A stretch of DNA of 64,000 bases from an uncultured bacterium (lineage in GTDB: Bacteria; Acidobacteriota; Thermoanaerobaculia; Thermoanaerobaculales; Thermoanaerobaculaceae), in NCBI GenBank assembly GCA_937924755.1, contig CALEVZ010000013.1, positions 1 to 64,000 on the forward strand. Direction: 5' to 3'. Positions 1 through 64,000 of this stretch are shown here, piece after piece. Under the pieces are notes generated by a model. It was not told the DNA's origin, did no database searches, and was given only the letters and a program-made list of their open reading frames with translations. How positions within the stretch are numbered: the first letter of the stretch is position 1; each line of letters opens with the position of its first letter. The translations under genes were made by a program, and so were the position numbers.

Positions 1-649
1 CGGGCTCGAAGAGAGCCAGCTCCTCGGCGGCGCGGCGCACCACCCCCTTGACGGAGCTCCCGGGCAGGTACGGCAGCCCGTACGGGTCGAGAAAGGCGAA
101 ACCGTTCTCGAGAGGGTGCTCGATGCCGAGGCCGGTGGTGAACGGCGCCGTGCACGTCACACTAATGCACAGCCCGCTCACCGTTTGCGCTGCGGAGCGC
201 TGACGGCTCACCGTCGATTGCAGCATTGTCACAACTTTTCCATGCAGAGTGGTGAGGCTCTCCAGCGACTCGCGCTTGGCGCCGGCGGGAATCGTCCAAT
301 CGTGGGCCCAGCCTCGAAAGTACTGGCGGAACGCATGGCCCGGCGGGGCCTGCTGAAAATGGTGAAGAGGGAGGCGCTGAAGATAGCCCGGCGCGGCGAG
401 CTGGAGGTGGTTGCCGCCGCCGTGCGGCCCCGCGCCCCCATGCCCGCCAGGGGGATGCCCTGCGGGGCTGCCGTGCCCGCCCCCCGTAGGTGGCGGCGAG
501 TGATGCCGCCCGCCAGGGCCGCCGCCACCGGGGTTGCCTGCGCCACCCCCCGCTCCCCGGCGTTGCTCGCCGCCCGGGGGCCGAGGGCCACCGGAGCCGC
601 CGCTGCGAGGGGGCGGATTGCCGCGATTGCGGTGCTGATCGTAGGGCAT
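1..649 (-). CDS. cmr6: Cmr6 (type III-B RAMP), 3' end cut by window edge
   Basis: This is the last visible gene of the Cmr operon and it runs off the left edge, so only the first 216 codons are seen. The ATG at 649 is preceded by a strong AGGAGG at good spacing. From about residue 165 onward the translation contains the Cmr6 signature ENGFAFLDPYGLPYLPGSSV followed by KGVVRRAAEEL, the glycine-rich RAMP region that contacts crRNA. Cmr6 caps the backbone of the crRNA-guided Cmr complex. The first 80 or so residues are odd: a low-complexity Gly/Pro/His/Arg stretch that is not part of the RAMP fold and is not typical of the family. The family call rests on the C-terminal half and on the position directly after cmr5. 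Confidence 0.88.
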   Translation of the reverse strand, partial: MPYDQHRNRGNPPPRSGGSGGPRPPGGEQRRGAGGGAGNPGGGGPGGRHHSPPPTGGGHGSPAGHPPGGHGGAGPHGGGNHLQLAAPGYLQRLPLHHFQQAPPGHAFRQYFRGWAHDWTIPAGAKRESLESLTTLHGKVVTMLQSTVSRQRSAAQTVSGLCISVTCTAPFTTGLGIEHPLENGFAFLDPYGLPYLPGSSVKGVVRRAAEELALFEP

Positions 650-659
650 GGCGAACCTC

Positions 660-1022
660 CTACCCGCGCGCGGCGGCGAACTGCCGGATCCACTTCAGGA
701 TGGCCAGGGCTTCCTGGGTGGCGTGGAGGTACTGGTCGGACGTGATGGCGTTCCCCGCGAGTTGCCCCATCGCTGCCTCGAACTGGTCCGAGGTGAGGAA
801 CGGACAGGCCGCTTCCGGCTTTTTTAACCAGCCGAGGATATCCAGAAGAAGCCTGTTGTGATGCTCCTTGCCCTTGGACTTGAAAAACGCCAACGTCTGC
901 ATGAGGCCGTTACCCATGATGAGAGCAGGGGCGGCCTTGGCCAGGTTCACGTAGTCTGCGGAAACCTGCTGTACGCGTCCCCACGCGTACGCGGCACGCT
1001 TCTGATCAAGACTTTGCGGCAT
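660..1022 (-). CDS. cmr5: Cmr5, small subunit of the type III-B effector
   Basis: A 120-residue, mostly helical protein with the Cmr5 profile: an N-terminal SLDQKRAAYAWGRV helix, then ADYVNLAKAAPALIMGNGLMQTL and a closing ALAILKWIRQFA helix. Cmr5 subunits stack as the belly filament of the Cmr complex next to the Cmr4 backbone and help hold target RNA. I chose the ATG at 1022 over an upstream in-frame codon at 1043 because GAGGAGG lies just before it and the upstream choice would overlap cmr4. It lies 10 nt after the cmr4 stop and 10 nt before cmr6, so the three are certainly one transcript. Confidence 0.93.
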   Translation of the reverse strand: MPQSLDQKRAAYAWGRVQQVSADYVNLAKAAPALIMGNGLMQTLAFFKSKGKEHHNRLLLDILGWLKKPEAACPFLTSDQFEAAMGQLAGNAITSDQYLHATQEALAILKWIRQFAAARG

Positions 1023-1032
1023 GGCACCCTCC

Positions 1033-1995
1033 TCAACCGGCAAAGCTCACGGCCACCAGGCCGCGGCCGGCGGTGGCGTCGCCGCCGAGCTGCACGACCT
1101 TCGCTGCAAGCTTGCTTTCCAGCTCGTTCATGATTTTTTCTGCCTTCATTGCGTTGTTTGCGGTCTCCCCGCGCTTGACCCGCTGCTGCGAGGCCATTAC
1201 CACCGACACGAAGAGCGCTTCCGGCGGGGCGTTTTCGGTGTAGAAGAGGCCACCGTCGTCGGCGGTGCCGGACTCGTCGTTGATGCGCACGTGAGGCTCC
1301 ACGGTGGTGGCGTTTTGGACGAAGTAGTCGAAGCGCGTGTCGCTCAGAAGCAGGAGATGCTTCTTCAGCTTGTCGCGGAAAAAGTCGTAGCTCGCGTCGC
1401 TCGGGATGGCCTTCTCGGCCAGCCAGTCGGCCACTTTGCCAAGCTGTTCGCGGCCTTGCTTGTCGATCGCCGCCGTGAATTGAAACGCTTCGAGGATCAC
1501 AACGTCCGTATCTGCGCCGTTAATTTTTGCCTTCACGGTGAGCCCGGAGTTGTCCTGCACCAGGCACAGGTCGTCGTTGCCAACTCTCGGCACCGACCAC
1601 GGCGTTTCCTCACCCACGAGCTCCGCCGCCCGCTTGAGTCGCGCCAGCGCCGTGGGACAGGTGGCGTACACGAACGACTCCCGCAGGGAGCGCACCGGGA
1701 AGAGCACCACCTGGGCGTCGGTGAAGGCCACCGCCCCCGCATGCTCGGCGTTCCCCGCCTCGGGCCCGAAGATTGCGAGAGTCAGGGCCTTACCGTTCTC
1801 AGGTCCGGCCTCGCCTTTTGCGGCTGCCTCGAACTCGTCCCGCAACGCCCCCTTGATCCCCGAACCGGCGAAGACGGGGTGACCGGTGTGGCGCTCGCGC
1901 TGGATGGGGTTGTCGACGACCCCCAGCGCCTGGCCGGCGCCCATGTGCACCGGGCTGACGCAGTACAGGAACATCAAACGCTTTTCCTCGAACAT
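1033..1995 (-). CDS. cmr4: Cmr4, backbone RAMP and target-RNA nuclease
   Basis: A 320-residue RAMP protein. The N-terminus (MFLYCVSPVHMGAGQALGVV followed by DNPIQRE and then GSGIKGALRDEF) is diagnostic. The Asp at residue 28, in VVDNPIQRE, matches the catalytic aspartate that in known Cmr4 proteins cuts target RNA every six nucleotides. GSGIKGALR is the first glycine-rich RAMP loop. Several copies of Cmr4 form the helical backbone along the crRNA. The ATG at 1995 follows GAGGAGGGACCC, and 32 additional upstream codons in frame are rejected because they lie in the cmr3 3' end and lack a ribosome site. The catalytic residue is intact, so RNA cleavage is expected. Confidence 0.95.
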   Translation of the reverse strand: MFEEKRLMFLYCVSPVHMGAGQALGVVDNPIQRERHTGHPVFAGSGIKGALRDEFEAAAKGEAGPENGKALTLAIFGPEAGNAEHAGAVAFTDAQVVLFPVRSLRESFVYATCPTALARLKRAAELVGEETPWSVPRVGNDDLCLVQDNSGLTVKAKINGADTDVVILEAFQFTAAIDKQGREQLGKVADWLAEKAIPSDASYDFFRDKLKKHLLLLSDTRFDYFVQNATTVEPHVRINDESGTADDGGLFYTENAPPEALFVSVVMASQQRVKRGETANNAMKAEKIMNELESKLAAKVVQLGGDATAGRGLVAVSFAG

Positions 1996-2005
1996 GGGTC
2001 CCTCC

Positions 2006-3229
2006 TCAGCTTTCCTTCGTTTCTCCGGTGGGCCACGGCACCACCAGAACGTTGTTGAACCCCTCGGCCTTGCGTTGCTTCCACACGACATCCCAGCGAT
2101 CCTTTCCGCCCCGCTGGGTCAATTCGTCGCACACGAGATCCCAAAGATGATCGACGTACTGGTGCACGTCCCCCACCACCTCGTCCAGGTAGTAGACGCT
2201 TCCCGCCGGCACCGCCCGTTGCGCCGGCTTCGGCCGGTGCGCCGGCAGGTCCCAACCGGACACCACCTGCGCCCGCGGCACCACGGCGCAGCGCAGACGG
2301 GCGGAAAAGCCTTCGCAGCGAAGGCGATACTCGTTCCCCTCCCGCGCGGCGCCGGGGGGCAGCCATCCCTGCGGGAACAGCCCCGGGGTCAGCAGAAAAA
2401 GGGCGACCTTTTCGTCGGGCGGCACCGGGCGCAGATCGATGGGCGCTTGTGGGAGCGGTTGGACTCTGGCGCCGCGGCCGTCGCCGCCGAGACGGACGAG
2501 ATCGACGCCGTGCAGGAGCTCCGCAGGGCACCCCTCCACCTGGACGAGGAAACCGGTGTGCGGCTTCATGGCCACGGTCCGGGTGGTGTAGATTCTGCCC
2601 TCCTCCGCGGTGTAGCTTTCGCGGCTGCGGGCGATCCCCAGGCGGAAGTCGGGCTTCCAGAGGTCACCAGAGGGCACGAGCTGATCGGCCTGCGGCACGC
2701 CGCCCTGACGGTACGCCTCCCACCCGGCGGCCGAGAGCCACCACCCGCCTTCGGCTTTCCCGGCCTGCGGGCTGACCAGGACCGGCACATCGGTGGTCGG
2801 CCCGCCGTGGCGGATCGGCGAGAGCGCAGCTGGCCAGGCGGTGGGACGCAGCCGCCGCACGATCCACCGGTCGTCGGCGTCGGCCTCCCGCTTTCTTTCC
2901 ACCACCAGGTCGGCGGGGAGGGGCAGCACCGGTTCGAGCTCGTCTTTTGCGGCGCGCGCCAGCGTGACCCCGGCCAGGCGAAAGCTGCCCGGGTTTTCGG
3001 GTGTGCCGAGGACATCGCGGTATTCCGTGCGGCTGTGCTCCGCCGCCTCGTCGGTGAAGCGCCCGAGATCCACGCCGGCGCGCACCAAAAGGGCCGAGCG
3101 CAGGGCCCCGGAAAACACCGAGGGCCACGGCGGCATGAGCGCCTCGGCATGGTCGCCGGGGCCGCCGAAGAGGTTGTTGCCGCGCAGGTAGAGTACATCC
3201 AAGGGTTCGAGGTACAGCCAGACGCTCAT
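2006..3229 (-). CDS. cmr3: Cmr3, RAMP subunit binding the crRNA 5' handle
   Basis: A 407-residue protein starting VWLYLEPLDVLYLRGNNLFG, with PPWPSVFSGALRSALL, typical of Cmr3 (TIGR01888-type). Cmr3 sits beside Cmr2 and helps hold the 8-nt repeat-derived 5' handle of crRNA. The ATG overlaps the cmr2 stop by four bases (ATGA), so translation is coupled. It ends 10 nt before the cmr4 start. Glycine-rich segments at the C-terminus (GSVYYLDEVVGDV) are consistent with a RAMP fold. Nothing in the reading frame looks damaged. Confidence 0.92.
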   Translation of the reverse strand: MSVWLYLEPLDVLYLRGNNLFGGPGDHAEALMPPWPSVFSGALRSALLVRAGVDLGRFTDEAAEHSRTEYRDVLGTPENPGSFRLAGVTLARAAKDELEPVLPLPADLVVERKREADADDRWIVRRLRPTAWPAALSPIRHGGPTTDVPVLVSPQAGKAEGGWWLSAAGWEAYRQGGVPQADQLVPSGDLWKPDFRLGIARSRESYTAEEGRIYTTRTVAMKPHTGFLVQVEGCPAELLHGVDLVRLGGDGRGARVQPLPQAPIDLRPVPPDEKVALFLLTPGLFPQGWLPPGAAREGNEYRLRCEGFSARLRCAVVPRAQVVSGWDLPAHRPKPAQRAVPAGSVYYLDEVVGDVHQYVDHLWDLVCDELTQRGGKDRWDVVWKQRKAEGFNNVLVVPWPTGETKES

Positions 3230-6200
3230 GCCTTACCCCCTTTCCCGTCGTCGGATGCCGCGGGCGGCAACGGCGCCCGCCCCTCCCGCGCCAGAAACTC
3301 CGCCACGATGAGCAGGTTGGCGAGATGCTCCGGAACCGAGAGCCACGTCCGCCGCTCACCCCAGGGCCGGCACTGGCGCAGCGCCACCTCCACGATGTCG
3401 ACCGCCAAGGACGTCGCCGGAGGGGCGGAGTCCTTGAGCCAGGCGCCGTAGCCGTTGTCTTCGAATTTCTTGCCGTCGACTCCCTGGCGCTGGAGCTGCC
3501 ACGCCAGAGTCCGAGTCAGCATCTCCTTGTAGTCGGGTTTTTTCATCGGCGCGCCCGGTGAGTCGGGATGGGACGGCAGGTCGGCCAGCCACTCCAGGGT
3601 GTGGTAGACCGCCCGGCGCGAGACGAACGGCAGCGCCAGGGTGTCGCGCAGGCGCAGCAGCACCCCGATGGGGGTGACGAGGCGCGCGGTGAGCACTTTC
3701 GACCACTGGTCCGGGATGTATGGCACATCCCGGGGGTCGGCCGTGTCGTGCTCCTTGGATTTCACCCCGCCGAATCCCCAGGAGGCGGTGTAGGTCGTCT
3801 CGCCGCCCCCGCGCTTTGACAGCACGATGGAGAAGCTGTTGCGGCCATTGTTCTTGGCTGTCTTCTCGGCCTCCCGCAGGCGGCGCAGCACGGCCTGCAG
3901 CGGCGCCTCGTGGTGGGCCACCACCGCGCCCATGGAAGCGGTCATGCGGCCCCCCATGGCCCGCAGCAGGCGGCCTCGCACCCGCACGAAGCCACGGTCG
4001 ATGTCGCCGAGCCTCGCCCCGAGCTGGCGGTACAGTTGCCACACGCTGTCCTTTTCGCCGCTCGGCACGATCCCGGAGAAGGCGCAGCGCAGGGCGAACA
4101 TGCAGGGGAGGAGGTCATCCACCGCCACCATGGCGAGGGCGTCGTCGCCGCCGGAGTAAATCAGGCGCCCGAGAAACAGCTCCTCCACCACCCAGCGCGC
4201 CACCTCGAGGGCGAAGCCGCTCATGGCCCCGGACAGCGCCGCGTGGAAGCTGGGGCTCGGCGGACGGGGGGCCCGGAGCAGAAGTTGGACGGCCGTGTCG
4301 GGGCCCGTTTGCTTCCCGGCCAGCCACCCGGCCAGCTGCGAGTGCCAGAGCTCCTCGAGCCGCAACATGAGCTTGGGATCCCCCGACAGCCACCTGCCGG
4401 CCTGGTCGCCGTCCATGAGGATCATGCCGTAGTACCGTTCGGGGCGGCTGCCGAACGCCGTCTTCCACAGCTGCTCCAGGCGCTCCGCCTGGGGGGCCGC
4501 AGCCTTCTTTCCCTGAGGGTCCGGGGTTTCCGTGGTTTCCGCCGACCCGGCGCGGTCAAAAAGCTCCGGGAGCACGCGGCACACGGTTCTGACGTCGGCG
4601 GTTTCGCCTTCGAGGCGGTCGGCGAGCTTTTTGGGAAGCACCGTCCACGGCGTGCTCTGGCTTTCCTTGGCGGTGTCGGCCGCGATCTTGGCGAGTTGGT
4701 TGAAGGCATCGAGACGTTTCTTGAAATCTTTTTCCTTCTCGCTTGGCTTCGGCTTCAGGGGCAGGCGGTCGAGGTCGGCGGCGAGGGCCATGGTGTGGGT
4801 GGAGACCACGAAGCGGGCGAGCCGCTCCGGGGCAGGTGCGGCGCCTTTCTCCGGGGCTGCAGCTTCAGAACCTTCACGCCGGAAGTGGGCCACCCAGTCG
4901 CCGGCCATGGCTGCAAAACGCCGCGGCCACAATCGCTTGGTGGCACACAGGGCGCACAGGCGCTCGCCGCCCTTGGCCACCGCGTGATCGCGCTCGGCCA
5001 GCCGGGTCCACAGGGTTTCCACGCCTTTCCCGGCCGGCAGCTCGAACTTCCTGCGCGGCCTTTTCTTTTTTGATTCGTCTTCGGAGGGCTGGTCGTCGCC
5101 GGGCCCGCGCAGCCACTCCCGCTCGCCGCAGATGCTGCACCGGTAGCCCTCCTGACGGATCTGTTCAAACCCCCGCGCGGCCTTGCTGGCGGCGTGCACC
5201 CGTTCCGCGAGCTCCAGCACGGCCGGGTACAGCGTGCCGGGGTTGGGCTCGTAGCGCAGCAACGCGGCCGCCGCCTCGGACCCGCCGGCACCGCCCGCTT
5301 GGGGCAACGAGGTGAGCGCCTGCCAGAATTCGGACCCCAGGAAGCCGGGCGCGGCATCGGTGCCGAAGAAGACGCCCAGCGCCTCGGCCAGTTGCGAGGT
5401 ATCGAGCGACGGTTCCCCCCAGGCGGGCCGCGCGGCCGCACCGGCTTCGGTTTTGCCTTGGGACTTTAGCATGAAGGTCTTGAAGGGTACGGCCGACCAG
5501 TAGACCTCGGGGAAGCCGGCCAGCTGGTCGTGGAGCTGGCGTTTCGCATCGTCCGTGAGGTCGCCCGCCTCGGCGAGCCGATACAGCTCGCTGGCGGTTT
5601 CTCGAGCCTGCGCCGCGGCCCACGCCCGCACCTTTTCGACGATTTCTTCGGCCAGCCCGGCCGCGGCGCCCGCAGGCACGATGGCCACGAAACGGTTGGG
5701 CAGGCACGGCGAGAAGAGGGGGTTGGAGTCGGTGGGCGAGTGCTTCCAGTCGGGCGTGGCGGGGATCTCTCTGTCGCCGGGCAGCTTGAGCCCCTGCTCC
5801 TCGAGCCACACGTCCACCAGGGGAACGCCCACCAGCGACGGAAAGACCACGGCGTCGGGGCCGAAGCGCTCGGCCACCGGCTTCATGGCCTCCCAGGCCA
5901 GGCAGGAGAGCAGGTGGGAGCCGGCCCAGAGATCCGAGGTGGTGCGCGCCTGCTCGATGAAGCCCTGCACCGGCCCCAGGGAGACGAGCAGCAGGGCAGG
6001 ATTTTCGTCCGGATCGGCCGCCAGCGCCCCGGCGAACGCCGAGGCCAGGGCGTTGTGCTCCCAGATGGAGTGGTCGGGCACCCGGGAGTCGGCGGGCAGA
6101 AGACGCCAAACCGCACCCAGGTCCAGCTCCTTGGGTGGGCTCGCCGGTCCGAGGCGCCACAGCGCCAACACGGCGCGCCGCAGTGCTGCCACCGTCGCCA

Positions 6201-6729
6201 CCTCCTCCTTGCCCAGTTCCTCGGGCAGGCACGCCGCGGCCAGCACGCCCTCGTCGAGCACGGCATCCTGCACCGCCTTCTCTGGAACCTCGGTGGCGTC
6301 GTCGAAGGTCACGTCCTCTGTCGCGGTAGCGAGCAGATCTTGAATCCCCCTGGACGAGCCGGTAACGATGCGCCCCGATGTCGTGACGTACAGGTCACCC
6401 AGCTGGTAGTGGTCGCCGCCGAGCGGGTGCACGAGCTCGGCGCCATGGCGCGACCAGAGGAAGATGCGCCGGTCGGTGGTCCTGTCCTCTTTCGGAATGG
6501 GCCACTGGGGCCGGTCGCTGGCGGCCGCCCACCAGTCGGCAAGGCGGGCAATCCTTTGTAACTCTCGTTCCAAATCTTCGGAACCGAAGCAGTACTCTCG
6601 CAGCACCGCCGCCGTGCCGCTCTCGTGGCCTCCGCGAGTGCGGCCGAGGATCAAGGCCTTCTCCGGCGGGTCGTGCAGCCAGGCGGCGAGCTTGGCTTGC
6701 CAGAGGGAGAGAAGTTGCGAGTCGGTCAT
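3226..6729 (-). CDS. cmr2: Cmr2/Cas10, large subunit with cyclase palm
   Basis: The 1167-residue Cas10 protein of the III-B complex. The N-terminus has the HD-type motif WLHDPPEKAL and the ADWWAAASDRPQ segment typical of Cmr2. A zinc-binding treble clef is visible as CSIC at 531-534 and CALC at 592-595. The palm domain has an intact GGDD at 860-863 (IYSGGDDALAMV), the site that makes cyclic oligoadenylates when target RNA is bound, so signalling should be active. That fits the CARF gene encoded divergently 271 nt away. I start at the ATG 6729, where GGAGG sits six bases upstream; a GTG at 6735 overlaps that site. It is first in the cmr2-3-4-5-6 operon and overlaps cmr3 by four bases. Confidence 0.95.
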   Translation of the reverse strand: MTDSQLLSLWQAKLAAWLHDPPEKALILGRTRGGHESGTAAVLREYCFGSEDLERELQRIARLADWWAAASDRPQWPIPKEDRTTDRRIFLWSRHGAELVHPLGGDHYQLGDLYVTTSGRIVTGSSRGIQDLLATATEDVTFDDATEVPEKAVQDAVLDEGVLAAACLPEELGKEEVATVAALRRAVLALWRLGPASPPKELDLGAVWRLLPADSRVPDHSIWEHNALASAFAGALAADPDENPALLLVSLGPVQGFIEQARTTSDLWAGSHLLSCLAWEAMKPVAERFGPDAVVFPSLVGVPLVDVWLEEQGLKLPGDREIPATPDWKHSPTDSNPLFSPCLPNRFVAIVPAGAAAGLAEEIVEKVRAWAAAQARETASELYRLAEAGDLTDDAKRQLHDQLAGFPEVYWSAVPFKTFMLKSQGKTEAGAAARPAWGEPSLDTSQLAEALGVFFGTDAAPGFLGSEFWQALTSLPQAGGAGGSEAAAALLRYEPNPGTLYPAVLELAERVHAASKAARGFEQIRQEGYRCSICGEREWLRGPGDDQPSEDESKKKRPRRKFELPAGKGVETLWTRLAERDHAVAKGGERLCALCATKRLWPRRFAAMAGDWVAHFRREGSEAAAPEKGAAPAPERLARFVVSTHTMALAADLDRLPLKPKPSEKEKDFKKRLDAFNQLAKIAADTAKESQSTPWTVLPKKLADRLEGETADVRTVCRVLPELFDRAGSAETTETPDPQGKKAAAPQAERLEQLWKTAFGSRPERYYGMILMDGDQAGRWLSGDPKLMLRLEELWHSQLAGWLAGKQTGPDTAVQLLLRAPRPPSPSFHAALSGAMSGFALEVARWVVEELFLGRLIYSGGDDALAMVAVDDLLPCMFALRCAFSGIVPSGEKDSVWQLYRQLGARLGDIDRGFVRVRGRLLRAMGGRMTASMGAVVAHHEAPLQAVLRRLREAEKTAKNNGRNSFSIVLSKRGGGETTYTASWGFGGVKSKEHDTADPRDVPYIPDQWSKVLTARLVTPIGVLLRLRDTLALPFVSRRAVYHTLEWLADLPSHPDSPGAPMKKPDYKEMLTRTLAWQLQRQGVDGKKFEDNGYGAWLKDSAPPATSLAVDIVEVALRQCRPWGERRTWLSVPEHLANLLIVAEFLAREGRAPLPPAASDDGKGGKA

Positions 6730-7000
6730 GGGCACCTCCAGATGGGATGGCCGGTGAGTGGAAAGGGGCCAACGGGCAACCTTCCTCCCGGGCCGGCGCG
6801 TCTTGCAGGGTGTTGGTCAGGCGACATCTGTCACCTCCACGTTGTCGTCACGTCTCCGAAGCGGGGCGGATGGGCGTGGGCCTGAGAGGTACTCGTGGCC
6901 AGATTGCACTGACGGCAATCTGCGGAACTTGTGATTATGATGGGCGGCGACCGGGGCGTTTGTCAAGACTATGCGATCCCCGCCGTCGGAGAGGAGGCGC
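6730..7000. promoter_or_regulatory. Divergent intergenic region between cmr2 and the CARF gene
   Basis: This 271-nt stretch must hold the promoters of the cmr operon (leftward) and the CARF gene (rightward). On the minus strand there is a perfect TTGACA at 6966-6961 with CATCAT 18 nt further (6942-6937), or CATAAT with a 21-nt gap; either would give cmr2 a leader of about 200 nt. On the plus strand TATGAT occurs at 6936-6941 but without a good -35 box. GAGAGGAGG just before 7001 is the ribosome site of the CARF gene. No CRISPR repeat, leader-like A/T tract or palindrome is obvious. Confidence 0.4.
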
Positions 7001-7867
7001 ATGATCACCACCGCCGCAGTCACCGTGGGAACCAGCCTGTACAGCACCCTTGCGGCCCTCCGCCAGGCCCCCTCGGGGGAGGCATGGCTGGCTGCGCTGC
7101 CCGACCTGCAGGCTCGCCAGCGTCTCGGCGACGCCTCGGAAACCCTAGAGCAGCTGCGCCGGGCGGCGGATCGGGGGGCCTGGGAGCGGGTGGGGGAGCT
7201 GCTGGCCCTCTTGCCGCCGGGCCTGCCCCAATGGGGGGCCGAGGCGGCTACCCTGCGTGCCCTGCGCCACGAGCCGGAGCTGCGCAACCTGGAACGCATC
7301 GTGCTGCTGGCCTCCGACACCGCCGAGGGGCGCAACGTGGCCCAGGTGCTAAAGAGCGCCATGGGTGGGTGGGAGCGCCTGCCGGTATCCACCCGGGTAA
7401 TTGCCGACCTGGATTATTCCTCTCCCGCTCGCTTCAAGGTGGAGGGGCTGCGCAACCTGGTCTCCGCCCTGGCGCAGGTCACTCGGGAGGTGCGCCCACA
7501 CCAGCCGGTGTTCGTAGTCTCCGGGGGGTTCAAGGCCCAGGTGGCCCTCACCACGGTGGTGGGCCAGGCCTTGGGGGTGTCGGTGGCCTACCGCTTCGAG
7601 CTCTTCCCCGACACTATATGGCTGCCCCCCCTGCCGGTGCGCCTGGACATGGGGGTGGTGGCCCCGTTGGCGGACCTGCTGCGCCACGGCACCGCTACGG
7701 AAGATCAACTGCGGCAGCGCCTGGGCTCCCCCCTCACCGAGGCCAACCCGGCCTGGGCGGCGGTGCGGGCGCTGCTCACCCCTCACTCCGGCACGGCGGG
7801 CGAGCCGCTGTGGCGCCTGTCCCCCCTGGGGCAACTGGTACTGGAGATGCTCCCCGCTCAGGGATAG
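7001..7867 (+). CDS. CARF-domain protein, APE2256/SSO1393-like, with C-terminal winged helix
   Basis: A 288-residue protein of the CRISPR-associated APE2256-type CARF family. The Rossmann-like CARF domain (about 1-205) shows VGTSL with Ser12, LLASDTAEGRN (102-112) and SGGFKAQVALT (174-184) with Lys178. The Ser and the GG-x-K lysine are the cyclic-oligoadenylate contact residues in this family and in related ring nucleases. The remaining 80 residues resemble a winged helix-turn-helix (ADLLRHGTATEDQLRQRL then WRLSPLGQLVLEML). No RxxxxH HEPN motif and no PIN or restriction-type nuclease motif is seen, so it is not a Csm6/Csx1 RNase. It is likely a ring nuclease that degrades the second messenger or a ligand-responsive regulator. 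The start at 7001 follows GAGAGGAGG; an ATG at 6971 has no such site. Confidence 0.8.
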   Translation: MITTAAVTVGTSLYSTLAALRQAPSGEAWLAALPDLQARQRLGDASETLEQLRRAADRGAWERVGELLALLPPGLPQWGAEAATLRALRHEPELRNLERIVLLASDTAEGRNVAQVLKSAMGGWERLPVSTRVIADLDYSSPARFKVEGLRNLVSALAQVTREVRPHQPVFVVSGGFKAQVALTTVVGQALGVSVAYRFELFPDTIWLPPLPVRLDMGVVAPLADLLRHGTATEDQLRQRLGSPLTEANPAWAAVRALLTPHSGTAGEPLWRLSPLGQLVLEMLPAQG

Positions 7868-7953
7868 ATCGGCCCCCCACCGCGCCGGCGACCCGGCAGG
7901 CGCAGCCCAGACCCGCCGCCCGAACCTGCCGGCCGCCTCGTCCGCTGACGCTG

Positions 7954-8808
7954 TTATCCGTGCGGCGTTGGGGCGGGGTGCTCCAATCCGAACTCCACCT
8001 GGCCGAAGCCGTGGGTGGTGAGCTTGCCGAGTCCCAGCAGAGAGGCCACCCGCAGGTAGTCGACGGCGACCGCCCACTCTCCCTCGTAGCTAGCCCACCC
8101 CACCAGGCCCCCCAGGGTGAGGGTGGCCCGCTGACGGGCCGAGCGGCGGGTATGGTCCTCCCAGCGAACTTCCGACCGGAAGGCCTCCACCCGCATCTCC
8201 GGCAACCGGTCCGGCGGCGACGGCCATCCCCAGGAGAGGGCGGCCAGCCTCCAGCGCCGGGCGGCGGCTCGCACCAGGGTGGCGAAATCGGGAGCGCCGG
8301 CGGAGGGTGAACCATCGCGAATCAGGCGCAGCGGGGAACGAAAGTACACCAGCAAGGGGTGTTGAAGATTCACCTCCGCGGGACTCCAGCCAAGAGCCGG
8401 CACCTCCACGGTGGGAGTCACTGGAAGAAAGGGTCGACGAGCCGGGGTGAGTCCTCGGGCCAGGGCCGACTCCAGGGCAATGCGAAATCGGGCGCTGTCC
8501 CCTCGAGCTTGCCCGAACAGTCGCAAGGTGACGGCCAGCTCCTCCCCCCGCCAGGCCACCCGCAAGAGCCAGGGGGGTAATCGGTAAAGGGGACCGCGGG
8601 GGGTTTCCCGGATCGGTTGCCAGTACTCGGGAAAGGAACACCCCTTGGCGTGGCTGCACGTCTCGCAGCGGCGCCTGGGAGCAGTGCAGACCAGGGCTCT
8701 AAGAGCCGACCCCAGGGCCCCCCGCACCGTCGAGCCCCACCACCGACCCGGCCAGGAAAAACCAGAGCCGAGGGGTCGAAACCGACCAACCACATCGAGG
8801 GCCTTCAC
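7954..8808 (-). CDS. cas6: Cas6-type pre-crRNA processing endoribonuclease
   Basis: A 284-residue RAMP protein of the Cas6 family that carries an N-terminal Cys cluster. WWGSTVRGALGSALRALVC is followed by Cys41, Cys48, Cys51 and Cys57, a likely zinc site, and the C-terminus ends in the glycine-rich loop GLGKLTTHGFGQVEF (about 258-272) that binds the crRNA repeat. Cas6 cuts the CRISPR transcript into crRNAs, and the Cmr operon has no other candidate. It starts at GTG 8808 with only a weak GGTAGGG upstream and lies 39 nt after a small four-Cys gene, itself overlapping a flavoprotein gene, so it looks like the third gene of that unit rather than part of the cmr operon. It converges on the CARF gene. 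Confidence 0.85.
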   Translation of the reverse strand: MKALDVVGRFRPLGSGFSWPGRWWGSTVRGALGSALRALVCTAPRRRCETCSHAKGCSFPEYWQPIRETPRGPLYRLPPWLLRVAWRGEELAVTLRLFGQARGDSARFRIALESALARGLTPARRPFLPVTPTVEVPALGWSPAEVNLQHPLLVYFRSPLRLIRDGSPSAGAPDFATLVRAAARRWRLAALSWGWPSPPDRLPEMRVEAFRSEVRWEDHTRRSARQRATLTLGGLVGWASYEGEWAVAVDYLRVASLLGLGKLTTHGFGQVEFGLEHPAPTPHG

Positions 8809-8847
8809 AACCCTACCGTTCCCGGTGCCGCGGCCCGCCAGTCGCCG

Positions 8848-9120
8848 TCAGACATGCGGACCTTGCCCCGTCATGGCGCGGCGGAGGGCGGCGAGGGCCG
8901 CCTCCAGCGGTCGACAGGAGGCGCAGTCGTTGGTGGCAGTCGGACAGGGAACGCCGTCAGCTTGCATTTCAGCACAGTGGGGCTCGCGGGCCAGTTCGAG
9001 CACCTCGCGGATGACCTCGACAGCCAACTCCCGGGCACGGCTGTCGGGCAGATCCCGTAACGCCGCCAGCAGCCCCCACTCCTCCCTGCTTACCGCGATG
9101 GTCACCGGTTCATCATTCAT
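8848..9120 (-). CDS. Small four-Cys protein, function unknown
   Basis: A 90-residue protein I do not recognise. The first 45 residues look helical (REEWGLLAALRDLP, RARELAVEVIREVLELA), then four cysteines follow at 49, 59, 66 and 69 (the last pair as CASC), a spacing that could bind zinc or an iron-sulfur cluster. Its ATG overlaps the stop of the flavoprotein gene by four bases (ATGA), so the two are translated together, and cas6 starts 39 nt after its stop. The context suggests a partner of the flavoprotein, for example an electron-transfer or metal-binding subunit, but nothing in the sequence proves this. Confidence 0.7.
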   Translation of the reverse strand: MNDEPVTIAVSREEWGLLAALRDLPDSRARELAVEVIREVLELAREPHCAEMQADGVPCPTATNDCASCRPLEAALAALRRAMTGQGPHV

Positions 9121-10520
9121 GCCGTCTCCCCTCCCGCTGCCGCCGCCGCGCGCAGCATGACGCGGGCTGCGGCGAGACGCAACGCCACCTGAGCGCCCTC
9201 GTCGCCAGCGGCGCCGGTACCGCGGGGCCAAGCCTCCAGCTCCGCCAGGGCATGGCCGACCTCTTCAACCGGCCTAATCTCCGTCAGCGGATCCAGCAGG
9301 CGATCCAAAACCCCCGCCAAACGAGCGGGATCGGCGGGCTCGGCCACCAGTACCTCAGAGATCGTCGCGAGGGCGGGCGCGCGGCGGGCCACATCCCTGG
9401 CCACGGCGGCAGCCGCCCGCTGACCGAAAATGAACGCCTCCAGCAGTCCGGTGCCCATGGTCCGCCGGCCCCCCTGCACCCCGCCGGCCGCCTCCCCGCA
9501 GGCATACAGGCCGGGGGTGGAGGTCCGCCCCCAGGCGTCGATGGCGACTCCCCCCACCGAGTGGTGCAGAGCCAGACGCAGGGGCAGGGCTCCCGGGCGG
9601 CGCAGAGCCGGGCTTGCCTTCACCCGGGGCGGCACGCTGCCGTTTTCCACCGCCGGCGGCAGCAGCTCCACCGTCACCCCCCGGCGCAGCGCCTCGGCCA
9701 CCATGGCGGTCGCCTCGGGCAAGCTGGCAGCCCGCTCCTGCACGATCCCCCCCACGCGCAGGCGGCCGTTGACCAGCGCAGCGCTGGTGGGAAAGAACAG
9801 CGGCGGGGTGGCGGTGACCGGCAGGGCCTGGGTGAGGTGGGGGTGGTGCAGCCTGGTGCCGCTCACTTCCGCCAGCGCCAGGCCGCTGCCGCAGCACCAG
9901 CGCGGGGAGGTGGAACAGGGGAAGATGGCCCCGGCCCCCCCGCAGGCCAACACCACCGCATCAGCAGGCAGCACGGCGCGATCACCCTGGCCCCGCCGCA
10001 GCGTGACCACGCCGCTGGCACGATCCCTGCTCATCAGCAGCCCGACCACCACCTCGCGCTCGCGAAAGACCACGCCCAACCCCTCGCAGTGTCGCACCAG
10101 CGGCTCCAGCAGCGGCCGATGCTGCCGCGGCAAAAAGCGGCGGCCACGAGGCATTTCATCGCCGGGCAGGAGCACCGGCCCCTCATCCAGCGCCTGCAGA
10201 TCCAGCTCTTCTACCAGGGTCCTGGCAGCCGGGTGTGCCTGCTCGGCGAATATCTCGTCGAGACCCGGGCGCGCCAGGCCCCCGCTGCGCTGGCGCAAGT
10301 CGTCCAAGAATCGGCGGGGGCTGTCCCCCCGCACCCAAGGGGCACTCAGGAGAATCCACGGCGCCAGGCCATGCACCCGGTGCGTGGCGCCGTCCCGACC
10401 ACGGCGGGAGGCGGTCACCACCGTGACCCGCTGGCCGCTCTCGGCGAGGCGGCGGGCACAGGTAAGACCCGCCAGGCCACTGCCCACCACCACCACGCGG
10501 AACTCCCCCAGCTGCGCCAC
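9117..10520 (-). CDS. FAD-dependent oxidoreductase, L-aspartate oxidase/fumarate reductase-like
   Basis: About 467 residues. The N-terminus has the dinucleotide motif VVVVGSGLAGLTCARRL. The C-terminus has HHSVGGVAIDAWGRTSTPGL, YACGEAAGG and LLEAFIFGQRAAAAVA, the FAD-contact and helix region shared by L-aspartate oxidase (NadB) and fumarate reductase flavoproteins. The usual AQGG motif and the HGANRLASNSL block of true NadB are altered (here GGRRTMGTG), and no nadA or nadC is nearby, so the substrate is uncertain. GTG 10520 has no ribosome site but a CACAAT hexamer six bases upstream; GTG 10496 has GGGGGAG upstream but would trim the first strand. A reading frame reaching back to 11147 passes through a DNA repeat and is not credible. 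Confidence 0.72.
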   Translation of the reverse strand: MAQLGEFRVVVVGSGLAGLTCARRLAESGQRVTVVTASRRGRDGATHRVHGLAPWILLSAPWVRGDSPRRFLDDLRQRSGGLARPGLDEIFAEQAHPAARTLVEELDLQALDEGPVLLPGDEMPRGRRFLPRQHRPLLEPLVRHCEGLGVVFREREVVVGLLMSRDRASGVVTLRRGQGDRAVLPADAVVLACGGAGAIFPCSTSPRWCCGSGLALAEVSGTRLHHPHLTQALPVTATPPLFFPTSAALVNGRLRVGGIVQERAASLPEATAMVAEALRRGVTVELLPPAVENGSVPPRVKASPALRRPGALPLRLALHHSVGGVAIDAWGRTSTPGLYACGEAAGGVQGGRRTMGTGLLEAFIFGQRAAAAVARDVARRAPALATISEVLVAEPADPARLAGVLDRLLDPLTEIRPVEEVGHALAELEAWPRGTGAAGDEGAQVALRLAAARVMLRAAAAAGGETA

Positions 10521-10526
10521 GGGCGA

Positions 10527-10532
10527 ATTGTG
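10527..10532 (-). promoter_or_regulatory. Putative -10 element for leaderless flavoprotein transcript
   Basis: CACAAT on the minus strand, six bases before GTG 10520. It resembles a -10 box positioned so that transcription would begin at the start codon. No convincing -35 element is seen. If real, it also drives the small Cys protein and cas6. Confidence 0.35.
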
Positions 10533-10559
10533 GCACAGGTTTTTAGACCCGGCATCGGA

Positions 10560-10880
10560 CCCGGCGCGATCACCGACACTGGCACGGACACAGACACCGG
10601 CACGGAAACGGTCACGGCCACGGTCATTGACACGGAAACGGGCGCCGTCGCGGCCGGGGCAAGGCCTGCCGGCCCTGGGGGCGGGCCGGAGGCCCGCGTA
10701 CCCAGCGACACGGGACGGGCGCCGTTGCGGCCGGGGCAGGGCCTGCCGGCCCTGGGGGCGGGCCGGAGGCCCGCGCACCCAGCGACACGGAAACGGGCGC
10801 CGTCGCGGCCGGGGCAAGGCCTGCCGGCCCTGGGGGCGGGCCGGAGGCCCGCGCACCCAGCGGCAAGGAAACGGGCGCGA
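10560..10880. repeat. Three tandem units of about 78 bp with internal hairpins, plus a CACGGA-like minisatellite
   Basis: Near-identical units begin at 10631, 10709 and 10786, with a partial fourth at 10864 (spacing 78, 77 and 78). Each contains a perfect inverted repeat GCGGGCC-GGA-GGCCCGC (10681-10697, 10758-10774, 10836-10852) and a second small dyad GGCCTGCCGGCC. Upstream, 10570-10650 is a degenerate run of CACGGA/CACCGG-like hexamers. The block fills most of the 449-nt gap between the MacB-like permease stop (10970) and the flavoprotein start (10520). It is intergenic: frames read through it give only repetitive Arg/Pro/Gly peptides. It may be a dispersed palindromic repeat family or act in transcript termination. 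Confidence 0.85.
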
Positions 10881-10969
10881 ACATGGGCTGCGCGGCGGCC
10901 AGCTCCGAATCGCCAAGACCGCTGTAATGGGTACCTGCGTAAGGGCGAATTTGGGCTGGCGCTCTCCCG

Positions 10970-12187
10970 CTACTCGTAGCGGAGGGCCTCGATGGGGTCG
11001 AGGGCGGCGGCCTTGGCGGCGGGGTAGACGCCGAAGATGATCCCCACCGCGGAGGCGAAGCCAAAGCCCAGGAAGACGGCCCACAGCGGGACATGGGCGG
11101 GCGGAAAGCCGGGGATGGCCTTGGCCCCCAGTACCCCCAGCCCCCACCCCACCAGGATGCCCACCATGCCGCCCAGGGCCGACAGGGTCACTGCCTCGAT
11201 GAGAAACTGCACCAGCACGTCGGCTTTGCGCGCCCCCACCGCTTTGCGGATGCCAATTTCACGGGTGCGCTCGGTGACTGAAACGAGCATGATGTTCATA
11301 ATGCCGATGCCCCCCACCAGCAGGGCGATGCCCACCACCGCACCCACCACCTTGGTGATGGCGCCAAGGATCGAGGAGGTGGTCTCCAGGAGTTCCTCCT
11401 GTAGGGTGACCTGGAAGTCGTTGGCCTGTCCCGGGCGGAGGCCATGGCGGCGGCGCAACAGGTCGGTGATGAGGTCCTTAGCGCGTTCCACGTCGTTGGC
11501 CGAGCGCGCCTTGAGGTCCAGACGGAAAAACTGCTCGATGGCTCGCTCGCCGTAGAGCTCCCGCGCGGTGGTGAACGGGATGACTACTAGGCTGTCCCGG
11601 TTGGCGCCAAGGATTTGCCCCAGCTTTTCCATCACCCCGATGACCGTGAAAACGGTGTTGCCGATGGTGATGTCCTTGCCCAGCGGCTGCTCCCCCAGCT
11701 CCAGGTCCTCCACCACCTTGGTGCCGACCACGCAGACGTGGGCGCGGCTCGCCTCGTCCAGGGGGGAGAAAAAACGCCCCGTGCCCACCCAGGTGTTGCT
11801 CACCTCCTGAAACGAACTGCCGACGCCCAGAATGAAGGGGGCGCTGGTGCGCTTGCCCCGGCGCACGCGGTCCGAGCGGAAGGTGATGGGAGAAAAGGCG
11901 ACGATTTCCGGGATTTGGGCGAGGATGGCCTCGCCGTCCTCAAAGGTGAGGGTGTTGCCGCGGTTGGCAAGGTCGGGGTCGGAGGGGTCGCGGCGGTTGT
12001 CCACCCGGATGTAGGTCGCCCCCACCCCCTGCAGCTGCCCGGCGATCCAGAAATTGAGGCCCTGCACGATGGACACCACGCCGATCACCGCCGCCACGCC
12101 GATGATGATCCCCAGCGTCGTCAGCACGGAGCGCATCTTGTGCGCCCAGATGGAACGCAAGGCCATGCGCAGGTTCTCGATGAGCAC
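10970..12187 (-). CDS. ABC transporter permease, MacB/FtsX type
   Basis: A 405-residue inner-membrane protein with the MacB layout: N-terminal cytoplasmic helix and first membrane segment (RSVLTTLGIIIGVAAVIGVV), a periplasmic MacB-PCD domain (about 50-270), then an FtsX domain with three membrane segments (VVGAVVGIALLVGGIGIMNIML; SALGGMVGILVGWGLGVL; VFLGFGFASAVGIIFGVYPA). The ERTREIGIRKAVGAR motif links to the ATPase. It starts at GTG 12187 directly after the ATPase stop (TAGGTG), with GGGAGG upstream. This is the last gene of the efflux operon and probably drives export of a lipophilic compound, peptide or antibiotic through TolC; the substrate cannot be read from sequence. Confidence 0.9.
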   Translation of the reverse strand: MLIENLRMALRSIWAHKMRSVLTTLGIIIGVAAVIGVVSIVQGLNFWIAGQLQGVGATYIRVDNRRDPSDPDLANRGNTLTFEDGEAILAQIPEIVAFSPITFRSDRVRRGKRTSAPFILGVGSSFQEVSNTWVGTGRFFSPLDEASRAHVCVVGTKVVEDLELGEQPLGKDITIGNTVFTVIGVMEKLGQILGANRDSLVVIPFTTARELYGERAIEQFFRLDLKARSANDVERAKDLITDLLRRRHGLRPGQANDFQVTLQEELLETTSSILGAITKVVGAVVGIALLVGGIGIMNIMLVSVTERTREIGIRKAVGARKADVLVQFLIEAVTLSALGGMVGILVGWGLGVLGAKAIPGFPPAHVPLWAVFLGFGFASAVGIIFGVYPAAKAAALDPIEALRYE

Positions 12188-12871
12188 CTAGGCCTCCCGG
12201 CGGGCGTCCTCGAGAATCTTGCCGTCACGCAGACGCACCACCCGGCGGGCATGGGCGGCGATGGCCTCCTCGTGGGTGACGAGGATGATGGTGTTGCCCC
12301 GGGCGTTGAGCTCGCCGAAGAGGCCCATGATCTCCTCGCCGGTGCGGGAGTCCAGATTGCCGGTGGGCTCATCGGCCAGTAGGATCGACGGGTGATTGAC
12401 CAGCGCTCGGGCAATCGCCACGCGCTGGCGCTGGCCGCCGGAGAGCTCCGCCGGCACGTGCGTCATGCGGTCCGCAAGACCGACCATCGCCAGCACTTCT
12501 TCGGCGCGGCGGCGACGCTCGCGGCGCGGCACCCCGGCGTAAATCAAGGGCACCTCCACGTTCTCCAGCGCCGTTGTCCGCGCCAGCAGGTTGAAGGTCT
12601 GGAAGACGAAGCCGATCTCGCGGTTGCGGATGCGCGCCAGCTCATCGTCGTTGAGCCGCGACACCTCCTGGTCACCCAGCCGGTAGACCCCGGACGACGG
12701 CGTGTCCAAGCAGCCGATGAGGTTCATGAGAGTGGACTTGCCCGACCCGGACGGGCCCATGATGGCCACGTACTCGCCCTTCTCCACGCCCAGACTCACC
12801 CCGTCCAGGGCGCGCACCTGCACCGCGCCCATGTCGTATACCTTGACCAGGTCGCGGATATCAATCAGCAC
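12188..12871 (-). CDS. ABC transporter ATPase, MacB/LolD type
   Basis: A 227-residue ATPase with Walker A GPSGSGKS (39-46), Q-loop VFQTFNLL, signature [15 protein letters not shown] and Walker [16 protein letters not shown] after Walker B is typical of the LolD/MacB/FtsE group. The start is GTG 12871 with AAGGAGG six bases upstream; it overlaps the end of the adaptor gene by 11 nt. Longer in-frame versions would lie entirely inside the adaptor gene. It energises the FtsX-type permease that follows immediately. Confidence 0.92.
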
Positions 12872-14084
12872 CGCTGCCCTCCTTGGTCTTCTTCTTGCGC
12901 TCCAGACGCACAGGGTCGCCATCCTTGAGGGACCGAAGCACCCGGTACGGCCCGGTGATGACCTCCTCGCCCCCGACCAGGCCCTCCTTGATCTCCACCC
13001 AGATCTCGTCGTGGACGCCGGTGGACACCTTCCGTCGCTGCGCCTTCCCGCTTTCCCTGAGGTACACCGCATTCACCTCCGACTGGCTGGCATCCCCTTC
13101 TCGCCTCGTTACTTCCTTGCCGGCGGCGTCGAGCCAGCGAGTCTGCACCGCCTGCTGGGGGACGCTCAGGACGTTCTCCGCGCGCTCGGTGACGATCTCG
13201 GCCTTGGCACTCATGCCCGGCTTGACGCGGGGGTCCCACTCCTTGAGGGCTACCTTGACCTTGAAGCGCACCACATCGATCTGCTTGGCACCCGAGGCGG
13301 CGATCTCCAACACCGTCCCGGGCATCTCCACCCCCGGCAGGGCGTCGGCGGTGACGGTGGCGACCTGACCCACGGCAAGGGAGACCACCTCGCTCTCCGC
13401 CACATCCACCTCGGCCACCATCTCCGAGAGGTCACCGATGACCATCAGCACCGAGCCGGCGAAGTTCATGGTGCCCATCACCGCGGTCTCGCCCTTTTCC
13501 ACGTTGAGGGCAGTCACCGTGCCATCGATGGGGGAACGGATGGTCGTGCGCTCCAAATCGTCCAGAGCCCGCTGATAGGCTGACTGCGCTTGCCGGATGG
13601 TCTTCTCCTGGGCGCGCACGGCGATCGCAGCGGTGTCCCGGGCCAACGCCGCGCGGTCACGCATCTCCTTGGACACCACCCCCTGCTGGTAAAGGGCCTC
13701 CACCCGGGAAAACTCCAGCTCGGCGTGGGCCAGTTCGGCGCGGGCCCGCTCCAGGGCCACCACCGTCTGGTCGTAGGCGGCCTTGGCCTGGTCACGGGCC
13801 GCCTGGTAAAGCTGCGGTTCGATCTGCAGCACCACCTGACCGGCCCGCACGGCGTCTCCCTCCCGCACCGGCAGGGCGACGATTTCACCGATCACCTTGG
13901 ACTGGATTTCCACCTTGACCTTGGGGTTGATGGTGCCGGAGGCCTTCACGCGAGCAATGACGTCGCGCCGTTGCACCTTTTCGACCTCGACCACCTGGCC
14001 GCGCTCCCCGGAGGAGGCCAGCGACACCCAGACCACCGCCCCGAGCACGGCGATGATGCCAACCACGATGAGGGTTCTTTTCAT
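12861..14084 (-). CDS. Periplasmic adaptor (membrane fusion) protein, MacA/HlyD type
   Basis: A 407-residue protein with an N-terminal membrane anchor ([21 protein letters not shown]), split lipoyl motifs around 45-95 ([20 protein letters not shown] and [15 protein letters not shown]), a long coiled-coil hairpin (about 95-185), and beta-barrel and membrane-proximal domains. It would bridge the inner-membrane ABC pump and the TolC-like channel. Its gene starts 13 nt after the YIP1-family gene and overlaps the ATPase start. The Shine-Dalgarno is weak (GGCGGCG), consistent with coupled translation inside the operon. Confidence 0.9.
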
Positions 14085-14096
14085 TGGCGCCGCCGC

Positions 14097-14834
14097 TCAG
14101 AACAGGGTGGCCAGGAGGACGCGAATGCCCACCCATCCCAGCCACACGACGGCCACCAGGGCGGCGGCGCGAGCGCGGGGGATGCCGCCGGTGATGGACA
14201 AGCCAATGGCCAACAAAATCCACATCCAAATGTTGAAGACATCCAACACCTCCGCGGCCGCGCGCAGGGCCGCCGGGGCGTCGGGGGAAAGAAACGCCCC
14301 GAGGTTGGACTTCACCACCCGCGCCACCTCCCCCCCGGTGAGCGTCCCCTTCTGGGCCACCACCACGGCGGTCAGCGCGCCGCCCACCACCCCCGGGGGC
14401 AGCATGGCGTGCAGAGTGGTGGCGAAGACCGGTTTGAACTCTGCCTCCGACCCAGCCGCCTTGAGGCCGAGGAAGTACACCGCGGCGATGATGAGAAAGA
14501 TCACCGGCGTCGCCACCACCCCCATCGCTGCCCCGATGGGAGCGAACCTGGCACCCTGCCGGACGGCCTGCTCGATCTGTTCGTCGCTGAGCTGGCGCCC
14601 GCGCGTCGAAGAGGTGATCTGCTCCCGCACCGTCCCCTCCATGTCCATGTGGCGGATCACAACGACCTGGGTCGCCATGGAGACGGCCAACAGAACGATG
14701 AGCGCCAACCACCAGCGCGGGGACTGTTTCACGGCCTCGAAGGCCTGGGTCGGCGCGCGGAACACCCGCAAGACAACGGCCAACGCGGAGGGTGCTGAGG
14801 TCGTCGTCTCGGGGGTGGGGGGCAGGCTGCTCAT
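14097..14834 (-). CDS. YIP1-family multi-pass membrane protein
   Basis: A 245-residue protein with five hydrophobic segments, starting with a Pro/Thr-rich cytoplasmic tail and a FRAPTQAFEAV motif before the first segment (WWLALIVLLAVSMATQVVVI). FRAPTQAFEAVKQSPRWW followed by a helical membrane bundle matches the bacterial YIP1/DUF1282-like family. The role is unknown; it lies between tolC and the adaptor gene with short gaps (7 and 13 nt) and so belongs to the efflux operon. GGTGAGG precedes the ATG. Confidence 0.75.
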   Translation of the reverse strand: MSSLPPTPETTTSAPSALAVVLRVFRAPTQAFEAVKQSPRWWLALIVLLAVSMATQVVVIRHMDMEGTVREQITSSTRGRQLSDEQIEQAVRQGARFAPIGAAMGVVATPVIFLIIAAVYFLGLKAAGSEAEFKPVFATTLHAMLPPGVVGGALTAVVVAQKGTLTGGEVARVVKSNLGAFLSPDAPAALRAAAEVLDVFNIWMWILLAIGLSITGGIPRARAAALVAVVWLGWVGIRVLLATLF

Positions 14835-14841
14835 CTTGACC

Positions 14842-16539
14842 TCACCTTTCTCCCGCGCCGGCCGGAGTCGCCGGGGACGCTTCCGCCTCCGCCTCGCTGC
14901 TCCACCGGCCGTAGCGCAGCCAGTTCACATCGGACAAAAACGTGTGCGGCTCGCGGGCCTGCGCCTCATCAGCCAGCTTCACGCCGGTGCTGGCGAGCAA
15001 GGTACCGGTGGCTACCTTCAGCGCCACCAAGTTCTTGCGGTACAAGACCAGAGCTTGCAGCTCCCGCGCCAGGGCGGCGGCCAGATCCTCCTGGATCTTG
15101 AGCACCTGGAAGTTGGTGGACATGCCGTTGGCGAACTTTTTCTGTTCGGCGTCGAGGTTGCGCTCCGCCAGCTCGCGCGCCTTGGCGGCGGCGGCAATAC
15201 TCTTGGCGCCGGCGTCGAGGTTGCGCACCGCCCCCCGCACCTCGGCAACGATGGTCTGGCGCAGCGCCGCCAGCTGCTGGCGGGCCTGGGCCAAGGCGAA
15301 GCGGCGCTGGGCAAGGCTGGCCCGGGCCTCGGTATTACCCAGCGGCACCGACAGCTGCACTCCGGCGCTCCAGCGGTCATAGTCACGGTCCACGATCTGT
15401 TCAAGGGCATCACTCCACCCCTGGGAGATCACCTGCCCGGTTTGGGGATTGCGGTAAGTCCCCGAGGCGCCGGTAAGCCCATAGCTCGCCACCAGATCCA
15501 GCCGCGGGCGAGTGGCGTTGTGGGCGGCGACTACCCCGAGACGGCTGATCTCCTCGCCGAGCAGGCGCTGCTTTACCTCCAGCCGCTGGGCCATGGCGGT
15601 GCGGATTGCTTCCTCAACATCCACCGGTTCGATGCCCACCTCCAGCGTGTCCACCGGCACGATCACGCTCCGCCAGTCCTCAGGGTTTTCAAAGCCCATG
15701 AGAAACTTGAGATTGTCCGCCGCGGCCTCGACCGCATTCTCGGCCACGATGATGTCCTGCTCGCGCGCCGCCACGGTGGCTTCCGACTGCACGATGTCGA
15801 TGGGAGCCGAGGTGCCGATACGCACCCGGGTGCGGGTCTGCTCCAGCAAGTCGAGGGCTAGGGTCAACGACGTGCGCGCCACCTCCAGGTTTTCCCGGGC
15901 ATACACCAGGTTCCAGTAGGCGTCCTCGACGCTCTGCACGATGCCGATGACCAGGCGCTCGAACTCTAGCCGCGAGATGTCATGCTCGCGCCGCGCCACC
16001 TCGATGAAGGTGCGGTTGACGTCGGTGCCGAAGCCGCGCAGCAGCGGCTGGGTGAGGGTGAGTCCCAGCGAGGAGTCATAGGCGGGGTTGATGAAGTAGA
16101 ACTGGGAGTTGGTCTCGCTGCGGGAGTTGTTCCAGCTCACCCCCAGAGTCGTGCCCGGCGGCAGGACCTGGGTGAGTCCCAGGTTGAGCTGACGCCGCTT
16201 GGCGACGTTGACGTCGGCGCCGATCAGCTGGTTGGTGGCCCGAGTGGTCGAGGAGGCCTCGTTGAACTCCAGTCTAGCCACCGGGTCGAAGATGCCGGTG
16301 GCGGCCAGGAAGCTTTGCCGCGAGCTCGCCAACGACAGCCGGGACACCTCCAGGCTGATGTTGTGCTGCAGTGCCACGGTCACCGCCTCTCGCAGGGTGA
16401 GCCGGAGCTCCGGCGCGCCCAGGCGCGCCCCCCGCTGTTGTTCGCCCGACGTCGTGGAAACCGTCACTACGCTCTGGGCCCAAACCATCTGTGCGGCAGC
16501 CAGAACCACCGCGGCAAGCACTGCTGCTTTCTTGCTCAC
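14842..16539 (-). CDS. TolC-family outer-membrane efflux channel
   Basis: A 565-residue outer-membrane channel protein. It starts at a GTG with GGAGG five bases upstream and a clear signal peptide (KKAAVLAAVVLAAAQMVWAQ, cleavage after AQ). Two long internal repeats of alpha-helical hairpins follow (about 60-290 and 300-540), with the family pattern LTLREAVTVALQHNISLEV at the start of the mature domain and LTLTQPLLRGFGTDVNRTFI in the first beta region. It would form the exit duct for the MacAB-like pump encoded downstream. It is first in the five-gene operon. Confidence 0.9.
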   Translation of the reverse strand: MSKKAAVLAAVVLAAAQMVWAQSVVTVSTTSGEQQRGARLGAPELRLTLREAVTVALQHNISLEVSRLSLASSRQSFLAATGIFDPVARLEFNEASSTTRATNQLIGADVNVAKRRQLNLGLTQVLPPGTTLGVSWNNSRSETNSQFYFINPAYDSSLGLTLTQPLLRGFGTDVNRTFIEVARREHDISRLEFERLVIGIVQSVEDAYWNLVYARENLEVARTSLTLALDLLEQTRTRVRIGTSAPIDIVQSEATVAAREQDIIVAENAVEAAADNLKFLMGFENPEDWRSVIVPVDTLEVGIEPVDVEEAIRTAMAQRLEVKQRLLGEEISRLGVVAAHNATRPRLDLVASYGLTGASGTYRNPQTGQVISQGWSDALEQIVDRDYDRWSAGVQLSVPLGNTEARASLAQRRFALAQARQQLAALRQTIVAEVRGAVRNLDAGAKSIAAAAKARELAERNLDAEQKKFANGMSTNFQVLKIQEDLAAALARELQALVLYRKNLVALKVATGTLLASTGVKLADEAQAREPHTFLSDVNWLRYGRWSSEAEAEASPATPAGAGER

Positions 16540-16668
16540 ACGCACCTCCGTCACGTTCCGATGCAGTTGTACGCCATTCGCTACCCTTGGTTGCATCCGA
16601 CCCACCAGAACGTTTCTTTCACATTTCGAGCCGAGATTCCACCACCGCTCTCCCGCCGCGCCACCTCT

Positions 16669-17505
16669 TCATCTCTCGGCCCGGGGGTCGCTCGCCTCTG
16701 CCCACCCCTTCCAGGCCACCCTGCTGACCGCCACCATGTCCGCCGACGTCGGGTGGCGCGGCTGCGCCAACAAGGCCGTGGTGGCTCCTTCTTCCACGAC
16801 CGATCCGCCGTCCAGGACAATCACCCTCTGACACAGACACGCCGCCAGTCCCAGGTCGTGGGTAATGACGACAAGTGCCACCCCCCTGCCCCGCCGCAGC
16901 GCCTCCAGCACGTTGACCACCTGGCCCCGCATCGAGGCATCGACAGAAGCGGTCGGTTCGTCGAGCACGAGCACCCGCGGATCACACGCCAGGGCGCGTG
17001 CCAGCGCCACCCGCTGGCGCTCACCGCCCGAGAGGTCCCGGGGCAGCCGCAGCGCTAGCTCTCGCGAGCGCGGCAAACCCACCAGCTCCAGCAGCTCCTC
17101 CATCCGCCGCGCCAACTCCCGACGGGGAACCCGGCGAATCACCAGTGGTTCCGCCACCGCAGCCCCCACCCGTTGCCGCGGATCGAGAGCCTGGCCGGGA
17201 TCCTGAAAGACCAGTTGAACCGTTTGCCGGAGCGCCCTGAGGGCGCTTTCGGGGCCAGGGTTCAAGGCCACCCCGCCCACCGTGACGGTACCGGCATCCG
17301 GCGGCTCGACCCCGGCCAGCACGCGGGCGAGGGTGCTCTTTCCGGCGCCCGACGGCCCCACCACCGCCACCGACTCGCCCGCATTGACCTGCAGCGACAC
17401 CCCGCGAAGGGCGCAAACGCTCCCCTTCCGTCGCTGCCACACTCCGCCGCGGGCCGCATAGCGCCGCCTGATCCCTTCTGCGGCGAGCACCACTTCACTG
17501 GCCAC
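16669..17505 (-). CDS. Peptide/nickel-type ABC transporter ATPase (DppF/OppF-like)
   Basis: A 278-residue ATPase with Walker A GPSGAGKS (50-57), VFQDPGQALDPRQRV, signature LSGGERQRVALARAL and Walker B VLVLDEPTASVD. The VFQDPxxALDPR segment is typical of the second ATPase of oligopeptide/dipeptide importers. I start at GTG 17505, preceded by GGAGAGG; an ATG at 17526 has no ribosome site. It overlaps the end of the partner ATPase gene by 11 nt. No permease or binding protein lies nearby, so the membrane part must be encoded elsewhere or the pair serves another system. Confidence 0.85.
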   Translation of the reverse strand: MASEVVLAAEGIRRRYAARGGVWQRRKGSVCALRGVSLQVNAGESVAVVGPSGAGKSTLARVLAGVEPPDAGTVTVGGVALNPGPESALRALRQTVQLVFQDPGQALDPRQRVGAAVAEPLVIRRVPRRELARRMEELLELVGLPRSRELALRLPRDLSGGERQRVALARALACDPRVLVLDEPTASVDASMRGQVVNVLEALRRGRGVALVVITHDLGLAACLCQRVIVLDGGSVVEEGATTALLAQPRHPTSADMVAVSRVAWKGWAEASDPRAER

Positions 17506-18499
17506 CGGGGCCCTCTCCGTCGGCATGGAGAAAGCAGCGCACCCGCCGCCCCGGCGTGACCTCCACCAAGGCCGGATGGGCCATGCTGCATCTGGGCAGG
17601 TCCTGGTCGCAGCGTTCCACGAATCGGCATCGGCGGCCCCACTCGGCCGGCGCCGGGACCTCGCCGGGGATGGTGGCAAGGGGGACGCGGCTTCCATCTC
17701 CTTCGCTCCTCGGCAACAGCACGGCACAGCGCAGCAAGGCCTGGGTGTAGGGATGGAGTGGACTCGCCAACACCTGAGCAGTGTCGCCAGACTCCACCGT
17801 CTCGCCGGCGTACATCACGACCACCCGCTGTGTCGCCAGGGCAGCCAGGGTGAAGTCGTGGGTGATCACCAACATGGCCAGCCCCCGCTCGCACTGCACC
17901 CGACCGAAGAGTTCCAGCAGTCGCTGCTTCGCCAACGGGTCCAACGCCGATGTCGGTTCATCGAGGACCAGCAGCCGCGGATCCCCGGACAGCGCCGCCG
18001 CCAGAAGGGCCCGCTGCCTCTGCCCTCCAGACAGCTGATGGGGGTAGGCGGCGGCGACAGCCTCGGCGTCCGCCAGTCCCACCTCCCGCAGCAGCTGCAC
18101 CGCCTTTCGGCGCGCCTCCTGGCGCTGCCATCGGTAGCGCAACACCCCGGCCTCTGCCACCTGCGTACCTATCCTCAGCAGCGGGTTCAGCGCCGAGGAT
18201 GGATCCTGAAAGACGTACCCCACTAGAGCGCCGCGCAGCTGCTGCAGCTCCTGCTCCGGCAGCGCTCGCACATCCTTGCCCGCCACTTCCACCCGACCGC
18301 CCACGATCCTTCCCGGTTCCGGAAGCAGATTGACCAGGGAAAGCGCCGTGAGCGTCTTGCCGCACCCCGATTCCCCCACCAGGGCGACGCTCTCACCCTC
18401 CGCCACCGCAAAGTTGGCGCCGCGCACCACTCGCACCACCTCACCGGTCCGACGAGGAAAACCCACCTCCAGTTCCTGAACGGCCGCGAGGAACGCCAC
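17495..18499 (-). CDS. Peptide/nickel-type ABC transporter ATPase (DppD/OppD-like)
   Basis: A 334-residue ATPase with Walker A GESGCGKT (42-49), VFQDPSSALNPLLRIG, signature [15 protein letters not shown], Walker B LLVLDEPTSALD, and the C-terminal oligopeptide-ABC extension (about 265-325) whose spaced cysteines (CRFVERC, CSMAHP, CF) bind an iron-sulfur or metal site in relatives. It starts at GTG 18499 with no Shine-Dalgarno sequence, but TAGAAT ends six bases before the start, so the mRNA is probably leaderless. It is first in a two-gene unit with the DppF-like gene. Confidence 0.87.
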   Translation of the reverse strand: MAFLAAVQELEVGFPRRTGEVVRVVRGANFAVAEGESVALVGESGCGKTLTALSLVNLLPEPGRIVGGRVEVAGKDVRALPEQELQQLRGALVGYVFQDPSSALNPLLRIGTQVAEAGVLRYRWQRQEARRKAVQLLREVGLADAEAVAAAYPHQLSGGQRQRALLAAALSGDPRLLVLDEPTSALDPLAKQRLLELFGRVQCERGLAMLVITHDFTLAALATQRVVVMYAGETVESGDTAQVLASPLHPYTQALLRCAVLLPRSEGDGSRVPLATIPGEVPAPAEWGRRCRFVERCDQDLPRCSMAHPALVEVTPGRRVRCFLHADGEGPGGQ

Positions 18500-18505
18500 G
18501 CCGGC

Positions 18506-18540
18506 ATTCTACACACCTCAGGTACCTGGTATGTTTTTTT
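18506..18540 (-). promoter_or_regulatory. Promoter of the peptide-ATPase pair with shared 12-mer
   Basis: On the minus strand, TAGAAT at 18511-18506 lies six bases before GTG 18499. Nine bases further upstream is ATACCAGGTACC, part of the larger dyad CAGGTACCTG, and beyond that an A8 tract that could act as an UP element. There is no TTGACA-like -35 box; the 12-mer sits where it would be. The same 12-mer occurs upstream of rtcB at 20357. Confidence 0.5.
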
Positions 18541-18853
18541 TACCATCTTCGGCGTATCCGGCGGTTCACTTTGACTCCTGATTGCCTCCAGCGGGGCCGA
18601 CGATCCACCACCGACGAAGAGAGGGCACTGAAGGGGAAAAAGACCGAGACTTTGTGTTCTCAGCGCATCGGTGGTGAAGAGCGGGGAGTTCGCGGGTTGA
18701 TAGCCGGGTATCGCCGCACCCCCCTTAAGGCCCATGGACCGGTGCCGGCCCTGCCCGGCCAATCGCCACGAGGACGAATCCGGGCTCCTCGCAAGGGTGA
18801 ACCAACCCCCCCATCACCAGACGCCGGGGCCGCTCGTGATGTTTTCGAAGCAG
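18541..18853. other. Intergenic stretch, nothing recognised
   Basis: About 310 nt between the peptide-ATPase promoter and the stop of the methyltransferase gene. Frames on both strands give Arg/Pro-rich peptides with no family resemblance and no ribosome sites. I see no tRNA, riboswitch core or strong terminator. Confidence 0.5.
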
Positions 18854-19477
18854 CTACTGGCGACGGGCCACGACGCGAACGACCCATTTGGGGCCCCGGT
18901 GGCGCGGGCTGTCGTCCCCGGACACCAGGCGGTCCTCGTACCAGACCACCCGCAGGGGCGGCGCCCCTCCGCCGGGGAAGGCGATCAACTCGATGAGTTC
19001 GTTGGGACGCCAAAGCAGGTTAGGATTCTGGGGGCCGCCCGAGGATCGCCCCAGCTGCTCCTGCGCAAACCCCTCCACCAGCAACGCCCCCCCTGGACGC
19101 AGCATCTTCGGGGCCGCCGCCACCAGCCCACGGGAGTGGTAGTTGACCACCAGGATGAGGTCCCAGTGGGCCGCGTCCGGGCGCAATGGCCAGTGGTTGG
19201 TGTCGGCCACCGCCAGCGCCAGGGAGCAGTACTCCTGCGCCGCCCGCCGCCGCGCCGTGGCCACCCCCGTCACCGCCACGTCCACCAGCGTCACCTGCCA
19301 CCCCCGGCTGGCCAGAAAGAGGGCGTTGCGCCCCTCACCCCCGGCGACGTCCAGACAGCGGCCCGGCGCGGGCAATAGCGGTAAGGCGCGGACCACGAAG
19401 GGCGATGGCTCCCGTCCGTAAAAGGGCTGCTCCACCGCCTGTTGATAGCGTTGCTCCCACTTGACTCGCTCGTCCAC
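18854..19477 (-). CDS. Class I SAM-dependent methyltransferase (TehB-like)
   Basis: A 207-residue Rossmann methyltransferase. Motif I is CLDVAGGEGRNALFLA (41-56), followed by the acidic end of strand 2 (VTLVDVA), DLILVVNYHSRGL for motif IV and a PGGALLVEGF motif. It resembles the TehB/UbiE-like small-molecule group (for example tellurite, thiol or thiopurine methyltransferases), but the substrate is not readable. The start is GTG 19477 with GGAGG five bases upstream; a GTG two codons earlier overlaps that site. It is divergent from kdsC and single. Confidence 0.8.
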   Translation of the reverse strand: MDERVKWEQRYQQAVEQPFYGREPSPFVVRALPLLPAPGRCLDVAGGEGRNALFLASRGWQVTLVDVAVTGVATARRRAAQEYCSLALAVADTNHWPLRPDAAHWDLILVVNYHSRGLVAAAPKMLRPGGALLVEGFAQEQLGRSSGGPQNPNLLWRPNELIELIAFPGGGAPPLRVVWYEDRLVSGDDSPRHRGPKWVVRVVARRQ

Positions 19478-19560
19478 CGCCACCTCCCGCCCGACGATTA
19501 TCCCCGAGCGCTGGCCAGGACCTCTGGCGGGCGGCTACCATGACAGCGGGGGGTGGCGCC

Positions 19561-20151
19561 GTGAACGACGAGCTGCTGCAGCGGGCCAAACGCATCCGTG
19601 CCCTGGCGTTGGACGTGGACGGGGTGCTCACCGACGCCAGCCTTCACTACGGCCGCGGTGGCGAGGCCTTGAAGACGTTCTCGGCGCGGGATGGTTTCGG
19701 CATCAAGGCGGCACAGATGGAGGGCATCGCCATTGCCGTCCTGTCCGGCCGGGTGGCGCCGCCGTTGAAGGCTCGCCTGGCTGACCTCGGCATCCCCGAC
19801 CGCCTGGTCATCCAGGGCAGTCTGGACAAGGGACGGGACATCGCCACGCTGGCCCGGCGAGTGGATCTCACCTTGCCGGAGCTGGCCTTCCTGGGCGACG
19901 ACATCCCGGACCTCCCCGCCCTGGCGCTGGTGGGGCTGGCGGTGTGCCCGGCAGACGCGGCAGCGGAAGTTCGCAGTCGTTGCCACCTGGTCACCCGGGC
20001 GAAGGGGGGCCGGGGGGCGGTGCGTGAGGCCGTGGAGTTCATCCTCGCCGCTCAGGGGCGCTGGGAGGCTCTGGTGCACCGCTGGGCGGCAGGGGAGGTG
20101 CCGGAGAGCTTCGGCGCCGCCGCCCGCGACTGCCACGCCGGCGACGACTGA
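19561..20151 (+). CDS. kdsC: 3-deoxy-D-manno-octulosonate 8-phosphate phosphatase
   Basis: A 196-residue HAD-superfamily phosphatase that removes phosphate from KDO-8-P in lipopolysaccharide core synthesis. It has the class C0 HAD signature LDVDGVLTD (nucleophile Asp18, general acid Asp20), the short GRGGEALKTFSARDGFGIK segment characteristic of KdsC, then VLSGR and FLGDDIPDLP. KdsC forms a tetramer in the cytoplasm. GTG 19561 is preceded by GGGGGGTG and gives the usual N-terminus; an ATG at 19540 would add seven unlikely residues. In many relatives kdsC sits beside lptC; here it lies about 22 kb away from lptCA. Confidence 0.88.
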   Translation: MNDELLQRAKRIRALALDVDGVLTDASLHYGRGGEALKTFSARDGFGIKAAQMEGIAIAVLSGRVAPPLKARLADLGIPDRLVIQGSLDKGRDIATLARRVDLTLPELAFLGDDIPDLPALALVGLAVCPADAAAEVRSRCHLVTRAKGGRGAVREAVEFILAAQGRWEALVHRWAAGEVPESFGAAARDCHAGDD

Positions 20152-20356
20152 GTGGGGAGGAAAGGGGCGTCCTTCACCCCCCTGGGAACTGGCCGTTAAA
20201 CTCACCGGCCTCTGCCGCCGCAGCGATTTGCCGACCCACCGCGCGCAGACGAGGGATAGGGCCGGAGACCGTCACAGCCTGAGCGAGGCGAGCTTTACCA
20301 GGGAGGATGGTGACAGCCCGCGACTGCGAAGATCCACCGAAAAAGGAAAGAAGGCT
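20152..20356. other. Intergenic region between kdsC and rtcB
   Basis: About 205 nt. GGGG-CGTCCTTCA-CCCC near 20164 and GGCC-GTTAAACTCACC-GGCC near 20191-20210 could form weak hairpins that end the kdsC transcript; neither is followed by a T run. A tandem GTCACAGCC / GTGACAGCC pair is present at 20271-20317, but I cannot match it to a riboswitch. A minus-strand frame here (20174-20470) shows no family features. Confidence 0.35.
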
Positions 20357-20384
20357 ATACCAGGTACCCAGCGTTCGGTATACT
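20357..20384 (+). promoter_or_regulatory. rtcB promoter with ATACCAGGTACC motif and TATACT
   Basis: TATACT (20379-20384) ends six bases before the rtcB ATG at 20391, the spacing expected for a leaderless transcript. ATACCAGGTACC lies at 20357-20368, ten bases upstream of the -10 box, with an A/G-rich tract before it. This is the same arrangement as at the peptide-ATPase promoter (18506-18540). Confidence 0.5.
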
Positions 20385-20390
20385 GATGAT

Positions 20391-21833
20391 ATGGGAATGC
20401 GAGCGCACCGACGGCGCCCCGGCGTATGGGAGGTGGAGCCGCAGGGGGGGATGCGGGTGCCGGCGCGCATCTACGCCTCCGACGCCCTGATGGAGCAGAT
20501 ACGCGGCGACGAGTCGCTGGAGCAGGCGTGCAACGTCGCGCACCTGCCCGGCATCGTGACCGCTTCTCTAGCCATGCCTGACATGCACGAGGGCTATGGC
20601 TTCCCCATCGGCGGGGTAGCGGCCTTCACCCTGGACGAGGGAATCGTCTCCCCCGGCGGCGTGGGGTACGACATCAACTGCGGCGTCCGCCTGATGCGCA
20701 CCGACCTGCGCGCGTCCGAGCTGGGGGAGCGCCTCACCCGGCTGGTGCATCAGCTACAGCGCGACATCCCCGCCGGCGTGGGCAGCGAGGGGGCGATCAA
20801 GAAGCTCAGTGACAAAGAGCTCTCCGAGGTGCTGCGGCGCGGCGCGGCGTGGCCGGTGGAGCAGGGCTGGGGCGAGCCGGAGGACCTGCTGACCACCGAG
20901 GCGGAGGGCTGCCTGCCCGGCGCCGATCCCGACGCCGTCTCCCCCCGCGCCAGGGAGCGCGGCGCCCCGCAACTGGGGACCCTGGGCTCGGGCAACCACT
21001 TCGCCGAGGTTCAGGTCGTCGATGAGGTGCTCTTTCCCGAGGCGGCGACCGCCTTCGGCTTGGCGGAAGGGCTGGTGACGGTGCTGTTGCACTCCGGCTC
21101 ACGGGGGCTGGGCTACCAGGTGTGCGACGACGCCTTGGCCACCATGGCCAAGGCTGCTGCCCGTTACGGCCTCCAGTTGCCCGACCGCCAGCTGGTCTCG
21201 GTGCCGGTGAGCTCCCGGGAGGGGGCCCGCTACCTGGCGGCCATGCGCGCCGCCGCCAACTTCGCCTGGGCCAATCGCCAGGTGATGATGGCTCTGATCG
21301 AGCAAGCCTTCATCCGGGTGCTGGGGGGCAACCGGCGCACCCTGGGTTTCCAGCTGGTGTACGACGTCGCCCACAACATCGCCAAGGTGGAAGAGCATCT
21401 GGTGGACGGGCGCCCGACGCAGGTGCTGGTGCACCGCAAGGGCGCCACCCGCGCCTTTTCCGCCGGCCACCCCGAGGTGCCCGCGGCGTACCGGCACGTG
21501 GGGCAGCCGGTGCTGATCCCCGGCGACATGGGGCGTGCCTCCTTCGTGTGCGTGGGCACTCCGCGGGCGATGGACGAAACTTTCGGTACCGCCGCCCATG
21601 GCGCCGGCCGCACCCTGTCCCGCACCGCGGCCCGCAAGGTGGGAGGCAACCGCAACATCGCCAAGGAGCTGGAGGCGAAGGGCATCGTCGTGGCGGCCCG
21701 CTCCCGCAAGACGTTGGCGGAGGAGATGCCCGAGGCCTACAAGGACGCCTCCCAGGTGGTGGCAGCCCTGGAGGAGGCGGGCATCGCGCGGGTGGTGGCA
21801 CGGCTGCGCCCCCTGGGGGTGGTCAAGGGGTAG
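20391..21833 (+). CDS. rtcB: RNA-splicing ligase RtcB
   Basis: A 480-residue GTP- and Mn-dependent ligase that joins RNA 2',3'-cyclic phosphate or 3'-phosphate ends to 5'-OH ends, used in tRNA repair. All hallmark blocks are present in order: MPDMHEGYGFPIGG (62-75), SPGGVGYDINCGVRL with metal ligands Asp94 and Cys97, GTLGSGNHFAEVQ, LHSGSRGLG, YDVAHNIAK, HRKGATRAF, PGDMGRASFVCVG and HGAGRTLSR. There is no Shine-Dalgarno before ATG 20391 (or before ATG 20397), but a -10 box six bases upstream. No archease gene is in view. It is monocistronic and converges on addA, with a three-base gap. Confidence 0.95.
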   Translation: MGMRAHRRRPGVWEVEPQGGMRVPARIYASDALMEQIRGDESLEQACNVAHLPGIVTASLAMPDMHEGYGFPIGGVAAFTLDEGIVSPGGVGYDINCGVRLMRTDLRASELGERLTRLVHQLQRDIPAGVGSEGAIKKLSDKELSEVLRRGAAWPVEQGWGEPEDLLTTEAEGCLPGADPDAVSPRARERGAPQLGTLGSGNHFAEVQVVDEVLFPEAATAFGLAEGLVTVLLHSGSRGLGYQVCDDALATMAKAAARYGLQLPDRQLVSVPVSSREGARYLAAMRAAANFAWANRQVMMALIEQAFIRVLGGNRRTLGFQLVYDVAHNIAKVEEHLVDGRPTQVLVHRKGATRAFSAGHPEVPAAYRHVGQPVLIPGDMGRASFVCVGTPRAMDETFGTAAHGAGRTLSRTAARKVGGNRNIAKELEAKGIVVAARSRKTLAEEMPEAYKDASQVVAALEEAGIARVVARLRPLGVVKG

Positions 21834-21836
21834 ACA

Positions 21837-24800
21837 TTACCACAGGCGCACGATCCGACCCACCTGCAGGAACCACAGTTCGAAATGCGGCCGCTCGGGG
21901 AGGGCGAACGCCTGCTGCACCGCCCGACAGTAGAGCTCCCCCTGGCGGGCGTAGCCGCCCACCGCCCTGGTGAGCTCTTCCTCGCTCGCCACCGCGTCGG
22001 TCTTGAAGTCCGCGACCACCAGCTGGCCGGCGGGCACCTCCCAATAGAGGAAATCAATCGACCCAGAGAGGTACCCCAACGGCCCGTCCCCCTCCTCCTC
22101 CCCGGGCAGCAGCAACGGCACCTCCCGCCCCAACACCGCCGGCGCCAGCTCCTGCAGCCGCTCGAACAGCGACGAGGCGAGGAAGCGCTCCAGCACCTTC
22201 CTTGCCCTCGTCGCCGCCGCCCGGCGCTCCTCGGCGGGCAGGTCGGGGGGCAGCACGGCGTCCACCTGCCCGGCCCACTTCAGGAGCTGCCCCTCCAACC
22301 GACACGACAGATCCAGTTGCTCGAGCACCGCATGCACCGCCGTACCCGCGGCGCGCGCCGCCACCCCTGAACAGATCCTATCCCGGAAAGGCCAATCCTC
22401 TTCGTGGCGGTGAGCCTCGGCGGTTACCGGTGCCCCCCTGACCCGAGCTGCCCGTCGCTTTGCCACGGCCGCCAGGCTGGCCAGCCGAGCCGCCTGCATC
22501 GTCAGTCGTTCCCCCTCTCCCGCCGGCCCTTCCACCTCGACCCGCACCCGCCGCCCCGGCGCCGCCAGGGCGGGGGGGTAGACCCAGCGGGCGCCGTCCA
22601 CGTCCACCCAGCGCCACCCCTCTTCTTCCAACCCCGCCGCTTCCCAGTCCAGGGACGGGCGGCGATGGCGACACACCTCCAGGTGCGAGCCCGTCCCCTG
22701 CCTCCGCCGCGGCTGCCAATCCCCCACCACCACCAGGCGGTCCCGCGCCCGGGTGAGGGCCACGTAGAGGGTGCGAACCAGCTCGGCCTCCTCCTGGGCC
22801 TGCCGCAGGCGCGCCCCCTCCTGCCAGTTGGGCCACGGATACCCCAGCAGCTTGAGGTACAGGTGCGGGCCCACCCGCACCACCAGGTTATCTCCGCCGC
22901 CGCTACGGGACGCGCGGTGCGCCTCCACCAGGTAGACGTGGTCGAAGTCGAGCCCCTTGGCGGCGTGGATGGTCATGACCCGTACGCCGTCCAGCGATCC
23001 TCTGCCCGGCTGCCTGGTGTCCCGCCGCTCCGCCGCCGCCAGGGCGCGCCGTACCGCCTTGAGCACAGCCCGCCGGTCCCCCCCCGCCTCCTCCACTTGC
23101 CGCTCCAGTTCGCGAAAGAAACTATCCAGGTTGGCGAGGCGGAAGCGGCCCAGAAACCTCACCGCCTCTCCCGCCTCCAGCCAGGTGACCTGGCGCACCC
23201 GCTCCAGCCAGTCTGGAAAAGGTTCCTGCTCCAACCACCAGCGCAACTCCGCCACCCGCCGCACCCCTTCCGCGAGCAATGCGGTCCAGCCGCCCACGCG
23301 GTCCATCCCTGGCACCCCAGCCGGCACCGCCCCGGCTGCCTCCCGGATCATGGAGTCCAGCCGGTTGAGGGAGGGATCATCGGGACCGAGCAGATCGGTC
23401 AGCAGCTGGGGGAACCCCGCCCGCCACAGGGGCAGCAGGGCCGCATCGGGGACCCCCACCAGGGGGGAGCGCAGCCAGGTTAGCAGCGCCACCTGGTCGG
23501 TGGGGTCGGCGAGCAGGCGCAGCAGGGCGGCCGCCTCGATCACCTCCCGGCGCCGGTAGTAGCTGCGCTCCCGCGCCGCCGCGTAGGGCACCCCCGCCTG
23601 GCGCATGGCCTCCAGGTAGGTCTCCAGCTCACCCGTGGTGCGTAACAGGATGCCCACGCGCTCCCACGCCACCCCCTGTCGATGCAGGGCCGCCAGATCC
23701 GCCGCCACCGCCCGGGCGGCCAGCACAGAGCTGCGCTCCCCTTCCTCGACCGGCGCCTCCCAGTACTCCACTGCCGCCCAGCGACCCAGCCGAAAGCCGG
23801 TCTCCCGCTGACGCTCGGGGCTGGGGAGGAGAGGCTGGAAGGCCGGCTGCACCCCCGGGTGGTACACCATGGCGGGGGCAATGACCCGTTCCACCTCGGC
23901 GAGGATTGCCGGCACCGAGCGGAAGTTGACGTTCAAGGGGTGCACCTCCCCCCCCGCTTCCTTCACCTGCGCCACGAACGCCTCGTAGGCTGCCAGGTCG
24001 GCGCTCCGCCACGCGTAAATCGACTGCTTGGGGTCCCCCACCACAAAGAGGCCCGGACGCTGGCCGGGCGGACCTTCGAGACACAGCCGGGCCACCAGCT
24101 GGCACTGCACCTGGTCGGTGTCCTGAAACTCGTCCACCAGCACCTGCTGCAGCCGCGCCCGCTCCCGCGCCGCCACCGCCGGATAGCGGGCCAGCAGGCG
24201 CTCGGCGCCGCGCAGCAGCCCTTCGAAGGTGACCACGCCGCTGCGCCGCAGCCGCTCCTGAACCCGTTCCAAAAGCCCCCCCAGCACCCCGGAAGCCGCC
24301 GCCAGCTGGACGGGCCGCATGGTCAGCAGCGCCTCCAGGTGGCCGAGGACCTGCTCGGCGTGCGTCGTGGAAGCCGGAACCGCCTCGCCCAGGGCGGCCC
24401 GCTCGCTGTCGCGCCACTCTCCCCGCCCCCAGTCACGCAGCCGCGTCCGGCGGTTCTCGGGCCACAGGGCGGCAAGCGGGGCGAAGATCGCCTCCAGCTC
24501 GCTCGGACGAGGGGTCTCCAGCAAGCTCCTGGTTTGCACCACCGCCGCCCAGGTGGCGAGGGTGAGGGAGCTCCTGGCGGACACCCGCGCCAGTCCCCCG
24601 GCCACCTCGACCAGCGCCGCGAGCGCTTCACCGAGCTCCGCCAGCCGCAGCCAGGTCTCCTCGGCGCCGGGGACGGCGAGTTCAGCCGCCTCCACCCCCG
24701 CCGTCACCAGCATCACCAGTGCTTCTCCCACCTGGGTGAGGGAGCCTCCCTCCGCCACCAGGCGGCGCATAGCCGGTGAGGTCGCCGCCTCGGGCAGCCA

Positions 24801-25325
24801 ATCGGCCAGCTCCGCGCGGACCGCCTCCTGCACCCGGCTGCCGTCGGCGTCCACCTCGAACCCCGGGTGGAGCCCGGCCGCCGGACTTTCCGCCCGTAAC
24901 AAGGCCAGACAGTAGCCGTGGATGGTGGAAATATTCAGCTGATCCAGGGCCGCCGACAGGGATGCGGCCCGGCGCGCCGCTTCCAACGCGCCCACTCCTG
25001 CCGGGATGGCCAGCCAGTTCGGGATCGTCCCCGCCGCCACGAGTCCGAGCGCCTCCCCCACCCGTTCCGCCATTTCCGCCGCCGCCGCCTCGGTGAAGGT
25101 GATGGCCAGCACCCCCTTCAGGGTGGTCGCCGCCACCTCCTCCGCGGAGGCACCGGGACGGTCGGCGGCCGCCCGCTCCCACCCCGGCCCCAGCGACCAG
25201 GCCAGCACCCGCGCCGTCAACGCCGCCGTCTTGCCGGTGCCGGCGCCCGCCTCCAGCACCAGCGGCCGGATGAACTCCTCCTGGGCCCGCCGGCGGGCCA
25301 GAGCATCCCGGGCCGCCTGGCTCAT
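21837..25325 (-). CDS. addA: AddA/RecB-type helicase-nuclease subunit
   Basis: A 1162-residue SF1A (UvrD-like) helicase with C-terminal RecB-family nuclease. Motif I is AGAGTGKT (26-33); motif Ia ITFTEAAAAEMAERV, QVLVDEFQDTDQVQ, LFVVGDPKQSIYAWR, NVNFRS, MTIHAAKGLDFDHVYLVEA and YVALTRARDRLVVVG follow in order. The nuclease motif LVVADFKTD lies near the end. AddAB processes double-strand breaks for RecA loading. The ATG at 25325 overlaps the addB stop by four bases (ATGA). The gene is large, intact and in the standard addB-addA order. Confidence 0.94.
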   Translation of the reverse strand: MSQAARDALARRRAQEEFIRPLVLEAGAGTGKTAALTARVLAWSLGPGWERAAADRPGASAEEVAATTLKGVLAITFTEAAAAEMAERVGEALGLVAAGTIPNWLAIPAGVGALEAARRAASLSAALDQLNISTIHGYCLALLRAESPAAGLHPGFEVDADGSRVQEAVRAELADWLPEAATSPAMRRLVAEGGSLTQVGEALVMLVTAGVEAAELAVPGAEETWLRLAELGEALAALVEVAGGLARVSARSSLTLATWAAVVQTRSLLETPRPSELEAIFAPLAALWPENRRTRLRDWGRGEWRDSERAALGEAVPASTTHAEQVLGHLEALLTMRPVQLAAASGVLGGLLERVQERLRRSGVVTFEGLLRGAERLLARYPAVAARERARLQQVLVDEFQDTDQVQCQLVARLCLEGPPGQRPGLFVVGDPKQSIYAWRSADLAAYEAFVAQVKEAGGEVHPLNVNFRSVPAILAEVERVIAPAMVYHPGVQPAFQPLLPSPERQRETGFRLGRWAAVEYWEAPVEEGERSSVLAARAVAADLAALHRQGVAWERVGILLRTTGELETYLEAMRQAGVPYAAARERSYYRRREVIEAAALLRLLADPTDQVALLTWLRSPLVGVPDAALLPLWRAGFPQLLTDLLGPDDPSLNRLDSMIREAAGAVPAGVPGMDRVGGWTALLAEGVRRVAELRWWLEQEPFPDWLERVRQVTWLEAGEAVRFLGRFRLANLDSFFRELERQVEEAGGDRRAVLKAVRRALAAAERRDTRQPGRGSLDGVRVMTIHAAKGLDFDHVYLVEAHRASRSGGGDNLVVRVGPHLYLKLLGYPWPNWQEGARLRQAQEEAELVRTLYVALTRARDRLVVVGDWQPRRRQGTGSHLEVCRHRRPSLDWEAAGLEEEGWRWVDVDGARWVYPPALAAPGRRVRVEVEGPAGEGERLTMQAARLASLAAVAKRRAARVRGAPVTAEAHRHEEDWPFRDRICSGVAARAAGTAVHAVLEQLDLSCRLEGQLLKWAGQVDAVLPPDLPAEERRAAATRARKVLERFLASSLFERLQELAPAVLGREVPLLLPGEEEGDGPLGYLSGSIDFLYWEVPAGQLVVADFKTDAVASEEELTRAVGGYARQGELYCRAVQQAFALPERPHFELWFLQVGRIVRLW

Positions 25326-28300
25326 TCGTCCTCCAAGGCAGAGAGACCGGCGGGCAGGACCCACCCTCCCGCCAGCGCCATCGCCGCGGGATCGCCGAGG
25401 AAGCCGGCGCGCCGCCGGGCGACCAGCTCACCGGCAGCCAGCGCGAGGCGCCGGCGCAGGCCGGAATCCCCTCGCCAGCACGCCTCCCGCACCGGACACC
25501 AGAGGCACGCCCGGGGTTCCTGGCCGTCCCGGGCCGACTCCAGGCGGGGGAACAGCGTCCCCGTCGCCCAGAGATCCGCCAGCGCGGCCAGTACCCGGGC
25601 GAGAGGCTCCCGGCACTCGGCGGCGTCCACCGCCACCTCCCGTATCCGCTCCCCACCCTCTTCCGGCCGCAGGTACAGCAGCCTCCCCACCCCCCCCGAG
25701 GCCGCCGCATACACAGCCGCCTGCAAGTGCTCTCCCCGTTGGACACCTTTCAGGTATGCCCTGGTCACGGAGGATGAGTTCCCCTGGTCAAAGGGATTGC
25801 GCCCGGTCTTGAAGTCGGTCAGACGGGGACCCGTCGGGGTTGCCTCCTCGAGGTCGGCGCGGAAGTCGACCCGCCACTCCCTGCCACCCACCCGGTGTAC
25901 CAGTGCCCCCTCCTTCTCCACTCCCACCACCATCAGAGCCTCTTCGGCAGGCCACAGGAGCTGGCGGGCCACCCGGAGCAGTTCGACGATGCGGGGCACC
26001 GCCAGAGAGGCCGCCTCACCGGTCAGGCCTTCCCCCCTCGCCACCTCCTCCGCCGCCGCTCGGGCCGCAGCGCCCAGCTGGCCTTCGGTCGGTGGTGGCA
26101 CCGAGCTACCGCCCCCACCGCCCTCCCTCGCTCCCAGGAGCAGCGCCAGCGCCCGATGCAGGGCGGTGCCCAGCAGACCGGCGTGCAGTTCCCCCACTTC
26201 GGCCTCGGGATCCAACGGTGGCTCCAGGCGCAGCACGCGGGTCAGGAAAGTTTGCCATGGGCAGCGCGCCAGACCCTCCAGCCATGAGACGCTGAACGCC
26301 TGCGCCGCGATCGGCTGGCACCCGACAAACCCCAGATACGGGCCAATGCGGTCTAGCATTCGCTGTTCCAGAAACTCCTCTTCCCACGCCACATCCTGCT
26401 CGCGCACGACGGCCAGCCGCGCTTTTCCCACCGCCTCCCCTGTGCCCGGCCCCAGCCGCTGCCACAACCCCAGCAGGCCCTCGCCGTCCCCCGCCACTCC
26501 CAGGTGGCGCGCGGCATCCAGGGCGGGCACCGGCCCTCCGCCCTGCCCCGGCGCTCCCCCCGCCTCCACCGCGGCCAGCCCGAGGGGTGCCACGAGGGGC
26601 GAGAGCGGCAACGCCTCTCCCGTCTCCCCCTGGCGACGCCAGGACAGCGTCACTTTCCCCGCGGCGGCGCACAGCTGGGCGAAGAGGTAGCGCTCCTCGG
26701 CCGCCGGGTCGCCCTTGAGGGGCAGATCCGGCAGGAGAGGCAGCAGCAGCGCCCGCATGCGGTCGGGCAGGAGAGGATCCTGCACCCCGCGGCGGGGAAA
26801 TACCCCGCGGTTGCAACCCACCACGAACAGGTGCTCGAAGGTGAAGCCCCGCACCGCCATCACCGGTGCCACCACCACTCCACCCCCCTGCTCGGTCGGC
26901 GCCTCCCGCAGGAGCTCCCGGGCGGCGTCCTCCAGCAGCCGGCACAGCTCCTCCCGTCGCAGCAGGGTGGCAGCGGGCACCGACCTTGAAACCTCCCCGA
27001 AGAGGCCCGTCCACGCCCCGCCCACCTCACCGGCGGGCTGCCACCCCAGTAGCTCGCCCAACCGTTCCAGGGGCCGGCGGGACTCGGCCGATCCTGTGGG
27101 GTCGTGCCACCCCTCCAACCACTGTGCCACCGCCTGGGCACGACGCTGGGCCGTCTCCACCTCTTGCCTCCCCACCACCCGCCACCGCACCCACTCCTCG
27201 TCTCCCTGCGCTCCCGCCGCCAGCGGTACCGTGATCCCCCCCGAGACCGAGAAAGTCGCCAGCTGCCCCAGCCGCCTCACCCCGGCTCTGGCCAGGGCCA
27301 CCGCCAGTACCGGCGACAAGCCCTCCGCCGCCGCCAGGTAGGCCTCCAGCGGTGCCTCCGCCCCGTGTCGAAGCAGCATCAGGGCGCTCTTCACCCGCCG
27401 CGCCCACGGCAGCCAGGGACCCGCCACCCCCAGCGGCGACCACGGCACCGCGAAGCGGCTCAGCTGACGGGCGAGGGCATCGCGGTAGGGAAGGATGTCC
27501 CGGGCCACGATGCCCACTCCTTCCGGCCGCACTCCCCAGTCCAGCAGCCGCCGCACCCGGGACGCCACCTCCTGCACCTCCCCCTCCAGGTCGGTGGCCG
27601 CCACGGCCACCACCTCTCCCGTTGCAAAGAGGCCGTCCAGCGATGTCCAGCCCTCGCCCACCCCCAGCCGCCGCCGCAGCCGGGAGGTGTAGGCAGCCCC
27701 CGGATCCGGACGAGCCCGGTCAGCCGGGTGGGGAGGCAGGTCCATAACCACGGTGGCCCCCTGCGCCACCAGCGCCTCCAGGAGATCGCCGGCCAGGGCG
27801 GTGGCGTCGGCGAACCCATACACCAGCACCGCCCGGGCGGGCAGCTGCACCCCGGCGCGCAGGTGGCCGGCGGCGCGCGCCAGCACCCCCGCCGGCCGCT
27901 CCACCCCCTCCGCTGCCAGGGCCAGCGCCGCCTTGGCCGCCACCCGGACCACGGCTGCTGCCCGCTCCGCCTCCTCCTCCCCCACTTCCCCCAGGCGCTC
28001 CTCCAGCGCCTCCACGTGCGCCACCTCCAGGCCAGCGTCCAGCAGATCCTGGACGCTGGTGAGGAGGGCGCCGTACGCGTCCTCGTACCCGGCCAGACCC
28101 GCCAACGCCCCCTCGCGACGGGCAAAGCGCTCCACCATCACCGGCAGGAGAGCGTCACCCACCACCCCCGGCGGATGCCCGGCACGCTCCAGCACTTCCC
28201 GGGCGAGGGCCAAGAGCGTCTGCACCTTCACCCCCAGCACCGCCCCACCCCGCCAGCGCACCAGCTGCTCCTGCAGATGCCGGCGCAGCGCCGAGGAGGG

Positions 28301-28441
28301 CACCACCACCCGCACCGGCTGTGCGAGGAGCTGGGGGTTGCGGGGGAGCGGCCGGAGGAGATCCTCGAGACAGGCGAACAGCTCCCGCTGGGCTGCCCGG
28401 GGACCCGCTGCCACCACCGCCGCCGGGCGAGGCTCACCCAA
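25322..28441 (-). CDS. addB: AddB-type nuclease subunit with Fe-S staple
   Basis: A 1039-residue partner of AddA. The N-terminal helicase-like half has a degenerate Walker A (VAAGPRAAQRE), as expected for an inactive motor that recognises recombination hotspots. The C-terminal RecB-type nuclease has TDFKTGRNPF. Four cysteines form the iron-sulfur staple of this family: one in LARCPWQTFL and three in CLWCPVREAC near the end. The predicted start is TTG 28441, with GGGGTGGG upstream; it overlaps the preceding metallopeptidase gene by eight bases. An alternative start is possible since TTG is unusual. Confidence 0.92.
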   Translation of the reverse strand: MGEPRPAAVVAAGPRAAQRELFACLEDLLRPLPRNPQLLAQPVRVVVPSSALRRHLQEQLVRWRGGAVLGVKVQTLLALAREVLERAGHPPGVVGDALLPVMVERFARREGALAGLAGYEDAYGALLTSVQDLLDAGLEVAHVEALEERLGEVGEEEAERAAAVVRVAAKAALALAAEGVERPAGVLARAAGHLRAGVQLPARAVLVYGFADATALAGDLLEALVAQGATVVMDLPPHPADRARPDPGAAYTSRLRRRLGVGEGWTSLDGLFATGEVVAVAATDLEGEVQEVASRVRRLLDWGVRPEGVGIVARDILPYRDALARQLSRFAVPWSPLGVAGPWLPWARRVKSALMLLRHGAEAPLEAYLAAAEGLSPVLAVALARAGVRRLGQLATFSVSGGITVPLAAGAQGDEEWVRWRVVGRQEVETAQRRAQAVAQWLEGWHDPTGSAESRRPLERLGELLGWQPAGEVGGAWTGLFGEVSRSVPAATLLRREELCRLLEDAARELLREAPTEQGGGVVVAPVMAVRGFTFEHLFVVGCNRGVFPRRGVQDPLLPDRMRALLLPLLPDLPLKGDPAAEERYLFAQLCAAAGKVTLSWRRQGETGEALPLSPLVAPLGLAAVEAGGAPGQGGGPVPALDAARHLGVAGDGEGLLGLWQRLGPGTGEAVGKARLAVVREQDVAWEEEFLEQRMLDRIGPYLGFVGCQPIAAQAFSVSWLEGLARCPWQTFLTRVLRLEPPLDPEAEVGELHAGLLGTALHRALALLLGAREGGGGGSSVPPPTEGQLGAAARAAAEEVARGEGLTGEAASLAVPRIVELLRVARQLLWPAEEALMVVGVEKEGALVHRVGGREWRVDFRADLEEATPTGPRLTDFKTGRNPFDQGNSSSVTRAYLKGVQRGEHLQAAVYAAASGGVGRLLYLRPEEGGERIREVAVDAAECREPLARVLAALADLWATGTLFPRLESARDGQEPRACLWCPVREACWRGDSGLRRRLALAAGELVARRRAGFLGDPAAMALAGGWVLPAGLSALEDE

Positions 28442-29822
28442 CGCCCACCCCGCGCTGGCCCCGGGCCGCCATCCCTTCCGCCATCAGCGATCCCTGCTCG
28501 CGCTCCGCGGGCCACTCGGTCCCCAGCAGGTAGCGGTCAAACCAGGGCCGCCACTGCTGCCTGGTCACGTAGTCGGTGATGCCGAGAAAATGCTGCGCCT
28601 GCGCCTGGCTCAACTTGAAGGAGCGCATGAAGCTCTTGAGTACGGTAAAGAAATGACTCTCCCCCAGCTCCTGGCGCAGGGCTTGCAGCACCAAGGGCCC
28701 CTTGTAGTACAGCAGAATGCCGCGGTCCTCCCACCCCGCCTGACCGGCCGGGTGGTTGGCCAAGTCTACCGTACCCTTGTCGCCCACGAAGTTACAGTTG
28801 CTCTTCCAGCGCCGAAGGGTGGCGTCGAATTCCTGTTTTTTCAATAACTGGCCCATGGCATAGGGGGCCAGGTACTCGGCCGAAGACTCGGACAACCACT
28901 GGTGCTCGCCCGCCCCCAGCTTGGCGTCATGCCCCCACCGGGTGTGCGCCGGCTCGTGCGCCAGTGGGGCGTTGATGCCCTGGGAAAACAGGCGCGCCAG
29001 CACCTCTTCCAGTGGCGAAAACGCCTCCCTGGTAATGAAGAAGATGATGCCGGCAGGGGACTGGCCGAAACCGTAGGAATTGATCTTGATGACGTGCGGC
29101 TCGGCGAACGGGAAGGCCCCCAGGTAGGGTTCGTGGAGGTCCAGCAGAGCGCTGATGATCGAGGCGATCTGCTGCATCGAGCGCTCCCTGGCGGACAAGT
29201 AGCGCGACAGACGGATTCTGATCCCCCGGTGTTCCCGCTCCAACGTCTTGTACTTACCGGCCAAAATCGCCGGAATCTGGATGGGTTTGTCCTCCCTGAG
29301 CTCGGCGCCCTCCAGCCCCTCCTCATGCCAGCGGCGTACGGTGCGGCCGCGGGAGAAGGGCGTGGGGAAACGAGGGCGGTGCTCCTCCAGCGCCGAAGAC
29401 TGCCCCAGGGGCGGCGACTCCCCAAACAGGGTGGTCACCCCTCCGGGCGAGGAGAGAATCCGAGCGCTGGTATCGTTATCCTGGAACACCCTATCGGTCC
29501 CGATGGTGCACTGGGTCACTCGCTTGACGTTGGTGCAGAACACCGACCCGGTGAACTTGTCGGCGATGGCGTAGCGCATCCTGGCCTCGCCGGCCAAGTA
29601 TGCTCCCACCACCCTCTGCCGCGCCAACACGCGCCGCTGAAAGCCGCTGCGACTCTCCGGGCGCAGGCGACCTAGTTGGAGCGTTCGCCCCGCCGGCGGC
29701 ACCCCTGCTCCGGATGAAAGCACGTCGCCCAAAGCCGCCCACCCCACCACCGTGCCGCCGCCCACCTCCACCCCGGCCGCCAGGATGATCACCGCAACAC
29801 CGAACGCCAGCCGTCGTCCCAG
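28434..29822 (-). CDS. M1-type (gluzincin) metallopeptidase-like protein, exported or anchored
   Basis: About 462 residues; N-terminal signal or anchor (RRLAFGVAVIILAAGVEVGGG). The zinc motif HEPAH (about 289-293) is followed exactly 18 residues later by the Glu of WLSESSAEYLA, the HExxH-x18-E signature of family M1 peptidases. The rest (YYKGPLVLQALRQELGESHFFTVLKSFM, then TDYVTRQQWRPWFDRYLLGTEWP) matches the M1 helical domain. The exact start is unclear: no ATG or GTG with a ribosome site exists near the signal; CTG 29822 has GGGAGG six bases upstream and GTG 29792 is the alternative. The 3' end overlaps addB, an unexpected pairing. Confidence 0.72.
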   Translation of the reverse strand: MGRRLAFGVAVIILAAGVEVGGGTVVGWAALGDVLSSGAGVPPAGRTLQLGRLRPESRSGFQRRVLARQRVVGAYLAGEARMRYAIADKFTGSVFCTNVKRVTQCTIGTDRVFQDNDTSARILSSPGGVTTLFGESPPLGQSSALEEHRPRFPTPFSRGRTVRRWHEEGLEGAELREDKPIQIPAILAGKYKTLEREHRGIRIRLSRYLSARERSMQQIASIISALLDLHEPYLGAFPFAEPHVIKINSYGFGQSPAGIIFFITREAFSPLEEVLARLFSQGINAPLAHEPAHTRWGHDAKLGAGEHQWLSESSAEYLAPYAMGQLLKKQEFDATLRRWKSNCNFVGDKGTVDLANHPAGQAGWEDRGILLYYKGPLVLQALRQELGESHFFTVLKSFMRSFKLSQAQAQHFLGITDYVTRQQWRPWFDRYLLGTEWPAEREQGSLMAEGMAARGQRGVGVG

Positions 29823-29867
29823 GCTCTGCCTCCCGATGACAGGTACTGTACACGACCCCGTCGGCGG

Positions 29868-29898
29868 TTGCCGCCCCACCCGCCGGCCCGCGTAAAAT
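29868..29898 (+). promoter_or_regulatory. Putative leaderless promoter of the helicase gene
   Basis: TTGCCG (29868-29873), 19-nt spacer and TAAAAT (29893-29898), ending eight bases before GTG 29907. No Shine-Dalgarno is present between them. Confidence 0.45.
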
Positions 29899-29906
29899 CC
29901 TCCGTC

Positions 29907-32309
29907 GTGACCGCGCGCGTCGACCTCGAGGGGCGGGTGGTGACCTGCTCGGTGCACGATCTCCTCCCGGACCCCCTGCGGCGCTCCCTGGGCCTGCCAG
30001 GGGAGGGGTTTTCGCGCCTGGCCATAGGCGCCGAGTTGCACCGGCGGGTGCAGGCCCAGCGCGCCAGTGAAACGCCCGGCTACCTGGCCGAGGTGCCCAT
30101 CGATGCAACGCTGGAGATCGATGGCTGGACCTTGCGCATCGCCGGGCGCGCCGACGGGGTGGCGCTGGGCGACGACGGGCGGCCGGTGGTGGAGGAGATC
30201 AAGACGGTGGACTTGCGCGCCAAGCTTTCGAGATCCGCTGCGACAGAGCAGCTGGAGCGCCACCGCTGGCAGGTGCGGCTGTACGCCTTCTGCCTCTATC
30301 CCGACGGCGGCGCCGGCGCCCGCCTGCTACTGGTGGATTTCTCCGGCCGCCGCACTCACCTGGAGCAGGTGCCCTGGTCCCCGGCGGATACCCGCGCCTT
30401 TGTGCGCGGGCGGCTGCACACCTGGATCGCCCTCGAACGGCAGCGTGAGCGGCTGAAGGAGCGCTGGCGGCGGGCGGCGGCGGAGCTGCCTTTTCCCTAT
30501 CCGGAGCCGCGACCGGTGCAGCTGGAGGCCATGCAGGCCGTGGACGAGGTGCTGGCGACGGGCCGGCATTTGCTGCTGGCGGCCCCCACCGGCACCGGCA
30601 AAACCGCGGCGGCGCTCTACCCCGCGGTGAGGCACGCCCTCCAGCACGGCCGGCGGGTCGTCTTCCTCACCGCCAAGACGTTGCAGCAAAAACTGGCGGT
30701 GGAGACCCTGCAGTTGCTGCAGGAGGGAGCGTGGCGCTCCCTGCAGCTGCGAGCCAAGGCAAAGATGTGCGCCAACCGCGAAGTCATCTGCCACGAGGAG
30801 CTGTGCGAGTTCGCCCGCGAGTACGGGTTCAAGGTGCAGCAGCGGGGGGTGGTGGAGGCCATCCTCGAAGGTTCGCCACATCTGGATCCGGACCGCATCT
30901 TCGCCGTCGCCCGCACCGCCCAGGTGTGCCCCTTCGAGGTGTCCCTGGAGCTGGTGGGGCACTGCTCGGTGATCGTCTGTGACTACAACTACGTGTTCGC
31001 CCCCAACGTCTCCCTGGGCTCGCTGGTGGGCGATGGCGAACTGGACGACACCTACCTCATCATCGACGAGGCGCACAACCTGGTGGAGCGGGCGCGGGAG
31101 TACTACTCGCCCCGCCTGAGCACGGCGGCGTTGGCCCGGGCCAGGCGGGTGGTGGTGGGATGCTCGGCGCGGGTGTGCCAACAGCTGTTGGAGCTGCTGG
31201 CCCGCCTGGAAGGGCTCGTCCGCGACACCGTCGAGGAGGCCCTCGGCCATCGCGCCGGCGTGCGGCCCGCCCAACTACCCACCGCAGCCCTCGCCCAGCT
31301 CCGCCTGGAGCTGGACGGGCTGATGCCCGACTATTTCGCCTTTAAACGTGATGCCGAGCTGTGGCTAGCCGAGGATCCTGTCATTGCCACCTTGCTCACC
31401 CTGGCGCAGACCTCCGAGCTGGCGGCGCTGGAGGCCGAGGAGCTTGCTCCCCTGGCCCAGCGCAGTGAGGACGGCGACGAGGCCGTGCGCCTGTTCTGCC
31501 TGGATGCGGCGCAATTCACCGGCGCCATCATCGCCCGCTCGGCGGGGTGCGTGGCCATGTCCGCCACCCTGGAGCCGTTCGAGTTCTACCGCGATCTGCT
31601 CGGATTCTCCCGCCAGCGCACCGACACCCTGGCGTTGCCCTCGCCCTTTCCCCGCGAGCACCGTCTGGTGATCGCGGTGGATTCGGTGGACACCTCCTAC
31701 CGTCACCGCCATCGCTTCTATGAGCCCATTGCCCAGCTGGTGGGCGAGCTGGCGCCGCCCGGCCGCAACGTCCTGGCGCTCTTCCCCTCCTACGCCTTTC
31801 TGCGCGAGGTGGCAAGCCGTCTGCGGGCTCCCGGCCATCGGGTCGAGGTGCAGCAGGAGGGGGACTCGGACGCCGCTCGCCGCCAGGTGCTGGAGCTGCT
31901 GCGCGGCAACCGGGAACCGGTGCTATTGCTGGCGGTGATGGGCGGGGTGTTCGCCGAGGGGGTGGACTACCCCGGCGACATGTTACAGGGCGTCATCGTC
32001 GTCTCCCCGGCACTGCCCCTGGTCACTCCGGAGCGGGAGCTGCTTAAGAAGCACTTCGCCGAGCGCTACGAGCGCGGCTTCGAGTACGCGTATCTGGTGC
32101 CGGGCATGACCCGGGTGGTGCAGGCCGCGGGACGGCTTATCCGTTCGGAACAGGACCGCGGCTTCATCGTTCTGATGTGCAAGCGCTTCCTGCGCCGCCC
32201 CTACGTCGACCTGCTGCCCCACGACTGGACCAGGGGGGACCCGGGAGAGCTGCGGACGGAAGATCCGATATCCGCGGTCGAGGACTTTTTCCGCAATCTA
32301 CCATGCTAG
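29907..32309 (+). CDS. DinG/XPD-family helicase with N-terminal PD-(D/E)XK nuclease-like domain
   Basis: An 800-residue Fe-S helicase. Residues 1-180 resemble a Cas4/RecB-type PD-(D/E)XK domain (IAGRADGVALGDDGRPVVEE then IKTVDLRAK, with QVRLYAFCL following). The helicase part has Walker A APTGTGKT (about 226-233), four cysteines that bind a 4Fe-4S cluster (about 287, 295, 300 and 340), DEAH (about 387), SATLEPFEFY, and motif VI VVQAAGRLIRSEQD. This layout matches the Rad3/XPD-like helicase group that unwinds DNA 5'-3' in repair. It starts at GTG 29907 with a -10 box and no ribosome site. The combination of nuclease-like and XPD-like domains is known but not common. Confidence 0.87.
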   Translation: MTARVDLEGRVVTCSVHDLLPDPLRRSLGLPGEGFSRLAIGAELHRRVQAQRASETPGYLAEVPIDATLEIDGWTLRIAGRADGVALGDDGRPVVEEIKTVDLRAKLSRSAATEQLERHRWQVRLYAFCLYPDGGAGARLLLVDFSGRRTHLEQVPWSPADTRAFVRGRLHTWIALERQRERLKERWRRAAAELPFPYPEPRPVQLEAMQAVDEVLATGRHLLLAAPTGTGKTAAALYPAVRHALQHGRRVVFLTAKTLQQKLAVETLQLLQEGAWRSLQLRAKAKMCANREVICHEELCEFAREYGFKVQQRGVVEAILEGSPHLDPDRIFAVARTAQVCPFEVSLELVGHCSVIVCDYNYVFAPNVSLGSLVGDGELDDTYLIIDEAHNLVERAREYYSPRLSTAALARARRVVVGCSARVCQQLLELLARLEGLVRDTVEEALGHRAGVRPAQLPTAALAQLRLELDGLMPDYFAFKRDAELWLAEDPVIATLLTLAQTSELAALEAEELAPLAQRSEDGDEAVRLFCLDAAQFTGAIIARSAGCVAMSATLEPFEFYRDLLGFSRQRTDTLALPSPFPREHRLVIAVDSVDTSYRHRHRFYEPIAQLVGELAPPGRNVLALFPSYAFLREVASRLRAPGHRVEVQQEGDSDAARRQVLELLRGNREPVLLLAVMGGVFAEGVDYPGDMLQGVIVVSPALPLVTPERELLKKHFAERYERGFEYAYLVPGMTRVVQAAGRLIRSEQDRGFIVLMCKRFLRRPYVDLLPHDWTRGDPGELRTEDPISAVEDFFRNLPC

Positions 32310-32338
32310 AGTGAGACTCTATCAACTGGGAGGGCGTC

Positions 32339-32779
32339 ATGGAGACCATTGCCACCGTTCTCAAGGAAAAGGGCCCCACCGTCTATCAGCTTCCCCCTAC
32401 GGCCACCGTCATGCAAGCCGTGGAGGCCATGTGTGCAGCCAAGGTGGGCTCGGTTCTGGTGGTGCAGGAGCGGCGACCGGTGGGCATCTTCACCGAGCGG
32501 GATCTGATGACTCGGGTCATCCTGGCGCGTCGCGACCCGGAGAACACCACCCTCGCCGAAGTGATGACCCGCGAGGTGGTGTGCGTGGAGGAGTCCACCA
32601 CCACCACCGCCGCCATGGCGTTGATGACCGAGCGACGGGTCCGCCACCTGCCGGTGGTGGACGGCGGCAAGGTGGTCGGCCTGGTTTCCATCGGCGATCT
32701 GGTGCGGCGGCAGACGACCATGCAGTCGTACGAGATCCGCATGCTCACCAACTACATCATGGGGAGCTATCCGGGCTGA
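32339..32779 (+). CDS. CBS-domain pair protein
   Basis: A 146-residue cytoplasmic protein made of two CBS motifs (about 12-66 and 76-132): AMCAAKVGSVLVVQERRPVG then IFTERDL, and ALMTERRVRHLPVVDGGKVV then GLVSIGDLV. Such small modules bind adenine nucleotides and act as energy sensors, sometimes with a partner protein. GGGAGGGCGTC gives a good ribosome site at ATG 32339, 29 nt after the helicase stop, so the two may share a transcript. The ligand and partner cannot be inferred. Confidence 0.85.
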   Translation: METIATVLKEKGPTVYQLPPTATVMQAVEAMCAAKVGSVLVVQERRPVGIFTERDLMTRVILARRDPENTTLAEVMTREVVCVEESTTTTAAMALMTERRVRHLPVVDGGKVVGLVSIGDLVRRQTTMQSYEIRMLTNYIMGSYPG

Positions 32780-32824
32780 TCGAGCCCCGGGCCGGGGAGG
32801 ACGGCCAGCTATCGACCCGGGGGG

Positions 32825-34150
32825 TCACGCCTCTGCCGCGCGCTCGCCAAACAGGGCGTGGGCGGTGGCCGCCAGGACCGTCACCCTCGCCAGCTGCCCT
32901 GCCGCAATCCCTTCCCAGGGTGGCAGATTGACCACTCGGTTGTCGGCCCCCCGCCCCTGCCACAGCGCCCCTCGCCTGGCCGGTCCGTCCAACAACACCT
33001 CCACGGTGCGGCCGATGAACGACTGGTTGAGGGACAGCTGGATCTCCTCTTGTACCTGGAACAGCCGTTCCAGACGCTTCCCCGCCACCTGCCGAGGTAC
33101 CGCGCCCGGATAGCGACTGGCCGGCGTGCGGGGACGCGGCGAATAGATGAAACCGAAAAGCTGCCCGAAACGAATTTCCTCCACCAGCCGCAAGGTGGCC
33201 TCAAAATCCTCCTCGTTCTCGCCCGGGAATCCGACGATGACGTCGGTGGAAAGCGTGAGGTGGGGCGCCGCCGCGCGGATGGCGGCGATCAGCTCCCGGT
33301 AATCCTGGTTGGTGTAGCGCCGGTGCATGCGTCGCAGCACGGCGTCGGACCCGGCCTGGAAGGGCAGGTGCAGATAGCTACCCAGCCGTGGCACCTGTCC
33401 CAGCGCGGCGATCAGCCGCGGGGTAAAAAAGGCCGGGTGAGAGGTGATGAACTGCACCCGCCACAGCCCCTCGACCTCCCCCACCGCGGTCAGTAGATCG
33501 GCCAGATCGGCGCCACTTGCTGGGCAGCGATAGGCGTTGATGGTCTGCCCCAACAACGTGATTTCTCGCGCGCCGGTGTCGACGAGTTGCCGCACCTCGG
33601 CAACGATGGCCGCCAGTGGTCGGCTCACCTCCCGCCCCCGGGTGTAGGGCACCACGCAGAAGGAGCAATGCTGATTGCAGCCGTGGATGGCGGTTACCAG
33701 CTGGCGCGCCCCACCGCGACGGACGATGAGACTGGCGTCGTAGTCCCGGTCGCTGCCCACAAAACCCTGCGCCACCGGCCGCCCCCCGGCCTCCACCTCC
33801 TCGAGCAAGCCGGGCAGCTGCTTGAACTTCCCCGGCCCCAGCACGAACGACAGCACCCGCGACCGGGCCAGCAGGCGGGCCCCCTCCTGCTCCGCCACGC
33901 ACCCGCACAGCCCCACGACCTTCGGGTTGCCCGTTGCAAGGCGCAGCTTGTGCAGCTCGCCGAGACGGGAAAGCACCTTCTGGACGGCCTTCTCGCGGAC
34001 CGAACAGGTGTTCAGCAACACCACGTCCGCCGTCTCGGCTTCGCCGACCGGCTGCAGTCCCCGCGACTCCAGGATACCAGCCAGCTGCTGGCTATCCAGC
34101 ACGTTCATCTGGCAACCCCAGGTTTCGACGTAGTAGGTCGCCAAGTTCAC
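32825..34150 (-). CDS. miaB: tRNA-2-methylthio-N6-dimethylallyladenosine synthase MiaB
   Basis: A 441-residue radical-SAM methylthiotransferase that adds the methylthio group to i6A37 of tRNAs reading UNN codons. The N-terminal cluster cysteines are Cys13 (TWGCQMN), Cys49 (NTCSVRE) and one of Cys82/84 (LCGC). The radical-SAM motif is CNQHCSFC (158-165). ALRFGQLFGFIYSPRPRTPA-like text, and a C-terminal TRAM domain (about 370-435), follow. GTG 34150 has GAGGAG six bases upstream; 82 further upstream codons in frame are rejected. It converges on the CBS gene. Confidence 0.93.
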   Translation of the reverse strand: MNLATYYVETWGCQMNVLDSQQLAGILESRGLQPVGEAETADVVLLNTCSVREKAVQKVLSRLGELHKLRLATGNPKVVGLCGCVAEQEGARLLARSRVLSFVLGPGKFKQLPGLLEEVEAGGRPVAQGFVGSDRDYDASLIVRRGGARQLVTAIHGCNQHCSFCVVPYTRGREVSRPLAAIVAEVRQLVDTGAREITLLGQTINAYRCPASGADLADLLTAVGEVEGLWRVQFITSHPAFFTPRLIAALGQVPRLGSYLHLPFQAGSDAVLRRMHRRYTNQDYRELIAAIRAAAPHLTLSTDVIVGFPGENEEDFEATLRLVEEIRFGQLFGFIYSPRPRTPASRYPGAVPRQVAGKRLERLFQVQEEIQLSLNQSFIGRTVEVLLDGPARRGALWQGRGADNRVVNLPPWEGIAAGQLARVTVLAATAHALFGERAAEA

Positions 34151-34210
34151 GAGGTGCTCCTCAACCTCCCGTTGCAGCGAGAAACGATACCACGTCTCAG
34201 CAGAACCCGA

Positions 34211-34229
34211 CCCCGTCCGTCTGACGGGG
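34211..34229 (-). terminator. Stem-loop between the coiled-coil gene and miaB
   Basis: A perfect 7-bp dyad, CCCCGTC / GACGGGG, with a 5-nt loop, lies 45 nt after the stop of the upstream minus-strand gene (34275). It is followed on that strand by TCGGGTTCT, only slightly U-rich, so it is a possible but weak intrinsic terminator. Confidence 0.35.
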
Positions 34230-34274
34230 CGCGTTGTCCCCGGATCTGCGGCCCCGCTGACCGGCTCACTGCCC

Positions 34275-34958
34275 CTAGTAGGCCTCCCGCCGCCGCGCCG
34301 GGGGGCGCTCGGAGGCGGGGGCCTCCAAGCTCGGCGGCGAGGATACCGGCGCCGGCTCGGGCAACCCCCGGAACCAGCCCGGCAACGCTCCCTCACGCAA
34401 AGCCGCCTGGATCACCTCGTCGGGCAAGTTGCGGTTCTGCGCCAGGAGGGTTCGAGTCTCGTTCAACTTCGCCAGCGCCTCATCCCAGGCCGGCTTGATC
34501 ACCCCGTCGCGCCGAAAGGGGTCGTCCTGGGCATAGAACTCCCGCTTCAGCCGCTCAACTTCGCGGTTCAGCCGGTCTTCTTCCTGCTCGAGGTAGCGCA
34601 GGTACCCGCGCGCCCGCTGGTAGCGCTGCTGCCACAGCCGCTGGGCGGCGGCTTCACCGCCCGTGGCTCGCTCGCGACCGAGGCCCGGCTCTTCCGGGGC
34701 TCCAGCAGGCAGCGGGGCACTCCCTGCCGCCGTTGTCAACTCCACGTCTCCCGCCAGCGCCTTCAAATTCTCATTGGTGATGGTGAGCCCTCCCTGCGGC
34801 GTCCGCAGGCGGGTGCGCGCCGCCACCTCCGCCAGGGAGCCACTGGGCGCGCCGGTCGCACGCCTCACCACCGCCGGTCTCGCCGTCGGCGCCGGCGTTG
34901 GCGTCGGTGTGGGCGGCGGCGGCGCCGCAATCACGATTAATCCCAATACGCTCAGCAC
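34275..34958 (-). CDS. Exported coiled-coil protein, function unknown
   Basis: A 227-residue protein with a short N-terminal hydrophobic segment (LSVLGLIVIAA) and a Pro/Thr linker (PPPPTPTPTPAPTA), then a coiled-coil region (about 105-150: RARGYLRYLEQEEDRLNREV and EVERLKREF) and a Pro-rich tail. YAQDDPFRRDGVIKPAWDEAL is a distinctive conserved-looking segment, but I do not recognise a named family. GAGGAGG precedes GTG 34958. It lies 108 nt after ptsI on the same strand and could share its transcript. It is probably periplasmic or envelope-anchored. Confidence 0.75.
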   Translation of the reverse strand: MLSVLGLIVIAAPPPPTPTPTPAPTARPAVVRRATGAPSGSLAEVAARTRLRTPQGGLTITNENLKALAGDVELTTAAGSAPLPAGAPEEPGLGRERATGGEAAAQRLWQQRYQRARGYLRYLEQEEDRLNREVERLKREFYAQDDPFRRDGVIKPAWDEALAKLNETRTLLAQNRNLPDEVIQAALREGALPGWFRGLPEPAPVSSPPSLEAPASERPPARRREAY

Positions 34959-35066
34959 GGCGTCCTCCTCTCCCCACCTTGGGCGCGCCTGTTCCCTCTC
35001 ACTGCCGGGGGCAGGCAGCTCTCGCGGGCCTTTCCATCATAGCGCCAGTCTCGCCTCGCCGATAGC

Positions 35067-36839
35067 TCAAAGGCGCACGCGCACTTTAAGGCGCGCCAGC
35101 AAGGCCGACAGGTTCTCCAACAACAGTTCTTCCACCTCCTTGGCCGTCGGCAGCGCCAGGGCGCGCTGGGCGATGCGGCGCGCGTCACGGTACGAGATTT
35201 CCCGCACCAGGCTGCGCACCACCGGCAAGGCCGGCGGGTGCATGGAAAACTCGCGCACCCCCAGCCCCAGCAGCACCGGCACCGCCAAGGGATCGGCGGC
35301 CATTTCGCCGCACAGGCTGACCGGAATGCCGCACCGCCGGCCGCAGGTGACCACTCGCTCGATGAGCCTGAGCACGGCCGGATGGAAAGAGCGGAAGAGG
35401 TCGGCCACCGCCTGATTGGCTCGATCCACGGCCAGGGTGTACTGGGTCAAGTCGTTGGTGCCAATGGAGAGAAAATCAACCTCTCGGCACAGGTGCTCCG
35501 CCACCAGGGCAGCAGCGGGAACCTCCACCATGGCGCCTAGGGGCACCTGGGCCGGCACCGGATGACCCTCGCCCTCCAGCTCCGCCGCCAGGCGGCCCAA
35601 AATCACCCGAACGGTGCGCACCTCCTCCAGGTGGGAGATCAGTGGCACCATGATCCGCAGCCCCGCGTCGGGATTGCGGCCGGCGGCGCGCAGCAGCGCG
35701 CGCAACTGGGTGCGGAAAAACTCCGGCTTCTGCAGGCACAGCCGTACCCCCCGCAAGCCCAGGACCGGGTTCGCTTCGGGCGAGCCAAGCACCTGTCGTG
35801 CCAGCTTCCGGCCACCCAGATCGAAGGTGCGGATGGTCACCGGCCCGCAGGGAAACGCTTTCAGCAACTCCTCGTACGCCGCCGCCTGCTCATCTTCGTC
35901 GGGCAGCCGTGGGCTCGCCTGAATGAACAGGAACTCGCTGCGGTAAAGCCCTATGCCCCTCGCCCCACCGGCTCGGGCAGCTTCCAGTTCGGAGGAAAGG
36001 TCGATGTTGGCCAGCAGCGCCACCTCATACCCGTCTGGCGTGCGAGCCGGTAGGGTCGCCTGCTTCAGCAGGTCTTGCTGCCGCCGCTGGTACTCGGCGG
36101 CGCGCAACCGGTACACCTGTAACAGCGCCTCGTCCGGGTCCACCACCACATGGCCCTCGAAGCCATCGATGATGACCACTGGCGCCCCCCGCGCTTCCTC
36201 CAGCAGCCGAGCCACACCCACCACGGCCGGAATGCCCAGCGACTTGGCAATGATCGTTGTGTGGGAGGTGGCCCCACCGGCTTCCGAGGCAAAGCCCGTG
36301 ACCGACGAGGCTGACAGACGAATCGCTTGTGACGGCGGCACATCGTCGGCGATCAGCACCGTGTCGTCCCGCAGCCGACCCAGGTGGGGCGCCGACTTGC
36401 CCTGCAGGGCGCGCTGCAGCTCCATGGCCACATCCAGCAGATCCACCCGCCGCTCCCGCAGATAGACATCCCCCAGGGATTCGAAGCGGTGCAGGAGGTC
36501 GCGGACGACCTCCTCCAGCGCCGCCTCGGCATTGATCCGCTTGTCCCGAATCACCTGCTCCACCGCCGCCAACAAGGTGGGGTCTTCCATCAGCAGGCGG
36601 TGGGCTTCAAATATCGAGGCGTATTCGGCACCGACCCGGTCGTGGGCCTCCCGTGCCAGCATCCCGGCCCGTGCGGCGGCCTGGCGCGCCGCCTCCCGCA
36701 TCCGCCGCACCTCGTTGTCGACCTCCTCGGGCGCCACCGGGGTGCGCAACACCGGCTGGGTGATGTTTTCCACCACCAGCGTTTTGCCGATGGCAATGCC
36801 GGGTGAGACGGCAAGTCCAACCAGGGTCCGGGATGTCAC
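35067..36839 (-). CDS. ptsI: Phosphoenolpyruvate-protein phosphotransferase (enzyme I)
   Basis: A 590-residue enzyme I that takes phosphate from PEP and passes it to HPr. The phosphoryl His193 is in GGATSHTTIIAKSLG. PEP-domain motifs GIGLYRSEFLF, GLRGVRLCLQ, LGAMVEVPAAAL, FLSIGTNDLTQYTLAVDR and SLCGEMAADPLA are intact. It begins at GTG 36839, overlapping the HPr stop by four bases. No sugar-specific EIIB/EIIC gene is in the window, so the chain EI-HPr-EIIA probably serves regulation. Confidence 0.94.
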   Translation of the reverse strand: MTSRTLVGLAVSPGIAIGKTLVVENITQPVLRTPVAPEEVDNEVRRMREAARQAAARAGMLAREAHDRVGAEYASIFEAHRLLMEDPTLLAAVEQVIRDKRINAEAALEEVVRDLLHRFESLGDVYLRERRVDLLDVAMELQRALQGKSAPHLGRLRDDTVLIADDVPPSQAIRLSASSVTGFASEAGGATSHTTIIAKSLGIPAVVGVARLLEEARGAPVVIIDGFEGHVVVDPDEALLQVYRLRAAEYQRRQQDLLKQATLPARTPDGYEVALLANIDLSSELEAARAGGARGIGLYRSEFLFIQASPRLPDEDEQAAAYEELLKAFPCGPVTIRTFDLGGRKLARQVLGSPEANPVLGLRGVRLCLQKPEFFRTQLRALLRAAGRNPDAGLRIMVPLISHLEEVRTVRVILGRLAAELEGEGHPVPAQVPLGAMVEVPAAALVAEHLCREVDFLSIGTNDLTQYTLAVDRANQAVADLFRSFHPAVLRLIERVVTCGRRCGIPVSLCGEMAADPLAVPVLLGLGVREFSMHPPALPVVRSLVREISYRDARRIAQRALALPTAKEVEELLLENLSALLARLKVRVRL

Positions 36840-37105
36840 TCCGGCTCTCCGAACCGCCCGGACACCAGCTCCACAATCGCCTCCAGGGCCGATTCTTCAT
36901 CCTCGCCGCTGGCTCGCACCGTCAGCATTGACCCACACGGTGCCGCCAGCAGCAACAAACCCAGGATCGATTTGCCGTTGACCTCCTCATCATTGTACTG
37001 CACGGTGATCTCGGAGGTGAAACTGGAAGACACGTTGACGAACTTGGCCGCCGCGCGGGCATGGAGACCGAGGCGGTTGACGAGTTCAACCTTGCGCTGA
37101 GCCAT
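36836..37105 (-). CDS. ptsH: HPr phosphocarrier with regulatory Ser46
   Basis: An 89-residue HPr. His15, in NRLGLHARAAAKF, receives phosphate from enzyme I; Ser46, in NGKSILGLLLLA, is the site phosphorylated by HPr kinase. Having both fits with hprK about 1.4 kb upstream in the same direction. I chose ATG 37105 (GGCAGGG upstream); an earlier in-frame start at 37141 adds 12 residues lying inside the EIIA gene. It overlaps manX by 20 nt at its start and ptsI by four at its end. Confidence 0.94.
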   Translation of the reverse strand: MAQRKVELVNRLGLHARAAAKFVNVSSSFTSEITVQYNDEEVNGKSILGLLLLAAPCGSMLTVRASGEDEESALEAIVELVSGRFGEPE

Positions 37106-37529
37106 GGGCCCTGCCACCCGGTCGCCGTGCGAGGATGTCACTGACCACGTAGATGCTCTTCTGGCCCTTTTCGGCTACTACCCTGGCCAGCGCCGCCAAG
37201 GACTCACCTTCCTGCCGTCGCAGCGACGCCAACTTGATTAGCATCGGCAGGTTGACGCCGGTCACCACCTCCGACCGGGCGGGGTCGAGAAAGCCCAGGG
37301 AAAGGTTCGTCGGCGTCCCGCCGAACATGTCGGTGAGCACGATCACGCCTTCGCCCGTGTCCAGCTCCGACAGTACGCGAGCGATCTCGGCCCGGGCGGT
37401 CTCCAGGTCGATGTTCCACTCCAGCGTGATGGACCGTGCCTGATCCAGCAGGGCGGGTTCGATGGTGCGTGCCGCCGCGAGCAGCTCGTTGGCCAGGCGC
37501 CCGTGGGAAATAACGAGAATTCCGATCAT
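37086..37529 (-). CDS. PTS mannose-family EIIA component
   Basis: A 147-residue EIIA domain of the mannose/sorbose type, starting MIGILVISHGRLANELL with the phospho-acceptor His9. VIVLTDMFGGTPTNLSLGFL is the second conserved block. No EIIB, EIIC or EIID gene follows; instead ptsH does, so it probably acts as a signalling phosphate acceptor. There is no Shine-Dalgarno; AATAAT ends seven bases before the ATG. Confidence 0.9.
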   Translation of the reverse strand: MIGILVISHGRLANELLAAARTIEPALLDQARSITLEWNIDLETARAEIARVLSELDTGEGVIVLTDMFGGTPTNLSLGFLDPARSEVVTGVNLPMLIKLASLRRQEGESLAALARVVAEKGQKSIYVVSDILARRPGGRAHGSAQG

Positions 37530-37536
37530 GGGCGGG

Positions 37537-37566
37537 ATTATTCCTCATTCGCCGCGGGCGCCGCAA
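37537..37566 (-). promoter_or_regulatory. Putative leaderless promoter of EIIA-ptsH-ptsI
   Basis: On the minus strand TTGCGG (37566-37561), 18-nt spacer and AATAAT (37542-37537), then seven bases to ATG 37529. This splits the PTS genes from rapZ, whose stop lies at 37650. Confidence 0.45.
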
Positions 37567-37649
37567 GCCAGCATCGTTGGCAATGCCGAGGCGATCGAGC
37601 ACGGCGCAACAGTCCTGCCTTTTTCCGTCTGCGCCCTTGCGAACAGACG

Positions 37650-38516
37650 TCAGGCGCGGTCCCGGTCGCGGTGGTGAACGGTCACCCGCCAGCCCTGGCC
37701 CGCCAAACGTGCCGCCAGCGACGTCGCCATGAACACCGAACGATGCCGTCCCCCCGTACATCCGAAGGCGATCACGACGTAGCTCTTTTGCTCGCGACGA
37801 TAGCCGGGCAGAAGGTACTCGCACAGCCCCGCCATTCGCTCGAAGCACTCCCCCACCTCGGCCTTCTCCGCCAGCCATCGAGAGACCTCCGGATCGTCGC
37901 CGGCGAGGGGCCGCAGCTTTGCCTCGAAGTGGGGGTTTGGCAGGTGCCGGACATCGAAGACCAGGCTCGCCTCGGCCGGCAGCCCGAAGCGAAAGCCGAA
38001 GCTTTCGCAGCGCACCAGCATCGGCAGGGCATGCTCGGTGGAACCGAAGCGAGCGGCGACGATGGCCCGCAGCTCGTGGGGGGTGAGGTCGGAGGTGTCG
38101 ATGATTTCATCGGCCAGCTGGCGCACCGCCGCCAGCTGCTCCCGCTCCAGGCGAACCGCCTCCTCGACACCCAGGTTGCGGTAGGGATGCGGCCGCCGGG
38201 TCTCGGAGAAACGCCGGACGATGGCAGCCGTGTTGGCCTCCACGAAGATCACCCGCAGCGAAGGGAAACCAGCTCGCAGGCGGGCCAGCAGCCCCGGGAA
38301 GTGCTCGGTGAAGTTCAGGGTCCGCACATCCACAACGACCACGAGGGGTTGCGCCGCGCCATCGCGAGTGTGTTCGAACAGCGGTTCGATCAGATCCAGG
38401 GGAAGGTTGTCGACGCAGCGGTAACCCAGATCCTCGAAACACCGGGTGACGACGCTCTTGCCAGCGCCCGACAGCCCGGTCACCACCACTGCACCCACCG
38501 CGGGTGGGGTCGTCAC
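37650..38516 (-). CDS. rapZ: RNase adapter protein RapZ (YvcJ family)
   Basis: A 288-residue nucleotide-binding protein with Walker A TGLSGAGKS at the N-terminus, VVDVRTL, IFVEANTAAIVRRFSETRRP HPY, and the C-terminal block FGFRFGLPAEASLVFDVRHL PNPH with IAFGCTGGRHRSVF. In enterics RapZ controls glucosamine-6-phosphate synthase via a small RNA and RNase E; in other bacteria the role is less clear. It overlaps hprK by four bases (GTGA), in a conserved order with hprK and ptsN. Confidence 0.93.
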   Translation of the reverse strand: MTTPPAVGAVVVTGLSGAGKSVVTRCFEDLGYRCVDNLPLDLIEPLFEHTRDGAAQPLVVVVDVRTLNFTEHFPGLLARLRAGFPSLRVIFVEANTAAIVRRFSETRRPHPYRNLGVEEAVRLEREQLAAVRQLADEIIDTSDLTPHELRAIVAARFGSTEHALPMLVRCESFGFRFGLPAEASLVFDVRHLPNPHFEAKLRPLAGDDPEVSRWLAEKAEVGECFERMAGLCEYLLPGYRREQKSYVVIAFGCTGGRHRSVFMATSLAARLAGQGWRVTVHHRDRDRA

Positions 38517-39463
38517 GACGCCCCCAGCTTAAGGTCCCGACGCATCAGAAACTCGACCGCGGCGTCCGTTACGCCGCGCTGACCCAAAAGGTACTTGCGC
38601 GCAGCGCACTCGACCAGCAACGCCAGGTTGCGGCCCGGCGCCACCGGCAGCTCCAGCAGCGGCCGTGGCACACCCACCAGATCGATGGTGGAGCCGTCCA
38701 GTCCCAACCGTTCGGGGTTGCCAGCGGATTCCGGCACGAACTTGATCACCAGGTCAATGGGCTTGTTGTCCCGCACCGCCACCACCCCGAAGAGCTGCTC
38801 GATGGAGATGAGCCCCAACCCGCGCACCTCCATCAGTCCACGAAGATCGTCCGGCGCCTGGCCGAACAGTTCCTCGTTGCGCAGGCGGTAGACTTGCACC
38901 ACATCGTCAGCGACCAGGCGGTGGCCACGGTGCACCAATTCCAGGGCACACTCGCTCTTTCCCAAACCGGAATCGCCCAGCAGGAGTACCCCAATGGCGA
39001 AGATGTCCAGTAGGTCGCCGTGCCAGGTCTCGCGTGGGGCGAGCAAGAACTCCAGGCAGGCGGACAGGCGCTCGATGACCTCCGAGGTCCCGGCGGCGGT
39101 CACCGCCAGCGGTACGCCCAACGCCTCGCATGGCGGCGCCAGGATGCGCACTGCCTCGGTGATCCCCTTAGCAACCACGAACAGCGGCGGCTGCAGCTTT
39201 ACCAGCGCATAAACACGCTCTTCGACAACGACGGGGGGCTGGGTGGCCAGGTACTCCGCCTCGCTGGCGCCAATCACCTGGATGCGCCCCGGTCGCACGT
39301 AGGACAGATAGCCCGCCAGCGCCAGGCCTGGCTTTTGAACCCGCGGGCTGGAGATCTCCCGATCGAGGCGATCCGCCCCCGTCAATACCTGCAAACCCAG
39401 CGCCGTCACACGCTTGTGGCGAAGCAGCGCGGCCACCGTGAGGGGGGGGCTCGAGCGTCTCAT
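38513..39463 (-). CDS. hprK: HPr kinase/phosphorylase
   Basis: A 316-residue bifunctional enzyme that phosphorylates HPr at Ser46 with ATP and removes it with phosphate. The P-loop GDSGLGKSE is at 163-171, His148 (WHGDLLDIF) precedes it, and the family signature LEVRGLGLISIEQLFG (here MEVRGLGLISIEQLFG) is present. It forms hexamers in the cytoplasm. ATG 39463 overlaps the ptsN stop by four bases and has GGAGGGTGG upstream. HPr with an intact Ser46 is encoded further down. Confidence 0.95.
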   Translation of the reverse strand: MRRSSPPLTVAALLRHKRVTALGLQVLTGADRLDREISSPRVQKPGLALAGYLSYVRPGRIQVIGASEAEYLATQPPVVVEERVYALVKLQPPLFVVAKGITEAVRILAPPCEALGVPLAVTAAGTSEVIERLSACLEFLLAPRETWHGDLLDIFAIGVLLLGDSGLGKSECALELVHRGHRLVADDVVQVYRLRNEELFGQAPDDLRGLMEVRGLGLISIEQLFGVVAVRDNKPIDLVIKFVPESAGNPERLGLDGSTIDLVGVPRPLLELPVAPGRNLALLVECAARKYLLGQRGVTDAAVEFLMRRDLKLGAS

Positions 39464-39936
39464 CCACCCTCCACGGCCACCAACGCCTGGCGCAGCTGCA
39501 ACGGGGTCTCGGCTGAAAGGAACGCATCGAGGGCCCGTCGGTTGCGTAACAGACGGGCGATGCTGGCCAGTACCTGCAGATGCGCTGCCGGCTGATCGCG
39601 GGGCGAGAGGACGAAAAAGAAGAGTCGCACGCCCGCCGACTCGCCGTTGCCAAACCTGATCGCCTTCGCGGTTCGCGCGAAAGCCGCCGCCACACTCTTG
39701 AGCCCTGGCACCTTGCAGTGCGGAATCGCGGCTTGCTCACCCACCACCGTGGCCCCGAGCCGCTCGCGCTCTAGCAGGAGCTCCACAACTTCTTGTGCGT
39801 TGCGAATGACGCCCGACTTTTCCAGGTATCCACTGACTTGAGCGAGAACGCCCTCGCGATCCGCTGCCGGAAGGTCGAGGAAGATGTGCTCCTCCCTCAG
39901 CAAGGACGACAGCCTCACGGCTCCCACGCCACTCAC
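39460..39936 (-). CDS. ptsN: PTS EIIA, fructose/nitrogen-regulatory type (PtsN-like)
   Basis: A 158-residue EIIA of the PtsN/FruA fold. The active His73 is in EQAAIPHCKVPGLKS; ALQVLASIARLLRN-like text (HLQVLASIARLLRNRRALDAF) follows. It lies between hpf and hprK as in many Gram-negatives, where the nitrogen PTS controls potassium transport and stress responses. The start GTG 39936 is seven bases after the hpf stop; an internal GTG a few codons later is possible. Confidence 0.88.
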   Translation of the reverse strand: MSGVGAVRLSSLLREEHIFLDLPAADREGVLAQVSGYLEKSGVIRNAQEVVELLLERERLGATVVGEQAAIPHCKVPGLKSVAAAFARTAKAIRFGNGESAGVRLFFFVLSPRDQPAAHLQVLASIARLLRNRRALDAFLSAETPLQLRQALVAVEGG

Positions 39937-39942
39937 TCTTTC

Positions 39943-40488
39943 TCAGAACTCGGGAGTGACCAGGCCGTAGGTGTGATCCCGCCGCCGGTACAGAACGTTG
40001 ACGCGGTCGGAGGACGCCTCGCGAAACACGATGAAATCGTCGCGGGAGCTCTCCAGCTGCAGAGCCGCCTCGTCAACGGTCATCGGCACCACCGGAACGT
40101 GGCGAAGCTCGACGACTTCCGGCTTGCCGGAGCGAACTGACTCCTCTTCCACCACCGCCAGCTGCCAACCCTGTTCGCCGCCCCGGGAGGTCGACTGCCG
40201 CTTGCGACCGGTGAGCTTCTGCTTGGAGCGACGGGCTTGTTGCTCCAGGCGCGACACCACTTCTTGCAGTGACGAGGCCCAGTCGCTGGTCTCGGCCTTG
40301 GCTGCCACCTCGAAGTCCTTCCCGCGAATAAACGCTTCTACCAGAAAGCGATGCTTCTCCTGCGTGGCCACCAGCCGGGCCTCATGCACAGCATTGAAGT
40401 ACTTGGCCAGGCGCTTCAGTTTCTTGCGCGCCATCTCGCGTTGCGGTTCGGTAATTTCGGTATTGCGGGCTAGAAACTCGAGCTCCAT
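39943..40488 (-). CDS. hpf: Ribosome hibernation promoting factor (long form)
   Basis: A 181-residue long HPF: N-terminal S30AE domain (about 1-100, FLARNTEITEPQREMARKKL then KRLAKYFNAV) and C-terminal dimerisation domain (about 125-181, VELRHVPVVPMTVDEAALQL then FIVFREASSDRVNVLYRRRD). The long form joins two 70S ribosomes into an inactive 100S dimer in stationary phase. GGGGAGGTCCT precedes ATG 40488. TAGAAT upstream (40511-40506) suggests its own promoter within the rpoN operon. Confidence 0.93.
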   Translation of the reverse strand: MELEFLARNTEITEPQREMARKKLKRLAKYFNAVHEARLVATQEKHRFLVEAFIRGKDFEVAAKAETSDWASSLQEVVSRLEQQARRSKQKLTGRKRQSTSRGGEQGWQLAVVEEESVRSGKPEVVELRHVPVVPMTVDEAALQLESSRDDFIVFREASSDRVNVLYRRRDHTYGLVTPEF

Positions 40489-40505
40489 AGGACCTCCCCA
40501 GTCGA

Positions 40506-40533
40506 ATTCTAGTGTACTCCCGCTGGTCGAAGT
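40506..40533 (-). promoter_or_regulatory. Putative hpf promoter
   Basis: TAGAAT at 40511-40506 on the minus strand, 17 bases before the hpf ATG, in the only gap of the lptB-rpoN-hpf-ptsN run. The -35 region is poorly conserved. The short leader holds GGGGAGG. Confidence 0.35.
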
Positions 40534-42006
40534 CTAGCGCAGCGCTCGGCGTCGCTGCTCTGACGAGGGGATACCCATTTCCTCCCGGTACTTTGCCACC
40601 GTACGGCGGGCGATGCGGATGCCCAGACGGTTGAGCTGGCGCGCCACCCGGGCGTCGGACAACGGACGGTGGGGCTCTTCTGCGCTGATCAACTCCTTAA
40701 TTCTGTCCCGCACCACCACCGAGGAGATGTCGCCGTCCACCGCGTGGGAGATGGCGGAGTGAAAGAAAAACTTGAACGGGAACACTCCCCGCGGAGTCGC
40801 CATGTACTTGTTGGTGACCACGCGGCTGATGGTGGACTCGTGCATACCGATATCGTCGGCGATGTCCCGCAGCACCAGTGGTCGCAGGTGCGGCAGGCCA
40901 TGATCTAGGAAGCCCGACTGCCGCTGCACGATGGCCTTCGCCACCCGCAAGATGGTGGCCTGGCGCTGCTCGACCGACCGCAAGAACCAGAGAGCGGCGC
41001 GCATGCGCTCGCGAAGATAGCTGGCTGCCTCCGAGTCCACCGCTCGCCCCCGTAGCATGTGCACGTACCGCGAGGACAACCGCAAGCGGGGAAAGCCATC
41101 GTCGGCCAGAGCCACCCGCCATTCGCCGCCATCCTTGGTGACGACCACGTCCGGTTCGATGACCATGCTGTCGATGGGGCCCAGTTGCAGACCGGGGCGA
41201 GGGTCGAGGTGGCGGAGGACCTCGATGACCTGCCGGACCTCCTCCAGAGACAACCCAAGCTTGTGGGTGATACGCTCCCAGCGCTGGTGAAGCAGGTCGT
41301 CGAAGCACCGCCCCACCACCTCCAGGGCGCGGGGGACCGCTGGGTTCGCACTCGCCGCCCCGGCCAGCTGACGTTCCAGCTGCAGCGCAAAGCATTCCTG
41401 CAGGGAGCGGGCGCCGATCCCGGCAGGCTCCAGGCGTTGTACCAGGCGCAGCGCTCGCTCGACGTCGCTCACTCCCACGTCCAGGGTGGCGGCGAGATCT
41501 TCGAGGGGGGCACGCAGGTAGCCGTCGGGATCGAGGTTGCCGGCGATGAACTCGGCCACCTTGTTGATGGGGTCGTCGGAGGCAAGGAAACGTAACTGCT
41601 CGACGATCGAATCGAACAGCGAACCAGGTGGTGTCGGGGAGTTCTCCAGCGGCGAACGCTCCTCGTCCTCCCAGCCGCCCAGCCCCAGAGCTGGCGTGTC
41701 GTGCAAAAAGTTCCCGAACAGCTCCTCGATGTTGACCTGGCTGAAGGCATCGCCGGCGTTTTCTGCCCCGACCTCCGCGGCCGGAGCTTCGCTCGCCTCG
41801 ACGGCCTCCTCGGGAAGGGTCTCCGTCTCCTCGCTGCGCTGGTCCTCGTCGCTGAGCTCGAGCAACGGATTGACCTGAACCTCCTGGCTGATCGCCTGTT
41901 CCAGCTCCAGCCGGGATAGTTGCAGCAGCTTGATCGCCTGCTGCAGCGTCGGCGTCATGACGAGCTTCTGCGCCAGCTTGAGGTTCAACCGTTGCTCGAG
42001 TGCCAC
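40534..42006 (-). CDS. rpoN: RNA polymerase sigma-54 factor
   Basis: A 490-residue sigma-54. Region I is [20 protein letters not shown] and LQQAIKLLQLSRLELEQ, followed by an acidic linker (about 50-120), the core-binding domain, a helix-turn-helix (ISRVVTNKYMATPRGVFPFK) and the RpoN box ARRTVAKYREEMGIPSS. It directs promoters with GG-N10-GC elements that need AAA activators; none of those activators is encoded here. GTG 42006 overlaps the last base of the lptB stop (TAGTG). 132 more in-frame codons upstream lie within lptB and are rejected. Confidence 0.95.
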   Translation of the reverse strand: MALEQRLNLKLAQKLVMTPTLQQAIKLLQLSRLELEQAISQEVQVNPLLELSDEDQRSEETETLPEEAVEASEAPAAEVGAENAGDAFSQVNIEELFGNFLHDTPALGLGGWEDEERSPLENSPTPPGSLFDSIVEQLRFLASDDPINKVAEFIAGNLDPDGYLRAPLEDLAATLDVGVSDVERALRLVQRLEPAGIGARSLQECFALQLERQLAGAASANPAVPRALEVVGRCFDDLLHQRWERITHKLGLSLEEVRQVIEVLRHLDPRPGLQLGPIDSMVIEPDVVVTKDGGEWRVALADDGFPRLRLSSRYVHMLRGRAVDSEAASYLRERMRAALWFLRSVEQRQATILRVAKAIVQRQSGFLDHGLPHLRPLVLRDIADDIGMHESTISRVVTNKYMATPRGVFPFKFFFHSAISHAVDGDISSVVVRDRIKELISAEEPHRPLSDARVARQLNRLGIRIARRTVAKYREEMGIPSSEQRRRALR

Positions 42007-42725
42007 TAGAGCTGAAACTCCTCTCCCAGGTACGCTTGCCTCACTGCGGAGTCCCGGGCCAGGCTTTCCGGGTCTCCACATGCAAGAACCTTGCCGTCCT
42101 TGATAATAGAGGCTCGATCGGTAATTTTCAAGGTGTCCCGGACGTTGTGATCGGTGATCAGGATGCCATACCCCTGGCCGCGCAAATGGCGAATCAGGCG
42201 CTGCACGTCCAGCACCGTGATCGGATCGATGCCAGCGAAAGGCTCGTCGAGGAGGAGAAACTTCGGGTTGGTGACGAGGGAGCGAGCGATCTCCAGACGC
42301 CGCCGCTCCCCGCCGGAGAGGGTGTCGCCGCGCTGGCCGCGAATCCTCATCAGGCCAAACTCCTCCAGGAGGTGGCAGGCGCGCGCACTGGCCTCGTTCC
42401 ACGGCACGCCGAGCAGCTCCAGCACGCCGAGAAGGTTCTCCTCGACGGTGAGCTTGCGGAAAACCGAGGCCTCCTGCGGCAGATACGACAGCCCCAGGCG
42501 CGCCCGCCGAAACATCGGCAAGGTCGTGACATCGACCCCTCCCAACTGGACCCGGCCGGCGTCCGGTCGCACCAATCCTACCAGCATGTAGAAAGTCGTC
42601 GTCTTGCCCGCGCCATTGGGCCCCAGCAGTCCAACCACCTCACCGCCCTGGAGGTCGAGGGATACCCCATCCACCACGGCTCGGCGGCCGTACCGCTTCA
42701 CCAGTCTCTGGGCCTGAAGCGTCAC
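42006..42725 (-). CDS. lptB: LPS export ABC ATPase LptB
   Basis: A 239-residue ATPase with Walker A GPNGAGKT (35-42), [17 protein letters not shown], signature [15 protein letters not shown] and Walker [17 protein letters not shown]. It powers LptFG to extract lipopolysaccharide from the inner membrane. GTG 42725 overlaps the lptCA stop by four bases. The order lptC/A-lptB-rpoN-hpf-ptsN matches many Gram-negatives. The genes lptF and lptG are not in the window. Confidence 0.94.
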
Positions 42726-44725
42726 TGTTTCGATGGTGTCCTCCCCGGCGGCTGGCGAGGACTGCGCGGGTTGGCCAGCGGCCGCTCGGGATGGTACAGC
42801 GTTTCGCTGCGACTGTCGGCGCCTCCCAGCACCTTGAGCACCCCGTCCTGACGGGTCCAGATGAGATGGGCGGCCTTCACCTGGTTGCCTCCTGCCTCGG
42901 TGATCAATACCGGGTCACCCCATACCTCCAGCTCATCCCGCCCCGGCACCAACCGCGCCCTCTGCCCCGCTACCGTTCTGCCGCTTGCGCGCTCCCGCGC
43001 CATCAATCCGCCCTCGAAAAGTGCCAGCAGTAACTCTCCACCTGGTCCAAGCGTGGCGGTGACTCGCTGGGCCGCCACCTCGGCCTGCTCGTCGATCACT
43101 CGGACGTCACCCTCGAAAATGGCGATCATGGTGGCCGCTTCAAAGGTCAGGGTTCGTCCGGTAATTCTCACCACTACCGCCCCGGCGGAGGACTCCCTCG
43201 GGCGAGCCGGTCCCACCGTCAGCACGTTGCCGCGAGCCACGACCAGCTCGTCGGCCGCGCGGTGTTCCAGACGGTCAGCGCGAACCAGGCGTTCCCCCTG
43301 CCACAGACGGGCGTCCCCCTCCAGCGTCAGCGTTCCCCCGTCCGGGGCCGACACCGCACGAGCTGCCGCGAACTGTACTGGCCCCTCCCCTCCGCCCATG
43401 ACACTGCCGCGCACCACCGTGCCGCTCACCGACCCCTCGGCAACGATCCCGCGTTCGGAGTCCCACTCCAATCGATCGGCCCTACCCTCCAACGAATCGG
43501 AACCAAACCGCACGCGCCCACCCGCCGCCGGTGCCAGCACCGACCGTCGCGATGCCACGGTGAACAACAGCCGTTCGCCTTCACCCCACTGCGGCCCCAT
43601 CTCCAGGCGCACGTTTCCCCACGCCGTCGCCGATTCAGCGCGACCTTCCGCCAGGTCGACCCGAAGGGAGTCAGCCCGGACCTGCCGGGGCACGCCGCCC
43701 GACGCCTCGCTCTCCTCCAAGCACACTAGCCCCTGGCCTTCCACCCACTGCAGTCCGCCCTCCTCGCTCCCCCTTCCGACCACCCGCCACGCCGACAGGA
43801 CACGCCGCAGCCCATTCGTGCCCGCCCAGGTCGTGCGCACCCAACCACTACTCTGCTGGGGAAGGATCTTCAGGTCGAGCGCCCCCTCTACTGCGCGGCG
43901 CAGCTCCAGTTCCTCCCCCCAGGCCTGGACCACCGAGCCATCGTCAAAGCGCGCCTCAACGGTCACGCCGCCGGCGAGCACCACCTCGTCGGGTGGCCCA
44001 TCGGGCGTGCGCAGCCGCATCCACCCCGAACCCGCCTGGAGCTGGTTCTGACGGTGGAATACCGTGACTCCCCTCTCCAGCTTAACGACCGCCCGTCGCC
44101 GGTTGTAAGTCACCCTCGGTGCCAGGACCACCACCGCCGAACCCTCCCCGCGCCGCCACGAGGCCGTGACATCGTTCGTGAGCTCGATCGTGTTTTCGGC
44201 GGCACTCCCCGAGACGGCACCGGCGACCCCTCCCCACCCGGCCGCCGCAAAGGTGACCGGTCCACGGCTGAAAAAGGAGCGGTCCGCCCCGCGCAGGTCG
44301 AAGCCGTCCGCTTGCAGGGCGATCCCCTTGCTCAGGGAAAGCTGAGCGTTGCCGTGCGCCTGGGCCTCTCGCAGCTGGGGGTTGTACTTGGCATCGCTGG
44401 CCACCAGCCCGTAGGCGACCTCGCCAGCGTGAAAAATCGACACCTCGACATCTTTCAGCTCGTACCAACCCGACGCAAACTCCACAGTTTCGCGCGCCGC
44501 CAGACGAAAGTTCGGCTCGATGCCAATGGTGTCCGTGTAAACCAGACCGCTGTGCAGGCGCACCGGCCGCTCCTCCCCCCGCCGCGCCGCCGGCGTCGGC
44601 TCGGCCTGCAAGGCGGTCCCCCGCCGCCTCATCTGCCGCTCGGCGACACTCGCCCCCAGGATTAGCAGCCACAGTACCAGCAGCAGGAGCGACCCGCGCC
44701 GAAAGACCTGGTCCCGACGACTCAC
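42722..44725 (-). CDS. LptC/LptA-like LPS transport protein (apparent fusion)
   Basis: A 667-residue protein with one N-terminal membrane anchor ([17 protein letters not shown]), an LptC-like region (about 40-200) and a long OstA/LptA-like beta-rich region with repeated strands such as [40 protein letters not shown] and [15 protein letters not shown]. LptC and LptA normally are separate proteins of about 190 residues that form the periplasmic bridge for LPS; here both seem to be encoded in one chain that is longer than the two added together. It overlaps accA and lptB by four bases each. Domain borders are my inference. Confidence 0.78.
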
Positions 44726-45666
44726 CGTTCGAGGAAGGCGCCCATCTTGCGGAACTTGGCGTAGCGCCGGCGCGGCAGATCAGCAGGGCGGATCCGCCGC
44801 AGCTCGGCGAGCGCGGTGCGCAGGGCCGTTCCCACCGTACGCACAGCCAGCGGCGGGTCCATGTGGGCACCGCCCAGCGGCTCCGGCAGGATCTCGTCGA
44901 TCACCCCGAACCCCAGCAAATCGTTGGCCGTGAGCCGCAAGGCCTCCGCCGCTCGCTGGGTCTCCGACTGGTCCTTCCACAGGATGGCTGCGCAGCCTTC
45001 CGGAGAAATCACCGAGTACACCGCGTGTTCCAGCATGAAGACGCGGTCGCCGACGCCGATGGCCAGCGCCCCGCCCGAACCCCCTTCGCCGGTCACCACC
45101 ACCACGATGGGAGTCTCCAGCGCGGCCATCTCCCGCAGGTTGCGGGCGATCGCCTCCGCCTGACCCCGCTCCTCGGCATCGATCCCGGGATAGGCCCCTG
45201 GAGTGTCCACGAAAGAGATCACGGGAAGCCGGAACTTCTCCGCCAGGCGCATCACCCGCAACGCCTTCCGGTATCCCTCGGGGCGTGGCTGGCCAAAGTT
45301 CCGATACAGCCGGTCGCGCGTATCCCTGCCCTTCTGATGCCCGACGACCACCACCGAGTCGCCGTCAAAGCTCGCCAGCCCGGTCACGATGGCCGGATCA
45401 TCGGCGAAGCCGCGATCGCCGTGCAGCTCCACCCAGTCCGTCATCAACCCGCGCACGTAGTCGAGGGTGTAGGGACGCTCGGCGTGACGCGCAATCAGGC
45501 AGCGCTGCCAGGGGGTCACCGTCGCCGTCACCCGCCGCGCCTCAGCGTCCAACTGCTCCTTCAGGCGAGCCGCCTCGGCGCGGTCACCCTGGCGTTCCGC
45601 CTCACTCACCTGCTGCCGTAGCGCCTCGAGGGTCGCCAGAAAAGATGGTACCGCTGCCCCTGCCAT
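44722..45666 (-). CDS. accA: Acetyl-CoA carboxylase carboxyltransferase subunit alpha
   Basis: A 314-residue subunit that with AccD transfers CO2 from carboxybiotin to acetyl-CoA, starting fatty-acid synthesis. The family blocks are PWQRCLIARHAERPYTLDYV, DRGFADDPAIVTGLA, GHQKGRDTRDRLYRNFG, FVDTPGAYPGIDAEERGQAE and ISPEGCAAILWKD. ATG 45666 is the expected start; 61 further in-frame codons are rejected. It has no Shine-Dalgarno, but TACTCT ends eight bases upstream. It begins the operon through lptCA, lptB and rpoN. accD is not in view. Confidence 0.95.
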   Translation of the reverse strand: MAGAAVPSFLATLEALRQQVSEAERQGDRAEAARLKEQLDAEARRVTATVTPWQRCLIARHAERPYTLDYVRGLMTDWVELHGDRGFADDPAIVTGLASFDGDSVVVVGHQKGRDTRDRLYRNFGQPRPEGYRKALRVMRLAEKFRLPVISFVDTPGAYPGIDAEERGQAEAIARNLREMAALETPIVVVVTGEGGSGGALAIGVGDRVFMLEHAVYSVISPEGCAAILWKDQSETQRAAEALRLTANDLLGFGVIDEILPEPLGGAHMDPPLAVRTVGTALRTALAELRRIRPADLPRRRYAKFRKMGAFLER

Positions 45667-45674
45667 AGCGTGCG

Positions 45675-45703
45675 AGAGTAGTGGGAACACAGGCAATTGA
45701 CAA
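45675..45703 (-). promoter_or_regulatory. Putative leaderless promoter of accA operon
   Basis: TTGTCA (45703-45698), a 17-nt spacer and TACTCT (45680-45675) on the minus strand, then eight bases to the accA ATG. Spacing is ideal for a vegetative promoter, and there is no ribosome site between the -10 box and the start. Confidence 0.5.
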
Positions 45704-45734
45704 GGGGCCAGCCGCGCGCCGCCGGAGAGGTCAG

Positions 45735-46508
45735 CTACCGCAGAGGGTCGGCGGGGTCGGCCGTTTGCTCGCCTGCGGTCAGTGTTGCCAGCTTCCGGCG
45801 AAGCTCCACCGCGAGCCGAGCGCGCTCCTCGATGCGCCGCCGTCGCCACTGCCAGCGCTCGCTGGCGGCGGCCGGGTTATCGAGCCCGGGCGCAGGGAGC
45901 GCGGCGGCCAGCGCGGCTGCCTGACCGGCGTCCAGATGGGCTGCCGCCACCCCGAAGTAGCGCCGCGCCGCCGCCTCTGCCCCGAAGACCCCGGGGCCGA
46001 ACTCGACCACATTGAGGTACAGCTCCAGTACCCGCCGCTTTCCCAACTCTCGCTCCAACCACCATGCCAGCTTCACCTCTCGCAACTTGCGAGTAATGGT
46101 TCTTTGGGGGCTCAGGAAGAGGACGCGAGCCAGCTGCTGACTGATGGTGGACGCACCGCGCAGCCTGCCCCCTGCCCACCACACGCGCACAGCGTCGCGA
46201 AGTGCGCCCCCATCCACCGCGCCGTGGCTCAGGAAGCGAGCATCCTCGGAGACAGTAACCGCCAACACGAGCTCCGGCGAGATGGCGTCCAGGGGCACGT
46301 AGTCATGGGCCACGCGCCGCGCAAGACCCTCAGAGCGCCACCGCTGCTCTTGCCGAACTAGGGAAGCCCATGGGTAAGGAGGCGGCCCGCTTCGCCAGGG
46401 GTCGAGGTCGACCCCACTGGCCGACCACCAGATCAGCGCGGCGGCGGTGATCCCGACCAACAGGACCACCACCCCCGTGATAGCCTTGCGGACAACACGC
46501 CGGGGCAT
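45735..46508 (-). CDS. mtgA: Monofunctional peptidoglycan glycosyltransferase
   Basis: A 257-residue GT51 enzyme that polymerises lipid II into glycan strands without a transpeptidase domain. A membrane anchor (AITGVVVLLVGITAAALIWW) is followed by the catalytic motif SEDARFLSHGAVD (Glu88), RGASTISQQLARVLF (118-132), RKLREVKLAWWLE and LELYLNVVEFG. ATG 46508 is preceded at seven bases by TACAAT and lacks a Shine-Dalgarno; ATG 46517 lies three codons upstream, within that hexamer. It is divergent from the GT83 gene and terminates 69 nt before the accA start. Confidence 0.91.
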   Translation of the reverse strand: MPRRVVRKAITGVVVLLVGITAAALIWWSASGVDLDPWRSGPPPYPWASLVRQEQRWRSEGLARRVAHDYVPLDAISPELVLAVTVSEDARFLSHGAVDGGALRDAVRVWWAGGRLRGASTISQQLARVLFLSPQRTITRKLREVKLAWWLERELGKRRVLELYLNVVEFGPGVFGAEAAARRYFGVAAAHLDAGQAAALAAALPAPGLDNPAAASERWQWRRRRIEERARLAVELRRKLATLTAGEQTADPADPLR

Positions 46509-46550
46509 CACCGCCATTGTAGGCGCCCGGCCAGGAAGGAATAGCCAGGG

Positions 46551-48194
46551 ATGTTCGGGCCTCGTCAAACATGGCTCCTGGCGCTGGGCGTCATGGTTGT
46601 GGCCGCCGCCGCCAGCGTCCCCTTTCGCCACCTCTGGGAACCCGACGAGCCGCGCTACTGCCAGTCCGCTCGAGAAATGATCGCCAGCGGCGACTGGATC
46701 CTCCCCCACCTCAACGGCCAGCCGTACGGTCACAAGCCTCCTCTCTTCATGTGGCTGGTGGCCGCCGGCCGACTCGCCGGACTGGGCTGGACGGCGGCTG
46801 GCGTTTTGCCCTCGTTGCTGCCGTTTCTCACCCTCGTCCTGGTCATGCCCCGCATGGCGCGAGACATGGGCCTGGCCCGCCCCACCGGCGAACTCGCCGG
46901 GGCTTTCCTCGCCGCCTCGTTGCTGGCCGCCGTCATGGCCTTGGCGGCACGTATGGACACCCTGTTCGCCGTTCTTCTCACACTCGCCCTGTGGCTGACG
47001 GGACGGCTGTTGTGGCCCGGGGGGGGCGTAAAGCGACGCGACCATCTCCTGCTCTGGATCGTCCTCGCCCTCGCCACCCTGACGAAGGGCCCGGTGGCCC
47101 TTGTGCTTTTCGCTTTTACGGTGGCCATCACCGCCCTGGTGGCCACGCCGCGTCCACGCCTCGCCCCGCTCTTGCGCGGACCCGGGCCGGCCGTGGCGCT
47201 GCTGCTCCTCCTGGCCTGGGTGGCGGCGGCCGGGCTGCGTGGCGGACCAGACTTCCTCCACGAGATCCTCATCCGCCAGAGCACCGGTCGGACAGTGGAT
47301 TCCTTCGCCCACAAGCGGCCCTTCTACTACCACCTCATGACCTACCCGGTGACCGGTCTGCCCTTCGCCTTCGTGTCGCTGTTCGCCGCCTTCCTTGCCC
47401 TTCGCCGCAGGAGCAGCCACCCCACAATCCTGCTGGCCGCCGCCATGGTAGCCGTGCTGGGGTTCTTTTCCGTTATTTCAGGCAAACTCGTCGTCTACCT
47501 GCTACCACTCTTTCCCGCCGCCGCCCTGCTGGCCGCCGACGCCGTGGCGAGCGAGCGTCGCGGCGTTCGATCCGGCCTGTGGCTGGGGAGCGTGGGCATG
47601 ACCCTCGTTGGCACGGGGGTGGCCGTGGCTCCCTGGCTGCGCCCCGAGCTCGCCCCGGTCAAAGGGCCGCTCCTGATCGCCGGCGGCGTGGTCACGACGT
47701 TGGCCGCTGCCGCCGCCGCTGCGCTCATCCGACGTCAGGAGACGCTGGTGGTCGCCGTTCGTCTGGCCACGGCAGGGCTTGCCGTCCCATTCGCCGTCTT
47801 TCCAATCGCTACGCGCGCTCTGGACCGCACCATGCACCTGGCCACCGTGGCAGCGGCGGTCAAGGAGATGGAGCCCAACGCCAGCGACGGGTTCGTCTTC
47901 CGGATGAATGTCAGTGGCCCGTCGCTTTACGGTGAAAGAATCTTTCGCAAGTTACGCACACCCGAGGAACTCGCTGCCGTGCTGAGTTCTGGGCGAGTCG
48001 TCATTACCGAGGAGAAATCCTGGCGACGCATCGGCGGGAAATTGGCTGGCCTCGCCGTCCGCGCCACCGTGTTTGAGTTTCGCACCGGCCCGGTGTTCGT
48101 CCTGCGCGCCGCCACAGCCGCTGACAGTGCGGCAACCCCTCCCAGCAGCTCGGCAGCGGATCCACCCTTGCCCACCACGCCGAGCGGGCCCTAA
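46551..48194 (+). CDS. ArnT-like membrane glycosyltransferase (GT83/PMT_2)
   Basis: A 547-residue integral membrane protein with about a dozen hydrophobic segments. The N-terminal periplasmic loop has HLWEPDEPRYCQSAREMIAS then GDWILPHLNGQPYGHKPPLF, the WEPDE(P/A)R...KPPLFMW signature of ArnT/PMT-type enzymes that move a sugar from undecaprenyl-phosphate onto lipid A or another envelope acceptor. The catalytic acidic pair is the Asp-Glu of EPDEPR. The C-terminal 120 residues form a soluble domain. The acceptor and sugar cannot be read from sequence. Confidence 0.87.
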   Translation: MFGPRQTWLLALGVMVVAAAASVPFRHLWEPDEPRYCQSAREMIASGDWILPHLNGQPYGHKPPLFMWLVAAGRLAGLGWTAAGVLPSLLPFLTLVLVMPRMARDMGLARPTGELAGAFLAASLLAAVMALAARMDTLFAVLLTLALWLTGRLLWPGGGVKRRDHLLLWIVLALATLTKGPVALVLFAFTVAITALVATPRPRLAPLLRGPGPAVALLLLLAWVAAAGLRGGPDFLHEILIRQSTGRTVDSFAHKRPFYYHLMTYPVTGLPFAFVSLFAAFLALRRRSSHPTILLAAAMVAVLGFFSVISGKLVVYLLPLFPAAALLAADAVASERRGVRSGLWLGSVGMTLVGTGVAVAPWLRPELAPVKGPLLIAGGVVTTLAAAAAAALIRRQETLVVAVRLATAGLAVPFAVFPIATRALDRTMHLATVAAAVKEMEPNASDGFVFRMNVSGPSLYGERIFRKLRTPEELAAVLSSGRVVITEEKSWRRIGGKLAGLAVRATVFEFRTGPVFVLRAATAADSAATPPSSSAADPPLPTTPSGP

Positions 48195-48214
48195 ATTCTT
48201 CTTAAGAGTTGCCG

Positions 48215-48406
48215 ATGAGACGAAGGCGATCCGCCGCCGCCGAGGCGGCCTGCGTGGTGCTCGTCAAAGGCGCCGAAGAGCTGGTCGTGTTCGCCCGAGA
48301 GCTTCCCGACTGCCAGGCGTGGCTCGCGCTCAACGGCGACAAGCCGGCCGCTTTAGACGGGCACTTTGAACTTGGTGAGGGGGTAGCACCGCCTCGTGCT
48401 ACCTAA
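48215..48406 (+). CDS. Possible small protein, weakly supported
   Basis: A 63-codon frame starting at ATG 48215 with AAGAG upstream, 20 nt after the GT83 stop. It encodes a moderately protein-like sequence (CVVLVKGAEELVVFARELPD then CQAWLALNGDKPAALDGHFE) with no family I recognise. Its end overlaps a strong hairpin (48382-48403), which argues against coding. It could be a gene fragment. Confidence 0.25.
   Translation: MRRRRSAAAEAACVVLVKGAEELVVFARELPDCQAWLALNGDKPAALDGHFELGEGVAPPRAT
48382..48403. terminator. Perfect hairpin between convergent genes
   Basis: GGTAGCAC-CGCCTC-GTGCTACC: an 8-bp perfect stem and 6-nt loop between the GT83 gene and the convergent secreted-protein gene. There is no T run on either side, so it may be a rho-assisted end or a transcript-stability element rather than a textbook terminator. 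Confidence 0.45.
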
Positions 48407-48435
48407 TCGCCTCGCGCCCACCGGTGCTGGGAGTT

Positions 48436-49707
48436 TCAGGGGGCCACAACGGGAAACGTGCCGATTTCGGCGAGGAAGCCGTCCTTGGTGAGGGCCAGCA
48501 GGCGGTACAGCTGCACGCGGTCGTCACCTACCTGGAGGTAGCAGTACGAGAAGGGATCTTCCCCGCCGTCCGCGACCGGCAAGAAATCCCTCTGCAAGGA
48601 CTGCCAGCTCTTGCCCGCCCTCGCCATGGCCTCCACCACGAACCCGAGGACGCCATCGTGCCACTGAGTCTCCCAGGAGATGACCACGTTCTCGGCGCTG
48701 GCGGCGAAATCCCAGCGCTCCAGAGCCACCGGATACTCCGCCAACGGGCGGGTGGTGAGCGAGAGCGCCCCGCGCAGGGAGAGGTTGACCGCCACCACTC
48801 CCGCCCAGGACACCCCCCGCAAAGGCACCGCCACCTCCTCGCCCTCGCGAAGGCGCACGACGTCGTACTGCCCGGGAAACGGGTATCGCACCCCAACGTG
48901 TACGGCCATCCCCTGGTTGCGCAGTACGCTCACCGCCTCCGCCGAGGCCCGTGCGGGCAAGGGGAGGATATGTACCCCGAACCCCAGCTCCCCGCCCACA
49001 CCGTCTACGAGGCGGCGACCCTGCAGGCCGGGGAGCAGCGGGGCTGGCGCCTCGAACCCCAGCCCCGACGGATTGAACAGGCCGGCCAGCACCACCTCTG
49101 AAACGGCATCGAGGAGGTCCCCCTCGAGTCGATCGGCCAGCACCGCCAGCGCGCCCTCGGGCCAGGGCACGGCCGTGACCGCCCTCAGGAGGTCATCCTC
49201 GCCGATCCGCCACGCCGTTTCCACAAGCGCCGTCTCGGTCACCTCGCCTCCGACCAGCGACGCTAACCAGCTCTCCTGCCAGGCCCGACGCAATTTCGCC
49301 GATGGTGGTGACAGGTGCGCCGCCACCAGGCGGGCCGCAACGGCAGCCCGACTCGGAGGTGCGACGCGCCCCAGATCCCGGCGAACCAGCGCCTCCACCG
49401 TCCGAAAGAACGCCTCCTCCACGGGTTCCAGGGAGCCCAATGCCAGGTCGCTGCCGGGGGCCGTGGCGTCGAAGGGATTTTCGAGCACGCGAATCACCAT
49501 CCCCGGGGTTCGCCACCCCCGAGCGTGGACGGTGCGAGCTGCGGCCTGGGCCGCCGCCGCTACCTGGTGGCTTCCAGGCGAGCCATCCACTTCAATGCGC
49601 ACGTTCGCAACGATGTCAACCTGTCCCTGAGCGCGCGCGCCGGTGGCGCCGAGGAAAACAACGAAAGCGACGAGCCAGACGACTGGGAGTCGGACGGTAC
49701 GACCCAT
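48436..49707 (-). CDS. Secreted protein of unknown function
   Basis: A 423-residue protein with a clear signal peptide (LPVVWLVAFVVFLGATGARA, cut before QGQVD). The middle part (about 90-250) is helical and Ala/Leu-rich; the C-terminal 150 residues are beta-rich, with NVVISWETQWHDGVLGFVVE resembling a fibronectin-like strand pattern found in exported proteins of environmental bacteria. I do not recognise a named family. It is monocistronic and separate from the PP2C operon that ends at 49821. Confidence 0.78.
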   Translation of the reverse strand: MGRTVRLPVVWLVAFVVFLGATGARAQGQVDIVANVRIEVDGSPGSHQVAAAAQAAARTVHARGWRTPGMVIRVLENPFDATAPGSDLALGSLEPVEEAFFRTVEALVRRDLGRVAPPSRAAVAARLVAAHLSPPSAKLRRAWQESWLASLVGGEVTETALVETAWRIGEDDLLRAVTAVPWPEGALAVLADRLEGDLLDAVSEVVLAGLFNPSGLGFEAPAPLLPGLQGRRLVDGVGGELGFGVHILPLPARASAEAVSVLRNQGMAVHVGVRYPFPGQYDVVRLREGEEVAVPLRGVSWAGVVAVNLSLRGALSLTTRPLAEYPVALERWDFAASAENVVISWETQWHDGVLGFVVEAMARAGKSWQSLQRDFLPVADGGEDPFSYCYLQVGDDRVQLYRLLALTKDGFLAEIGTFPVVAP

Positions 49708-49820
49708 GGAGAAACCTTAGAACTCGCATGAGCAGCCGTCAAGAGCCCGCGCCGGCATCCGGCAACCAGTGGCCGGGCATCGTGGCCTGGACGGGATCGA
49801 ACCTCGCGGGGAGGGAGGCC

Positions 49821-50597
49821 TCAACTCTCCCGGAGTCGGACCAACACGATGGTGATGTTGTCGGAGCCACCGCGGCGGTTGGCCTCGTCCACCAGGGCCC
49901 GGGCGGTGGCGCGCAGATCCGGCCCACTCCGGCGCAGAATCTCGGCCAGCTCGGCGTCCTCGACCATGCCGTTCAACCCATCGGAACACAACAGGAGGAG
50001 GTCACCGGCGCGGATAGCGTGCTCCCGCACGTCTGCCACCGGCTCCTGAGCACCCCCCAGTGCACGCGTCACGACGTTTTTCAGCGGATGGCTGCGCGCC
50101 GCATCTTCGGACAACAGCCCAGCCACCACCTGCTCGTGGACCCAGGAGTGATCGCTGGTCAGCAGCTGCAGCCCCCCCTCCCGGAGGAGATAGGCGCGAC
50201 TGTCGCCCACATGGGCCACCGTCACCCGGGAAAGGTCGTGTGACAAGAGCGCCGCCACCATGGTGGCACCCATGCCACGCAGCCGGGGATCGCCCTCGAC
50301 CGCTCCCGTGACCCGGCGGTGCGCCTGCAGCGCGGCGAACATCAGCCGATTGGAATCGCACGGCAGGCGAGCGTCCCAACCTTCGGGCCAGGTGGTTTCC
50401 GCTGCATTCGTGGTGGCCTCGACGACTCGCTCGATTTCCGACACCGCCAGGCCGGCGGCCACCTCGCCGGCGGCATGTCCGCCCATGCCATCGGCGATGA
50501 CGAACAGCCCCAGATCCTCCCGCACCAGGAAGGCGTCTTCGTTGTGGTGCCGCCGCAGGCCCCGATCACTGGTACCGAATGATTCCACCTTCACCAT
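49821..50597 (-). CDS. PP2C-family protein serine/threonine phosphatase
   Basis: A 258-residue PPM/PP2C phosphatase. Metal-binding motifs are intact: NEDAFLV (Asp21), VIADGMGGHAAGE (Asp36, Gly37), VAHVGDSRAYLL, LLLCSDGLNGMV and GGSDNITIVLV. It should dephosphorylate Ser/Thr proteins in the cytoplasm. No Hanks-type kinase is in the window. It begins eight nt after the DnaJ-TPR stop, at ATG 50597 (a TTG at 50603 would add two residues), as the last gene of a five-gene run. Confidence 0.92.
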   Translation of the reverse strand: MVKVESFGTSDRGLRRHHNEDAFLVREDLGLFVIADGMGGHAAGEVAAGLAVSEIERVVEATTNAAETTWPEGWDARLPCDSNRLMFAALQAHRRVTGAVEGDPRLRGMGATMVAALLSHDLSRVTVAHVGDSRAYLLREGGLQLLTSDHSWVHEQVVAGLLSEDAARSHPLKNVVTRALGGAQEPVADVREHAIRAGDLLLLCSDGLNGMVEDAELAEILRRSGPDLRATARALVDEANRRGGSDNITIVLVRLRES

Positions 50598-50605
50598 GGC
50601 CAAGA

Positions 50606-51229
50606 CTACGCCTTCTTCCCCGCCTGCTGCAACTCTCGCATGAGCGCCTGTGCCGTTGGATCGTCCGGTACCAGCTCCAGCGCGGCGGTGGCAAAGCGAA
50701 TGGCACGGGAGGGCATGCCTGCCCGGGCGAAAAGTCGGGCCGCGTCCACGAGCACGCGCTGGTTCAAGGGGTCCAGCTTCGCCGCCCGCTCCAGCAGTCG
50801 AAGCGCTTCTCCCAGCTCGTCAGTCTGCTTGGCGAGGAACAGCCCGAAAAGGTGATGAGCACGCGCCGAGGAGGAGTCGTGCGCCAACGCTTGTCGAAAA
50901 ACCAAGCGCGCCTCGGCAGTGCTCCCGGCGTTGGCGAGTTGCACCGCCCGGGCCAGCAAGCCACGAGCCACCTCTCGGGAATCATCGTGCGACTCCCGCG
51001 TGATCGACCCGCGCGTGGCGTCGTAGCGGCGTCGGCGCTCCTCGTCGGAAAGCGTGTTGTACGCCTCGGTGATGCGCTGGAAGCGTTGCTCGGCGCGCAC
51101 CCTCGCCTCGCCAACGAACCGGTCCGGGTGCAGTTCGCGCGCCTGGCGCCGGAAGGCGGCGCGCAGCTCCTCTGCGGTGGCGTCGGGCTTCACACCCAAG
51201 ATTTCGTAAAGATCATCGAAGTTCGGCAT
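50606..51229 (-). CDS. J-domain protein with C-terminal TPR-like repeats
   Basis: A 207-residue protein: J domain at 4-70 (DLYEILGVKPDATAEELRAA, with HPD at 34-36) and TPR-like helices from about 85 (ARGLLARAVQLANAGSTAEA; LFGLFLAKQTDELGEALRLL). J domains recruit and stimulate DnaK; TPRs would supply client specificity. No DnaK or zinc-finger region is present. TACAAT at 51260-51255 suggests a promoter in the short gap before it, while the overall run from 53896 looks like one operon. Confidence 0.88.
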   Translation of the reverse strand: MPNFDDLYEILGVKPDATAEELRAAFRRQARELHPDRFVGEARVRAEQRFQRITEAYNTLSDEERRRRYDATRGSITRESHDDSREVARGLLARAVQLANAGSTAEARLVFRQALAHDSSSARAHHLFGLFLAKQTDELGEALRLLERAAKLDPLNQRVLVDAARLFARAGMPSRAIRFATAALELVPDDPTAQALMRELQQAGKKA

Positions 51230-51270
51230 CGGCTACCGTCAAGCTGACAGCAGTATTGTAGCGCATTCCC

Positions 51271-52353
51271 TCAGCGGTGCTCCTGCAGGCGGGCCAGCGC
51301 CTTACGCCGCAGGGCAGCGGCGACGTTGCGGTCCCGGCCCAGAAAGCGCAAGTCCCGGAGCGACAGTCTGTTGACAAGATTGAGAGCGATCGGCAACGGC
51401 GTCTTGGGGTTGAACGCCAGATTGCGCACCACACCGTAGCGACGCAGCCACTTTGGGGAGGAGGCGAAGATGCGCAGGATTTCCTCGTGGGCTTGCCGCA
51501 TCTGGGCAATGCGCTCCACGTCCGCCTCGCTGAGCTTGGGGCTCATGGCCACCGCGCGGGCCACCAGCGGGTTGCGATCCCGAGCCAGGATGAGGCGTTC
51601 TTCCCTCCCCCCCTTCAGCGCCGCCATGACGCGCTGAAAGGCGTTCATCAGGGACAAGCGGACGAACAGATCCTTTATCTCCCTAGGCTCGTCCTCTTCG
51701 CCCAACGCCCCTTCCAGACCCGTGCTCGCCAGCTCCTCGCCCGGCAGGCGCATGCCAATCGCCTTGAGCTCGGCGAGCGCCTCCTCCACCGATGGCCCGG
51801 CGGCGACCTCGGGCTCCCCACCGGCCGTCGCCCACACCACCGCCTTTTCGAGAAACTCCTCCTCGAATTCCCGCACCCGCCTTAGCACGTCCGGGCTGAT
51901 CTGGGGGTTGGCCCGAAGATCGTCGAGGATCTCCAGACAGGTCATGACCCTCGCCTGGTTGGTGATGATGATGTCCTGGACCCGAGGGCCGGCATGCCGC
52001 GCCAGCCATCGCAGCGTCTCGTTGGCGACCCGGGGGTGGCGAGCCGCCGCCTCCAGAACGTCGGCCGCCTGGACCGAGCGGACCAGCAGCTCCAGATCGA
52101 GCGCCTCGATGTCGGGACTGGTCAGCAAGGCGAGAAAGTGTTGGGTCTCGAAGGTGGCCAGGGTGTTTCTCGCCTGCTGGGCGATCTCCTCGTCCCCCTC
52201 CGCGCTGAGGAGCAAGACGATGCGAATCAGGTCCTCGCGGCTGACGGGTAGGAGTCCCTGTGCCGCGAACATCCTCACGGCGCGGGGCACCATGCCCTGG
52301 CGAATGGCCTGGAGAATCGCTCCAACGCTGGCCAGCGACGGCTGTCCGCTCAT
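51271..52353 (-). CDS. Helical-repeat protein, function unknown
   Basis: A 360-residue, almost wholly helical protein lacking signal or membrane segments. It has short repeated units around NP/HP turns (AARHPRVANETLRWLARHAG; ARDRNPLVARAVAMSPKLSE; NLAFNPKTPLPIALNLVNRL) that recall HEAT or leucine-rich-variant repeats. I do not recognise a named family. It overlaps the RodZ-like gene by four bases (ATGA) and precedes the J-domain gene. A second protein of the same style lies at 53183, suggesting duplication. Confidence 0.8.
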   Translation of the reverse strand: MSGQPSLASVGAILQAIRQGMVPRAVRMFAAQGLLPVSREDLIRIVLLLSAEGDEEIAQQARNTLATFETQHFLALLTSPDIEALDLELLVRSVQAADVLEAAARHPRVANETLRWLARHAGPRVQDIIITNQARVMTCLEILDDLRANPQISPDVLRRVREFEEEFLEKAVVWATAGGEPEVAAGPSVEEALAELKAIGMRLPGEELASTGLEGALGEEDEPREIKDLFVRLSLMNAFQRVMAALKGGREERLILARDRNPLVARAVAMSPKLSEADVERIAQMRQAHEEILRIFASSPKWLRRYGVVRNLAFNPKTPLPIALNLVNRLSLRDLRFLGRDRNVAAALRRKALARLQEHR

Positions 52354-53132
52354 TCCCGTGACGCGCCCCGGGTATACTCGGCCGGATCGAGCCGCAATCT
52401 CACCACCTCGCCCCGGCCCCCCAGCGCCGCCAGCGTGGTTCCGTGAAAACAGACCTGCAGCGCCCCGGCGTCTCCGATGACCAGCTCAACGGTTCCCACC
52501 GCGCCGGGCCAATCCCACCGCTCACCGGCGGTGAGCAGGCGCGACTGCCGCGCACCGCTCTCATCCCGCACCTCCACCCAGCACGGCCGCTCACCGGCCT
52601 GCAACGACAGCACGCACGGTGGCGCCACCATCTCCGGCGCTGCAGAGGGGGTGGCCGTCGCCAGCGCCACCGGGGTGACCAGCGTCAGGACCGCCGTTGG
52701 CGTCGGCGCCGGCACCGCCTGCCCTTCGCCCCTGATCCGCTGCAGCACCGCAACTCCGGCCAGGGTGGCGAGCACCAGGAGCACACCGACGATCCACGCC
52801 CACACCCTGCCCTCACGAACCACCGGCGTCGCGACGACTGGTATCGAGCCACTGGTGCGTTCCTCGTCGGCGCGCTCCCAGGCCACCGCGAAGCGACTCA
52901 TCCAGGGCTCCAACGGCTCACCGATCAGCTCCAGGTACTGCCGCAGGAATAGCCGCGCGAACGTCTCCCCCGGCAGCCGAGAAAACGCTCCTTGCTCCAG
53001 CCCCTCAAGCATCCGCCGCGAGATCTTGGTGCGGGCGACCAGATCCTCAAGGGTGACACCGGCCTTCTCCCGCGCTGTCGCCAGGGCGCGGCCGAACTCC
53101 TCCGGAGTTCCCTTGCCAGCCGATCCCGTCAT
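52350..53132 (-). CDS. RodZ-like protein: HTH, one membrane segment, periplasmic domain
   Basis: A 260-residue protein with an N-terminal helix-turn-helix (about 12-75: FGRALATAREKAGVTLEDLV, then ARTKISRRMLEGLEQGAFSR), one membrane helix (about 111-131: WAWIVGVLLVLATLAGVAVL) and a periplasmic beta domain after a Pro/Thr linker, as in RodZ, which links MreB to the wall machinery. I start at ATG 53132: TTGCAC, 16 nt and TAAACT precede it by eight bases. A GTG at 53186 would overlap the upstream stop. mreB is not nearby, so the role in cell shape is inference. Confidence 0.8.
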   Translation of the reverse strand: MTGSAGKGTPEEFGRALATAREKAGVTLEDLVARTKISRRMLEGLEQGAFSRLPGETFARLFLRQYLELIGEPLEPWMSRFAVAWERADEERTSGSIPVVATPVVREGRVWAWIVGVLLVLATLAGVAVLQRIRGEGQAVPAPTPTAVLTLVTPVALATATPSAAPEMVAPPCVLSLQAGERPCWVEVRDESGARQSRLLTAGERWDWPGAVGTVELVIGDAGALQVCFHGTTLAALGGRGEVVRLRLDPAEYTRGASRE

Positions 53133-53140
53133 CTTGAGGG

Positions 53141-53168
53141 AGTTTACGGAGTGAATCGGAAAGTGCAA
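53141..53168 (-). promoter_or_regulatory. Putative leaderless promoter of the RodZ-like gene
   Basis: TTGCAC (53168-53163), 16-nt spacer, TAAACT (53146-53141), then eight bases to ATG 53132 on the minus strand. No ribosome site is present. Confidence 0.45.
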
Positions 53169-53182
53169 GTAGTTGCCGAGCA

Positions 53183-53896
53183 TCACCGGCGCTGCGCGGG
53201 CATAGCTTGGCGATGGGCACGCAGCCGCTGGAGGGCCTGGCGAAGCTCTGCCGGGGTCTCAGCGGAGCCCTCCAGCTGCCTCAGCTGCGGCTCGCTCAAG
53301 GTGACGGCAAGACTCGCCGCCAGTGCCAGGGGCAGCTTCCTGAGGCGAACCGCCGCCTGCACAACCGCCGGTAGCCGGCCCCAGCGCGCATGGCCTAACG
53401 CCACGCGGACGCACTGCAGGTGCGGGTTGAGGTTGATCAGGCGCACGGCGTCGGCTTCACAGAAGAGGGGATTGTCCAGCAGCGCCGCGATGGTCCGCGG
53501 CGTCTCGTCAACGATCAGGAGAGCAAACAACGCCCTCGGGGCGCGCCGCGCCAGCGCCACCCGCTCTCCCTGGCTCATCTCTCCGACCCGCTCCAAGAGC
53601 CGGCGCTCCGCCAGTCGGCGTACCGCTGGGGCGGCTCGGGGATCGCGCGTCACCGCCAGGAGCTCGGACCATCCCACCCGCCCCACCGCGTCAACCGCAA
53701 AGGCAATAGAGCAGGCGGGGTGGCGCAGGATGATCGCCATCACGCGGCGGGCCCCGCGCACCCACCGGCACCCCTCCAGGGTTGCCACCAGTCGCTCCGG
53801 GCAGCTCGCCGAGCGAAGCGCTCGCAGCAGCTCGCCCTCCGGCGGCCGCTCGCCGCCCTCCAGGCGACCGATCAGGTCAGCGGCCATCCGCGACAC
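53183..53896 (-). CDS. Helical-repeat protein, function unknown
   Basis: About 237 residues, helical and Arg/Ala/Leu-rich, without signal or membrane segments. Repeats such as AIILRHPACSIAFAVDAVGR, LLDNPLFCEADAVRLINLNP and VRLRKLPLALAASL resemble those of the 360-residue protein downstream, so the two may be related. I do not recognise a family. GTG 53896 has GAGGGAGG upstream; ATG 53911 is a weaker alternative. It is the first gene of the 53896-49821 run. Confidence 0.72.
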   Translation of the reverse strand: MSRMAADLIGRLEGGERPPEGELLRALRSASCPERLVATLEGCRWVRGARRVMAIILRHPACSIAFAVDAVGRVGWSELLAVTRDPRAAPAVRRLAERRLLERVGEMSQGERVALARRAPRALFALLIVDETPRTIAALLDNPLFCEADAVRLINLNPHLQCVRVALGHARWGRLPAVVQAAVRLRKLPLALAASLAVTLSEPQLRQLEGSAETPAELRQALQRLRAHRQAMPAQRR

Positions 53897-54095
53897 GGGG
53901 CCCTCCCTCATCGATCATGGTAGCGCCGTGCCGGACCCCCTACTTCAGCCACCGCAGTGAGCGCCAGCGGCTGGCGGGCGTGCGTTCACCGCCCCGGCAT
54001 GTGTCACTATTGAACTTCGAACAGGCATCGGTAATACTGCTGCCATCTCAAGGGATCTCTGGCGGCAATAGCGTAAGCTGAACGCTGGGAGGGTA

Positions 54096-54171
54096 TGGTG
54101 CCCAGGGACGGAATTGAACCGCCGACACGGGGATTTTCAGTCCCCTGCTCTACCAACTGAGCTACCTGGGC
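54096..54171 (-). tRNA. tRNA-Phe (anticodon GAA)
   Basis: A complete 76-nt cloverleaf including the encoded CCA. The acceptor GCCCAGG pairs with CCTGGGC, the D arm is GCTCAGTTGGTAGAGC, the anticodon stem GGGGA/TCCCC encloses CTGAAAA with GAA, and the T arm GGCGG-TTCAATT-CCGTC is normal. It lies between the RNase R stop and the helical-repeat gene. Confidence 0.97.
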
Positions 54172-54186
54172 ACGCCAGGCGCGGGG

Positions 54187-54215
54187 AGTATGGCGAGCGG
54201 GTTCGAACCTGTCAA
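54187..54215 (-). promoter_or_regulatory. tRNA-Phe promoter
   Basis: TTGACA (54215-54210), exactly 17 nt, CATACT (54192-54187) on the minus strand, ending 15 nt before the mature tRNA. It is a near-consensus vegetative promoter. Confidence 0.7.
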
Positions 54216-54250
54216 CTGGCACCGATGGCTCAAACCCCGAACTAGAACCA

Positions 54251-56527
54251 TCAGGCCCGCCCCCGGCCCCGGCGGCCCGGGGGCCGGCGCCGCCCCGGTT
54301 GTTGTTTCGACCGCCTTGACTCCCCGGTGGGGACGGCGCCGCGTCGGTCTCGACGCCCCCGCGGCTGTCCTCCCGGGTTGACGCCGAGCGGTGGCGGCAG
54401 GAGCGGCTCCAACTCCACCTCCCGGCGCTCATCGTTGATCCCGCGCACCCGCACCCGCAGCGCGTCCCCCAGCCGCAGCACTCGCCCATGTCGTTGCCCC
54501 ACTAGCCGGTGGGCGGTTTCGTCGTAGCGGTAAAAGTCATCCTTCAACGCCGACACATGCACCAGACCCTCGACAAAGACCTCCGCCAGCTGCACAAACA
54601 GTCCGAACGCCGTCACCCCACTGACGTGCCCGGCAAACTCCTCGCCGATCCGGGCACGCATAAACTCGGCCTGCTTCCAGCGCACCACCTCCCGCTCTGC
54701 TTCCTCCGCCCGCCGCTCGGTGAAGGAGCTGTGCTGCGCGATGTCCTCCAGCTCTCCCACGAGTTGCTCCCGCTCATGACCGGCCGGCACGGTACCGGTG
54801 AGCAGCCGCTGCAGGCAGCGGTGCACCACCAGGTCCGGGTAACGGCGGATAGGCGACGTGAAGTGCAGGTAAAAGTCGGTGGCGAGGGCGTAGTGGCCCT
54901 TGCACTCGACGTGGTAGGCAGCGCGGGCCAGCGAACGCAGGATCAGGGTCTGCAGCAGGCGCTCCTCCGGCCGGCCGGCGATGGCGGCCAGCACCCGCTG
55001 CAGCTCTCGCGGCGGCAGCTCCTCCAGGTTTCCCTTCAAGGACACGCCAAACTCTTCCAGCACCACCTGCAGCTCGGCCAACTTGCCCGCCGAGGGTCGC
55101 TCGTGGATCCTGAAGACGCCGGGCTGCCGCCCCCAGACGAGCAGGCGAGCGACGCACTCGTTGGCGGCCAGCATGAGCTCCTCGATGAGCCGATGGGCCC
55201 GGTTGCGCTCGGCCGCCACCACGCCGGTCATGTAGCCATCCGGATCCAGGAGGATCTCCGGCACCGGCAGGTCGAAATCGATGGCGCCGCGCTGTTGCCG
55301 CCGGCGAGCGAGGCGACGGGCCGCCTCGTCCAGCAGCAGCAGCGAAGCCCGGACCTCTTCGGGCACGTCATCCGCCCAGTCCCCCTCCTCCAGCCAGCGG
55401 AACACCTCGGAGTAGGTGCAGCGGCGGCGCGAGCGGAATACCGACCGCACGGCGCGGTACCCCTCCAGTGCCCCGTCCCTGGTAACCAGAACTCGCAGCG
55501 AAAAGGCCAGCCGATCCTCGTTGGGAAGCAGGGAGCAGAGGTGATTGGACAGTCTCTCCGGCAGCATCGGCACGGCGCGGCCGGGCAAGTAGACGCTGGT
55601 TCCCCGCTCCCGGGCAGTCTGGTCGAGGGCAGAACCGGGACGTACGTAGTGGGAAACGTCGGCGATGTGGACGAACACCTCCACCGCACCATCGGGCGCC
55701 GGGAAGGCCACCACCGCGTCGTCGAAATCCTGGGCGGTTTCACCATCGATGGTCACCGCGGGGTGACCACGAAAATCACTGCGCCCTTCGAGGTCGCGGG
55801 CGGTCACCTCGAGCGGCAGCTCCCTAGCTTCCACTTCGGCGGCCGGGGAAAAGTCGACTGGAATTCCCAGGTCGGCGAGAACCACCTCCTCGTCCACCCC
55901 GGCCTCATGGGGGGCCCCCAGCCGACGGATGAGCTTCCCGGCCACCGGTTTCCCATCGGCGAACTCGCTGACGGCCACCTCGACGAACTCTCCATCGCGG
56001 GGCATGTCCTCCCCCCCAGGGAGCAGCTCCAGACGCCCTCCCATGCGCTTGGCGTACGGCTCCACCCAGGGCCTGAGGGGATCAGCTCGGAAGCGGCCCA
56101 CCAGGGTTGGCCGGCGGCGCTGCAAGACCTTGACGACGCGAGCCAGGCGCTGTGCCGCGGGGCGGCCGCGGGAGCGGCGGGCGCTGAGGTGCACCAGCAC
56201 CAGGTCGCCATCCATGGCTGTGCCCAGCTCTTCGGGAGGAATGACGATGCTGGCTGTGGCCTCGTCGTCCCCCCGCAACACCCCGAAACCCCGGACAGTC
56301 AACCGCAGGGTGCCCGCCCAGTAGTCGGTGAACTCCACCGCCACCCAACGCCCTTTGCCGGAGGCAACCACCTCGCCCCGTTTCTCCGCCTCCTCCAGGA
56401 GCTGGCCCAGGAGCGATCGCTCGGCCGCCAGCACTCGTTGCAGGAACGCCAATGTTGCCCCCTCGCTGCGGCGTTCGCGCAGCGCCGCGAGGACCGCTCG
56501 CCGGTGCAACCGTGCGGTGTCGTCCAT
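54251..56527 (-). CDS. rnr: Ribonuclease R
   Basis: A 758-residue exoribonuclease of the RNB family: N-terminal winged-helix and cold-shock domains (about 1-210), RNB catalytic domain with AVTIDGETAQDFDDAVV (the Asp cluster that binds Mg), HIADVSHYV and FTSPIRRYPDLVVHR, then the S1 domain (GHVSGVTAFGLFVQLAEVFV) and a basic Arg/Gly/Pro tail. It degrades structured RNA 3'-5'. ATG 56527 lies seven bases after TATGAT and has no ribosome site; ATG 56539 is four codons upstream but falls inside that box. It is a single gene beside tRNA genes. Confidence 0.93.
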   Translation of the reverse strand: MDDTARLHRRAVLAALRERRSEGATLAFLQRVLAAERSLLGQLLEEAEKRGEVVASGKGRWVAVEFTDYWAGTLRLTVRGFGVLRGDDEATASIVIPPEELGTAMDGDLVLVHLSARRSRGRPAAQRLARVVKVLQRRRPTLVGRFRADPLRPWVEPYAKRMGGRLELLPGGEDMPRDGEFVEVAVSEFADGKPVAGKLIRRLGAPHEAGVDEEVVLADLGIPVDFSPAAEVEARELPLEVTARDLEGRSDFRGHPAVTIDGETAQDFDDAVVAFPAPDGAVEVFVHIADVSHYVRPGSALDQTARERGTSVYLPGRAVPMLPERLSNHLCSLLPNEDRLAFSLRVLVTRDGALEGYRAVRSVFRSRRRCTYSEVFRWLEEGDWADDVPEEVRASLLLLDEAARRLARRRQQRGAIDFDLPVPEILLDPDGYMTGVVAAERNRAHRLIEELMLAANECVARLLVWGRQPGVFRIHERPSAGKLAELQVVLEEFGVSLKGNLEELPPRELQRVLAAIAGRPEERLLQTLILRSLARAAYHVECKGHYALATDFYLHFTSPIRRYPDLVVHRCLQRLLTGTVPAGHEREQLVGELEDIAQHSSFTERRAEEAEREVVRWKQAEFMRARIGEEFAGHVSGVTAFGLFVQLAEVFVEGLVHVSALKDDFYRYDETAHRLVGQRHGRVLRLGDALRVRVRGINDERREVELEPLLPPPLGVNPGGQPRGRRDRRGAVPTGESRRSKQQPGRRRPPGRRGRGRA

Positions 56528-56534
56528 GGCCTGA

Positions 56535-56540
56535 ATCATA
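56535..56540 (-). promoter_or_regulatory. Putative -10 element of leaderless rnr
   Basis: TATGAT on the minus strand, seven bases before ATG 56527. No clear -35 element. The other-strand tRNA-Leu promoter lies 26 nt away. Confidence 0.4.
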
Positions 56541-56565
56541 CGGCGCCTTACGTGACGTCCCTTTA

Positions 56566-56594
56566 TTGACAGCTCTGGCTCGGCTCGATAGACT
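56566..56594 (+). promoter_or_regulatory. tRNA-Leu promoter
   Basis: TTGACA (56566-56571), exactly 17 nt, TAGACT (56589-56594), ending 13 nt before the tRNA. With the tRNA-Phe promoter it shows what a strong vegetative promoter looks like in this genome. Confidence 0.75.
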
Positions 56595-56607
56595 CCCCAC
56601 GGCGCGT

Positions 56608-56698
<91 letters not shown>

Positions 56699-56801
56699 CT
56701 ATCTCCGGGTCACGGGAAACCAGCAGTTCCCAGCAGGCGAAAGTCGGCGACGCCTCTTGCTGGCGCGCATCGCGAGGCCTAACGCCGCCGGCGAGCCCGG
56801 G

Positions 56802-57152
56802 TCAGGAAACCGGGGCCCCGGCGTGCAGGATCGCCTCCTGCCGCTCCCGGAAAATGGGGAATACTGTGTCCAGTCGAGTGAGCTTCAGCAAGGCCTCGAT
56901 CCGCTGGTGCGGCTGCAAGAGCACCAGCTTCCTGCCGGAGCGGGTGAATTTCTGGAGATACCCAACCAACTCACCGATGCCGGTGGAGTCGACGTAGTTG
57001 ATGTCGGCCAGATCGATGACCACGCCGCCCCGACTCTCGTCCAGGACGTCCTGCAACGCCGCAGCAAACTGCTTGGCCGACTCTCCCAGAGTGACCTGCC
57101 CGCTCACCTTCAGAATCGTCACACCCTGCTCGACTTCCCGCTTCGTGTGCAT
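56802..57152 (-). CDS. STAS-domain protein, anti-sigma factor antagonist type
   Basis: A 116-residue STAS protein like SpoIIAA/RsbV. The phosphorylatable serine is Ser56 in NYVDSTGIGELVGYL, and GVTILKVSGQVTLGESAKQF opens the fold. When unphosphorylated, such proteins bind an anti-sigma kinase and free a sigma factor; no such kinase is in the window. ATG 57152 has an ideal AAGGAGGTG ribosome site. It probably is a single gene, separated from the hotdog gene by 120 nt. Confidence 0.9.
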   Translation of the reverse strand: MHTKREVEQGVTILKVSGQVTLGESAKQFAAALQDVLDESRGGVVIDLADINYVDSTGIGELVGYLQKFTRSGRKLVLLQPHQRIEALLKLTRLDTVFPIFRERQEAILHAGAPVS

Positions 57153-57272
57153 TGCTACACCTCCTTCTTGGCTGTGCCTTTCGCTCCACCGCCGGTACCA
57201 GTACCCCCGCCCCCCGGCTTCCCCGAGGCGCAGCCGCACGACCAACCAGCCGGGACCCTCGGGACGGGCGGC

Positions 57273-57650
57273 TCAGCTCGCTACGCTGACTGTCGCCTCC
57301 GCCACCGGCGCTCCCGCGCGCAGCGCCCGGCAGGAGAAGCGGCGCAGATTTCCCAGGCCCCCCTCCTCGCGGAACTCCACCCGCAGCACATCCCCGGCGA
57401 CGACGTGTTGCAGCAGCCTGACCCCATGAAGGGCCACCAGGCGCGCCCGAGCCCCCCCACCGAGACCGTGGGCCAGGGCGATCCCCTGGGCCAGGGCCTC
57501 GGCCACGAGGGGAGCCGACCAGGCCTGGCCCCTGGCATAGAAACCGTTCTTACTTAAAGAAATGGTAACAGTGTCCGAACTCGCGCCGTGGTCGACTCGA
57601 TCCACCAGTCGAAACGGGAAGCCATGGGGAATAGTGCTACGCAGATTCAC
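57273..57650 (-). CDS. FabZ-like hotdog-fold protein
   Basis: A 125-residue hotdog protein with IPHGFPFRLVDRV (7-19), matching the LPHRYPFLLVDRV motif of 3-hydroxyacyl-ACP dehydratases; LVAEALAQGIALAHGLG corresponds to the central helix. The first His of the FabZ active site is kept (PHG), and Glu in VAEALAQ may be the second. It overlaps the end of an acyl-carrier-protein gene by 14 nt, so it probably acts on acyl groups held by that ACP. It could be a dehydratase or thioesterase. Confidence 0.78.
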   Translation of the reverse strand: MNLRSTIPHGFPFRLVDRVDHGASSDTVTISLSKNGFYARGQAWSAPLVAEALAQGIALAHGLGGGARARLVALHGVRLLQHVVAGDVLRVEFREEGGLGNLRRFSCRALRAGAPVAEATVSVAS

Positions 57651-57912
57651 CTACGCCGGCTCCTCGCAGAAAGTCGACCAGGGCATTGACGGAGGCGAAC
57701 GCCTTGCTCCCCACATCCTCGTCCTGGATCCGCACCCCGAACTCCTTCTCGATGCCGATGACCAGCTCCAGGGCGTCGATGGAGTCCAGCCCCAGCCCAT
57801 CGCCGAACAGGGGTGCGGCGTCGTCGATATCCGCCGGTGTCATCCCCTCCAGCTGCAGGCGCTCAATGATCAAGCGCTTCACCCGTGTGTGCAGGCCTCC
57901 ATTATCCGCCAT
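57637..57912 (-). CDS. Acyl carrier protein
   Basis: A 91-residue ACP. Ser44 in GDGLGLDSIDALELVIGIEK is the phosphopantetheine site (DSI instead of the usual DSL), and helices flank it as in ACPs. AAGGAGG lies ten bases before ATG 57912; a GTG two codons upstream is also possible. It is paired with the FabZ-like gene but not with fabD, fabF or fabG, so it is likely a specialised ACP rather than the housekeeping one. Confidence 0.88.
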   Translation of the reverse strand: MADNGGLHTRVKRLIIERLQLEGMTPADIDDAAPLFGDGLGLDSIDALELVIGIEKEFGVRIQDEDVGSKAFASVNALVDFLRGAGVGESA

Positions 57913-58003
57913 TCCCACTTGGCCTCCTTCAGGCCGGTCAGTATAGTCGAAGGACGTGAAGCGCTCCAACGCCCCGCCGCGACGAGAGGGACGGAGCGTG
58001 CGC

Positions 58004-58240
58004 CTACCCCTCCAACCCCAGCTCCAGCCACGTGCTGTACCCGCCGCAGAACCCCACCGAACACCGCTCGTGGTCGACGACCACGGGCAGCCGCCGCTCC
58101 CACGTGAGCCGCTTGAGCTCCTCCAGGCGGCTGGACTCCCGCCGCAGGTCGACGCAGCGGTAGCCCACGTGGCGTCTCTCGAGGTCAGCGATCAGCGCGG
58201 CGCAATGGGGGCAGTCGGCGACGACGAAGACGGTGATCAT
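58004..58240 (-). CDS. Glutaredoxin-like thiol protein
   Basis: A 78-residue protein with a thioredoxin-type opening strand and CPHC (Cys10, Cys13), followed by RLPVVVD, which gives the cis-proline position. Two more cysteines (CSVGFCGG) lie near the end, unusual for a glutaredoxin. It could reduce disulfides or deliver metals. Its ATG overlaps the era stop by four bases, so it ends the phoH-era run. Confidence 0.78.
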   Translation of the reverse strand: MITVFVVADCPHCAALIADLERRHVGYRCVDLRRESSRLEELKRLTWERRLPVVVDHERCSVGFCGGYSTWLELGLEG

Positions 58241-59175
58241 CGCTTCCCCTCCGGCGGCGCCCAGGCCACCTCCAGGGGCTCCAGCTCCGCCAGGAAATGG
58301 CCCTGCTCGCGCCAGCCGGGGCGCACCTTGACGCGCAGATCCAGCCATGCGCGCACCCCCAGCAGCGTCTCGATGCGCCGCCGCGCCGCCACGCCAATGG
58401 CCTTGATCATCTTGCCGCCCGCGCCGATCAGGATCGATTTCTGGCCGTCCCGCTCCACCACCAAATCGGCGAACACCCGCAACAACGTGCCGCCCCCGCC
58501 CTCCTCCTCTTCGAAGTGGCGAAGGTGGACGGCCATGGCGTAGGGCAGCTCCTGCCCCACCCTGGCCAGCGCCGCCTCGCGGATCAGCTCCGCCACGAAG
58601 AAGCGCTCGCTCTGGGTAGTGGTCAGGGAGGGATCGAGCAGCGGCTCCCCCTCAGGCAGCTGGGCGAAGATGGCAGCGCGCAGCTTCTCCAGTCCCCGGC
58701 GCCGCAGCGCCGACACGGGGACCACCTGGGCGTAGCTCCGCCGCGAGGTGAAGAAAGCGATCCGTCGCGCCAACATGTCAGGATCATCCACCAGGTCCAG
58801 CTTGGTGGGCACCAGGATCGCCGGGGTCGTCACCTCTTGCATCAGCGCGGCAAGGTAGTCCTCGCCGCCACCGGTGGCCACCGCCGCATCGAAGAGTTGC
58901 AACACGACATCCACCTCGGCGAGGGTGTCGCGCACCACATGCATCATTTGTACGTTCATCCGGTGCAGCGGTTTGTGGACACCCGGCAGATCGAAGAGCA
59001 CGGCCTGCCCCTCCGCCACCGTCCACACCGCCGTAATGCGGTGCCTGGTCGTCTGCGGGCGCTGGGAGACAATGGCCACCTTCTCGCCGATGAGGGCGTT
59101 GACCAGGGTACTCTTGCCAACGTTGGGCCGCCCCAGCAGCGCGACCGTTCCTGCTCGACCCATCCCCGCTCTCAT
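58237..59175 (-). CDS. era: GTPase Era
   Basis: A 312-residue GTPase with G1 GRPNVGKS (15-22), switch-region QTTRHRITAVW, G3 DLPGVHKP, G4 TKLD, and a C-terminal KH domain (ILIGAGGKMIKAIGVAARRR). Era binds the 3' end of 16S rRNA and helps assemble the 30S subunit. The ATG at 59175 overlaps the corC-like stop by four bases; ATG 59163 is a possible later start. Gene order with ybeY and phoH is widely conserved. Confidence 0.95.
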   Translation of the reverse strand: MRAGMGRAGTVALLGRPNVGKSTLVNALIGEKVAIVSQRPQTTRHRITAVWTVAEGQAVLFDLPGVHKPLHRMNVQMMHVVRDTLAEVDVVLQLFDAAVATGGGEDYLAALMQEVTTPAILVPTKLDLVDDPDMLARRIAFFTSRRSYAQVVPVSALRRRGLEKLRAAIFAQLPEGEPLLDPSLTTTQSERFFVAELIREAALARVGQELPYAMAVHLRHFEEEEGGGGTLLRVFADLVVERDGQKSILIGAGGKMIKAIGVAARRRIETLLGVRAWLDLRVKVRPGWREQGHFLAELEPLEVAWAPPEGKR

Positions 59176-60431
59176 TCGGCAAGGCGTGTCACCCGCACGC
59201 GCTTCAACCGCCGCCGGTCCACCTCCACCGCATCCAGTCGCAGCGATTTCCAGGTGATGGTTTCGCCAGCTCTCGGTAAATGGCCCAAACGGTCGAGCAC
59301 CAGACCGGCGACCGAATCGAAGTCCACCTCACCCACTTCCACCCCGAAGATTCGTTCGAGCACTTCCACATGCGCCCCACCTGCAATCAAGAACGACCCG
59401 TCCCCCTCCTCCTCCACATCCGGCAACTCCGCCTGGTGTTCGTCCTGGATCTCCCCGACGATTTCCTCGAGCACGTCCTCCAGGGTGACGATCCCGGAGG
59501 TGCCGCCGTATTCGTCCACCACCACCGCCAGCTGCTGCCGCTCGGTCTGAAACTCGCGCAGCAGATCGCGCAGCGGCTTGGTCTCGGGCACCACTGGCAC
59601 AGGGCGAAGCAGTTCACCTGCCGACGGGCGTCGCCCGGCGGCCGCGGCCTTGAAGACATCCTTGACGTGCAGCAACCCCTCGATACGGTCGAGGGTGTCG
59701 CGGTACACCGGTAGGCGGGTGAACATCGAGGAGACAAAGGCGTTCTGCAGGTCCTCGAACTCACTGTTGACCGGGACGGCGACGATATCGGTGCGGGGAG
59801 TCATGATCTCCCGCGCCACCGTGTCGGCCAGCTCCACCACCGATGCGATGAGCTCCGCATCCTCCCGCTCCAGGATGCCCGCTGCCTCGCCGGCGCCAAT
59901 GAACGCCTTGACCTCGTGCTCGTCCAGCTCTTCCTCGTCCTCGTCCTCATCATCGCTGGCCGTCGTCTCGCCCTCCCCCGCCCCCGCCGGAACTAGGCGG
60001 GTCAGCAAGGGTGCCGCCGGCCGAATCATCACCAGCACGGCGTGGGCCAATTCCTCGGCGAAATCCCCACGAGCTATTCCCGCAGCCACCGCGATCGCTA
60101 GGCCCCAACCGGCCAGGGCGAAGATCGCCGCCACCGCCGGTGCCAGGTCCATGGCATCCACCAGCCACATCAGGGCTGCAGCCCAGGCCATCATGACGCC
60201 GCCCAGGATTGCCAGCAGAAACAGCACCAGGGGCGGGAAGAGGTGACCTCGCCGGGGGTATCCGGGCAACAGCGAGGGTTTGGCCGAGAGCAACCCCATT
60301 ACCTGGATACCGCCGGTGCGGATCACCCCCGCCACGCCGGTGGCCACGGCGATCAGGACCACCAGCCAAAACCCGGCGAGAAGTACGCCGGTCACCGGGT
60401 TCTCGAGCCACGCAACGATCGCCCCTTTCAC
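59172..60431 (-). CDS. CorC/HlyC-type membrane CBS protein
   Basis: A 419-residue protein with N-terminal membrane segments (GVLLAGFWLVVLIAVATGVA; PPLVLFLLAILGGVMMAWAA; AAIFALAGWGLAIAVAAGIA), an acidic linker (DDEDEDEEELDEHE), two CBS domains (EIMTPRTDIVAV and VVDEYGGTSGIVTLEDVLEE) and a CorC_HlyC C-terminal domain. Relatives are linked to magnesium or cobalt efflux. It overlaps ybeY and era by four bases each, as in the conserved ybeY-corC-era order. Confidence 0.9.
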   Translation of the reverse strand: MKGAIVAWLENPVTGVLLAGFWLVVLIAVATGVAGVIRTGGIQVMGLLSAKPSLLPGYPRRGHLFPPLVLFLLAILGGVMMAWAAALMWLVDAMDLAPAVAAIFALAGWGLAIAVAAGIARGDFAEELAHAVLVMIRPAAPLLTRLVPAGAGEGETTASDDEDEDEEELDEHEVKAFIGAGEAAGILEREDAELIASVVELADTVAREIMTPRTDIVAVPVNSEFEDLQNAFVSSMFTRLPVYRDTLDRIEGLLHVKDVFKAAAAGRRPSAGELLRPVPVVPETKPLRDLLREFQTERQQLAVVVDEYGGTSGIVTLEDVLEEIVGEIQDEHQAELPDVEEEGDGSFLIAGGAHVEVLERIFGVEVGEVDFDSVAGLVLDRLGHLPRAGETITWKSLRLDAVEVDRRRLKRVRVTRLAE

Positions 60432-60862
60432 AGCCCCAGCTCCCGGCGCAGGGACATCTCCAGCGCCATCATCTCTCCTCCATCGCGCTCGTGATCGAGT
60501 CCGTAGAGGTGGAGCAGGCCATGCACCAGCAGCGTCGCCAGCTCCTGTACCTCGTCGACTCCCGCCGCCGCCGCTTGCCGCCGCGCCGTGTCCAGAGAAA
60601 TGGCAATGTCCCCCAGATACGGGGGGCCATCCGGCTGACTCCCACCGGCCGGGAAGGCCAGCACATCGGTGGGGCGATCTACCCCTCGGAAGCTGCGGTT
60701 GAGGGCATGAATCGCCTCATCGCTGCTGACCAACACCCCCACCTCACCGCTCTCGACGCCCAGCCTCTCCAACACATGATGAGCAACGCGCCGGAGCTTT
60801 GCCGCCGTGCCCCTCGCCGGGCGCCGCGCCCAGGTGAACACCACAACAGGCCGGTCAGCCAC
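60428..60862 (-). CDS. ybeY: Endoribonuclease YbeY
   Basis: A 144-residue zinc endoribonuclease for 16S rRNA 3' maturation and rRNA quality control. The H-x3-H-x5-H motif is complete: HGLLHLYGLDH with His114, His118 and His124. NRSFRGVDRPTDVLAFP is the other signature. GTG 60862 overlaps the end of the HD-domain gene. Confidence 0.94.
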   Translation of the reverse strand: MADRPVVVFTWARRPARGTAAKLRRVAHHVLERLGVESGEVGVLVSSDEAIHALNRSFRGVDRPTDVLAFPAGGSQPDGPPYLGDIAISLDTARRQAAAAGVDEVQELATLLVHGLLHLYGLDHERDGGEMMALEMSLRRELGL

Positions 60863-63122
60863 GGCGCCGCCGGTTGAACTCGAATCCCGGGTAATCCACC
60901 CGGGCGTGGAAGGAATTGGTCAACACCCAGAAAAAGGCGGCGCTCACCTTTTCGATGTCCTTAAGGGTCAGCTCGCACTCGTCCAGCTGACCATCCTCCA
61001 GAATGTTCTTGATGATCATGTCGATCATCCCCTGGATGCGACCCGGAGTGGGTTCCTGCAAGGTACGCGCGGCAGCTTCCACCGCGTCCGCCAGCATGAT
61101 CACCCCCATCTCCTTGCTGCGCGGCTTGGGGCCGGGGTAGCGAAACTCCGTTTCTTGCACCTCGCCGTGGTCCGAGTCCTCCAGCTCCTTGGCCCGAGTG
61201 TAGAAGTACTTGATGAGCTTGGTACCGTGGTGGGTGGTGATGGCTTCGCGGATCGGCTCGGGCAGCCGGTGCTCAAGGGCGAGCTCCAAGCCCGCTTTGA
61301 CGTGGTTGGACACCACCAGCGCCGACATCCACGGGGTCAGGTGGTCGTGGGGGTTTTCACCTCGCTGGTTCTCGACGAAGTACTCGGGTTTGACCACCTT
61401 GCCAATATCGTGGTAGTAGCAGCAGACCCGGGCTAGCAGCGGGTTGGCTCCAATGGCCTCCGCCGCCGCCTCCGCCAGGTTGGCCACCGCCAGCGAGTGC
61501 TGGAAGGTACCTGGCGCTGTCGTCGCCAACTTTTTAAGCAGCGGCAAGTTCGGGTTTGAAAGCTCGAGCAACCGGATATCGGTGATGGTGCCCGTCAAAG
61601 ATTCGAAGGCCGGCACCAGGAAGCTGGCCAGCGCCGCCGCCACCAAACCCCCAACGGCGCCGGCCGCCGCCTTGGCCGCCAGCACCGCCGGCTCGTCCAC
61701 GTTACCCCGCGCCAGCGCCAGCGCCACCACCGCGAAGGCGTTGACGCCGGCAACCGCCACGCCGACCCTCGCCAAGACGTTGCGTTCCTTCATGCGCTGC
61801 GATGCGAAAGCGGCCGCCACCCCGGAGATCAGCGCGAAAACCATCAACCCGGCGTCACCGCCCAGCATCAGCGCCACCAGCACGGCCTGCATGGCGGCGA
61901 ACAGGACGGCGTCCGGCAGACCGAACATCAACCCGGCTAGCATCGGCCCGACCGCATGGGGCAGGGCGGGAAGGTACACGTCGACCTGCCCGAAGGGTTC
62001 GCGGATCACGCTGGCAGCCACGCCGCCGGCGAGGAAGGCGAAACCGCGCAACAGGACGGCGATGCCGACGGTCAGCAAGGCGACCGAACCGAAGCGCACC
62101 CGGTAGTCTTCCGGCGAGGGCACCAGCCGGCGCAGGTAGACGATCCAGGCCACCGACATCAGTGCTAGCAGCAGCAGCACTCCCAGACGGGGTAGCAACA
62201 CCGGCGTGGAAGCTGCCCGTGCCGCCAGCGCGTTGATCAGTCGCGCCGCCTGCGGGGTTACCTCATCGCCACGCCGCACCAGGACGCGACCGCGGGGCAA
62301 GTTGACCACAACCTCTTCCACCTCGGAGGCGGCGCGCAACCTCCGCCCCAAAGTTTCCCCCCGATCCATGACCAGGTTGGGGTGCATCGACCGCGCCAAC
62401 AGGGCGGCCAGCGGCCCCCGCCACGCCCTCGCCACCACCGGCTCCGCCGCCAGTCGCTGTTCGATCACTTCCGGGAGCGAGTGCGAGTCCACGTAGCGGT
62501 AGAGGTCGAGCTCCCGGCTGTCGCCCTCGACGCCCACGGTGCGCACGATGATTCCCCGGTCGCTGCTTTGCAGCAACTCCCCTCGATCCGCCACCACCCC
62601 CTGGCGGTAGAGGCGTTGCACGATTTCGCTCAGAACCGCGGCCAGCTCCTCGCTGAAGCGCGCCTGGCGCAGCACTCGCGCCTCCTCCGCCTTCACCACC
62701 AGACCGGAGGCCTCGCTCAGCCGCTGGGCGAGCTCTTGCGCACCCCCTGAGGCATCCGCTGCACCCGCCGCAAACAGCGCCGCCAGGCGCGCCGTCACCG
62801 CTGCGGCCGCGCCGGGGTCCAGCACCCACACCGGCAACACCTCCGACACCGCCCGTTGCCGCCGTTGCTCCGTCGATTCCGCATCCGGCAACACGGTATC
62901 GCGGTCCACCACCACATCCACGGGGGCAATCTCGCCCGACTCCAGCGCCGGAACCCGAGCCACTCGACGAGGGGAGACAGTCACCGTACCGGCCACCACG
63001 AACACCAGTAGCCACAGCCACAGCCGCCCCAGCACCCGCCGCCGGAGGTGCACCCACTCCCCCCGCCGCACCGCCAGGCGCGCCGCCAACTTTTTTCCAC
63101 TCAATGGTTTCTTGTCGGTCAC
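60855..63122 (-). CDS. 7TM-HD phosphohydrolase (PgpH type)
   Basis: A 755-residue protein: N-terminal membrane anchor, a long extracytoplasmic domain (about 60-290), seven membrane segments (about 295-475) and an HD domain (about 500-720) with TFQHSLAVANLAEAAAEAIG, CCYYHDIGK, NPHDHLTPWMSALVVSNHVK and ITTHHGTKLI. Family members in Listeria hydrolyse cyclic di-AMP. GTG 63122 overlaps the phoH stop by four bases. Order phoH-pgpH-ybeY is common in bacteria. Confidence 0.91.
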   Translation of the reverse strand: MTDKKPLSGKKLAARLAVRRGEWVHLRRRVLGRLWLWLLVFVVAGTVTVSPRRVARVPALESGEIAPVDVVVDRDTVLPDAESTEQRRQRAVSEVLPVWVLDPGAAAAVTARLAALFAAGAADASGGAQELAQRLSEASGLVVKAEEARVLRQARFSEELAAVLSEIVQRLYRQGVVADRGELLQSSDRGIIVRTVGVEGDSRELDLYRYVDSHSLPEVIEQRLAAEPVVARAWRGPLAALLARSMHPNLVMDRGETLGRRLRAASEVEEVVVNLPRGRVLVRRGDEVTPQAARLINALAARAASTPVLLPRLGVLLLLALMSVAWIVYLRRLVPSPEDYRVRFGSVALLTVGIAVLLRGFAFLAGGVAASVIREPFGQVDVYLPALPHAVGPMLAGLMFGLPDAVLFAAMQAVLVALMLGGDAGLMVFALISGVAAAFASQRMKERNVLARVGVAVAGVNAFAVVALALARGNVDEPAVLAAKAAAGAVGGLVAAALASFLVPAFESLTGTITDIRLLELSNPNLPLLKKLATTAPGTFQHSLAVANLAEAAAEAIGANPLLARVCCYYHDIGKVVKPEYFVENQRGENPHDHLTPWMSALVVSNHVKAGLELALEHRLPEPIREAITTHHGTKLIKYFYTRAKELEDSDHGEVQETEFRYPGPKPRSKEMGVIMLADAVEAAARTLQEPTPGRIQGMIDMIIKNILEDGQLDECELTLKDIEKVSAAFFWVLTNSFHARVDYPGFEFNRRRRG

Positions 63123-64000
63123 GAGCCGTTGTGAAGCCTCTCCCCTGCGAACCTCTCGTAGGCGTCCACCACCTTCTGGACCAGTCGGTGCCGCACCACA
63201 TCCTCCTTGGTGAAGTCAAAAAAGCAGATGCCGTCGATCCCTTCCAGGATCTGCCGAGCGTGGACCAGACCGCTCAACCGGTCGGCCGGCAAGTCCACCT
63301 GGGTGACGTCCCCGGTGATCACTGTCTTCGAGTGAAAGCCCATGCGAGTTAGGAACATTTTCATCTGTTCCGGGGTCGTGTTCTGGGCCTCATCCAGCAA
63401 CGTAAAGGCATCGTTCAACGTGCGGCCGCGCATGAAGGCCAGCGGCGCGATTTCGATCACTCCACGTTCGATATGACGCGCCACCTTGTCATATCCCAAA
63501 ATATCGTACAGCGCATCGTACACCGGACGAAGGTACGGGTTGACCTTTTCCACCATGTCCCCGGGCAGGAAGCCAAGCCTCTCCCCCGCCTCGATGGCGG
63601 GCCGGGTGAGGACGATGCGCTTCACTCGCCGCTCTGCCAGGGCTGCGGCGGCCATCGCCACGGCCAGGTAGGTTTTGCCGGTGCCCGCCGGTCCGATGGC
63701 GAAGACGATATCCTCCCGGTTAACGGTTTGCAGGAACAGTCTTTGCTTGATGTTCCGCGGGACCACCAGCCGCTTGATGGCATCCGGGATCAGGGCGTCA
63801 GCAAAGAAGGCCTTGAGGTCGGCACCCGGGTCCTCCTCCAGAACCCGCAGCGCCGTCTGAAACTCCTGCTTGCCCACGGCGAAACCGGTAGTGGCCAGGG
63901 CGGCGAGTTCCTCGATGACCTTCTGGGCGATTCCTACACCGCGCGGATCGCCGTCCAACGACACCGTGTCCCCCCGCGCCGTGACGTGGATCGCGAGCCG
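63119..64000 (-). CDS. phoH: PhoH-family ATPase, 5' end cut by window edge
   Basis: The visible 293 codons contain Walker A FAIGPAGTGKTYLA, LTRPAIEAGERLGFLPGDM, DEAQNTTPEQMKMFLTRMG and VITGDVTQVDLP. The frame stays open to the right edge: RLAIHVTARGDTVSLDGD precedes the first visible GTG and matches the N-terminal RG-x-v-x-l-x-G motif of the family, so the true start lies beyond 64000. PhoH proteins are ATPases often adjacent to ybeY and linked to RNA metabolism. Confidence 0.93.
   Translation of the reverse strand, partial: RLAIHVTARGDTVSLDGDPRGVGIAQKVIEELAALATTGFAVGKQEFQTALRVLEEDPGADLKAFFADALIPDAIKRLVVPRNIKQRLFLQTVNREDIVFAIGPAGTGKTYLAVAMAAAALAERRVKRIVLTRPAIEAGERLGFLPGDMVEKVNPYLRPVYDALYDILGYDKVARHIERGVIEIAPLAFMRGRTLNDAFTLLDEAQNTTPEQMKMFLTRMGFHSKTVITGDVTQVDLPADRLSGLVHARQILEGIDGICFFDFTKEDVVRHRLVQKVVDAYERFAGERLHNGS

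What the first reader, a model, noticed from the sequence alone, without database searches (positions are those of the whole stretch)
7001..7867. Stand-alone CARF plus winged-helix protein without HEPN, divergent from cmr2 with an intact GGDD
Cmr2 keeps the cyclase residues GGDD, so cyclic oligoadenylate should be made, yet the only visible CARF protein lacks a HEPN or other nuclease motif. It keeps the ligand residues (Ser12 and Lys178). It could be a ring nuclease that switches the signal off, or a second-messenger-responsive regulator acting through its winged helix, perhaps on the 271-nt divergent promoter region. The toxic effector of this system, if any, must be elsewhere.
Basis: partly seen in the sequence, partly recalled or inferred. 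Interest (0 to 1): 0.6.

Follow-up and report, generated by a model that had tools for sequence, protein, structure and literature searches.

The report
Stand-alone CRISPR CARF-winged-helix protein, probable off-switch
A bacterial CRISPR immune system of the type that raises an alarm molecule carries, next to its alarm-making gene, a small protein that probably destroys that molecule; it looks like a toxin-type sensor that has lost its business end, and the system's real toxic effectors are on the next piece of the genome.

Summary
Window 7001-7867 (+) encodes an intact 288-aa protein, CARF plus winged helix, with no HEPN or other effector domain. It is divergent from a cmr2 that keeps GGDD and convergent with cas6. 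The missing effectors were found: the window starts at a contig end inside cmr6, and contig C81 of the same genome carries cmr6-cmr1-hicBA-Cad1-Csx1-PrimPol-cas1-cas2-CRISPR. Thermoanaerobaculum aquaticum (relative G302; its Cad1 fragment matches the solved TaqCad1 406/406) has the same locus in one piece, including this gene. There Cad1 and Csx1 have published cA4 activity (PMC12669630). The AlphaFold model (pLDDT 93) matches Cami1 residues 2-263 (Z 21.6) and the CARF-winged-helix ring nucleases Sis0811 and SSO1393 (Z about 17) over its whole length. Ser12 and Lys178 are invariant in all 78 sequences compared. Of 70 intact named-genome relatives, 69 carry a further C-terminal domain (PADLOC CARF7, CARF_DUF2103); this protein and its two Thermoanaerobaculum orthologues lack it, so it was probably lost. 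Most likely a stand-alone cA4 ring nuclease (about 0.6), working like SSO1393/Sis0811 but from a different CARF7 branch. A promoter-binding role finds no support. New member of a known kind.

The parts
7001..7867 (+). CARF7 (Cas_APE2256) - winged-helix stand-alone protein, 288 aa; Ser12 (GTS motif I) and Lys178 (GGFK motif II)
3226..6735 (-). cmr2/cas10, GGDD cyclase motif intact
2006..3229 (-). cmr3
   Evidence: PF09700 E 4e-58
1033..2091 (-). cmr4 (the true start is probably inside this ORF)
   Evidence: TIGR02580 E 6e-65
660..1043 (-). cmr5
   Evidence: PF09701 E 3.5e-26
5..493 (-). N-terminal part of cmr6, cut by the contig end at window base 1
7954..8808 (-). cas6, convergent with the CARF gene, 86 nt after its stop
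   Evidence: PF10040 E 8e-13
6736..7000 (.). divergent intergenic region between cmr2 and the CARF gene; one promoter-like site facing cmr2 (6966-6937, -), no motif shared with the orthologous regions

Best explanation
It is a stand-alone ring nuclease. A dimer of CARF domains binds cyclic tetra-adenylate made by Cas10/Cmr2. Ser12 and Lys178 position the scissile phosphates so that the ribose 2'-OH cuts the ring to linear products, switching off the Cad1 and Csx1 effectors encoded at the other end of the same locus. The winged helix is a structural or auto-inhibitory appendage as in Sis0811, not a DNA reader. The protein descends from a longer CARF7 protein (CARF - winged helix - extra C-terminal domain) by loss of that domain in Thermoanaerobaculaceae. 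Shown here: domain content, predicted fold, motif conservation, locus layout, effectors in the same genome, domain absence. Inferred: cA4 as ligand, catalysis, dimer formation, and the direction of the effect.
For: No effector domain. Whole-length fold match to the ring nucleases Sis0811 (Z 17.3, 243 residues) and SSO1393 (Z 17.1) and to Cami1 residues 2-263 (Z 21.6). Gly10-Thr11-Ser12, Gly176 and Lys178 invariant in 78 of 78 sequences including Sis0811, SSO1393 and Cami1. The deposited S12A and S12G/K169G mutants of Sis0811 hit the same residues. Cami1 has ring nuclease activity (PMC12409355); TaqCad1, with GTS and GGYK motifs, cleaves cA4 and its K106A mutant does not (PMC12669630). The own genome encodes Cad1 (67% identical to the T. 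aquaticum one) and Csx1 in the continuation of the operon. TaqCsx1 is activated by cA4. Orthologues are kept beside cas6 in two Thermoanaerobaculum genomes at 36-40% identity, so the short form is retained over long divergence. No Crn2 (STIV_B116-like) match in the genome.
Against: No activity can be measured here. TaqCad1 is itself a cA4 ring nuclease, so a second one may be redundant. The window protein has a long branch (1.61) and keeps only 38 of 51 strongly conserved CARF positions, against 43-45 in its relatives. It groups with CARF_DUF2103 proteins, not with SSO1393/Sis0811.
Confidence: 0.6

Rival explanations
1. A cA4-responsive transcription regulator of the Csa3 kind: cA4 binding moves the winged helix on or off DNA in the divergent cmr2 region.
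For: CARF plus winged-helix layout and divergent orientation to cmr2; a promoter-like site faces cmr2 inside the region. Csa3 is a CARF-wHTH regulator that binds cA4 (PMC8844856).
Against: The C-terminal domain is not basic (pI 6.1, 4.9 and 5.5 in the three orthologues) and no motif is shared by the upstream regions. The match to Csa3 covers the CARF only (Z 10, to residue 213), while the match to Sis0811 and Cami1 covers the winged helix too. The gene of the nearest long relative (L018/L040) lies between Csx1 and PrimPol, not beside cmr2.
Confidence: 0.13
2. A non-cleaving cA4 sink or decoy that keeps the Cami1-type part binding other partners (Cami1 acts at the ribosome), buffering the signal or carrying it to a partner.
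For: The best fold match is Cami1 residues 2-263, the part before RelE, including a ribosome-bound Cami1 structure (8phj). The query departs from conserved positions near motif II (SGGFK for TGGYK).
Against: Ser12 and Lys178 are kept; Cami1 itself has ring nuclease activity according to PMC12409355; nothing in the sequence shows partner binding.
Confidence: 0.13
3. A decaying effector: a CARF7 protein that lost its C-terminal domain and is on its way out, with no present function.
For: Domain loss against 69 of 70 intact named-genome relatives; long branch and loss of 13 of 51 conserved positions.
Against: The reading frame is intact with a good ribosome-binding site; the short form is kept intact and syntenic in three genomes of two genera; all motif residues are kept; 86 nt between its stop and cas6 leave no room for a remnant of the lost domain.
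Confidence: 0.1

Closest known systems
SSO1393 / Sis0811 (Crn1-type CARF-winged-helix ring nucleases of Sulfolobales)
   Same: CARF plus winged helix only, whole-length fold match, Ser12 and the motif-II lysine, no effector domain
   Different: 15-17% identical over the aligned residues; a separate branch of the tree; bacterial; activity untested
Cami1 (CARF - winged helix - RelE, Allochromatium vinosum, 8phb)
   Same: closest solved relative by profile (E 1e-28) and fold (Z 21.6) over CARF and winged helix
   Different: the RelE nuclease is absent here
CARF7 CARF_DUF2103 proteins (PADLOC PDLC01930)
   Same: nearest profile (E 3e-49); the nearest long relative is from the same order (L040/L018)
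   Different: the C-terminal domain of about 110 aa is missing
Thermoanaerobaculum aquaticum type III-B locus (TaqCad1, TaqCsx1; PMC12669630)
   Same: same gene order, with an orthologue of this protein (40% identity) between cmr2 and cas6
   Different: the published passages read here name Csx1 and Cad1 only; this third CARF protein is untested

Membership tests
CARF7 / Cas_APE2256 (PF09651, TIGR02619) | profile score over the curated cut-off | tested here: met
   PF09651 81.9 bits (cut-off 24.8), TIGR02619 48.6 (37.45); PADLOC best hits are mostly CARF7, CARF_RelE or Csm6 CARF profiles
Stand-alone CARF ring nuclease (Crn1 type, SSO1393/Sis0811) | CARF plus winged-helix fold without effector domain | tested here: met
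Stand-alone CARF ring nuclease (Crn1 type, SSO1393/Sis0811) | motif I Ser and motif II Lys | tested here: met
   S12 and K178 invariant in 78 of 78
Stand-alone CARF ring nuclease (Crn1 type, SSO1393/Sis0811) | common descent with SSO1393/Sis0811 apart from other CARF7 | tested here: not met
   the tree puts it inside the CARF_DUF2103 group; the SSO1393/Sis0811 pair is on the other side of a fully supported branch
Stand-alone CARF ring nuclease (Crn1 type, SSO1393/Sis0811) | binds and cleaves cA4 | not testable with these tools
   needs protein
Cami1 | C-terminal RelE ribonuclease | tested here: not met
   the protein ends after the winged helix; 86 nt to cas6
CARF_DUF2103 | C-terminal domain after the winged helix | tested here: not met
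   match covers 4-244 of 353 profile positions; 0 of 3 conserved C-terminal columns
Csx1/Csm6 | HEPN domain | tested here: not met
   no HEPN match; the fold after the CARF is a winged helix
Csa3 | fold match that includes the C-terminal winged helix | tested here: inconclusive
   2wte match Z 10.0 ends at residue 213
Csa3 | DNA binding by the winged helix | not testable with these tools
   indirect signs are against it: non-basic domain, no shared operator

The most novel reading that the evidence does not exclude
A third cA4 receptor in a circuit whose Cad1 already cleaves cA4: an effector-type CARF protein that lost its C-terminal domain and now acts as a dedicated damper, or as a decoy at the site where Cami1-like proteins act. 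This would show how effectors turn into regulators of their own circuit.
Probability: 0.15. Interest if true: 0.6.

Novelty: new member of a known kind. Interest (0 to 1): 0.42.

Why it matters
The Thermoanaerobaculum aquaticum Cad1/Csx1 system has been studied in vitro. In the passages read, the published account of its locus names Csx1 and Cad1 as ancillary proteins and not this one. If this CARF protein cleaves or soaks up cA4, the strength and duration of the Cad1 and Csx1 response must be re-read with it included. It also shows a ring-nuclease-like layout reached by loss of a C-terminal domain, and a size class (288 aa) that the 250-aa ring-nuclease cut-off in PMC12409355 would leave out.

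Tried and rejected
Viral contigs: no relative. Plasmids: five distant relatives only. Operator search in the divergent region: one 8-nt perfect inverted repeat and no shared motif. Identity of the extra C-terminal domain of long relatives: no Pfam match, no significant PDB match by sequence, a weak hhalign match to RelE-type tails that starts in the shared wing, so undecided; PADLOC calls it DUF2103. Papers with both DUF2103 and CARF: none held. Molina 2021 on Sis0811 is not held; its result on winged-helix auto-inhibition is taken from PMC10018336. Crn3 (Csx3) and Csx16 searches found nothing, but their controls did not ring either, so this is no evidence of absence. The tree drawn is the quick one; the AU test on the careful tree does not reject a single loss (p 0.079).

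Full report
Observation. The protein at 7001-7867 is real: an intact 288-aa frame with AGGAGG just ahead of its ATG. It matches Cas_APE2256 (PF09651, E 5e-23) and TIGR02619 over their cut-offs. The neighbours are cmr5-cmr4-cmr3-cmr2 on the minus strand, cmr2 with GGDD, and cas6 convergent on the other side.

Where the effector is. The window begins at base 1 of contig C13, inside cmr6. Contig C81 of the same genome starts in cmr6 and goes on with cmr1, a HicB/HicA-like pair, Cad1 (CARF-adenosine deaminase), Csx1 (CARF-HEPN), PrimPol, cas1, cas2 and CRISPR repeats. Contig C40 shares 141 bp with the start of C13 and 134 bp with C81, so the three meet in a cmr6 repeat; the join itself is inferred. 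The relative G302 has the whole locus on one contig in the same order: repeats-cas2-cas1-PrimPol-Csx1-Cad1-cmr1-cmr6-cmr5-cmr4-cmr3-cmr2, then the divergent CARF gene and cas6. Its Cad1 fragment matches the solved TaqCad1 letter for letter over 406 residues, so G302 is Thermoanaerobaculum aquaticum or the same species. Published work on that organism shows that TaqCad1 binds cA4 (about 13 nM) and cleaves it, and that TaqCsx1 is activated by cA4 (PMC12669630). The likely messenger of the window's system is therefore cA4.

What the protein is. AlphaFold gives a confident model (pLDDT 93.4, 62 sequences): a CARF fold with a helical insert, then a winged helix. Its best solved matches are Cami1 over residues 2-263 (Z 21.6), and the ring nucleases Sis0811 (Z 17.3) and SSO1393 (Z 17.1) over their whole length; Csa3 matches over the CARF only. 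Gly10-Thr11-Ser12, Gly176 and Lys178 are the same in all 78 sequences compared. Nearest family profiles are PADLOC CARF7 CARF_DUF2103 and CARF_RelE.

Domain loss. Of 70 intact relatives in named genomes, all but one carry a further C-terminal domain of about 110 residues. The exception is Thermoanaerobaculum sp. SKYB76 (L053). The short forms (window, T. aquaticum, L053) and one long form from the same order (L040) make one clade inside the long ones (SH-aLRT 97). A single loss is not rejected (p 0.079). Only 4 of 37 genomes of the order carry the gene at all.

How it most likely works. With no effector domain, intact ring-nuclease motifs, a whole-length match to CARF-winged-helix ring nucleases and two cA4-type effectors in the same locus, the best reading is a cA4 off-switch. 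The winged helix of Sis0811 is reported to be auto-inhibitory (PMC10018336), which fits a role other than DNA reading. A DNA-reading role has no support: the domain is not basic and the upstream regions share nothing. Caution: TaqCad1 already cleaves cA4, and the window copy has diverged more than its relatives (38 of 51 conserved CARF positions kept). A Cad1 from another species did not cleave its ligands (PMC11645235), so the need for a separate ring nuclease can differ between systems. A non-cleaving sink or a decaying gene stays possible. Catalysis and ligand are not shown here.

Verdict. It works like SSO1393/Sis0811 but, by descent, belongs to another CARF7 branch that lost its C-terminal domain. 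New member of a known kind, of moderate interest because it is an untested third CARF protein in a locus that is already being studied in vitro.

Noticed in passing
window 1-141; G000 contigs C40 and C81 (L037, L036:1-344): C13 and C40 begin with the same 141 bp of cmr6, and C40's other end equals C81:344-211: probably a tandem duplication of cmr3/cmr4-cmr6 that broke the assembly.
   Followed up: partly
L036:1827-2335: A HicB/HicA-like toxin-antitoxin pair sits between cmr1 and Cad1 inside the CRISPR operon of the own genome (HicA Pfam E 6e-10; the HicB partner by eye only).
   Followed up: partly
L038 (contig C23):2082-10489: A second type III-B locus in the same genome with its own Cas10 (GGDD) and a CARF1-HEPN effector.
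   Followed up: partly
window 10629-10868: Three GC-rich direct repeats at 77-78 nt spacing beside an ORF that looks like an FAD-dependent oxidase.
   Followed up: no
L036:6906-8810, L018:3373-5325: A TPR-PrimPol fusion (AEP-TOTE primase domain) just before cas1 in these type III-B loci.
   Followed up: no
long relatives such as L040:3905-5119: The widespread CARF7 proteins of 355-410 aa carry a C-terminal helix-four-strand-helix domain without any Pfam match and of unknown activity, in many phyla.
   Followed up: partly

Follow-up and report, generated by a model that had tools for sequence, protein, structure and literature searches.

Y1 transposase genes lying between inverted repeats at a steady distance have been described as TIRYTs; in the accessible text of PMC3733652, one TIRYT group belongs to Acidobacteria, some TIRs belong to dispersed families of moderate abundance, and some TIRs, not all, share the sequence GGGGWSAS. 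Long TnpAY1 proteins with a C-terminal HTH like Bac_DnaA_C, HTH_23 or HTH_28 constitute TnpAY1 subclass 2.1 in PMC6006769, and the accessible part of that survey reports the surroundings of these genes to be free of REP-like sequences. As in TIRYTs so described, the element analysed here has a Y1 transposase gene between inverted repeats at a steady distance, and as in the REP/REPIN-RAYT systems (REPtrons) portrayed in the available portions of PMC8266576 and PMC3116915, a RAYT gene stands at its own repeats, with non-autonomous copies between genes and inverted pairs in relatives. Within the published descriptions that are accessible, the RAYT fits both TnpAY1 subclass 2.1 (PMC6006769) and TIRYTs (PMC3733652). 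Unlike the subclass 2.1 genes in the accessible survey text, it has flanking repeats that are dispersed genome-wide, and in place of the GGGGWSAS given for TIRYTs in the same portion of PMC3733652, the core here is (A/G)TACCNGGTACC with an A-rich leader. No published account of the present element was found in the literature searched, most subscription papers lying outside its scope; we regard it as a known kind of repeat in an unusual place, with a hint of promoter targeting or co-option.

In the window (the whole 64-kb stretch of DNA that was analysed), an earlier note had pointed to an identical 12-mer in two promoters. The 12-mer, ATACCAGGTACC, does occur there exactly twice, upstream of an oppD/dppD-like gene and of rtcB (Table 1); the position given for copy 2 was right, whereas that given for copy 1 (18528-18517) was 4 nt off. 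We consider it very probable that this sequence forms the core of a dispersed repeat of ~32 bp, (G)AAAAAnGnnAAAAAGGCT-ATACCAGGTACC, of a TIRYT-kind RAYT, set before two promoters older than itself, a reading carried by the repeat family, its position at RAYT gene ends across the bacterial family, its absence from the relatives' promoters and the fact that the -10 boxes are conserved where it is missing. Several other details of the earlier note held up: A-rich tracts precede both copies, a dyad, CAGGTACCTG, is present at 18519-18528, and the spacing to the -10 box is 9 nt at copy 1 (TAGAAT, followed by the start codon GTG at 18499-18497) and 10 nt at copy 2 (TATACT, followed by ATG at 20391), with a gap of 6 nt between -10 box and start codon at both genes. 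In the gene set at 17495-21833, whose order recurs in relatives, -10 boxes stand immediately before start codons, which suggests leaderless transcripts.

Table 1. Positions of the two repeat copies, the adjoining promoter elements and the neighbouring genes in the window
Feature	Position	Strand	Basis
Core 12-mer ATACCAGGTACC, copy 1	18521..18532	-	Exact genome copy; model R1 score 26.6 bits
Core 12-mer ATACCAGGTACC, copy 2	20357..20368	+	Exact genome copy
A-rich leader, copy 1	18533..18554	-	25-copy alignment; weak fit to genome consensus
A-rich leader, copy 2, CACCGAAAAAGGAAAGAAGGCT	20335..20356	+	25-copy alignment; model R1 score 39.1 bits
-10 box TAGAAT, oppD/dppD-like gene	18506..18511	-	Ancestral; hexamer at equivalent place in 14/14 relatives' loci
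-10 box TATACT of rtcB	20379..20384	+	Ancestral; TATANT at equivalent place in 9/9 distinct relatives' loci
Oligopeptide/dipeptide ABC transporter ATP-binding protein (OppD/DppD-like)	17495..18499	-	Pfam ABC_tran + oligo_HPY
Methyltransferase gene, upstream of oppD	18854..19483	-	Pfam; homologue adjoins oppD in several relatives
HAD phosphatase	19540..20151	+	Pfam; neighbours oppD and rtcB in relatives as well
rtcB	20391..21833	+	Pfam RtcB, 566 bits

RtcB places the organism close to Thermoanaerobaculaceae (Acidobacteriota), its best match being 78% identical, and the same promoters were read in relatives from outside the genus. Upstream of oppD, none of the 14 relatives' loci read (a tally that leaves out a weaker second match in G008, L324) contains the motif within three mismatches, and each has TAGAAT, TACAAT or TAAAAT shortly before the gene. 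Lack of conservation upstream of rtcB was the outcome that the earlier note had named as refuting its reading; the motif is indeed absent from all nine distinct loci read (12 rows, L051, L053 and L054 duplicating L311, L316 and L318), one of which shows a 3-mismatch resemblance, and TATANT precedes the start in all nine. The TGS-domain GTPase (L022) presents a similar picture, with a -10-like box, and by eye no motif, in the 12 relatives' loci that have a readable start (16 rows, minus L289-L291, whose start could not be read, and the own genome), while at RmuC, another gene behind a promoter copy, relatives are only about 30% identical. The -10 boxes at oppD and rtcB thus look real, as had been supposed, and since they are conserved without the motif, the promoters are older than the repeat. 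Judged by sequence comparison, the element is a lineage-specific repeat beside pre-existing promoters, neither an ancestral operator nor a -35 box. In three other genomes (L285, L282 and L281), different tandem repeats, GGACCAC or GGACCCC, are expanded immediately before the conserved TGS GTPase -10 box, as though repeats were tolerated at, or drawn to, the stretch adjoining -10 boxes on their upstream side in this clade.

In the relatives, too, oppD is followed by the methyltransferase gene (in several), the HAD phosphatase and rtcB, and the functional link between RNA repair and a peptide transporter that the two sites had seemed to offer is therefore old gene order. In G010 the methyltransferase gene abuts oppD, its last three letters being the TAG with which the oppD box TAGAAT begins, compared with about 339 bp between the methyltransferase stop and the oppD -10 box here; sequence thus appears to have been gained in the present lineage, with the motif at its oppD-side end.

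The 3.35-Mb genome (G000, 86 contigs) contains 25 exact copies of ATACCAGGTACC, of which 12 are in forward and 13 in reverse orientation, compared with 0.16 expected from base composition and none for the reversed sequence as a control. A chance origin, already doubted when only the two window copies were known, is ruled out. The 23 further copies, which the earlier note had not noticed, agree with those two in what precedes the core: in all 25 this is an A-rich leader (consensus AAAAAnGnnAAAAAGGCT) whose two A-tracts are spaced by ~10 bp. A 44-nt sequence model gave 33 matches at E up to 10, of which 32, the 25 exact and 7 diverged copies, lie at E < 0.02. Between copies the core is exact and the leader agrees loosely, and diverged copies are few (about seven), a pattern that looks more like a site under selection than fresh copies of one master; the scarcity of damaged cores would likewise fit selection. 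A short core with phased A-tracts about 10 bp apart, in nearly equal numbers of both orientations and mostly between genes, also recalls an uptake-sequence-like signal, for which the uptake sequences of Haemophilus are the comparison case. That reading is highly improbable in our view, as there are some 32 copies only and the fixed position of the repeat at both ends of the RAYT gene in relatives would be left unaccounted for.

The search of the genome for copies near start codons, as the earlier note had proposed, bore out its promoter reading in part: 15/25 copies face a same-strand gene start within about 130 bp, but six lie close to the 3' terminus of an opposed gene and face into it (L003, L010, L016, L018, L019 and L020) and four fall in neither class, where gene calls come from our own codon-usage script trained on the window rather than from curated annotation. 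Such a distribution does not fit an operator alone. At L010, L016 and L019, where the motif occupies 1501-1512, the three predicted genes have ...YLV as their C-terminus and take their TAG stop from the reverse strand of the motif (GGTACCTGGTATAG), as though the repeat had trimmed or lengthened their C-termini. An Rfam E-value scan of 17/25 loci returned tRNAs and sub-threshold matches only, and a riboswitch or other known RNA was set aside. The two window copies form no stable hairpin relative to shuffled sequences (z 1.09 and -0.72), and a hairpin element was rejected for them. Unlike the REPtrons in the accessible parts of PMC8266576 and PMC3116915, these copies have neither a GT[AG]G foot nor a stable hairpin, and because the consensus has no 5' foot and the copies no palindromic fold, the term REP in its strict sense is inapplicable to them. 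One GTACC-type copy of a relative does fold (L243, z -2.93). Some copies in relatives are trailed by a local tandem array whose units are GGTACC with 3-5 further, locus-specific bases (GATC, TATC, GATG etc.), as at L202 3775-3870, L189 about 2184 (minus), L242 967 and L036 1500-1560.

The gene to which the motif is linked in other genomes is a RAYT. In genomes of the same family the 13-mer (one mismatch allowed) occurs in inverted pairs about 1.07 kb apart, many of which enclose a RAYT gene, while some flank other genes or short gaps. When flanks were scored for outward-facing TACCNGGTACC with at most 1 mismatch, copies stood on both sides, as in TIRYTs/TIRtrons, in 17 of 24 RAYT ORFs (own genome included), on one side in 2 and on neither in 5; the corresponding numbers for the 20 ORFs found via Pfam alone, independently of the motif, are 13, 2 and 5. 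Random 100-bp stretches of the same loci contain a match in 461/9600 cases. The flanking copies lie 47-65 bp before the RAYT start and, with one exception at 35 bp, 8-15 bp after the stop. In the own genome, the only Y1_Tnp match is the RAYT (NCBIfam REP_Tyr_transpos, 81.9 bits, cut-off 80), a tamed (domesticated) transposase gene, whose start is preceded at 55 bp by an outward-facing copy, matching the distance and orientation seen in relatives; beyond its stop there is no intact copy, a degenerate GGTACC alone. Pfam gave 45 matches, and the 24 ORFs scored include L188, L189, L190 and L196, chosen for their motif pairs; L224 (a fragment), L230 (at a contig edge), L220 (a false ORF) and L187 (identical with L226) were left out, and the scoring script missed L213, L216, L217, L221, L231, L232 and L233.

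By eye, L217 has one degenerate copy and L233 has GGTACC fragments, and L221 and L231 are flanked on both sides by CTGACCCC repeats, i.e. GGGGTCAG, which correspond to the GGGGWSAS type of TIR published in the accessible text of PMC3733652, within the same bacterial family. Three of the RAYTs scored as having no copy (L205, L206 and L218) have other flanking repeats by eye, ending in GGTACC or GGCACC. Core type (ATACC, GTACC or GGACC) differs by RAYT clade and clusters on the RAYT tree (6 changes vs a shuffled mean of 12.4), with an imperfect match, as the own RAYT (ATACC) groups with one of GTACC type. Between the 79 proteins predicted beside 30 motif copies of this genome and 136 loci of other genomes, the shared neighbour genes were the RAYT, broad families (ABC ATPases, kinases) and one L007 gene matching L251 (49%), which argues against a regulon; part of the 136 loci was chosen for holding a RAYT, which inflates the count of RAYT matches and leaves the scarcity of other shared genes unaffected. 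A 23-residue match (78%) to the RAYT N-terminus at G000:C71:2939-3007 (L275), with no exact motif adjoining, is likely a remnant of a second RAYT, to judge from its sequence.

H60, H62 and Y119 are invariant across 17 aligned RAYT proteins, and we take them, from the known motif, to be the HUH motif and the catalytic tyrosine. Together with a Y1_Tnp match over the Pfam cut-off and the NCBIfam equivalog over its own, they identify the protein as a RAYT/TnpA_REP. Its structure model (mean pLDDT 84.8, pTM 0.61) has as its best PDB fold match 4er8, a RAYT bound to a REP hairpin, while the C-terminal tail resembles the box-bound DNA-binding domain of M. tuberculosis DnaA (3pvp; rmsd 1.7 over 93 columns, target TM 0.85); in Pfam, the HTH and Bac_DnaA_C matches of the tail are weak and below curated cut-offs. 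As modelled, the RAYT is an HUH/Y1 nuclease of TIRYT kind with a DnaA-domain-IV-like C-terminal DNA-binding domain, and through this predicted fold match it would have the HTH/Bac_DnaA_C-like C-terminus of TnpAY1 subclass 2.1 as given in the available text of PMC6006769.

Copies precede -10-like hexamers at short range more often than background placements do, as the earlier note's promoter reading would have it, and they are not confined to promoters. A TAnnnT hexamer starts 8-15 nt after the core in 9/25 copies, compared with 21/600 when these distances were applied to 40 gene starts without the motif (binomial tail about 1e-7); the interval was picked post hoc, the full 60-nt profile containing 13 hexamers, 10 of them at 8-15 nt, in 9 sites. 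Two of five diverged copies have such a hexamer. Only 4/91 copies in relatives lie upstream of one (Fisher p 1e-4 vs the 9/25 here), a set that includes RAYT flanks, samples genomes unevenly and has its palindromic GTACC copies oriented by A content. That about one third of copies precede -10-like hexamers might be expected of a -35 element of an alternative sigma factor, but the register ranges over 8-15 nt, many copies have no promoter-like hexamer, and the hexamers of oppD and rtcB are ordinary sigma-70-like ones, conserved without the motif; we give this proposal of the earlier note practically no credence.

The same enrichment, in exact and diverged copies alike, and the exact core with its loose leader, which resembles a binding site, would suit a transcription-factor operator serving a regulon of oppD, rtcB and others, as would three promoter copies (L006, L008 and L025) that precede genes of peptide uptake or breakdown, namely SBP_bac_5, the OppD/DppD ATPase and Peptidase_C69. 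The genes behind the promoter copies are nonetheless mixed (10 proteins), the others, including RmuC, HlyIII, the TGS GTPase, an epimerase and CNNM, being unrelated, and a shared regulon was rejected. Since the motif is missing at oppD, rtcB and the TGS GTPase in all relatives read, faces opposed 3' ends in six cases and tracks the transposase gene in other genomes, the activator site first proposed is an improbable explanation.

Under the preferred reading, a TIRYT-kind repeat placed before older promoters, the RAYT would recognise the element and have spread its copies, the HUH domain processing the leader as a single strand and the core perhaps serving the DnaA-like domain as a double-stranded box; both window copies would have arrived in the present lineage, coming to lie where promoters already there begin on their upstream side. 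Nine of 25 copies at promoters is more than would be expected of a mobile repeat free of targeting or selection, and this distribution may mean either that the element inserts by preference at the upstream margin of promoters or that copies are retained there, their A-tracts and core replacing the UP element and -35 region. The A-tracts of the window copies presumably fall about at UP-element positions, and with the core over the -35 region an effect on transcription of oppD and rtcB is plausible. Coupled with the DnaA-domain-IV-like tail, the enrichment makes promoter targeting or co-option possible. A bolder proposal, in which the 12-bp duplex box and phased A-tracts of a domesticated HUH transposase, itself equipped with a DnaA-like domain, serve to mark promoters, we consider speculative and rather unlikely. 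It would involve preferential insertion at the promoter's upstream edge (melted or supercoiled DNA) or, alternatively, retention of the element as a substitute for UP element and -35 at about 1/3 of copies, and would amount to a transposase-derived promoter module in one lineage, perhaps bound by the RAYT.

The target of the subclass 2.1 C-terminal HTH was left open in the accessible text of PMC6006769, and the dispersed box at the RAYT gene ends is a candidate; it differs between RAYT clades, and the DnaA-DBD-like tail is the partner against which it could be tested. The two window loci also illustrate that a repeat can mimic a promoter element, the -10 boxes predating it. If the promoter enrichment does reflect targeting, it would bear on site choice by single-strand transposases.
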